26,857 nt of DNA from a virus, in IMG/VR virus record IMGVR_UViG_3300028827_000145, positions 1 to 26,857 of that record; one strand, 5' to 3'. Shown here piece by piece: positions 1-26,857 of this stretch; position 1 is the stretch's first letter; each line of letters opens with the position of its first letter. Under the pieces are notes generated by a model. The model had not been told where the DNA came from. It did no database searches and was given only the letters and a program-made list of their open reading frames with translations. The translations under genes and the position numbers were made by a program.

Positions 1-195
1 ATATTTAAGCGAGGCGACAAATGGGAGGCCCGACGGATCATGCCAATCGTGGCTTCCTGGGACGAGTATGAGGACAGAGAAATTTTTCTCGTAGTCCGAA
101 GATATTACGATGATGAAGCCTCAGCAAAACGGGCCTTATACCAACTCAACCCCAGCCTGCTAAAACTTATGCAGGCGCTTTGCCGGGAGGAGTAA
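1..195 (+). CDS. Hypothetical protein, 5' end cut by the window
   Basis: Frame 1 is open from the first base to a TAA stop and gives a 64-residue C-terminal fragment ending in LMQALCREE. The composition is soluble and charged, with aromatic residues in the middle (EIFLVVRRYYDDE). No motif that I recognise. The next gene starts one base after this stop behind a GGGAGGAG Shine-Dalgarno that lies inside this gene's last codons, so the two are almost certainly one operon and translationally coupled. Function unknown. Confidence 0.6.
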   Translation: MFKRGDKWEARRIMPIVASWDEYEDREIFLVVRRYYDDEASAKRALYQLNPSLLKLMQALCREE

Positions 196-196
196 G

Positions 197-490
197 ATGA
201 TCGAAATGTCACCACGAACCGGCTATTTATACAATGCACGCTCGCTCGTCAAAAAGCACATTGACGAGATGATTCAAGAGTGGAAAAATCCCCCACGCCC
301 GGGGAGCATCTGCGGGGTAGAGGGAGAGAAAGGAAGCCGCTTCTTGACTCCCGGTTGTGGAGCTCCCGCCAGCGGGTATATCACCACGTGGTGGGATGCG
401 GATGGCCTTTTCATCCGCATGTACGGCGCTAGCCGGGAGTACCGACAACAATTTGTCGAGGTTTATATTGAGAAAGAGTATCTAGAATAG
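197..490 (+). CDS. Hypothetical protein, 97 aa
   Basis: ATG start seven bases or fewer from a strong GGGAGGAG ribosome binding site. The 97-residue product has a Pro/Gly-rich middle with two Cys (SICGVEGEKGSRFLTPGCG), then a probable beta-rich half with a WWDADG turn and FIRMYG and FVEVYIEKEY strands. No known family recognised. It sits in a run of small accessory genes upstream of an anti-CRISPR-like gene, so a host-takeover or anti-defence role is possible but is only inference from position. Confidence 0.65.
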   Translation: MIEMSPRTGYLYNARSLVKKHIDEMIQEWKNPPRPGSICGVEGEKGSRFLTPGCGAPASGYITTWWDADGLFIRMYGASREYRQQFVEVYIEKEYLE

Positions 491-503
491 AGCCACAAGC
501 CAA

Positions 504-521
504 AGCCCCCCTCCGGGGGCT
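504..521 (+). promoter_or_regulatory. Intergenic hairpin just upstream of a ribosome binding site
   Basis: AGCCCCC and GGGGGCT form a perfect 7-bp GC-rich stem around a CTCC loop, extendable by GCC/GGC outside one bulged base. No T-run follows, so it is not a standard terminator; the next gene's AAAGGAGG site starts 7 bases later. It may protect or process the mRNA, or modulate initiation. Confidence 0.55.
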
Positions 522-538
522 GGCAGAAAGGAGGAAGT

Positions 539-931
539 ATGACAGTTGAAGCAACGGGCACAATGCTCACATGCTACACCGATGAAGGCTGGCTGGCCTT
601 CACCGATGCAATCAAGATGTCCGAGTTCTTCCTTCGAACCGCAATAATAGAGATCCTCGAGAAGCGGTTCGGGGAAGTCTCTGAGAAGGCTAAAGAAAGG
701 TTAAGAAACACCAACGGACTAATGCGTCTCAGGGAGCTAATAATAAAAGCAAGCACTGTAGAAGAATTGAGATTGTTTGAGAAGGAATGGGAAGTCCTTC
801 CGCACTGCCAGATTTGCGGATGGAAATTCCCATATCTTCACCCGGGGGGATTTTGCACTAGCTGCAGTGTGAAATTTCTCGGAAAAGACTTCATGGCTAT
901 CAAAGAGTTGAAAAAGCTTCTCGAAGCTTAG
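539..931 (+). CDS. Hypothetical protein with C-terminal zinc-ribbon-like Cys pairs, 130 aa
   Basis: ATG start 5 bases after AAGGAGG. The first about 85 residues look helical (SEFFLRTAIIEILEKRFGEVS, then a Lys/Arg/Leu-rich helix). The C-terminal third holds CQIC at about residues 91-94 and CTSC at about 109-112, two CxxC pairs about 15 residues apart, as in a small zinc ribbon or knuckle, followed by a final helix. Such folds commonly bind nucleic acid or protein; which one cannot be told here. It lies between two hairpin-bearing spacers in the accessory operon. No named family recognised. Confidence 0.65.
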   Translation: MTVEATGTMLTCYTDEGWLAFTDAIKMSEFFLRTAIIEILEKRFGEVSEKAKERLRNTNGLMRLRELIIKASTVEELRLFEKEWEVLPHCQICGWKFPYLHPGGFCTSCSVKFLGKDFMAIKELKKLLEA

Positions 932-943
932 CCTTCATCTGAC

Positions 944-1073
944 AGCCGGCCTCTGCGCCGGCTCTGGCAGGCTTGCTTTTGCAGCAGGTGACTGCAGCCT
1001 ACCCTAGCCGCATAAGGCCTTGGCCGCAGGGTAGGCCTCAACGCTACAGTTATGCCCTCTAGCGGTCGGAGGG
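944..1073 (+). promoter_or_regulatory. Structured intergenic RNA element, copy 1
   Basis: The 159-base spacer can fold into several hairpins: AGCCGGC/GCCGGCT (944-950 with 957-963, loop CTCTGC), a perfect 9-bp GCCTACCCT/AGGGTAGGC (997-1005 with 1028-1036), and CGCTA/TAGCG (1042-1046 with 1060-1064), with an alternative CCCTC/GAGGG pairing (1055-1059 with 1069-1073). It ends at an AGGAGG ribosome binding site 7 bases before the next ATG. No open frame with a start signal lies in it. Parts of the primary sequence recur at 2361-2465 in the same order, so it is more than chance folding. Confidence 0.5.
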
Positions 1074-1090
1074 TTACAGGAGGTTAGATT

Positions 1091-2338
1091 ATGAGTAAGA
1101 TATCCTTGAGTTGGGATGGGACTCATTCGGACTACATTTATTTGTTTGAGTCCGATAAATTGTTATGTTATGAAAAAAATTATTACGAAATACACCAACT
1201 CCTGGGGGGTGAGAATTATTACCGCTCCAGGAGCGGACTGTCGGGAGCTGGCTGGTTGCCTCCGGATGCTAGCCTGAAGGCGTTGGTCTGTAAAAGCTAC
1301 CGGGTTGACGCCATGGAGCCAGACCCAAATTTCGGAGAGGGAGAAGTCAATATTTACGTCCCTCACGTTAAGCATGAAGGAATAGGCAAAGATTTTCCGA
1401 TAGTAGTTGTTGAAAAAAGAGATAGTGGCAGAATCCACTTCTACTATCTCGCTAGTAGCGAGCTTTCTGACGTTTCTCACGTTCTCGAAAATCCCGAGCA
1501 AGCCTCGTGGTTATACCGTACGCTCTATTTCTTTAAGGAATACTACAACCACGATGGGATGGAAAAGGTAGTGGAAGATGTATCCTTGTACAAGAGGGGC
1601 TTCAAAGTAACCTGTTATAACCATCCTTTCCGGTGGCTGAAGGAAGCTCCGGAGAACTCAGTGGAGCTAAAGAAGGATGAAAAGTATTACTTCGACGGTG
1701 AAAACATTTACCATCGAAGTGATAATAAGAGAAACTGCTTATCTTTGTGGAAAGAGGGGACTTCCAACGGAGAGATTTACCTTTACTTTTTAGGAGACAG
1801 AAAGGCCATCTTTCTGAGGGAGGAAGATCATTTCTTCCTCAGCGAGTTAGGGATTTCCCTAACTCAAGGATGGTTCAACATCCCCCAGGAGGGTTGGACA
1901 AAACCGAGGCCAAAGGCCGATTTTTGGAAGTCACAGCGGAAATTAAAAAGCATAATTGGCCCATTCGCCGGGGTTCAGGTAGATGACCAAGGCCTTATTG
2001 AATACATTAGTGAAGGCCTCGGGCATTGCCTGGGGGGAGTAGAGCGTAAGCTAGAGGCCTATAGAAAAAGTGGATATGCTACCTTAGGGGAAATTCCCGA
2101 GGTTCATATCCAGCAGGAGCAGCGGCAAAGAGAGATTGCAGAGCATTTGAAAAACCTTGCCCTCGGCAAGGAGAGTCCAAAAATGATCCCCGACATGGAC
2201 ACCCCCTTCTGCAAGCTCCTTCGGGAACTCGCAGGAGAGGAAGAAGAGGAGGAAGCAGGAGAGGAAGAGGAAGCAGAAGCAGAAGAGGAAGCAGAAGAGG
2301 AAGAAATAGAGGAGTATCTCAGAGATAAAGAAATGTAA
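1091..2338 (+). CDS. Hypothetical protein with Glu-rich C-terminal tail, 415 aa
   Basis: ATG start 7 bases after AGGAGG. The body (about residues 1-375) is rich in Tyr, Trp and Phe and looks globular. Two stretches, about residues 14-58 and 227-269, look loosely alike (xIYLF...K...Y/F...xGWxxP), suggesting an internal duplication, but this is by eye only. The last about 35 residues are almost pure Glu/Ala, from a GAGGAA-type low-complexity DNA run, ending EEYLRDKEM. Acidic tails of this kind occur in DNA mimics, histone-like decoys and chaperones. No family recognised; placed in the accessory block next to an AcrIII-1-like gene. It is large for such a region and clearly protein coding. Confidence 0.7.
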   Translation: MSKISLSWDGTHSDYIYLFESDKLLCYEKNYYEIHQLLGGENYYRSRSGLSGAGWLPPDASLKALVCKSYRVDAMEPDPNFGEGEVNIYVPHVKHEGIGKDFPIVVVEKRDSGRIHFYYLASSELSDVSHVLENPEQASWLYRTLYFFKEYYNHDGMEKVVEDVSLYKRGFKVTCYNHPFRWLKEAPENSVELKKDEKYYFDGENIYHRSDNKRNCLSLWKEGTSNGEIYLYFLGDRKAIFLREEDHFFLSELGISLTQGWFNIPQEGWTKPRPKADFWKSQRKLKSIIGPFAGVQVDDQGLIEYISEGLGHCLGGVERKLEAYRKSGYATLGEIPEVHIQQEQRQREIAEHLKNLALGKESPKMIPDMDTPFCKLLRELAGEEEEEEAGEEEEAEAEEEAEEEEIEEYLRDKEM

Positions 2339-2360
2339 TAACCACAACCAACAAAAACTA

Positions 2361-2465
2361 GCCGGCCGCAAGGCCGGCACCTGCTTGTGTAGCAGGCGAT
2401 GCTGCTACCCGGGCAGCCTGGCATGCCCGGATCATAAGACTTACAGCCTTGGCCAGGCAGGGCAG
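2361..2465 (+). promoter_or_regulatory. Structured intergenic RNA element, copy 2
   Basis: The spacer holds a perfect 7-bp stem GCCGGCC/GGCCGGC closed by a GCAA (GNRA) tetraloop (2361-2378), CCTGC/GCAGG (2380-2384 with 2392-2396), and a perfect CCGGGCA/TGCCCGG stem (2409-2415 with 2424-2430). It ends just before a GGAGG ribosome binding site. Compared with the spacer at 944-1073 it shares, in order, a GCCGGC hairpin, GCTTG-x-T-x-GCAGG-x-GA-x-TGC, TACCC, CATAAG and CCTTGGCC-x-GCAGGG. A pair of related structured leaders in front of two accessory genes suggests a shared RNA-level control element. Confidence 0.5.
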
Positions 2466-2478
2466 ATCGGAGGTAGAT

Positions 2479-2811
2479 ATGAAGCGATATCTTTTTAATG
2501 CGGCAATGATGCCGTCCGAGGGGATTTATACTTTGAAAAAAATCTCTAAGGACGAATTCTTGTCAACCCTTAGAGAGTGGGGAGATGACTATGAGAGTTT
2601 TGTTGGCTACCCAAACGTAGCCAATGTTATTGCGGACGAGGGGATCTATGTCCCTCTCAACCGCGCTAAAGCAGAACTAACAGAGCAATCGGAAATCCTT
2701 ATAATAAAGCTAACGTATCGAATCCAAAACCCAGAAGAGAAGAAAGAAAACACGCATGGAAAAAAAATCGAAGACTACGAATTCTACTACATGAGTTTCT
2801 CTCCATTCTAA
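2479..2811 (+). CDS. DUF1874/AcrIII-1-like protein (viral ring nuclease family; catalytic His apparently replaced)
   Basis: The ATG at 2479 follows GGAGG by 5 bases; a longer in-frame TTG start at 2449 has no such site, so the product is 110 aa. It reads like the DUF1874 family (Sulfolobus virus SIRV1 gp29, STIV B116, ICEBs1 YddF): N-terminal YLFNAAM (family xYLxNAFS), TLKKIS strand and helix, a mid-protein helix after FVGYPNVAN (family IGHxxTA), IYVPLNRAKAEL (family xxxxxNRVEIKL), then LIIKLTYRI and a C-terminal EFYYMSF strand. AcrIII-1 enzymes cleave cyclic tetra-adenylate and so silence type III CRISPR effectors. By my alignment the catalytic His (His47 of SIRV1 gp29) is Tyr44 here, while Arg66 and Arg85 are kept as Arg62 and Arg81, and Glu88 is not clearly kept. 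So it may bind cyclic tetra-adenylate without cutting it, or serve another role. Last gene before a double terminator. Confidence 0.7.
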   Translation: MKRYLFNAAMMPSEGIYTLKKISKDEFLSTLREWGDDYESFVGYPNVANVIADEGIYVPLNRAKAELTEQSEILIIKLTYRIQNPEEKKENTHGKKIEDYEFYYMSFSPF

Positions 2812-2855
2812 CATTCTAACATAATCTAGTACTTTACAATCACCCACTTTATTTT

Positions 2856-2892
2856 AATCCCTTGCGCAATATCTCGCAAGGGATTTTTTTTT
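2856..2892 (+). terminator. Rho-independent terminator 1 of a tandem pair
   Basis: Perfect 11-bp stem AATCCCTTGCG/CGCAAGGGATT with an 8-base loop, running straight into nine T residues. It ends the accessory operon, 45 bases after the DUF1874-like stop codon. Confidence 0.93.
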
Positions 2893-2900
2893 GTCAACGC

Positions 2901-2937
2901 TGCCAGGATCCCAGCGAGGGATCCTGGCATTTTTTTT
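2901..2937 (+). terminator. Rho-independent terminator 2 of a tandem pair
   Basis: Perfect 12-bp stem TGCCAGGATCCC/GGGATCCTGGCA with an AGCGA loop followed by eight T residues, eight bases after the first terminator. Two strong terminators in a row isolate the accessory block from the replication genes downstream. Confidence 0.93.
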
Positions 2938-2955
2938 GCTACGATTTTTTTTCTC

Positions 2956-2983
2956 TTGACAAGTGATTTTTTCTCTATATAAT
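2956..2983 (+). promoter_or_regulatory. Sigma-70/A-type promoter of the clamp operon
   Basis: TTGACA (2956-2961), 16-bp spacer, TATAAT (2978-2983), perfect in both boxes. Transcription should start near 2990, leaving a leader of about 155 bases before the first gene. The -10 surroundings (TCTCTATATAATAGA) are identical to those of the promoter at 9071. Confidence 0.85.
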
Positions 2984-3001
2984 AGATGAAAATCACCTCT
3001 T

Positions 3002-3032
3002 GATCTACCAACGATCTACCCATGATCAATCC
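3002..3032 (+). repeat. Short direct repeats just downstream of the promoter
   Basis: GATCTACC occurs at 3002-3009 and 3013-3020, followed by a related GATCAATCC at 3024, all at 11-bp steps beginning about 12 bases after the likely transcription start. One helical turn spacing suggests a protein-binding operator. The TCTACC core resembles the TGCTACC units of the large array at 7647-8272. The rest of the leader to 3146 holds only a weak CCCAC/GTGGG hairpin (3031-3064 region). Confidence 0.5.
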
Positions 3033-3146
3033 CACTGCAGGTCTTGATATATACCACTGTGGGAGACTGGTAGGTTGAGAGCCAATAAAACCAAGTGTTG
3101 CAAAAGAATGCATCCGTAAACCCTATATAAAAAGGAGATTGCAGAC

Positions 3147-3851
3147 GTGAGTTCAAAGAAAGAACCCGAGAAGATGCTCGATAGTTGGAATGATCCAATA
3201 CTCCTTCGGCTTGAGGCCATAGAGAAAGGGCTCAGCGAACTCAAAGAGATCGCTGACCTTAAAGGCAGTATCACAATGACAAACGACCAAATTATCCGAC
3301 TCGATAGTAAAATCATTACTATCGAAAAGAAAATGTCCGAGGTTATATCGCTTGCTGATAGAGTTAAAGCACTCGAAAGCAAATCTACCTTCGAAGACAA
3401 CCTCGTAAAAGCCGTAATGACAGTGCTTCGGTCAGTACCACAGAGCCAAAGCCAGCAAATACAAGCTTCACAGTATGCACCGAGGCCGCAAGCCAGACAA
3501 CCACAAGGCCAGAGCCAGGCGCAACAAGGGCAGAATCAGAAACCACAGCATGAGCTTGAAGCCGAACTTATAGCCAACCAAGCATGGCTCGATGAAGCCT
3601 GCCCGTTCTCCAAAGCCCAAGGCGCCACATGGCGAGCGCTAGCGGCTAACCAGGCCGCTGGAATCCTTGTAAATAACAGGATACAGCAGCCTAGGAATTA
3701 CCTCCACTCCATCGCTAATTGGAAAGACTGTCACCAACTCACTCGGACAAAAGCTAAACTCGCCCTCGAAATCGTGAAACCGCAGCAACCACAACAACCA
3801 CAAACACCACAACAATCGCAACAAAATCTTCCCGATGAACCCCCTTTCTAA
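3147..3851 (+). CDS. Coiled-coil protein with SSB-like C-terminal tip, 234 aa
   Basis: GTG start with AAAGGAGA about 10 bases upstream. Visible parts in order: an N-terminal heptad-rich coiled coil (about residues 15-85), a Gln/Pro/Ser-rich linker (about 99-135), a compact domain with ELEAELIANQAWLDEACPF and a helical NYLHSIANWKDCHQL segment (about 136-210), a second Gln/Pro linker, and a final LPDEPPF. Bacterial SSB proteins end in a flexible Gln/Pro/Gly linker and an acidic tip ending (D)DIPF that recruits replication proteins; the layout here is the same but there is no OB-fold signature I can see. First gene of the operon with the sliding clamp, so a replication-accessory or ssDNA-binding role is likely by inference. 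Confidence 0.55.
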   Translation: MSSKKEPEKMLDSWNDPILLRLEAIEKGLSELKEIADLKGSITMTNDQIIRLDSKIITIEKKMSEVISLADRVKALESKSTFEDNLVKAVMTVLRSVPQSQSQQIQASQYAPRPQARQPQGQSQAQQGQNQKPQHELEAELIANQAWLDEACPFSKAQGATWRALAANQAAGILVNNRIQQPRNYLHSIANWKDCHQLTRTKAKLALEIVKPQQPQQPQTPQQSQQNLPDEPPF

Positions 3852-3880
3852 CCCTTGTAAATTAAAGGAGACAACACACG

Positions 3881-5014
3881 ATGGATATATCAATCTCTAG
3901 AAATACCATGCTAAAAGGCCTAGAGGCGATACTGCCAGTAGCGGCTAAGAAAGAAGCCGATGTCATGGAAATCGTCACTATGGCAAAATTCGATACGAAT
4001 GTGGCTAGACAAACCCTCGAAATATCCGCTACTGACCTCACAACCTCAATGAAAATGCGCCTTACAGGCGATCTTAAAATCGCTAAGGAATCTTCCTTTA
4101 TCCTCCCGGCTCAAACCCTTTATAAGATTGTGAAAGCGAACCCCATGGATGCCATCGATATAAGCCACAAGGGTGACAGCGTTACGATCATCTCAAACGG
4201 TTCTATATTCAAGCTTCCAGCCGGGAATATCAAGGAGTTTCCTGAAATAGCCGAGGAAGACCCGAAAAATGCTGTTATTATGCTCCCTCGCAAAACGTTG
4301 ATAGATATGTTTAAGAAAACAACATTTTGCTCAAGTGACGAAAAATCAAGGTATTCGCTCGATATCGCATTTATAAAATGTAATACTGAAGATATTGAAG
4401 TGATATGTACCGACGGTGTCCGACTGGCTATCGCTAAAACAGAATGCGAAGTACCGCAAGCACTTCAAAACCAAAAAGTGCTTGTAAAAGTTAATACAGT
4501 TAAAGCGCTTCAAAAAAGCCTTAATTTCCTTGCCGGAGACGATATAGCACTCACTTTCCAAAATAATTTCCTTGTGCTACTAACAGACGAGGCACAAATT
4601 ACGGGGATCCTAGCGCAAGGGAAGTTCCCGCCTTACCAAAAAGCTATACCCAAAAAGACTCCCACAAAGGTTGCTGTATCCTCCCAGGCTCTACTCCATG
4701 CGGTTACTAGAGTTCAGCATGTGATCGATCGCCAAGACCATATTTCACTCGCTTTTGACGAGTCATGTATCATAATTGAAGGCAGGAGTAGCTTCGGAGA
4801 AGGGAAGGTTACGGTAAGTAATGCTACAACTGCCGGAAAACCTATACAGGCTTTCTATAGACCAGCATATCTCACCGAAGCACTTAAGGCCATGTCATTT
4901 GACTCTATTACAATTGATCTAAGTCAAGACGGCGTTATGGTGCTACGTGAACATAACTACCTCCACTGTCTCTGCCCCATCGTAATCCCAGAGGTCGTTG
5001 TCACAAACCAGTAA
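3881..5014 (+). CDS. dnaN: DNA polymerase III sliding clamp (beta subunit)
   Basis: 377 residues, the full length of bacterial DnaN (about 365-380). The ring-shaped dimer holds the polymerase on DNA. Family marks: three-domain alternating pattern; CTDGVRLAIAK (bacterial ATDGHRLA), GKFPPYQKAIPKK (bacterial GxFPDYxxxIPxx), and the C-terminal NYLHCLCPIVI, equivalent to the strand that ends in MPMRL in E. coli. The last stretch, IPEVVVTNQ, is an extension past that point. ATG start with AAAGGAG about 10 bases upstream, 29 bases after the SSB-like gene, same operon. Phages with their own complete clamp are uncommon; it implies control over polymerase recruitment, though no polymerase gene is in this window. 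Cys and Lys/Ile-rich composition suggests a phage-lineage copy, not a recent host gene. Confidence 0.93.
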   Translation: MDISISRNTMLKGLEAILPVAAKKEADVMEIVTMAKFDTNVARQTLEISATDLTTSMKMRLTGDLKIAKESSFILPAQTLYKIVKANPMDAIDISHKGDSVTIISNGSIFKLPAGNIKEFPEIAEEDPKNAVIMLPRKTLIDMFKKTTFCSSDEKSRYSLDIAFIKCNTEDIEVICTDGVRLAIAKTECEVPQALQNQKVLVKVNTVKALQKSLNFLAGDDIALTFQNNFLVLLTDEAQITGILAQGKFPPYQKAIPKKTPTKVAVSSQALLHAVTRVQHVIDRQDHISLAFDESCIIIEGRSSFGEGKVTVSNATTAGKPIQAFYRPAYLTEALKAMSFDSITIDLSQDGVMVLREHNYLHCLCPIVIPEVVVTNQ

Positions 5015-5065
5015 TCCATACCTGGCCTTTAAACCTATCCACACCTAACCAGTAATCCCATAATC

Positions 5066-5090
5066 CTACCGCAAATCTACCTTGCGGTAG
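5066..5090 (+). promoter_or_regulatory. Hairpin after the clamp gene
   Basis: Perfect 9-bp stem CTACCGCAA/TTGCGGTAG with loop ATCTACC. CTACC appears in the stem and again 11 bp later in the loop, matching the motif and spacing of the large array at 7647-8272. No T-run follows, so a processing or binding site is more likely than termination. Confidence 0.5.
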
Positions 5091-5141
5091 CCTTTATTCT
5101 ACTTCCTCCAAAGGGTGCATAACGCCCTGATTACCCAAATT

Positions 5142-5176
5142 AAAGCCTTGGCAAAGACCATGCCAAGGCTTTCTTT
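5142..5176 (+). terminator. Rho-independent terminator of the clamp operon
   Basis: Perfect 12-bp stem AAAGCCTTGGCA/TGCCAAGGCTTT with a 7-base loop, ending in TTTCTTTAT. About 130 bases after the dnaN stop and just upstream of the next promoter. Confidence 0.85.
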
Positions 5177-5234
5177 ATATCACAAGGCCTATAGCAGGGT
5201 ATATCAGGGGTAGGTTTTCCTGGGAAAATTTTAC

Positions 5235-5262
5235 TTGACAGGGAGAGAAAAAAAATTATACT
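5235..5262 (+). promoter_or_regulatory. Sigma-70/A-type promoter of the primase-helicase operon
   Basis: TTGACA (5235-5240), 16-bp purine-rich spacer, TATACT (5257-5262). It drives the ribbon-helix-helix gene and the primase-helicase. A palindrome begins two bases after the -10 box. Confidence 0.8.
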
Positions 5263-5263
5263 A

Positions 5264-5288
5264 TAACAATATTGTTAATTTTGTTAAT
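5264..5288 (+). promoter_or_regulatory. Palindromic operator over the transcription start
   Basis: TAACAATATTGTTA is a perfect 14-bp palindrome (5264-5277) placed over the expected start site. TTGTTAAT recurs as a direct repeat at 5272 and 5281. Arrays of short half-sites at the promoter are usual for ribbon-helix-helix repressors, and such a gene is the first one transcribed, so autoregulation is the likely use. Confidence 0.6.
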
Positions 5289-5310
5289 AATACAGCGGAA
5301 AGGAGAAAAT

Positions 5311-5469
5311 ATGAAGATTGTATTCTCTATTGCACTTCCTCCCAATCTCCTTGAAAAAATAGAAAACGAAAGGGGACTTGTCCCGAGATCTCGCTTCGTA
5401 CAATCTATACTTGAAAAATATTTCGAAGAGAAACAAGGAGAAAAAGATGGAAGTATCAGAAATAACTAA
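5311..5469 (+). CDS. Ribbon-helix-helix (CopG/Arc-like) transcriptional regulator, 52 aa
   Basis: ATG with AAAGGAG 6 bases upstream; a longer open frame to 5272 lacks a ribosome binding site and overlaps the operator. The product matches the CopG/Arc layout: an N-terminal strand (KIVFSIALP), helix 1 (PNLLEKIENERG), the turn LVPRSRF, helix 2 (VQSILEKYFEEK). Members dimerise and insert the paired strands into the major groove. First gene after the promoter at 5235, whose start region holds a perfect palindrome; it overlaps the primase-helicase by 23 bases. Probable early-gene or autorepressor. Confidence 0.75.
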   Translation: MKIVFSIALPPNLLEKIENERGLVPRSRFVQSILEKYFEEKQGEKDGSIRNN

Positions 5470-7627
5470 TCTTCTCTCTCAATTCTCTCCAACACTCTAC
5501 GAAAATTATTGCAAAATGACATGCCCTCAATGCGGACGCTCAAAAGCCTTTTGGTTCTCGCTTGAAACCTATCAGAAATATGGACTGTGGACGTGGGGGC
5601 GTTGTAATCACCTAAATTCATGCGCCTATAACGCACAGCTCAGGGAAATCCTTAATATTAAAGGCTTAGAAAAGGACGACCAATCCCCCCATCAAAAGGC
5701 GCAGGCAGAGCTCTTTGCTGCGCATGGCCTTGATTTTTGGGGGATGAAGGAGGGAAGAATACTGGGAGAGTTTGGGGAGCTTAAACTTCGGAAAGATGTC
5801 TACCTCGATTTGCGAAAAAACAAAAACGGTAAATTCGTTTGGTTCGCACCGTCAAAAAACCGTTGGTCGAAAGCCGAAAATGGAGCTTTCACAAAACCAA
5901 TGAATCCCCTAGATTCCGACGAACTCTATGTGATGGCAGGAATCTGGGATTTTCTAAAAGGGTTTTGTGATGGTCTAAACGTAACAACCTCAATATACGG
6001 CGAAGGTACGCTCCCGGGAAACAAAGATTGGTGGGTGTTTGAGCCGTATAAGACCGTGAAAATTGTATATGATTGCGATGCCGTAGGTAAGGCTAGCGCG
6101 AGTAAATTAGCATTAGCATTGCTTGACAAATTTCCTTCTAAAACCATTGAAATTATTGACTTGCCGTTTACTCCAAAAGAGCGAAAAGAAGGAAAAAAAG
6201 ATTATTGTGACTTTCGGTTAATATACTCCCGTGAAGAATTCCTTAAATTACAAGGACGACAAGTCATTGCCGAAAAAACTCTACCCGAAATCGCCTCTTT
6301 TTCTCCCAGTACTGAAAAAGAAGTCGATTTAAACATCGATCTGATTCACCCTATTTTCAAGGAGTATTGGGGGATATTCGAAGGCGAAACCGAAAGCCCA
6401 AAGGAATATATCCTGTCAAGCTTCCTCGTGTCACTTGCGGGAGCAATATCAGGCGGCGCCTATATCAAAATAGGTACAGGTATTCGAAGTAACTTATACT
6501 TAATCCTTTTGGGAGACTCTACATTCATGCGGAAAACTACCGGGATGGATTTAGGAACAAAAGCACTCTCAATCTATTCCGAAATACTAAAACAAAAATA
6601 TGAAGAGGATTACTTGAAATATCTCAAAGAAAAAGAAGAATATCAAAAACTCACTAAAGAACAAAAGAAAAATAGAAAAGAACCAGAAGAACCAAAAGAC
6701 TATAGCCTTATCTACTCTAATGAACTCACGCCTGAAAAGCTTCTTGAAAAAATGCAAACCAGACCGGATGGCGTCTTTCTATATTCCGAACTCGCAAGTC
6801 TATTAACAAGCCTGAATCGTCAATATATGGCCGGTTTTAAAGAGAAATTAACAGAATTTTATGACGGGAGAGCTACGGCATACCGTAGAGAAACCGTAGG
6901 AGGAAAATATATCTCGATCAAAAATCCTTGTCCGTCATTGATCGCTTGCTCAACACTCCCTTGGCTTCGAGGAAATATCAAAGAAACAGAGCTTGAGACA
7001 GGTTTTCTCGCAAGATTTCTGTATGTTGTGCGGAGAAAATATCCTAAAGATGAAGTCCCCATCCCAGCTTTTGTCGAGATTCCAGAGAAGTTCGTCAGGA
7101 TTATGGCTTCATTGACAAATTTCAATTACGCCTGCACTCTCAGCGAAGAAGCTAAAACATTCTACTCAAAATGGTACTCCAAATATAGAGCATGGGCATT
7201 AAAACAAGACCGAACGATTCATTCGTTCCTGGGACGCCTAATGACAGCTTTCCACAAGGTAGCACTTGTAAACCATGCGCTGGAAAGCATGATCTATCAC
7301 ACCTGCAGGCCCGATCGGATAGAGGAAAAAAGTTACAAGCTCGCGGAGGAGTGGATAAGATTCTTTTCATTAAATCTTATAACTTATCATCATCTCTTCA
7401 CAGGCAGTACGGACATTAAAGAAGAAAAAGTTCTCGAAACCATTAGAACTAAAGGCCTGCAGAAGGATGGAAAAATTATGCTCCCGCGAAAAGTTATTCT
7501 TCAAAATTGCCATCTGAAAAAGAAAGAGCTCGATGAAATAATAGAAACACTGCTAGAAAAAGAACTTATTACCATACTGCGCGAGGGGAGACGCGGTTTG
7601 CTCGCGATCCAGCGGGAGACCTTATAA
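5447..7627 (+). CDS. Primase-helicase: zinc finger, Toprim-like and DUF3987 domains
   Basis: The ATG at 5447 follows CAAGGAGA by 6 bases and gives 726 residues; the longer open frame has no such site. Order of parts: a zinc-binding region with Cys26, Cys29, Cys53 and Cys59 (CPQCGR ... GRCNHLNSC), a Toprim-like region with IVYDCDAVG (Asp209, Asp211; the usual upstream EGxxD Glu seems replaced, GIWD), and a DUF3987-type P-loop ATPase with Walker A GDSTFMRKTTG (356-366) and Walker B GVFLYSEL (442-449, Glu448). A charged Lys/Glu insert (about 384-417) lies between the two Walker motifs. The C-terminus looks like a small winged helix (KVILQNCHLKKKELDEII). Such proteins prime and unwind DNA for phage replication. 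It is followed by the iteron array, fitting a replication module. Confidence 0.85.
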   Translation: MEVSEITNLLSQFSPTLYENYCKMTCPQCGRSKAFWFSLETYQKYGLWTWGRCNHLNSCAYNAQLREILNIKGLEKDDQSPHQKAQAELFAAHGLDFWGMKEGRILGEFGELKLRKDVYLDLRKNKNGKFVWFAPSKNRWSKAENGAFTKPMNPLDSDELYVMAGIWDFLKGFCDGLNVTTSIYGEGTLPGNKDWWVFEPYKTVKIVYDCDAVGKASASKLALALLDKFPSKTIEIIDLPFTPKERKEGKKDYCDFRLIYSREEFLKLQGRQVIAEKTLPEIASFSPSTEKEVDLNIDLIHPIFKEYWGIFEGETESPKEYILSSFLVSLAGAISGGAYIKIGTGIRSNLYLILLGDSTFMRKTTGMDLGTKALSIYSEILKQKYEEDYLKYLKEKEEYQKLTKEQKKNRKEPEEPKDYSLIYSNELTPEKLLEKMQTRPDGVFLYSELASLLTSLNRQYMAGFKEKLTEFYDGRATAYRRETVGGKYISIKNPCPSLIACSTLPWLRGNIKETELETGFLARFLYVVRRKYPKDEVPIPAFVEIPEKFVRIMASLTNFNYACTLSEEAKTFYSKWYSKYRAWALKQDRTIHSFLGRLMTAFHKVALVNHALESMIYHTCRPDRIEEKSYKLAEEWIRFFSLNLITYHHLFTGSTDIKEEKVLETIRTKGLQKDGKIMLPRKVILQNCHLKKKELDEIIETLLEKELITILREGRRGLLAIQRETL

Positions 7628-7646
7628 CTCTAGGAATAGAAACGGA

Positions 7647-8272
7647 TGCTACCCGTTTGCTAATTCGAGATATTGCTCTAACGCAAGCAGTAAAAGGATT
7701 AGAACCGAAATGAGCGAAATCGTTTGCTACCCTTCTGCTACCTTTCTGCTACCTTTGATTATTACTTTCTTATATAACATAATATAATATATAGTATATA
7801 ATATATAGTATATAGTATATAGTATATTATTTTAAGAATATAAAAGGTAGCAAAATAACAGCCTCTATATATATAGAAAAAAGGGAAGGTTCTGGTTTGA
7901 AAAGTATATATTATATAATTTTAATATTATACCCTCGCCGCTCGATTTTGCCGCTCGCGATTTTTCGCTCGTCCGATTTTTTTGGAGACAAATTTGTTTT
8001 TATAAAAAGAGAACTGCTATTTTGCTACCTTTAATAGAAAGACCCTTGATTTTATTGGCCTGTATAATAATTAAGGGTAGCAAAAGGGTAGCAGAACGGT
8101 AGCAAAAGGTAGCAAAAGGGTAGCAGAACGGTAGCAAAAGGTAGCAAAAAGAAATAGAAAATAAAGATAAGATTAAGGGTAGCAAAAAGGTAGCAAAACG
8201 GTAGCAAGGGGTAGCAGAAGTAAAAAATAAAGGTAAGATTAAAGGTAGCAGGAGGGTAGCAGGAAGGTAGCA
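7647..8272 (+). repeat. Iteron array flanking an AT-rich element: candidate replication origin
   Basis: A 660-bp gap with no supported gene. GGTAGCA occurs at 7846, 8076, 8087, 8098, 8108, 8119, 8130, 8140, 8178, 8189, 8200, 8210, 8244, 8255 and 8266. The inverted form TGCTACC occurs at 7647, 7725, 7736, 7747 and 8023. Within blocks the steps are 11 or 10 bp, one helical turn. A longer unit of about 32 bp (three iterons) is itself duplicated at 8087-8146. Between the inverted and direct blocks lies AT-rich DNA (7758-7845) with tandem AGTATAT units, then three CGCTCG-GATTTT repeats at 7939-7971. Blocks are separated by a recurring AAAGRTAAGATTAA. The layout is that of an initiator-bound origin with an unwinding element, directly after a primase-helicase gene. 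Confidence 0.75.
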
Positions 8273-8287
8273 GGAAAGGAGAATAAG

Positions 8288-8524
8288 ATGAGACGAAAGA
8301 AAAAAAAGAAGTTTAGATTTAAAGATTATATTCCCGACAAGCAACTCGAGTCGCTTTGCCGATTGGAGTTTTTGGCGAAAATATACCGCAGATCGATGAC
8401 ATGGTCACAGTTTCGCGAGAGGTACGTGGTTGAAGAATTAGAGAAGTTTCATCACAGCGGTGAGGAACTTCAAGATATTCGAAAATTCTTTGACAATCCA
8501 GATGATCCTGTCAGCTTGCCATGA
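8288..8524 (+). CDS. Small basic protein, possibly DNA-binding, 78 aa
   Basis: ATG start with AAAGGAG 8 bases upstream; the ribosome binding site directly abuts the last iteron. The N-terminus is strongly basic (MRRKKKKKFRFKDYIP), followed by a probable helical region (QLESLCRLEFLAKIYRRS, then WSQFRERYVVEELEKF) and an acidic end. No family recognised. Lying between the iteron array and a set of AATCTTAC palindromes, it is a good candidate for the protein that binds one of them, but this is inference from position and charge. Confidence 0.6.
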   Translation: MRRKKKKKFRFKDYIPDKQLESLCRLEFLAKIYRRSMTWSQFRERYVVEELEKFHHSGEELQDIRKFFDNPDDPVSLP

Positions 8525-8525
8525 A

Positions 8526-8572
8526 AATCTTACCAGTAAGATTATAAAATCTTACCATAAGATTTATCTTAC
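8526..8572 (+). repeat. Cluster of AATCTTAC palindromes
   Basis: AATCTTAC-CA-GTAAGATT (8526-8543, perfect 8-bp arms), AAATCTTA-CCA-TAAGATTT (8547-8565, perfect 8-bp arms) and a further half-site ATCTTAC (8566-8572). No T-run, so not a terminator. GTAAGATTAA also occurs inside the iteron array at 8234. They look like operators for a dimeric regulator. The stretch from here to 8758 holds no supported gene; it has single GGTAGCA (8678) and GGTAGAT (8723) matches. Confidence 0.55.
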
Positions 8573-8758
8573 TTTACACTTCCAAAAGACTTCCTCAAAC
8601 CTACCGTCTCAGAGGCCTTATTTTATCAGCGGTCTGGAGAATATGTGAGCCGAAGTCCGGTATTTTTCAATATTATTGGTAGCAGTCCAGATCTTAGGCT
8701 GTATTTTAGGCAGTCTTAGCAGGGTAGATATTTGGATGTTTTTTTTGTCTTTTTTTTC

Positions 8759-8786
8759 TTGACAAACAAAAATGTTATGTTAATAT
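8759..8786 (+). promoter_or_regulatory. Promoter of a gene-free transcription unit
   Basis: TTGACA (8759-8764), 16-bp spacer, TAATAT (8781-8786). No supported coding region follows before the terminator at 9031, so it probably drives a non-coding RNA of roughly 265 bases. Confidence 0.7.
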
Positions 8787-8909
8787 GGAAATGGAGATTT
8801 TGTTAGTATAAGAAGCCAGAATCTACCACAAAAAAGGGTTGGATAAAATTGGTTGACGAGAATCTCTCTGGCTTCTATCTTATTTCTACCCTGTTTCTAC
8901 CCTTGTGTA

Positions 8910-8996
8910 ACCTCCATTATAACAAGGTTTGAGACAAAAAGACTTTGATATGTAAATTTCATTTGTTTACTTCCATTAAAACAAGGTTTAAGACAA
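8910..8996 (+). repeat. Two CRISPR-like 28-bp direct repeats with a 31-bp spacer
   Basis: Copies at 8910-8937 and 8969-8996 agree at 25 of 28 positions (core CAAGGTTT-R-AGACAA). The period of 59 bp and unit sizes are in the range seen in CRISPR arrays, but only two copies exist, they differ at three positions, their internal stem is weak, and no cas gene is in the window. Could equally be protein-binding sites or paired RNA elements. Confidence 0.5.
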
Positions 8997-9030
8997 TTCC
9001 GCAATTCCGCTCCGAAAGGGAGATTGTTAA

Positions 9031-9059
9031 ATGCGCGATGATCTCGCGCATTTTTTTTT
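9031..9059 (+). terminator. Rho-independent terminator of the candidate ncRNA
   Basis: Perfect 8-bp stem ATGCGCGA/TCGCGCAT with TGATC loop and nine T residues. Confidence 0.92.
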
Positions 9060-9070
9060 GGTTTTTTCGC

Positions 9071-9097
9071 TTGACATGATCAAAATCTCTATATAAT
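9071..9097 (+). promoter_or_regulatory. Promoter of the RusA operon
   Basis: TTGACA (9071-9076), 15-bp spacer, TATAAT (9092-9097); slightly short spacing but perfect boxes. Shares TCTCTATATAATAGA with the promoter at 2956. It lies 12 bases after the ncRNA terminator. Confidence 0.75.
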
Positions 9098-9119
9098 AGA
9101 GGGAAAAAGGAGTTAGATT

Positions 9120-9545
9120 ATGGTAATTCTTCTTGAAGACTACCGGCCTAAACCCAAGCAAAGACCACGGTTTGGACGTAATCGCAATGTGTATAGTCCG
9201 TCAGCAGAGGCTGAGAGAAGCCTGGCTTGGCGAATCAAAGCAATGGTAATGGGTAGAGGCTGGCCGATTCCGGTAAGATGCCCGATAGATGTCTATATTT
9301 TTGCATTGACTAAGAAAAAGCTTCGAGGTGATAGTGATAATTACAAGAAATTCATCCTCGATGCACTCCAGAAATCTCAAGTAATAGAGAATGATAGTCA
9401 AGTGGAACTCTGTCTTTTCGTGCCTTTGCTGTGTGATGCTGACAGATTGCTAATAAGAATAAAGCCTGCAGAGGGGAGGATTAAGGAGTTTTTTGGGAAG
9501 TTTCAGATTGTGTTGGATGAATTCTATGAAAAAGATGAATTTTAG
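9120..9545 (+). CDS. rusA: RusA-family Holliday junction resolvase
   Basis: 141 residues; RusA of E. coli is 120. ATG start with AAGGAG 7 bases upstream. RusA cuts four-way DNA junctions as a metal-dependent dimer; phages use it to resolve recombination intermediates or branched DNA before packaging. Signs: N-terminal PKPKQRPRFGRN and a following SPSAEAERSLAWRI helix, then RGDSDNYKKFILDAL with Asp71, Asp73 and Asp81, and VIENDSQVEL with Asp92, matching the catalytic Asp70/Asp72/Asp91 pattern of RusA. A C-terminal extension of about 30 residues (KEFFGKFQIVLDEFYEKDEF) is extra. First gene after the promoter at 9071; it overlaps the zinc protein downstream. Confidence 0.88.
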   Translation: MVILLEDYRPKPKQRPRFGRNRNVYSPSAEAERSLAWRIKAMVMGRGWPIPVRCPIDVYIFALTKKKLRGDSDNYKKFILDALQKSQVIENDSQVELCLFVPLLCDADRLLIRIKPAEGRIKEFFGKFQIVLDEFYEKDEF

Positions 9546-9924
9546 CAGTTCATGTTGCCAGTTCTGCCATGAACCGATCACTTCTCCAAAAGGCCTCATG
9601 CTTACAGCAGAAGGCGGTATATGTCATTTGGCCTGTGCCCTCAAGGCCAAGAAATGCCTGGGGTGCCGGCTGCCTTCATTTTATTCGGTTTGCGAGACAT
9701 GCCGGAACAATTCCTCGGTTTCTTCCACGATTCTTCCCTCGATCATCTTTCACTCTCGCACAAGATGTCCCGCTTGTCAGTCAGGCAGAATAAGGCTTTA
9801 CGGTGTGTACCGCTTTACAGTCCAGGGAATTCCTGCGGTTAAGCGATGGGCACAGTGCAAAGACTGCGGGCATAAGTTCGTGACAATGGAAGAAGACGAG
9901 GAGATTGTGGAAATTTCGTCTTGA
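9526..9924 (+). CDS. Cys-rich zinc-binding protein, possible regulator, 132 aa
   Basis: Start uncertain: ATG at 9526 is chosen; ATG 9517 or 9535, or a TTG at 9493 just after AAGGAG, are possible, all overlapping rusA. The N-terminal half has CCQFC, an HLAC pair, CLGC and CETC, as in a compact two-zinc finger. The C-terminal part reads CPACQSGRIRLYGVYRF ... WAQCKDCGHKFV, a zinc ribbon of the type found in NrdR and InsA-like transposase N-termini. It ends in a very acidic EEDEEIVEISS. Not a transposase: no catalytic domain. A phage transcription factor or nucleic-acid-binding protein is plausible. Its TGA stop overlaps the -35 box of the next promoter. Confidence 0.7.
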   Translation: MKKMNFSSSCCQFCHEPITSPKGLMLTAEGGICHLACALKAKKCLGCRLPSFYSVCETCRNNSSVSSTILPSIIFHSRTRCPACQSGRIRLYGVYRFTVQGIPAVKRWAQCKDCGHKFVTMEEDEEIVEISS

Positions 9925-9948
9925 CAAAACCCGAACCCTTGGTATACT
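9921..9948 (+). promoter_or_regulatory. Promoter with extended -10 before the long-leader genes
   Basis: TTGACA (9921-9926), 16-bp spacer, TATACT (9943-9948) preceded by TGG (extended -10). A second TGGTATACT lies at 10003-10011 without a good -35 box, followed by a GAGATTTCCCTTGC that repeats GAGAATTTCCCTGC at 9956-9969, so the promoter-proximal region is partly duplicated. Confidence 0.75.
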
Positions 9949-9975
9949 TAGAATAGAGAATTTCCCTGCTTTTTT

Positions 9976-10048
9976 TGCGATCTGAGCTTGTAAAGAGTGC
10001 CATGGTATACTAGAAGCCTTCCCAGAGATTTCCCTTGCTCAGATCGCA
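9976..10048 (+). promoter_or_regulatory. Long-loop inverted repeat in the 5' leader
   Basis: TGCGATCTGAGC (9976-9987) and GCTCAGATCGCA (10037-10048) are perfectly complementary over 12 bp with a 49-base loop, about 20 bases after the expected transcription start. Downstream AGGCCTT/AAGGCTT (10070-10076 with 10084-10090) can form a second stem before a GGAGG site at 10120. No T-run, so not a simple attenuator. The same plan (promoter, then a long-loop perfect stem) occurs at 8811-8876. Confidence 0.55.
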
Positions 10049-10128
10049 GATTTAGAGGCCATTGCCTTTAGGCCTTGTAATATAAGGCTTCCAGCATGGC
10101 AGGTTTAAGGTAGACGAAAGGAGGTTTT

Positions 10129-10164
10129 ATGGATGATTTTCAGCTAATCCAGATAGATAAGTGA
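10129..10164 (+). other. 11-codon leader ORF in frame with the next gene, ended by TGA
   Basis: ATG follows AAAGGAGG by 6 bases, the best ribosome binding site in the region, and codes MDDFQLIQIDK then TGA. After that TGA the same frame continues without a break into the 60-residue gene at 10183. So this is either a regulatory leader peptide, a gene broken by a nonsense mutation, or a TGA that is read through. Confidence 0.6.
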
Positions 10165-10182
10165 ACCGTTGACGGTGAGGCT

Positions 10183-10365
10183 GTGGAAAATCAGAACTAT
10201 ATAGTTTTCGACAAAATTGTTGAAAACTACCGTAAGTCATCCGTAGATGACAATGAGATTCAACTTACAAGAGAGGAATATCGAGAGTTGATTCTTATGT
10301 GTTGTGACTTTCTGGAAGTCTTGTGTCATAAGGCTTCTAAGGAGGTAGAGTCGAGGAAGATTTAA
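10183..10365 (+). CDS. Small acidic hypothetical protein, possibly the 3' part of an interrupted gene
   Basis: GTG start with only a modest GGTGAGG upstream, 60 residues. Reading the same frame backwards reaches an ATG with an excellent ribosome binding site at 10129, interrupted only by TGA at 10162-10164; the joined product would be 78 residues. The protein looks helical (YRKSSVDDNEIQLTREEY, then a Leu/Cys helix LILMCCDFLEVLCHKASKEVE). No family recognised. A possible ACCG-TTGA-CGGT hairpin sits directly after the TGA. TGA clearly ends other genes here, so general stop reassignment is excluded. Confidence 0.5.
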   Translation: MENQNYIVFDKIVENYRKSSVDDNEIQLTREEYRELILMCCDFLEVLCHKASKEVESRKI

Positions 10366-10389
10366 GGGAGGTTTGGGGGAGATTCTCGA

Positions 10390-10701
10390 ATGATTATAAA
10401 TGTTTCAAAGTTTATAAAAGATGATGAAAGTCATACTTTTGTATTCTTTTCATATAATGAGTTTATTGCGTGGAATGCAAAAGGATTTCTTTGTATAATA
10501 ATAAAGGAGAAAGGCGAGAGTCTTTCTTATCAATTAAGTTTTGCTCATGCAAACAGTTTTGATGAATTAATGTGGGTTTTGGAGGACGAGTATAAAGCCG
10601 CAGGTTGGGAGCTGTTTTCTAAATCTTTTGAGGAAGAAAAAATAGATTTAATCGTAGATTTTTCGAAAGGACTTATTGAATATAACCCTGAAAGCCAATA
10701 G
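10390..10701 (+). CDS. Hypothetical protein, 103 aa
   Basis: ATG start with GGGGGAG 7 bases upstream. Alternating hydrophobic strands and aromatic residues (TFVFFSYNEFIAW, FLCIIIKEKGES, YQLSFAHANSFDELMWVLEDEY) suggest a small alpha/beta fold. It is AT-rich in composition (many AAA, TTT, ATA codons) compared with the head genes downstream. No family recognised. Last gene before the packaging module. Confidence 0.6.
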   Translation: MIINVSKFIKDDESHTFVFFSYNEFIAWNAKGFLCIIIKEKGESLSYQLSFAHANSFDELMWVLEDEYKAAGWELFSKSFEEEKIDLIVDFSKGLIEYNPESQ

Positions 10702-10703
10702 CT

Positions 10704-10773
10704 GCTTGCCGTTGAGAACTTACGGTTTTTCTTAGGTTCTCCCAGGCCTGATTTTACTGGGTGATCGGCGAGC
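10704..10773 (+). promoter_or_regulatory. Possible three-way-junction RNA structure
   Basis: GCTTGCCG (10704-10711) pairs with CGGCGAGC (10766-10773) over 8 bp with one G-T; inside it GAGAAC/GTTCTC (10714-10719 with 10736-10741) and CCAG/CTGG (10742-10745 with 10757-10760) form two arms. It starts 3 bases after a stop codon. May stabilise or terminate the upstream mRNA; no long T-run follows. Confidence 0.4.
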
Positions 10774-10834
10774 GCTTCGATTTTATCCTTGGAAAAATAA
10801 AAAAAACAGAGTATTCGAAATCATCATAAGGTGA

Positions 10835-10929
10835 AAAGTTTTCGAAAACTTTAAAAGTTTTCAAAATTGAATTGCGCAAATCATTGGAATTGTTGGAGTT
10901 ATGGCCTATAAAACTTTTCGAAAAAGTTT
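10835..10929 (+). repeat. AAAGTTTTCGAAAACTTT palindromes at the start of the terminase gene
   Basis: A perfect 18-bp palindrome at 10835-10852, a further AAAAGTTTTC half at 10853-10862, and a near-perfect AAACTTTTCGAAAAAGTTT inside the first codons of the small terminase gene (10911-10929). Repeated palindromes here suit either a late-gene operator or a terminase recognition site (cos/pac), which in many phages lies in or beside the small subunit gene. Confidence 0.5.
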
Positions 10930-11533
10930 GTACTACACAGTCAGCGATCTTGTCGAGGAATTCGGCATTTCAGACGCGATGGTGTACAAGCTTTGCGAGG
11001 CGGGCAAGCTGGCCTCACGCAAGGAAGCTGGCAAGCTGTATATAAGCAAGGCGAGTTGGTCGAGCTACTGCAAGAAAAAATCTGCCACAAAACCTCCTGC
11101 AACCTCCCCGGCTCCGGCTCAGGTTTCTTCTAACTCTCTGGACGATAGCATCCGCAAAGCCGAGTATGAAGAGGCTAAGAGAATATACAAAGCCGAGCAA
11201 GCTTATAAATTAAGGATGGAGAACATGAAGGCTGCGGGATTGCTTGTGCACGTTGACTTAGTGGAGTGGTTTTTTAGGGAAGTTTGCTCGGTCTTGTGGG
11301 ACAAGCAGCGTGAGTTTATTGACAAGTGCCAGCTTCTCTTTGGCTTAGACAACTCGCAGGTTTCGAGGATGCAGGAGTTTTTTGACCGAACGCTTGAGGA
11401 AGCATTCGAGGAGACGAAGAAGAAATTGGAGGGCGAGCGGTTTGATAGAAAATATCAGGAAGTGTATCGAAGTGAGGTTGCTGAAAGCGATGCCGGAAGC
11501 GATGAGGATTCCGGAGTTTCGCAACCTTCTTGA
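10901..11533 (+). CDS. Terminase small subunit
   Basis: 210 residues, ATG start behind a closely spaced GGAG. The N-terminus is a winged helix-turn-helix of the Nu1/excisionase kind: YTVSDLVEEFGISDAMVYKL, then a LASRKEAGKLYISKASW wing, which should bind the packaging site. A Lys/Ser/Pro/Ala-rich linker (about 56-80) joins it to a helical oligomerisation part (EYEEAKRIYKAEQAYKLRMENM, then VHVDLVEWFFREV and a long terminal helix). Partner is the large subunit, whose gene overlaps this one's 3' end in another frame. Palindromes lie directly upstream and over the start, a possible target. Confidence 0.78.
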   Translation: MAYKTFRKSLYYTVSDLVEEFGISDAMVYKLCEAGKLASRKEAGKLYISKASWSSYCKKKSATKPPATSPAPAQVSSNSLDDSIRKAEYEEAKRIYKAEQAYKLRMENMKAAGLLVHVDLVEWFFREVCSVLWDKQREFIDKCQLLFGLDNSQVSRMQEFFDRTLEEAFEETKKKLEGERFDRKYQEVYRSEVAESDAGSDEDSGVSQPS

Positions 11534-13313
11534 GTTTTTCGAACACGGCTTCGAACTTACGGGAGATGACCGGTATCACAAATTTGAGCTACGGTTTTCT
11601 CCTTGGATTCGCATCCTGTGCGACTGGTTTGAAGACCCCGCCGTTACTTGGATCTATCTTATATTCGGCTCGCAGCTCAGTAAAACCACGTTCATGATGG
11701 GGGTGCAGCTCTACGTTTCCCGATACGTAAGGGGTCCAGTGCCGTGCCATTGGGTGCTAGCAAGCATTGACGAAGCTAAGCAGTTTGTGTCTAACAGGCT
11801 GCGCAATTTTCTTGATGAAAGCGCAAGGGGGGAGGCCGTGGAGGCTATAAAGCGCAAGGACTGGAACAACACTTATTTCAAAGTCTACAATTCTTCGGTC
11901 AAGGTAGGTTGGGGGTCGAGTAAAGTGGCAATGCGTGCAAAGCCTTCTAGATTCTTGTTTGGAGACGAGATCGGTATTTGGACGGAGACAACAGAGTACT
12001 TTAAGAGAAGAGCAAGGACGTTTCATGGGAAGTGTAAGGGAATATTCGCGACCACTCCTCCGGAAGACAAGGAACATCACAGCATGAGATCGGCTAAGGC
12101 CGGAAACTGGTATCAGTATTGGGTCTCATGCCCGCATTGCGGCGAGTATCAGTATATGAGTTTCCAAAACCTTAAATTTTCAGAGGCTAAGGTGGGAAAA
12201 GAATGGGATTTTGCAAAGTTACGGGAAGTTACGAGATATTGTTGTGAGGTTTGCGGGAGAGAATGGGATGAAGAGAAGAAGGTTGACATATTACAAAATG
12301 GTATAGCCGTATGCGTGGATCCTGACAGTTACGAACCAGTACCAGAAAAATCTTCCGATACTCGAACCCTCCAGATCCCTTCAACTTACAGCGTTTTCAC
12401 ACCATTCTGGCGTCTAGCCTTTGATTTTATTAATGCCAAGAAGGCAGGTATTCAGGCGCTTAGGGTTTTCTGTACAGACGAGCTGGCAGAATGTCCGCAG
12501 TTTGAAGGCGAGAGTTTGAGGACAAACGATCTTTCGCGGTTTATTGATGAGACGAGAGAAAGGGGTCAGCTAGGAGCCTTTGATTTATATACTGCTGGAG
12601 TGGATGTGCACCGGAAAGGCGAACTTTACTACGTTGTAGTAGGGTGGAAAAAGGGAGCAATGGTGTCAGGTCATATAATCCAATATGGCGTAGTAGGTTG
12701 GAAAGACGCACGCGGCAAAGACAATTGGAATGAGCTTTTGGAAGCACTATCCTTCTGTATGTCAAAGCTTTACTGCGTTCCGTTAGATGCCTCGGACGGA
12801 GAAGTAACGCAGCGGGTATATGACTTTGCCAATTGGGCTGGAACTCCCTTTATTGCACTAAAAGACACGGTTTCGGGGTTTCAGAAAGTGCAAATAAAGA
12901 TACTTTCGGTAAGTGCTACTACGAAACTTAAGCACCGCAGAGGTCAGCGGCTAATGGTGGTACATAGCGGTATGATTAAGGATGATATAGCTGCGGCTTT
13001 TGGTAGAGAGCCGGGAGATGTTGGGGCGTGGAGTTTTCCGCAAGGCACAGACGAGGAATTTTTCAGGCATCTTACAAACGAACATAAAATAGAGGAGCGC
13101 CGTGGAGGAAGGACAAGGTACGTGTGGAAACCTAAGTATTCTGGGGCACCGCAACATTGGTTCAGCGCTCTGGTATATGCTACGGCAGCTATGGAATCAC
13201 AGCGGTTTGCATTGCAGGCAAGAGCAAGGCTAGAGCAGGGTAGATCGAGGGTAGTAAGACCAAAGATTGCTACCGAAATTAACCCGTATGATTTTGAGGC
13301 TTCAATTTATTGA
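11490..13313 (+). CDS. terL: Terminase large subunit, lambda GpA family
   Basis: ATP-driven DNA packaging motor and nuclease that fills proheads. Start uncertain (GTG 11472, ATG 11490 or ATG 11502, all overlapping the small subunit gene); from 11490 it is 607 residues, close to lambda gpA (641). Visible in order: Walker A-like GSQLSKTT (60-67), Walker B FLFGDE (Asp159, Glu160), coupling motif IFATTPP, a zinc-binding pair CPHC (214-217) and CCEVC (251-255) typical of GpA, then an RNase H-fold nuclease with AGVDVH (Asp372) and PLDASDG (Asp433/Asp436). C-terminus ends INPYDFEASIY, the likely portal-contact tail. The Walker A lacks the common Gly before Lys. Confidence 0.92.
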   Translation: MPEAMRIPEFRNLLEFFEHGFELTGDDRYHKFELRFSPWIRILCDWFEDPAVTWIYLIFGSQLSKTTFMMGVQLYVSRYVRGPVPCHWVLASIDEAKQFVSNRLRNFLDESARGEAVEAIKRKDWNNTYFKVYNSSVKVGWGSSKVAMRAKPSRFLFGDEIGIWTETTEYFKRRARTFHGKCKGIFATTPPEDKEHHSMRSAKAGNWYQYWVSCPHCGEYQYMSFQNLKFSEAKVGKEWDFAKLREVTRYCCEVCGREWDEEKKVDILQNGIAVCVDPDSYEPVPEKSSDTRTLQIPSTYSVFTPFWRLAFDFINAKKAGIQALRVFCTDELAECPQFEGESLRTNDLSRFIDETRERGQLGAFDLYTAGVDVHRKGELYYVVVGWKKGAMVSGHIIQYGVVGWKDARGKDNWNELLEALSFCMSKLYCVPLDASDGEVTQRVYDFANWAGTPFIALKDTVSGFQKVQIKILSVSATTKLKHRRGQRLMVVHSGMIKDDIAAAFGREPGDVGAWSFPQGTDEEFFRHLTNEHKIEERRGGRTRYVWKPKYSGAPQHWFSALVYATAAMESQRFALQARARLEQGRSRVVRPKIATEINPYDFEASIY

Positions 13314-13370
13314 AATTTTTTTTATCCATTTTATAGATTTTTCTTGACAATATCAAAAGGAGTTGTCAAA

Positions 13371-13577
13371 GTGACTTACAATGAATTATTAACAGAGATA
13401 GACAATGCGATCAAAGCTATTTTGCAAGGTGCGCAGAGTTATTCGATTGGGAATCGCACATTGACACGTGCTAACCTTGCAGAATTAAGGCGTTGGAGGC
13501 AAGAGATATATCCTCTTGCGCAACAAGAAAGTAATAACAATGAAATTAAAATCGGGTACATCATCCCTGAATGGTAA
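13371..13577 (+). CDS. DUF6148-type small head protein (gpW position)
   Basis: The GTG at 13371 follows AAAGGAG by 8 bases; the TTG at 13344 lacks a site, so the product is 68 residues. AILQGAQSYSIGNRTLTRANLAELRRW is the hallmark of the DUF6148 family, found between terminase and portal genes in many phages at the place of lambda gpW, a head-completion protein. That role is inferred from position. Its end overlaps the portal gene start or precedes it by 4 bases, depending on the portal start chosen. Confidence 0.75.
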   Translation: MTYNELLTEIDNAIKAILQGAQSYSIGNRTLTRANLAELRRWRQEIYPLAQQESNNNEIKIGYIIPEW

Positions 13578-15090
13578 GTCGATGTTTCGCAAGCTTTTCT
13601 CCTCGGTTAGAACCCTTTTCGATTCAGCGTATACGGGCGGTGGCTTTAGCAATCGTGCTATGCAGAAATGGATTCCGCAGTTAGGCGCTCCGGATACCGA
13701 GTTTGATAAGGGAACGCAAGAGACACTGACCGCTAGGTCACGTGATGCTTACAGGAACGAGGGGATAGCTAGGGCAGTCGTTGAGCGGTTAAATGAGAAT
13801 GTATTGGGCTCAGGTCTAAGGCTTCAGGCTAATATAGACTATGAGTTTTTGGGTATAGGGGAGGAAGAAGCAGGGGAGATCGAGAGAAGAATAGAGAGAG
13901 ATTTTCATGCGTGGGCGCAATCTAAGACATGCGATTATAGCCGGAAACTCAATTTTTATCAGCTTCAGCGCTTAGTCTTTGTTTCAAAACTAATTTCAGG
14001 TGATTGTTTTGTATATACACCGTACAGGAAAGATAAGCATGACCGGTTCGGCCTTAAAATTCAAGTGATTGAGGGCGATAGAGTAAGGAATCCGAACGAT
14101 ACTATTGATACGCCTAACCTTGTGAGGGGTATAAAATATGACGAAAGCGGGAGGCCTATTGCTTATTACGTTCTAGACGTGCACCCTTACGATTACATTA
14201 ATTTAACTAAGCGGTACAAGGGAAGGTTTGTGGAAGCAATAGGACGCGAGACGGGAAGAGAGAGGATGCTTCATATATGCGATTTCGAACGAACCGGGAG
14301 GCCAGGCCAATCAAGGGGTGTGCCGATTCTGGCTCCGATTTTGGTCCAATTACGGCAGCTTAGCAGACTTTCCGAAGCTGAGCTCATGGCAAGCGTAATA
14401 AATGCTTACTTTACGCTACTGTTACGCTCTGAAACACTAGCAGAATATGGGTCAAGCACGGAGCAGTCTGCGCAAGAGCAAGAGTTACGGCAGGTGACGC
14501 TGGGCCCCGGGATTGTGCAGTATCTCCCCGAAGGTGTTGTGCCCGAATTCGCTGATCCGAAAAGGCCGAATGTCCAATTCGATCCCTTCTTTCTTGCGAT
14601 TTTGAAACAGATTGGCGCTGCAACAGGAGTTCCGGTTGAAATTCTCTCACTTCATTTCACAACGAGCTATTGGGCCGCACGTGCGGCAATGATACAGTTT
14701 TGGAAGGTTGTGCTGTCATACCGCGAGAACATGGTAGAACAATTCTGCAATCCTATTTATAGACTGTGGTTAGACGAATATGTTGCGGCCGGGCACCTCT
14801 CTGTTAAAGGATATTCAAGGCCTGAAGTACGGGCAGCTTACGCAAACGCCAGTTGGTCGGGCCCAGCGAAGGGTAGTATTGACGAGCTCAAGGAAATAAA
14901 GGCTGCCAGAGAGAGGATTGAGGTTGGAGTTTCGACGATACAAAAGGAGGCTCAGGAGATATCAGGGATGCATTGGCGAGACATACATAAACAAAGGACT
15001 GTAGAGCATAACATGCGTAAAGAGGCCGATTTACTTAGTGTACAAAAGAAAGGGGTGAGCAATGCCTTATCCGAACGAACACGCGTGTAG
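13540..15090 (+). CDS. Portal protein, lambda gpB family
   Basis: Forms the 12-subunit ring through which DNA enters and leaves the head. ATG 13540 gives 516 residues; ATG 13582 (502 residues, MFRKLFSSVR...) begins 4 bases after the upstream stop and is equally possible; neither has a strong ribosome binding site. Family signs: AYRNEGIARAVVERLNENVLGSGLRLQ, LKIQVIEGDRVRNP, RMLHICDFERTGRPGQSRGVP, a GPGIVQYLPEG segment, and LKQIGAATGVPVEILSLHFTTSYWAARAA, which matches the conserved lambda-portal block (GxPYExLxxxFxxxSYSSxRAA). Length fits lambda gpB (533). It overlaps the protease gene by 29 bases. Confidence 0.92.
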   Translation: MKLKSGTSSLNGKSMFRKLFSSVRTLFDSAYTGGGFSNRAMQKWIPQLGAPDTEFDKGTQETLTARSRDAYRNEGIARAVVERLNENVLGSGLRLQANIDYEFLGIGEEEAGEIERRIERDFHAWAQSKTCDYSRKLNFYQLQRLVFVSKLISGDCFVYTPYRKDKHDRFGLKIQVIEGDRVRNPNDTIDTPNLVRGIKYDESGRPIAYYVLDVHPYDYINLTKRYKGRFVEAIGRETGRERMLHICDFERTGRPGQSRGVPILAPILVQLRQLSRLSEAELMASVINAYFTLLLRSETLAEYGSSTEQSAQEQELRQVTLGPGIVQYLPEGVVPEFADPKRPNVQFDPFFLAILKQIGAATGVPVEILSLHFTTSYWAARAAMIQFWKVVLSYRENMVEQFCNPIYRLWLDEYVAAGHLSVKGYSRPEVRAAYANASWSGPAKGSIDELKEIKAARERIEVGVSTIQKEAQEISGMHWRDIHKQRTVEHNMRKEADLLSVQKKGVSNALSERTRV

Positions 15091-16495
15091 GTTGCGTGAA
15101 CCAGGAGAGTTCCGAGAGGATACTTTCAGGAGAATAACAAGAGAAGCCGAAAATGGAAAGAAATACGATGTGATAATGGGTAAGCTAAAAGGCGAAAGCA
15201 CTATGACAGAGCAGGCTTACAGATACCCTAAAGATAGTTGGTCTGTAAACGAAGCACGTGCGCATTGCAAGAAACACAACGGTAAGCGGTTCGAGCCTGC
15301 TAAAGACACGAAAGAAGCTTATCTTAAATCGCTTTTTGATAGACCTCTAGCCATAGCTTCGGCTACTCTTTCAGAACTAACCTCGCTCTTCTCGGTTGAA
15401 AACCTTGATTTTTGTGCGAAAGAGGACAGTATCGTTTGCAATATCAATGATTATACTGCTTTCGTAAACATATCAGGCGTTATAACCCATAAACTCTCGT
15501 TTCTACAAGGGTTGTTAGGGGGAGGAACTTCTGTTACTCAACTTGAAAAAGTTTTAACAGAACTTTCCAATAACGATTCTGTTAAGCGGATCGTACTTGT
15601 GATAGATTCGCCGGGAGGTGAGGTTGACGGGGTAGAAAATCTTTCTAATTTTATTTATTCCTTGCGAGAAAAAAAGGAGGTGATAGCACTTGTTGAACCC
15701 CTTGCAGCTTCTGCGGCTTATTGGATAGCAAGCGCGGCAAGCAGTATTTATTTGACTTCCAGAACCGCGATGGTTGGAAGTATTGGAGTTGTTGCGATTC
15801 ACAGAGACTACTCTGAAATGGAGAAGATGCAAGGAATTAAGACGACTGAGATATATGCGGGAAAATACAAGAGAGCACTTTCTCAGCATGCGCCTTTGAC
15901 GCAGGATGGCAAGGCTATCTTGCAAGATCAAGTAGAGCGAGTCTACTCGGTTTTTGTTGATGCTATAGCGAGGAATAGAGGAGTTACGGTTGAGAAAGTC
16001 TTGAAATATGCGGATGGCAAGCTCTATATCGGCGATGACGCATTAGTTTCGGGGCTTGCAGACGGGTATATTACTTTAAGAGAGATAACAGGCGGCTTAG
16101 AGGACGGAGAAAAAGTGAAGACTGAGGAAATAACAGAGAAATATATCGAGGATAAATATCCTCAGATTGTCTCCGCTTTCAAATCGAGGTTTTTTGAGGA
16201 AGGCGTAAGGTATGAGCGTAAAAGGATAGAAGATATAAGGGCTCTAGCGCTAGAGGGTTTTGAAAACCTTGTGGAGAAAGCGATAAAAGAGGGAATATCT
16301 GCTAGCGATTTTGCTGTGATGCAGTTGAAAGAGCAAAAGGAGAGAGGGATAACACTTTCTCAGATAAAGAAAGAAACCCAATATATACCCGCTTCTCCGC
16401 TAGCAGGTACGGGCAATGAAGAAGAATCACTTTACGAAAACGAGATGGCTGTAAGGATTGCGGCCGGTTCAGTTAGGGGGAGCAATAATGGCTGA
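15062..16495 (+). CDS. S49 (SppA-like) prohead protease
   Basis: Processes head proteins during maturation, like lambda gpC. ATG start 5 bases after AAAGGGGTG. Residues 1-80 are the MPYPNEHACRLREP ... KYDVIMGKLKG ... AYRYPKDSWSVNEARAHC module often seen at the N-terminus of phage head proteases, possibly a capsid-contact segment. Residues about 130-345 are the S49 domain: IDSPGGEVDG (182-191), PLAASAAYW with nucleophile Ser217, and AGKYKRAL with Lys268 or Lys270 as general base, then MVGSIGV. The last about 125 residues are charged and helical, as in lambda C, whose 3' end also codes the scaffold Nu3; a likely internal start exists at 16115. Ends 8 bases inside the decoration gene. Confidence 0.9.
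   Translation: MPYPNEHACRLREPGEFREDTFRRITREAENGKKYDVIMGKLKGESTMTEQAYRYPKDSWSVNEARAHCKKHNGKRFEPAKDTKEAYLKSLFDRPLAIASATLSELTSLFSVENLDFCAKEDSIVCNINDYTAFVNISGVITHKLSFLQGLLGGGTSVTQLEKVLTELSNNDSVKRIVLVIDSPGGEVDGVENLSNFIYSLREKKEVIALVEPLAASAAYWIASAASSIYLTSRTAMVGSIGVVAIHRDYSEMEKMQGIKTTEIYAGKYKRALSQHAPLTQDGKAILQDQVERVYSVFVDAIARNRGVTVEKVLKYADGKLYIGDDALVSGLADGYITLREITGGLEDGEKVKTEEITEKYIEDKYPQIVSAFKSRFFEEGVRYERKRIEDIRALALEGFENLVEKAIKEGISASDFAVMQLKEQKERGITLSQIKKETQYIPASPLAGTGNEEESLYENEMAVRIAAGSVRGSNNG
16115..16495 (+). CDS. Possible nested in-frame scaffolding protein (Nu3-like), 126 aa
   Basis: Inside the protease gene, in the same frame, a GTG at residue 352 is preceded by GGAG at 5-6 bases. The product would be 126 residues: highly charged, helical (EKYIEDKYPQIVSAFKSRF, YERKRIEDIRALALEGF, then QLKEQKERGITLSQIKKE), the usual look of a scaffold. 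In lambda the scaffold Nu3 is made from an internal start in gene C. No separate scaffold gene exists between the portal and capsid here, which supports the idea. Inference only; the protease tail itself could act as scaffold. Confidence 0.4.
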   Translation: MKTEEITEKYIEDKYPQIVSAFKSRFFEEGVRYERKRIEDIRALALEGFENLVEKAIKEGISASDFAVMQLKEQKERGITLSQIKKETQYIPASPLAGTGNEEESLYENEMAVRIAAGSVRGSNNG

Positions 16496-17150
16496 GACTC
16501 TAGGTGTGACATCTGAAAGTTTTTCGTTTGACAATCTTATCTATTCTGATGTAGGCCTTGTAACTCGCGATGTTACGATCGAGGCAGGGCAGAACTTAAC
16601 ACGTGGATCGCTCATAGGAAGAAAAACAAAAGCCGCAGGTACACCCTCCGCAGATCCAGGAAATACGGGAGACGGGACGGTGACAGGCTTTACACTCGGC
16701 AAGAATGCTAAGCTTGGGAACTATACACTTGAATGTATTGCGGCCGCGGTTGATGGCGGGACTTTCAAGGTTATAGACCCGGACGGTATTAGGCTAGATG
16801 ATGCTACCGTAGGTACTCCGTACACTTCCGATAGTATCAATTTCACCATCAATGATGGAGCTACGGACTTTGTTGTTGGCGATAAGTTCACACTTCCAGT
16901 AGATGCGGGCAGCGGAAAGTACGTATTATCAGTATCTAGCGCAGTGGACGGTTCGCAAAGCGAGGAAAATATGGCGATTCTGGCACGCGATGTTGATGCG
17001 TCGCTTGAAGACCTTGCTGCTATTGCGTTTGTGGCGGGTCAATTTAATGAGAACGCGGTAACATTTGGGACAGGCCATACTGCGGCTTCTGTACGGGAAG
17101 GTTTAGGGCAGATAGGCATATACCTCAAGGCTCCAGTCAAGTCTAATTAA
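16488..17150 (+). CDS. Head decoration protein (lambda gpD-like) with an inserted domain
   Basis: ATG at 16488 after GGGGGAG, 220 residues, twice lambda gpD (110). The two ends match the gpD family: LVTRDVTIEAGQNLTRGSLIGRKT near residues 24-47, and ENMAILARDVDAS ... AFVAGQFNENAVTFG near 161-200, the trimer that clamps the expanded capsid. Between them (about 50-145) lies an extra Gly/Thr/Asp-rich beta domain starting GDGTVTGFTLGKNAKLGNY and ending FVVGDKFTLPV, a module seen in many phage surface proteins. It probably projects from the head. Overlaps the protease stop, ends 11 bases before the capsid gene. Confidence 0.88.
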   Translation: MAETLGVTSESFSFDNLIYSDVGLVTRDVTIEAGQNLTRGSLIGRKTKAAGTPSADPGNTGDGTVTGFTLGKNAKLGNYTLECIAAAVDGGTFKVIDPDGIRLDDATVGTPYTSDSINFTINDGATDFVVGDKFTLPVDAGSGKYVLSVSSAVDGSQSEENMAILARDVDASLEDLAAIAFVAGQFNENAVTFGTGHTAASVREGLGQIGIYLKAPVKSN

Positions 17151-17161
17151 GGGAGACAGAG

Positions 17162-18193
17162 ATGGCGATAGATATTTTTTCAACAAGGACAATGCTTGCG
17201 GCTTTGGAGAAGATGTTTGAACCGAAAACTTTTTTTCTTGACACTTTCTTCTCGAAGTCAGAGACGTCAATGACAGAATACGTCGATATCGACGTCTACA
17301 AAAGAGGACGCCGCTTAGCGCCTTTTGTACACTATACTTCAGAAGCAAAGCTTGTTGAACGCAAAGGTTTTAAGCGGCTTAGCTTCAAGCCCCCTTACAT
17401 AAAGCAGAAAATGCTTACCACAGCGGAGGATATACTTAAGACACTTCCGGGGAACCATATCTATCAAGGTAACAGCAGTCCAGCAGATCGCGCTGCAAAG
17501 CAATTGGGACGCGACTTATCGGAACTTCAAGATATGATCGTGCGCCGCGAAGAGTGGATGGCTTCTCAAGTACTTCAGGCTGGTAAGATAACCGTAACTG
17601 GTGATGGGCTCGATGCAGAGATTGATTTTCAAATGGATGCGAGCCATAAGATAACGCTTGCAACCACTTGGGACAATGCGTCGGCCGATATCGTAGGAGA
17701 TTTAAGGGATTGGGCGCAGCTCATACGGAAAGATAGCGGGTTGAATCCTGACATAGTTGTGATGGGAAGTGATGCTGCCTCGCAATTCCTTGAGAATGAC
17801 GCTATCCAGAAGCTTTTCGATAATCGACGTATCGACATCGGTACGGTTTCGCCAACAGAAGTTCCAGGAGGTGTTTCTTTCCTAGGTACTATAAGGCTTC
17901 CGTCCCTAACCGCTGATATTTTTACTTATGATGAGTGGTGGGAGGATGACACTGGAACGCTTCAGCCGATGATGCCGACCAAAAAAGTCATTATGGGATC
18001 GCGCAAAGCACGCATGGTGCGTCATTACGGAGCCATTAAGGATATTGAGTTTGGCGGTCTTGCGTCTGTTAGATGGTTCCCAAAGTCTTGGATTCAAAGG
18101 GATCCAAGCGCGCGTGTGCTTATGCTTCAGAGTGCGCCTTTGGTTGCGCCGCATGATATTGACTCTTTTGTTTGTGCCACGGTTCTAACCTAG
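17162..18193 (+). CDS. Major capsid protein, lambda gpE family
   Basis: 343 residues against 341 in lambda gpE; ATG after GGGAGA. Family marks: N-terminal TRTMLAALEKMFEPKTFFLDTFF, DIDVYKRGRRLAPFV, FKPPYIKQKMLTTAEDIL, a helical RAAKQLGRDLSELQDMIVRREEWMASQVL, then DIVVMGSDAASQFL, TYDEWWEDDTG, KKVIMGSRKARMVRHYGAI and WFPKSW with a short C-terminus. This is an HK97-fold shell protein. An 11-bp perfect tandem duplication (GTTCTAACCTA, 18182-18203) spans its stop codon. Expected to be the most abundant head protein; the decoration gene lies directly upstream as in lambda (D-E). Confidence 0.95.
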   Translation: MAIDIFSTRTMLAALEKMFEPKTFFLDTFFSKSETSMTEYVDIDVYKRGRRLAPFVHYTSEAKLVERKGFKRLSFKPPYIKQKMLTTAEDILKTLPGNHIYQGNSSPADRAAKQLGRDLSELQDMIVRREEWMASQVLQAGKITVTGDGLDAEIDFQMDASHKITLATTWDNASADIVGDLRDWAQLIRKDSGLNPDIVVMGSDAASQFLENDAIQKLFDNRRIDIGTVSPTEVPGGVSFLGTIRLPSLTADIFTYDEWWEDDTGTLQPMMPTKKVIMGSRKARMVRHYGAIKDIEFGGLASVRWFPKSWIQRDPSARVLMLQSAPLVAPHDIDSFVCATVLT

Positions 18194-18216
18194 TTCTAAC
18201 CTAATGTAAGTCAATA

Positions 18217-18534
18217 ATGGCAAGCTTTAAAGACTATCTCAGCTCTGATATAGCAGAATTCTTCGATAATAGCGAGTTTGCCACTTCTGTAGTCTATGTG
18301 GCAGTAGGGCAGCAGAACAGTATCAATATTGATGTCATAATAGACTATCTTGGATTCTCTGAAGATGCGTATTTTGCTACAGTCTACATGAAACGCGCAG
18401 ATGCGCCAGACGTGCGTCCGAGGGACGCAATACATGTATCAGGCCAGAAGTGGCTAGTTTCAAGGGTTAGCGACTATGATGATAATGTTATAGTTGCGGA
18501 GATTTACAGAGATCAGCGAGCACAGACGAAATGA
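18217..18534 (+). CDS. Head-tail joining protein, lambda gpFII-like
   Basis: 105 residues, ATG start with a weak ribosome binding site. Position and size match gpFII (117 residues) of lambda, which closes the head-tail connector. The sequence is beta-rich with VYVAVGQQNSINIDVIIDYLG, TVYMKRADAPDVRPRDAIHV and WLVSRVSDYDDNVIVAEIYRD, the typical strand order and the 'RxGDxIxxxGxxYxV' type of motif (here RPRDAIHVSGQKWLV). Its last codon overlaps the next start (ATGA), so the two are translationally coupled. Confidence 0.7.
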   Translation: MASFKDYLSSDIAEFFDNSEFATSVVYVAVGQQNSINIDVIIDYLGFSEDAYFATVYMKRADAPDVRPRDAIHVSGQKWLVSRVSDYDDNVIVAEIYRDQRAQTK

Positions 18535-19154
18535 TAGATTTATCTATAGATGTTGAAGACTTCCAGGCTAGACTTAAGGCAATAAGCCGTATTCCGAGGG
18601 CTATAAAGCTGTCACGCAGGCATGCTTTGACTTCCGTGGGGTACCATCTTATTGACTCAATGAGCGAGTGGGTTAGAAGCGAGGGTGAAGGCACATGGCC
18701 GGAACTCTCTAAGGTTGCGCGTATCTATCATAAGCAGGCAGGCGTACGGTACGGCTGGAGACGCAGGCACACGCAAGCGAAACCCTACAAGGCTTTTACT
18801 AACTTGATTCGCTTCAGGGTATACCGCGGGAAGGTCTTAGTGACTGGGTTTGGGACAGGTGTTGGCATACATTCCAGATTTGATAAGCGTTTTAAACGGA
18901 TAGCAAAGATAGCAGAGTTTGGAAAACGTATACGCGTAACGCCTTCAATGCGCGGTTTCTGGGGCCTTCAGAAGAAGCGAGGTTTGTTTGGTTTCAGACG
19001 CACGGCTTTTCCCTTGCGCAAGGAGACTAGAACCATTGAAATTCCTAAGAGACCGATTGTTGCACCAACCTGGCAGCGTGAAAGGCCTAAATTATTTAGG
19101 GTTTTCGAGCTGAAGTTTGCCAAAGAGCTTAAAAAAGAGGAAAAGAGGCTGTAA
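18531..19154 (+). CDS. Tail completion protein, lambda gpZ / HK97 gp10-like
   Basis: 207 residues (lambda gpZ 192). Starts in the ATGA overlap with the previous gene. Very basic and aromatic (WRRRHTQAK, FGFRRTAF, KRIAKIAEFGKRIRV), with the N-terminal helix pattern FQARLKAISRIPRAIKLSRRHALTSVGYHLIDSM and the late RPIVAPTWQRERPKLF segment that resembles the R-x-F-x-x-P-x/AP region of gp10/gpZ and virion morphogenesis proteins. Located where gpZ lies in lambda, between the connector and tail terminator. Assigned mainly on order plus this pattern. Confidence 0.7.
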   Translation: MIDLSIDVEDFQARLKAISRIPRAIKLSRRHALTSVGYHLIDSMSEWVRSEGEGTWPELSKVARIYHKQAGVRYGWRRRHTQAKPYKAFTNLIRFRVYRGKVLVTGFGTGVGIHSRFDKRFKRIAKIAEFGKRIRVTPSMRGFWGLQKKRGLFGFRRTAFPLRKETRTIEIPKRPIVAPTWQRERPKLFRVFELKFAKELKKEEKRL

Positions 19155-19156
19155 TA

Positions 19157-19615
19157 ATGGGGATTCGTAGTATTTTAGAGGCTTTGCGGGACGGTATTCG
19201 AGATGATGCTGAGTTGAAGCAGTATTGTCAAGGTAAGTACAGCAAAAATCAAACGGTTTTCTTGGGGTTTAATCCTGCTGATTTGCCTGATAGCAGCTAT
19301 TTTCCTGTGGTTGTTATTGCAGGCGTTGATTCTCTTGAGATCACGGCCTCTCGGCGCAAGTGGCGAATACGGCTTGGTATTAATATTGAAAACGATACTA
19401 TAGATACCTCAATCGCTAATTCTGTAACTTATGAAGGTTTCGTAGATGCGGAAGAGTTACGGGAGAAAGTAGAGGAGGCTATCTTTCGATTAAGGGAGAA
19501 ATTGGGGAGAGTTGAGATAGAAGGAAATACGATAGAAGATTCACTTTTCGATCTTTTCGCAAGTGAGACTTCTATAATAGTTGAACAATATCGTTCGCAG
19601 AGGAAAGGGGAATAA
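19157..19615 (+). CDS. Tail terminator protein, lambda gpU position
   Basis: 152 residues (lambda gpU 131). ATG starts 2 bases after the previous stop. Pattern IRSILEALRDGIRDDAELKQYC, then SYFPVVVIAGVDSLEI, KWRIRLGINIENDT and LREKVEEAIFRLREKLG fits the tail terminator fold: helix, two long strands and a C-terminal helix. It would cap the tail tube and join it to the head. The call rests on gene order and predicted strand layout, not on a clear sequence motif. Confidence 0.65.
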   Translation: MGIRSILEALRDGIRDDAELKQYCQGKYSKNQTVFLGFNPADLPDSSYFPVVVIAGVDSLEITASRRKWRIRLGINIENDTIDTSIANSVTYEGFVDAEELREKVEEAIFRLREKLGRVEIEGNTIEDSLFDLFASETSIIVEQYRSQRKGE

Positions 19616-19617
19616 CT

Positions 19618-20613
19618 ATGCCTTCGTTCACCGATGCGGTAACGCTTGGAAAAGGTTTTGCAATTTTTAAAGAAGATGGCCGCAATGGATACTTTGATTT
19701 AGGCGAGATTGACGAGTTTAAGTTTTCTGAATCTGTTGAGAAGGTTGAAAAATTTTCAAACAGATCGAAAAACGTTGTCAAGATCGCAAGCACAGTAAAA
19801 CAAACAACTGTAAACGGTTCTTTTACGCTAGTGACTCCGAAACTAGAGATTTTAAGGCTTTTCGGGCTAGCGAAAGAAGTAAGTGACGCGCAGCAAGCGT
19901 CTGGATCGCTTACAGATCAAAGCTATACCGCGAGATTGGCAAAATGGATAAAGATTGACAAAGTCAATCTTTCGAATGTCAAAGTAATTTCAAGCGGTAC
20001 AGCTTGTACAGCAGACAATCTAACTGATAAGTTCACCGCGACTGGCCATGGTTTGAACGATAACGATACTATCGAGTTCACAAATCAAGGCGGTGCGTTG
20101 CCTGCGGGTATTAATGCGGATACTACTTATTACGTCATCAACTCCACAGCCAATGATTTTCAGGTTTCCACAACGCAAGGTGGCGCTGCGGTAGATTTTA
20201 CCGATGATGGAACAGGTACGCATTATTTTCATAAGTTGTATGCGGCAGATACAGATTACGAAGTAGATACCGCTAAAGGCCTTTTATATACTGTATCAGG
20301 CGGCGGCATAGCCGACGGGGACAGTATTTTAGTGTCTGCTGACTATGCGCAAAGCGCAATGTACGAATTTGAAGGCTCTACAAAGACGGAGATTAAGGGA
20401 GAGCTTGAATTTTATGGCGATCCGGTGACGGGAGTGACGATGGATTTTTTTGCGACTGTTGTGTTGTCTCCTGAAGGTGATCTCAGTCTAATAGGCGATG
20501 ATTACCAAACTTTTCAAATCAACTTCGAATGCCTTGAAAATAAGACATTGCGAAGCGGACTCTACACATTGCGTGATAGGTCCGGTAAATCAAGCACAGT
20601 ACCTTCTGTATAA
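19618..20613 (+). CDS. Major tail tube protein with an inserted beta-sandwich domain
   Basis: 331 residues, ATG 7 bases after GGGG. Stacked rings of this protein form the tail tube. The N-terminal TLGKGFAIFKEDGRNGYFDLGEIDEFKFSE and VNGSFTLVTPKLEILRLFGL and the C-terminal GELEFYGDPVTGVTMDFFATVVLSPEGDLSLIGDD are typical tube-protein strands. Residues about 130-205 are an extra module, FTATGHGLNDNDTIEFTNQGG ... PAGINADTTYYVINSTANDFQVS, a domain recognised in many phage tail and fibre proteins. It likely stands out on the tube surface like the Ig-like domain of lambda gpV, but sits in the middle instead of at the end. A stable hairpin follows the stop codon. Confidence 0.82.
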   Translation: MPSFTDAVTLGKGFAIFKEDGRNGYFDLGEIDEFKFSESVEKVEKFSNRSKNVVKIASTVKQTTVNGSFTLVTPKLEILRLFGLAKEVSDAQQASGSLTDQSYTARLAKWIKIDKVNLSNVKVISSGTACTADNLTDKFTATGHGLNDNDTIEFTNQGGALPAGINADTTYYVINSTANDFQVSTTQGGAAVDFTDDGTGTHYFHKLYAADTDYEVDTAKGLLYTVSGGGIADGDSILVSADYAQSAMYEFEGSTKTEIKGELEFYGDPVTGVTMDFFATVVLSPEGDLSLIGDDYQTFQINFECLENKTLRSGLYTLRDRSGKSSTVPSV

Positions 20614-20621
20614 CAGTAAAT

Positions 20622-20642
20622 TCGCCAGGTTCAGCCTGGCGA
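20622..20642 (+). promoter_or_regulatory. Hairpin between the tail tube and chaperone genes
   Basis: Perfect 8-bp stem TCGCCAGG/CCTGGCGA, loop TTCAG, 8 bases after the tail tube stop and just before the next gene's AGGAG. Followed by TCTTTAGGAGTTTTTT, not an unbroken T-run. It could be a partial terminator or a 3' protector that keeps tube mRNA abundant relative to the chaperone. Confidence 0.6.
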
Positions 20643-20661
20643 TCTTTAGGAGTTTTTTAAA

Positions 20662-21015
20662 ATGATTCAAAAGAAGAAAACGGGGATAAAGATCAATGAT
20701 AGAGAAATAGAGGTCTCGGAGCTTAAAGTGAAGCATGTCGATAAGGTTTTGCAGGAGTTTATAGAGCTATCGAGGGTAGAAAAAAGTGATATCGAGGTTC
20801 TAGACGATATGAAAAACTTTGTACTAGAGCTTCTACCAGAATGCGTTAATATTACGCGCGAGGAGTTTGGAGAACTTGGTTTTGGTGCGCTTGAAAAACT
20901 CGAAGATGCGTTTAAGGAAGTCAATGCCCCCCTTTTTCGCTATTTAGAAAGGCTCGGGATACTGAAAGCGCTGAAGAGTACGAATTTATTAACGAACAAG
21001 GGGAGCGAAGAGTAA
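20662..21015 (+). CDS. Tail assembly chaperone, lambda gpG analogue
   Basis: 117 residues, ATG 9 bases after AGGAG. Charged and helical (INDREIEVSELKVKHVDKVLQEFIELSR, FVLELLPECVNITREEFGEL, LEKLEDAFKEVNAPLF), located between tail tube and tape measure, the fixed place of gpG-type chaperones that coat the tape measure during tail assembly. The -1 frame is open across its last 100 bases and continues 269 bases past its stop, indicating a frameshift product as in lambda G-GT. Confidence 0.75.
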   Translation: MIQKKKTGIKINDREIEVSELKVKHVDKVLQEFIELSRVEKSDIEVLDDMKNFVLELLPECVNITREEFGELGFGALEKLEDAFKEVNAPLFRYLERLGILKALKSTNLLTNKGSEE

Positions 21016-21284
21016 TTCGCAGGAATAATAAGGCTTCCAGGCGGGGAGATTTAGGGGCTATTTCGAAAGTATACGATCGGTTTCTTTATTTTGTATTAAC
21101 GCTTTTTGAGATCGGACATAGAGAAGTTTTCGAGTACGGTATAAGTTTTTTTTTGCGTGCGGTAGATGTGTTTGTTAAGAACCGCACAAGGCAGTACAAG
21201 CTTAATGTGCTAGCTGTAGTTAATGCTATTTCTTTGATTTTTTCGAAACAGAGCGAACTAGACAAGTTTATGAAGGAGCTTTGA
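20916..21284 (+). CDS. T-like extension of the chaperone, reached by -1 frameshift (gpGT analogue)
   Basis: This frame is open from 20916 to a TGA at 21282-21284 and lies -1 relative to the chaperone. It has no ATG, GTG or TTG before 21153, so it cannot readily be started on its own. It reads as real protein: AEEYEFINEQGERRVIRRNN, VYDRFLYFVLTLFEIGHREV, FEYGISFFLRAVDVFVKN and LNVLAVVNAISLIFSK. Candidate slip sites in the overlap are the CCCCCCTTTTT run (20927-20937) and GGGG with an SD-like context at 21000-21003; no textbook X-XXY-YYZ heptamer is seen. The fused protein would be about 205 residues. It ends 1 base before the tape measure ATG. Confidence 0.65.
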   Translation, partial: GSQCPPFSLFRKARDTESAEEYEFINEQGERRVIRRNNKASRRGDLGAISKVYDRFLYFVLTLFEIGHREVFEYGISFFLRAVDVFVKNRTRQYKLNVLAVVNAISLIFSKQSELDKFMKEL

Positions 21285-21285
21285 G

Positions 21286-24200
21286 ATGGCTCAACAGCTT
21301 GAAATAGTAGTAAAAGTAAGGGAAGCAGGCCAGAGGGTACTCCAAACCCTTATAGATAAGGTGAAAGAGCTGGGTAGAGCTGTTGAGACTGCTAATATCT
21401 CCTCGCCTATTGCCAAAATCTCCCAAGCTGCAGACACCGCCGCTCAATCGTTTGAGCGTATGGAGGACTCGATAGGCAATATTGAAGGGACTTTTAGGGA
21501 CGTTATATCGTCAATTGTAGGTCAGACAAGGGATTTCGCCGCGTCTACTATAGGAAGAATTGCACAAAGTTTTGAACAAGCTACAGAAACGTTCTATGCA
21601 AGGGTTACAACGCTTACTCTTATTTTTACTTCGGCTGTAGGTGCTTCATTTATTGGTCTCCAGGGAACCGTAGGTTCTTTTGTTGCTGAGTTTTCTACAC
21701 AAATTTTCTCATTGACTCCGATCGTAGGTTTTATAAGCGATAAGCTACAGCTTCTGCCGCGACTAATAGGAGGTTTTGTGCGACCTACGGTAAGTTTTTT
21801 AAATATGCTTACCAAATCGGCTACTGGTTTTTTGGGGGTGATAGGGGCGTTAGGGACGGGGATTTTAGGTTTTTTTACTGTTAAGGTAGCTTTATCTGAA
21901 ACTATTGTTTTGGTACGCCGCTTAATAGGCCATGGTGAAAAGGCTCTGACACCGCTTGAGCGTCTAACCCGCATGATTATTACGATTGACGAGGGTATAA
22001 CAGCGATAGGTTTGAATTTGGGAAGCGTACTGAAAACAGCAACTTTCGGTGTTTTGACGTTCCTCGGCGGGCCTTTTGCTGGGATAGTTTCAGGTTTGCC
22101 TTTTATTAATTCCCTTATAACTTCTTTGATGCAGGTGCTACATCGTGGGAGACTTAAGTTTTTTGCGGCTTTGGGGTCAAGCAGGGCTCAGGTTGTTTTA
22201 ATTTTCTTTGAATTAAAGCGGTTGGTTTTGGGTGCAATTCCGCTTTTCCAGCAATTTATAGGAGGATTTAAGGGGTTACAAAAAGACGCAGCACGCGCAG
22301 GGAAAGAACTTAAGAAAATGGGGGATTCCGTAAGCCCGGAACGCTTAGAGGGGCTTAAAGCCTTGTCTAGAATGAAGCTGCCTTTTGTAAAGCAGTTCCA
22401 GCTTGCGTTTGCGGAGGTTAGAGTTCTGTTAGTTGAGATGCTGCGTAAGATAAATGAGATATTTATTGTCATCCAGAAGGGTATAGGTCTGTCACGCAGA
22501 GAAATAGAGGGTGTCAGGCAGGAAGCTTCAGGGGCGTTATCAGAAGTTGCTCTAAAGACTCGCGATATTACTAGTGTTATAGAAGAGCAAATTGGGTTTT
22601 GGAGACGGCTGGGGAGAATTATAACAGCACCGTTTAGGCTAGTTTTCGGTTTTGTTAGAGGTATTTGGAATTTTGCTAGAGGCCTTGGAAGCATTATATT
22701 GATGCCGTTTAAGTCTTTATCTGAAAAATTCAAGCGTACGAGAGTTGAAAAAACGGCAGCTAAGGAGTCCGAACGCGAGGCAATAGCTGAGCGGAAAAGA
22801 ATAGATCAACTTATTAGAAAGCTTTTAGATCTTAGGAAAGTGAAGGATGATATTGCGAAAAGGCCTTTAACAGTAGGTCTCGGGAAGGGTGTTGCAGGGC
22901 AGTTTGAGGCGTTTCTGCGGGTATTGAGGGACTATAAGGAGGGCACGATAGATGCAAAGGAGGCTTTGGGAAGATTAGCGGTAGTCTTAGAGAAGTTAAT
23001 TGCGTTAGGGAAGAAGTTCAACACTATTACAGATCAAGAAGTGATAGAGCTCGGCCGGGTAGTGCAAGCTTTAAGAGTTTTTTCTGGTGAAGCCAGAATC
23101 TCCCCGGCTATAATGAAGGATTTTGAAAGGTTAGAGCAGAGTATAGCTCTGTTACGTAAGCAATTAGGTGAAGAGCCAAAGACTACCTTCACAACATTAG
23201 TATCTAAGGGGATTAAAAAAGATGTAAAAGAGGCAGAAAAAGCTTCAGGTTTGTTTGCAAAAATTTTGGGTGCACTTATACCGCTGGATGTCTTTAAAAA
23301 AGTAGCTCAGAGCGGCAAGAAGATCGCAAAACAGCTAGCTGCGGGGATGGCAGCCGGGAAGTCTGCGTTGCGAAAAGCTTCAGAAGAAAATGCTGAAGCT
23401 ATAGCAAAATATTTCCCGCGTTCTCTACCGCAGGCTGGGCCATTGCGTCAGACCCTAACCCGCGGCGGGCGGCTAATTGCGGTACTTCTAGCAAGATCAA
23501 TGCGTACGGGAATTGGTGCCGTGCGTTCGGCTTCGAATGCTATTGCTTTAGCAATAGTGAATCCTGTAAGGCTTGTGATTTCTAGGTTTGGAACGAATGT
23601 ACTGTCAGACCTCTCAGATGTGATATCCAAGGGCGCTGAAACAGCGCTTTTTGCAACGAGACTAGGTATATCTACGGAGAAGGTACGGGCTTTACAGTTT
23701 GCGATAGCTGGAGTAGGTGGGACTCTAGGCGAATTATCTTATGCATTACAGCGCGTTAACAGTGCCATAAGTGAAGCGTTAGCTTCAGAGGAGACAAGGG
23801 CGAAGCTGGAAGCTTTTGGAATAGATGTCGAGAGAATATCGAGGAGTGGAGATCCAACAATTGCAATGCTTCTGAAGATATCTGAAATTGTAAGTAAACT
23901 CCCTCCAGGTTCGAAACGCGCTGCTGAAGCATTGGCGCTAATTGGAGTACTCCCTGCTTCTAAGATTGCCGATTTTATTAGGCTCGGGCCGGATAGAATC
24001 CGGGAGTCCTTAAAATTAGCGGTTGATGCCGGGGTAGCTTTTGATGCGAAATTTTCGCAGACCGCGTTGAATTTGCGTACGCATTTTTCTCGGTTCGCTC
24101 TTGTAATAGAATCAATAAAAAGAGATTTCTTACTGTTTGTATTGCCTGCTATTATTGAGAAAGCGAAACAAATATTTGATTTGATTAAGGAAAATAGGGT

Positions 24201-25974
24201 AAAGATACAGGTATTTTTCGCTATTATAGGTCGCGCAATATCTATATTGATAGAATCGTCTGTAAAGCTTGCAGAATTTATATTCAAGAACCCAGCTAAA
24301 GCTTTGTCAGCACTCCAAGGAGTGTTGGTATCTTTTATCCGGTTTGTCTTGAATATCTCGGGTACGCTTTTCAATTTGATTGGCAAACAGGCGTTTAGTT
24401 TTGTAGTTTATCTTATCCCGCTTTTGCAAAGGTTTATAAAAGGGAAACTAGTTGAGTTTGGCATAGGGCTTGTGCGCCTTATTCTTTCAGGTCTTGCGTC
24501 GCTTGCTTCTTTCATCAGTACGTTTTTCAAGGAGTCCGTATCTAAGGCTTTTTTTGTAATAGGAAGGTTGATCTCTAATCAGTTTAGAAAAATATTTCTG
24601 TCAATCTTCGCTAAGTTCGGTGAATTCTTGGAGAAGAACAAGACACTCGCTAAAGTCATTGAAAAGATTGGGCTTGGCGGGATAGCACGTGTGGCACGCA
24701 AGGCTAGAGAGGAATTGAAAAGGATAGATTCAGAGGCGTCTAAGTTGACATTTGGGAAAGTAATAGAAGATTCATTCTCTAAAGCTGTTTCGAGTGCTAA
24801 ACAAGCTTCCAAATCTATCTCGAATCTTCTCCCTTCTACGCGGCAATTTGCAAGAAGTGTAGAACGTGATATATCTGCAGGCTTTGATATTGTTTTGCGG
24901 AAGATGAAAGAGGTGCGCAAATCCTTTGATGCCAAGGATTTGCTGGGGGATGCCGGAAGGAGTTTTAATCAGTTCTTTACTGATATATCAGAATCAATAA
25001 AAGAAACGCCGCTACTCGAGATTAGTAACAAAATCGCAGGCCTGTTTTCAGATGAAAATATCGCAAAACTCGAGGAAGGGTTTACAAAAGCTAGAGAGAC
25101 GATAAATCGAAATATAACCGAAATCTCCTCTGATGTAGGCCGCGTATCGCCTATATTTACGAAGGATAGTTTTCTGTCTCCCTCTACAATTAAGGGAATC
25201 AAAAGCACTATGTCAAAGACCGCAATGGAGATAAGGAAGACAGGCGAGGAGATTTTGGCAGAATTCTTGTCGAAACTGACAGGTATGTCAAAAGCAGTAG
25301 CTGCTAGAACGCTTGCTATTACGCAAGCAACGGTTGCTAACCTCAATAGGCTTTTCGATGAAGCGCTCGACATTTTTAAAGGACACAGCAAAGAACTAAT
25401 CATTGCAAAGAAAGCTGCCGCTATAGCACAAATTGTAATAAATACAGCGGTAGCCATCACGAAAGCCTTTGCAGACTTAGGCCCGGTAGGGGGTGCTATC
25501 CAGGCTGCTTTATTAGCAGGCATTGCAGGCATGCAGATTGCGAAAGTAGTAGCGCAGCGGCAAGAGTTCAAGGAAGGTGGCGAGGTTATAGGTCCAAGCG
25601 GCGTTGATGCAGTACCCGCAAGGCTTACAGCAGGGGAGTATGTGCTCCCGGTTCGTACCGTAAGACATTACGGTTTGGCAGTGATGGAAGGACTTAGGAA
25701 AAACATCATCCCTCGCGAAGTCTTTAATAATGTGCTTTCCAACATGCCTAAACCCGAATATATACCGAAAGTACATTTTGCCACAGGCGGCCTTGCTATG
25801 CCCAGCGCTACGCAAGAAAAGACCGAGGATAGAGAAGACAAGGCGCCTATAAACATTGTAAATCTTATTGATCCGAAACTGTTTGAGTCCTATTTAGCTT
25901 CACAAGAGGGAGAGCGAATGATATTGAATGTGCTTCATTCCAATAAGAATGAGGTTAAGGAGGTATTAGCGTAA
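21286..25974 (+). CDS. Tail tape measure protein, 1562 aa
   Basis: Sets tail length and is ejected during infection. ATG 7 bases after AAGGAG. By the usual scale of about 0.15 nm per residue, 1562 residues suggest a tail in the order of 230 nm. Mostly helical and basic, with hydrophobic segments near residues 108-130, 180-200 and again about 1378-1422 (IAQIVINTAVAI, GGAIQAALLAGIAGMQIA). The C-terminus has the typical FKEGGEVIGPSGVDAVPARLTAGEYVLP then VRHYGLAVMEGL (about 1427-1460). A TAATG overlap couples it to the next gene. No lysozyme or peptidase motif spotted. Confidence 0.93.
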   Translation: MAQQLEIVVKVREAGQRVLQTLIDKVKELGRAVETANISSPIAKISQAADTAAQSFERMEDSIGNIEGTFRDVISSIVGQTRDFAASTIGRIAQSFEQATETFYARVTTLTLIFTSAVGASFIGLQGTVGSFVAEFSTQIFSLTPIVGFISDKLQLLPRLIGGFVRPTVSFLNMLTKSATGFLGVIGALGTGILGFFTVKVALSETIVLVRRLIGHGEKALTPLERLTRMIITIDEGITAIGLNLGSVLKTATFGVLTFLGGPFAGIVSGLPFINSLITSLMQVLHRGRLKFFAALGSSRAQVVLIFFELKRLVLGAIPLFQQFIGGFKGLQKDAARAGKELKKMGDSVSPERLEGLKALSRMKLPFVKQFQLAFAEVRVLLVEMLRKINEIFIVIQKGIGLSRREIEGVRQEASGALSEVALKTRDITSVIEEQIGFWRRLGRIITAPFRLVFGFVRGIWNFARGLGSIILMPFKSLSEKFKRTRVEKTAAKESEREAIAERKRIDQLIRKLLDLRKVKDDIAKRPLTVGLGKGVAGQFEAFLRVLRDYKEGTIDAKEALGRLAVVLEKLIALGKKFNTITDQEVIELGRVVQALRVFSGEARISPAIMKDFERLEQSIALLRKQLGEEPKTTFTTLVSKGIKKDVKEAEKASGLFAKILGALIPLDVFKKVAQSGKKIAKQLAAGMAAGKSALRKASEENAEAIAKYFPRSLPQAGPLRQTLTRGGRLIAVLLARSMRTGIGAVRSASNAIALAIVNPVRLVISRFGTNVLSDLSDVISKGAETALFATRLGISTEKVRALQFAIAGVGGTLGELSYALQRVNSAISEALASEETRAKLEAFGIDVERISRSGDPTIAMLLKISEIVSKLPPGSKRAAEALALIGVLPASKIADFIRLGPDRIRESLKLAVDAGVAFDAKFSQTALNLRTHFSRFALVIESIKRDFLLFVLPAIIEKAKQIFDLIKENRVKIQVFFAIIGRAISILIESSVKLAEFIFKNPAKALSALQGVLVSFIRFVLNISGTLFNLIGKQAFSFVVYLIPLLQRFIKGKLVEFGIGLVRLILSGLASLASFISTFFKESVSKAFFVIGRLISNQFRKIFLSIFAKFGEFLEKNKTLAKVIEKIGLGGIARVARKAREELKRIDSEASKLTFGKVIEDSFSKAVSSAKQASKSISNLLPSTRQFARSVERDISAGFDIVLRKMKEVRKSFDAKDLLGDAGRSFNQFFTDISESIKETPLLEISNKIAGLFSDENIAKLEEGFTKARETINRNITEISSDVGRVSPIFTKDSFLSPSTIKGIKSTMSKTAMEIRKTGEEILAEFLSKLTGMSKAVAARTLAITQATVANLNRLFDEALDIFKGHSKELIIAKKAAAIAQIVINTAVAITKAFADLGPVGGAIQAALLAGIAGMQIAKVVAQRQEFKEGGEVIGPSGVDAVPARLTAGEYVLPVRTVRHYGLAVMEGLRKNIIPREVFNNVLSNMPKPEYIPKVHFATGGLAMPSATQEKTEDREDKAPINIVNLIDPKLFESYLASQEGERMILNVLHSNKNEVKEVLA

Positions 25975-26857
25975 TGGCGTACACATCCGGTTCTGTGCTA
26001 ACATTTTCAGGCACTAGCGGCTTGTTACAGACTATACTTGGCTATATTAAAGGTACAGAGATAAGTAACGAAACCGTAGGTAGTGGGGATGGCTCTACGC
26101 TAGCATTTTCGGGCACTCTAGCGAATATACCCGTAAGTAAAGGGCAGTGTGCCTTTCGATATACCGTTGGAGGTACCGAATTTACTGCGAATGCGAACGG
26201 TGCTGGTACTATATCGGGAACGCATATCGCTTCAGGCTCGATAACATATAGCTCAGGGGCGTGGTCTATAAATTTTTCAACGGCACCTGACGCAGGAAGT
26301 ACTATTTATGCGGATTACGTGAGTGGGTCGGACGGAAGAGATTGGAAAGTAGAGCTTAACAGAAAGACAAGAGACAATCTGGGTCAGGAAATATGGCCTT
26401 CAGAAGATCTTATAGAGGTTATAGTTTCAAATACGGGAGACAGTGGGGACGAGAAGGTATATTGTGGGTTCCGCGAGTGGAAATATGTTGCGCAAAATGC
26501 TTACGGCTGGGATCTCAACTGTTATATACTCTACAACGCGGGACTCGATTGGAACAGTAACAGTGGGGAACATGGAAGGAATGCTTACGATTCTGATTGG
26601 AATCATTATACAGAACACCCGATAGTCCCTCTCCTTGATGATACTTTATACTATTGGGTGTTCTCCGATAAGAAGCGCATAATTATTGTTGTGAAAGCTG
26701 CTGGTGTCTACGAAAGCTTATATATCGGGCATCTCAGGCGGTTCGGTTCGCCTTCGCAATATCCGTATCCGTTAATCGCTGCTGGAAGCAGTTTTGGGAA
26801 CATAGTTACAAGCGATACCTCTTTGCAGCATCAGTTTTTTATAGGGGTAGAAAGAGG
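25974..26857 (+). CDS. Tail-associated structural protein, 3' end cut by the window
   Basis: ATG overlaps the tape measure stop (TAATG). 294 residues are visible without a stop. An N-terminal beta module GSGDGSTLAFSGTLANIPV ... GSITYSSGAWSINFSTAPDAG ... IYADYV (about residues 36-115) is the small Gly/Ser/Thr repeat domain common in phage virion proteins. It is followed by KVELNRKTRDN, a Trp/Tyr-rich region, and YYWVFSDKKRIIIVVKAAGVYESLYIGH then SPSQYPYPLIAAGSS, a block I associate with phage tail proteins of unknown exact role. Position after the tape measure suggests a distal tail or tail-tip component. Confidence 0.7.
   Translation, partial: MAYTSGSVLTFSGTSGLLQTILGYIKGTEISNETVGSGDGSTLAFSGTLANIPVSKGQCAFRYTVGGTEFTANANGAGTISGTHIASGSITYSSGAWSINFSTAPDAGSTIYADYVSGSDGRDWKVELNRKTRDNLGQEIWPSEDLIEVIVSNTGDSGDEKVYCGFREWKYVAQNAYGWDLNCYILYNAGLDWNSNSGEHGRNAYDSDWNHYTEHPIVPLLDDTLYYWVFSDKKRIIIVVKAAGVYESLYIGHLRRFGSPSQYPYPLIAAGSSFGNIVTSDTSLQHQFFIGVER

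Follow-up and report, generated by a model that had tools for sequence, protein, structure and literature searches.

A candidate Racr-like decoy RNA with two CRISPR-derived repeats in a tailed phage genome

We found, between genes of a tailed phage, an element carrying two repeats that are almost certainly derived from CRISPR, to judge from their sequence. We prefer to read it as a Racr-like decoy RNA in an uncommon two-repeat form rather than as a targeting mini-array, with a probability of about 0.55. The phage is known from a virus record of 26,857 bases, the whole of which was analysed and is called the window here; it encodes a beta clamp, a DUF3987 protein, RusA, terminase and structural genes. 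According to the decoy reading, the element's own promoter would give rise to an RNA of about 265 nt that ends at a terminator, and the two repeats would imitate the 3′ part of the host's type I-B/III repeats, including their 8-nt handle TTTRAGAC. Host Cas6, perhaps with Cas7/Cas5 subunits, would bind or cut this RNA, and Cas proteins would thereby be occupied by RNA that targets nothing. Transcription, Cas binding and inhibition by the RNA are the steps that we infer. The features discussed below are as follows.

2482..2811 (or 2449..2811), plus strand: AcrIII-1-like protein (PF08960, STIV_B116-like; Pfam, 37.1 bits, E 3.5e-9)
8759..8786, plus strand: sigma-70-like promoter, TTGACA-16-TAATAT with extended -10 TG (motif scan, 10/12 matches)
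8811..8876, plus strand: long-loop stem in the 5′ leader part of the RNA (arms 8811-8820/8867-8876)
8882..8902, plus strand: two TTTCTACCC motifs at an 11-bp step, in part overlapping the anti-repeat; iteron-like copies in inverted orientation
8892..8909, plus strand: putative anti-repeat, complementary to the 3′ half of repeat 1 (hairpin of -13.8 kcal/mol)
8910..8937, plus strand: CRISPR-derived repeat 1, ACCTCCATTATAACAAGGTTTGAGACAA (match to CRISPR repeat family)
8936..8968, plus strand: spacer-like stretch, 33 nt, 18% GC, with no protospacer detected by sequence searches
8969..8996, plus strand: CRISPR-derived repeat 2, ACTTCCATTAAAACAAGGTTTAAGACAA (match to CRISPR repeat family)
9001..9027, plus strand: weak hairpin with GAAA in its loop, between repeat 2 and the terminator (CUCC-GAAAG-GGAG)
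9029..9059, plus strand: intrinsic terminator, 10-bp stem and T tract

The sequence-only reading had proposed a promoter and a terminator flanking about 265 nt without a gene, and both signals were found where it had placed them. No ORF of at least 60 aa was present in 8649-9119, no tRNA was found, and Rfam gave no match. Promoter-type matches were 2-3 times commoner in the window than in shuffled sequences, so that the site at 8759-8786 is by itself only suggestive; the transcript would start at about 8793. The terminator stem (9029-9053) is perfect, with a 5-nt loop, and the segment containing it (8994-9060) folded with a z-score of -2.3 against shuffles; the value for the entire 268-nt transcript was -3.1. 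The rusA gene lies downstream and has its own TTGACA...TATAAT-like sequence past the terminator, at about 9071-9097, which was found by reading the sequence and has a spacing 1-2 bases below the range of our promoter scan. With rusA so provided, the RNA gene would stand alone. A free-standing RNA gene, predicted from promoter, terminator and spacing only, is thus very probable. The smaller structures noticed earlier fared less well: the long-loop stem exists (10 bp, perfect, loop of 46 nt), but the stretch of the transcript ahead of repeat 1 (8793-8909) folded no better than shuffles (z -0.3) and the stem was rejected as a functional element, and the small GAAA-loop hairpin is present but weak (z -0.6).

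The two 28-bp repeats reported 59 bp apart were also recovered, with 25 of 28 positions identical, and their likeness to CRISPR, which had been guessed from dimensions, was borne out by membership in a common repeat family. Both correspond to the 3′ part of the widespread CRISPR repeat TCCATTANAACAAGGATTRARAC, including the putative 8-nt handle, which we take from general knowledge of Cas6 processing to be TTTGAGAC at 8928-8935 in repeat 1 and TTTAAGAC at 8987-8994 in repeat 2. Each differs from the 23-nt consensus TCCATTAAAACAAGGATTGAAAC at three positions (20/23), whereas no other site in the window has fewer than 8 mismatches and the best site over 60 shuffled windows has 5. When the degenerate core CCATTANNACAAGGNTTRARAC was scanned across the genomes of 84,980 species, the matches listed included more than 115 genome stretches, mostly CRISPR arrays. 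Array repeats of this family are mostly 36-37 nt long; their 3′ part is constant and their 5′ half varies. In the 70 fetched genome loci with at least three repeats the period was 66-76 nt. The window element lacks the variable 5′ part, and with 28-nt repeats at a 59-nt pitch it departs from the family's complete form, in which repeats of about 30-37 nt recur regularly every 66-76 nt. Over the 22-nt core the two copies differ at positions 7 (T/A) and 18 (G/A), and both variants also occur in real arrays, where they are partly built into the search pattern. The T of GGTTT in the window repeats is rare in genome arrays, 69 of 70 having A instead. A literature search by the repeat letters returned no paper.

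The same core was present in 23 stretches of virus contigs, representing about 20 distinct viruses, and most of these viral copies are single, with no partner within 300 nt. At position -1, a base outside the search pattern, T was found in all 70 arrays, all 23 viral stretches and both window copies; the second N was A in 69 of the 70 arrays and, again, in all 23 viral stretches and both window copies. Such uniformity across the viral stretches would not be expected of chance matches. A two-repeat pattern with units of 46-76 nt allowed was matched by eight stretches of virus contigs, all with units of 70-76 nt. On contig L126 (repeat 2683-2704, minus strand) a degenerate copy with 4 mismatches lies 52 nt downstream, possibly an analogue of the window element, and on L134 a degenerate partner with 2 mismatches lies 64 nt away; these share the repeat family, the shortened spacing and the degenerate partner with our element and belong to different viruses. 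Given these two cases, the 59-nt pair of the window is thus unusual among viral copies yet not wholly alone. A genuine CRISPR array with five repeats GTTGCAACCCAGCATCCAATATAACAAGGTTTGAGAC, the last of them degenerate, was found on a 116-kb virus contig (L148, G001:C1 39129-39371), preceded by a TTGACT...TATAAT promoter-like sequence; it contains the handle variant GGTTTGAGAC, with the T of GGTTT that is rare in genome arrays, and its repeat agrees with window repeat 1 at 21 of 22 core positions. On two near-identical virus contigs (L121, 1660-1800, and L133) a solitary repeat of the family stands between CCCGTTCCCGGA and TCCGGGAACGGG arms.

ORFs near the family arrays encoded Cas1, Cas3, Cas5, Cas6/Cas6b, the type I-B Cas7 protein Csh2 and a CRISPR primase-polymerase. 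Cas10 palm matches exceeded the cut-off in 17 of 27 array genomes, about 12 of them strong; as the palm family gives a match in the E. coli control too, the weak ones are best disregarded. The TCCATTANAACAAGGATTRARAC family therefore serves type I-B and also occurs in genomes with type III. The host of the phage was sought by several routes. No arrays of the GGTTTRAGAC type were found in 349 and 292 genomes of two phyla, centred on Intestinibacter and Okeania, and the spacers of 1,219 array units gave no convincing match to the window, the longest exact run being 15 nt. The clamp, helicase, terminase and AcrIII-1-like proteins had distant or no matches among known phages and gave no clue to the host. 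A similarity search with the whole region returned nothing relevant from the phages collection. Searches of the virus contigs with the helicase, RusA, major capsid protein and terminase yielded one relative only (L141, with 72% capsid identity), whose contig ends short of the RNA-gene region, and no relative spanning that region was found in the virus contigs.

Solitary repeat units (SRU), or RNA anti-CRISPRs (Racr), are single CRISPR-repeat mimics carried by phages (PMC10651486). Like them, the window element is an intergenic phage mimic of a CRISPR repeat with an upstream promoter, ten window proteins scanned with PADLOC contained no cas or defence gene, and other virus contigs carry solitary repeats of the TCCATTANAACAAGGATTRARAC family. 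In contrast to them, it has two diverged repeats 59 nt apart instead of one without a second repeat within 100 bp, it lacks the 5′ part of the repeat, and its leader holds a possible anti-repeat. With the features of Racr present in part and solitariness absent, we describe the element as one that would work like Racr, not as an established member. The family match, the viral single copies resembling SRU/Racr and the lack of cas or defence genes among the ten proteins support the decoy reading. It is weakened by the presence of two repeats where Racrs are solitary, by the T of GGTTT that is rare in arrays, and by the finding that neither the terminator nor the anti-repeat hairpin is clearly common to other viral single repeats. 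A terminator was present at 3 of about 22 of these, against 3.5% by chance, and is not general; nor is the anti-repeat hairpin, which was found at a single one (L138). There, upstream of a solitary repeat at about 453-474, GTTTCAATC is complementary to the handle GATTGAAAC, and the hairpin has a z-score of -3.9. The SRUFinder rules discard matches below 90% identity, class 50-90% coverage as partial, and drop any repeat that has a partner within 100 bp of it (PMC10651486); from these rules we infer that the window element should have been passed over. If the decoy reading is true, RNA anti-CRISPRs include double, diverged and shortened repeats, searches for solitary repeats discard such forms so that the number of RNA anti-CRISPRs is underestimated, and the element offers a testable case for type I-B/III and for phages that stack RNA and protein counter-defence.

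The main alternative is a functional one-spacer mini-CRISPR array, in which host Cas6 would release a 59-nt crRNA (8928-8986) directed against a competing virus or plasmid, that is, superinfection exclusion. The repeat-spacer-repeat order on a virus genome, the promoter, the intact handle-like ends and the lack of a cas gene among the proteins scanned fit such an array, and there are virus-borne precedents, including a one-spacer case, in SPV1/SPV2 (PMC6858448) and in the phage mini-arrays that have been reviewed (PMC11656645). However, in those arrays the repeats resemble the host's and most spacers match related viruses (PMC6858448, PMC11656645), and the SPV arrays carry host-like leaders (PMC6858448); the repeats of the window differ from each other (25/28, where those of a mini-array should be identical to one another and to the host's) and lack the 5′ part. 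The unit of 59 nt also compares poorly with 66-76 nt in the 70 arrays and 70-76 nt in the viral two-repeat matches. The spacer-like stretch has a GC content of 18% against 44% in the phage. For this stretch, blastn gave only insignificant matches in phages and plasmids, collections of targets that are incomplete; no exact copy was present in the virus contigs, no protospacer in the fetched CRISPR loci, and the best sites within the window had 11-12 mismatches in 31. As the target space is incomplete, the missing protospacer is weak evidence, and none of these points is proof; together, the missing protospacer, the low-GC spacer and the diverged repeats without their 5′ part favour a decoy over a guide. 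A targeting mini-array is thus unlikely. The earlier proposal that the element targets rivals found no support, since no protospacer appeared (the spacer-like stretch had no significant match in phages or plasmids and no exact copy in virus contigs), the repeats are diverged and shortened at the 5′ end, and the pitch is below that of every family array examined; its other proposal, that the element hijacks host Cas proteins, becomes our preferred explanation once it is taken to mean a Racr-like decoy. The earlier reading had also allowed for an RNA of an unknown class.

Upstream of repeat 1, the leader holds the putative anti-repeat; segment 8888-8940 folded at -13.8 kcal/mol, with a z-score of -3.84 when the whole segment was shuffled; with the upstream part alone shuffled, 1.4-3.8% of sequences paired equally well, and 8% in a shorter test. 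Repeat 2 is without comparable upstream pairing (z -0.34). The paired TTCTACC motifs noted before are present, with TCTACC at 8885 and 8896, an 11-bp step as in the GGTAGC iteron-like array at 8076-8266, and they look like inverted relatives of those iterons; the overlap of the anti-repeat with them could explain its complementarity to repeat 1. The predicted hairpin between leader and repeat 1 is best called suggestive. Hairpins of leader RNA with the first repeat are known from type VI (and II-A) arrays, where they block processing of that repeat (PMC13187072); they were shown for Cas13/Cas9 arrays, whereas ours concerns an I-B/III-like repeat, a single sequence and modest significance.

The AcrIII-1-like protein noted earlier is real by Pfam (the cut-off of PF08960 is 26 bits) and belongs to the DUF1874/STIV_B116-like family, but it lends less support than had been implied. 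Its GY aligned with the GH of AFV3-109 in a weak pairwise alignment (E 0.03), and we read that GH as corresponding to the catalytic H47 of SIRV1 gp29, so that Tyr stands in the place of His and the protein argues only weakly for a type III host; its gene is 6 kb from the RNA gene, not adjacent. The H47A variant of SIRV1 gp29 is described as catalytically inactive but still able to bind cA4, its KD being about 25 nM (PMC7213978), and binding of cA4 without cleavage is possible for the window protein as well. One could picture a sponge made of both RNA and protein that acts against type III (and I-B) immunity. In a two-repeat RNA anti-CRISPR, pairing of the leader with repeat 1 would leave repeat 2 as the only one processed, or the hairpin would itself trap Cas6, and a catalytically dead AcrIII-1-like protein would possibly soak up cA4 alongside; we regard this combination as quite unlikely.

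All readings other than a decoy or a mini-array are, even when taken together, rather unlikely. A crRNA-like regulatory RNA would guide host Cas proteins by partial complementarity and repress a host or phage gene. The stand-alone gene ahead of rusA, adjoining a likely replication origin, and the overall structure of the transcript would suit such a role, against which stands the lack of a near spacer match inside the phage, and we consider it very unlikely. Equally improbable is a remnant of CRISPR DNA that was acquired from a host by recombination and is now decaying and functionless: the repeats are diverged and truncated and our searches gave no relative showing conservation, but a promoter and a terminator neatly flank the element in a compact genome, and both core differences recur in real arrays, partly through the search pattern. 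That we are dealing with origin-associated DNA sites or a replication RNA, with no link to CRISPR, is scarcely credible, for despite the 14 GGTAGC copies and the related TCTACC motifs within the RNA gene, the 28-nt repeats have nothing in common with the iteron motif and agree with the CRISPR family at 20 of 23 positions. The GGTAGC array itself probably represents replication-origin iterons, its 14 copies being direct and mostly 10-11 bp apart. Inverted copies of GGTAGC lie at 7726-7748 and 8024, and directly after rusA a weak NrdR-like zinc ribbon protein, below the Pfam cut-off, is encoded at 9493-9924.
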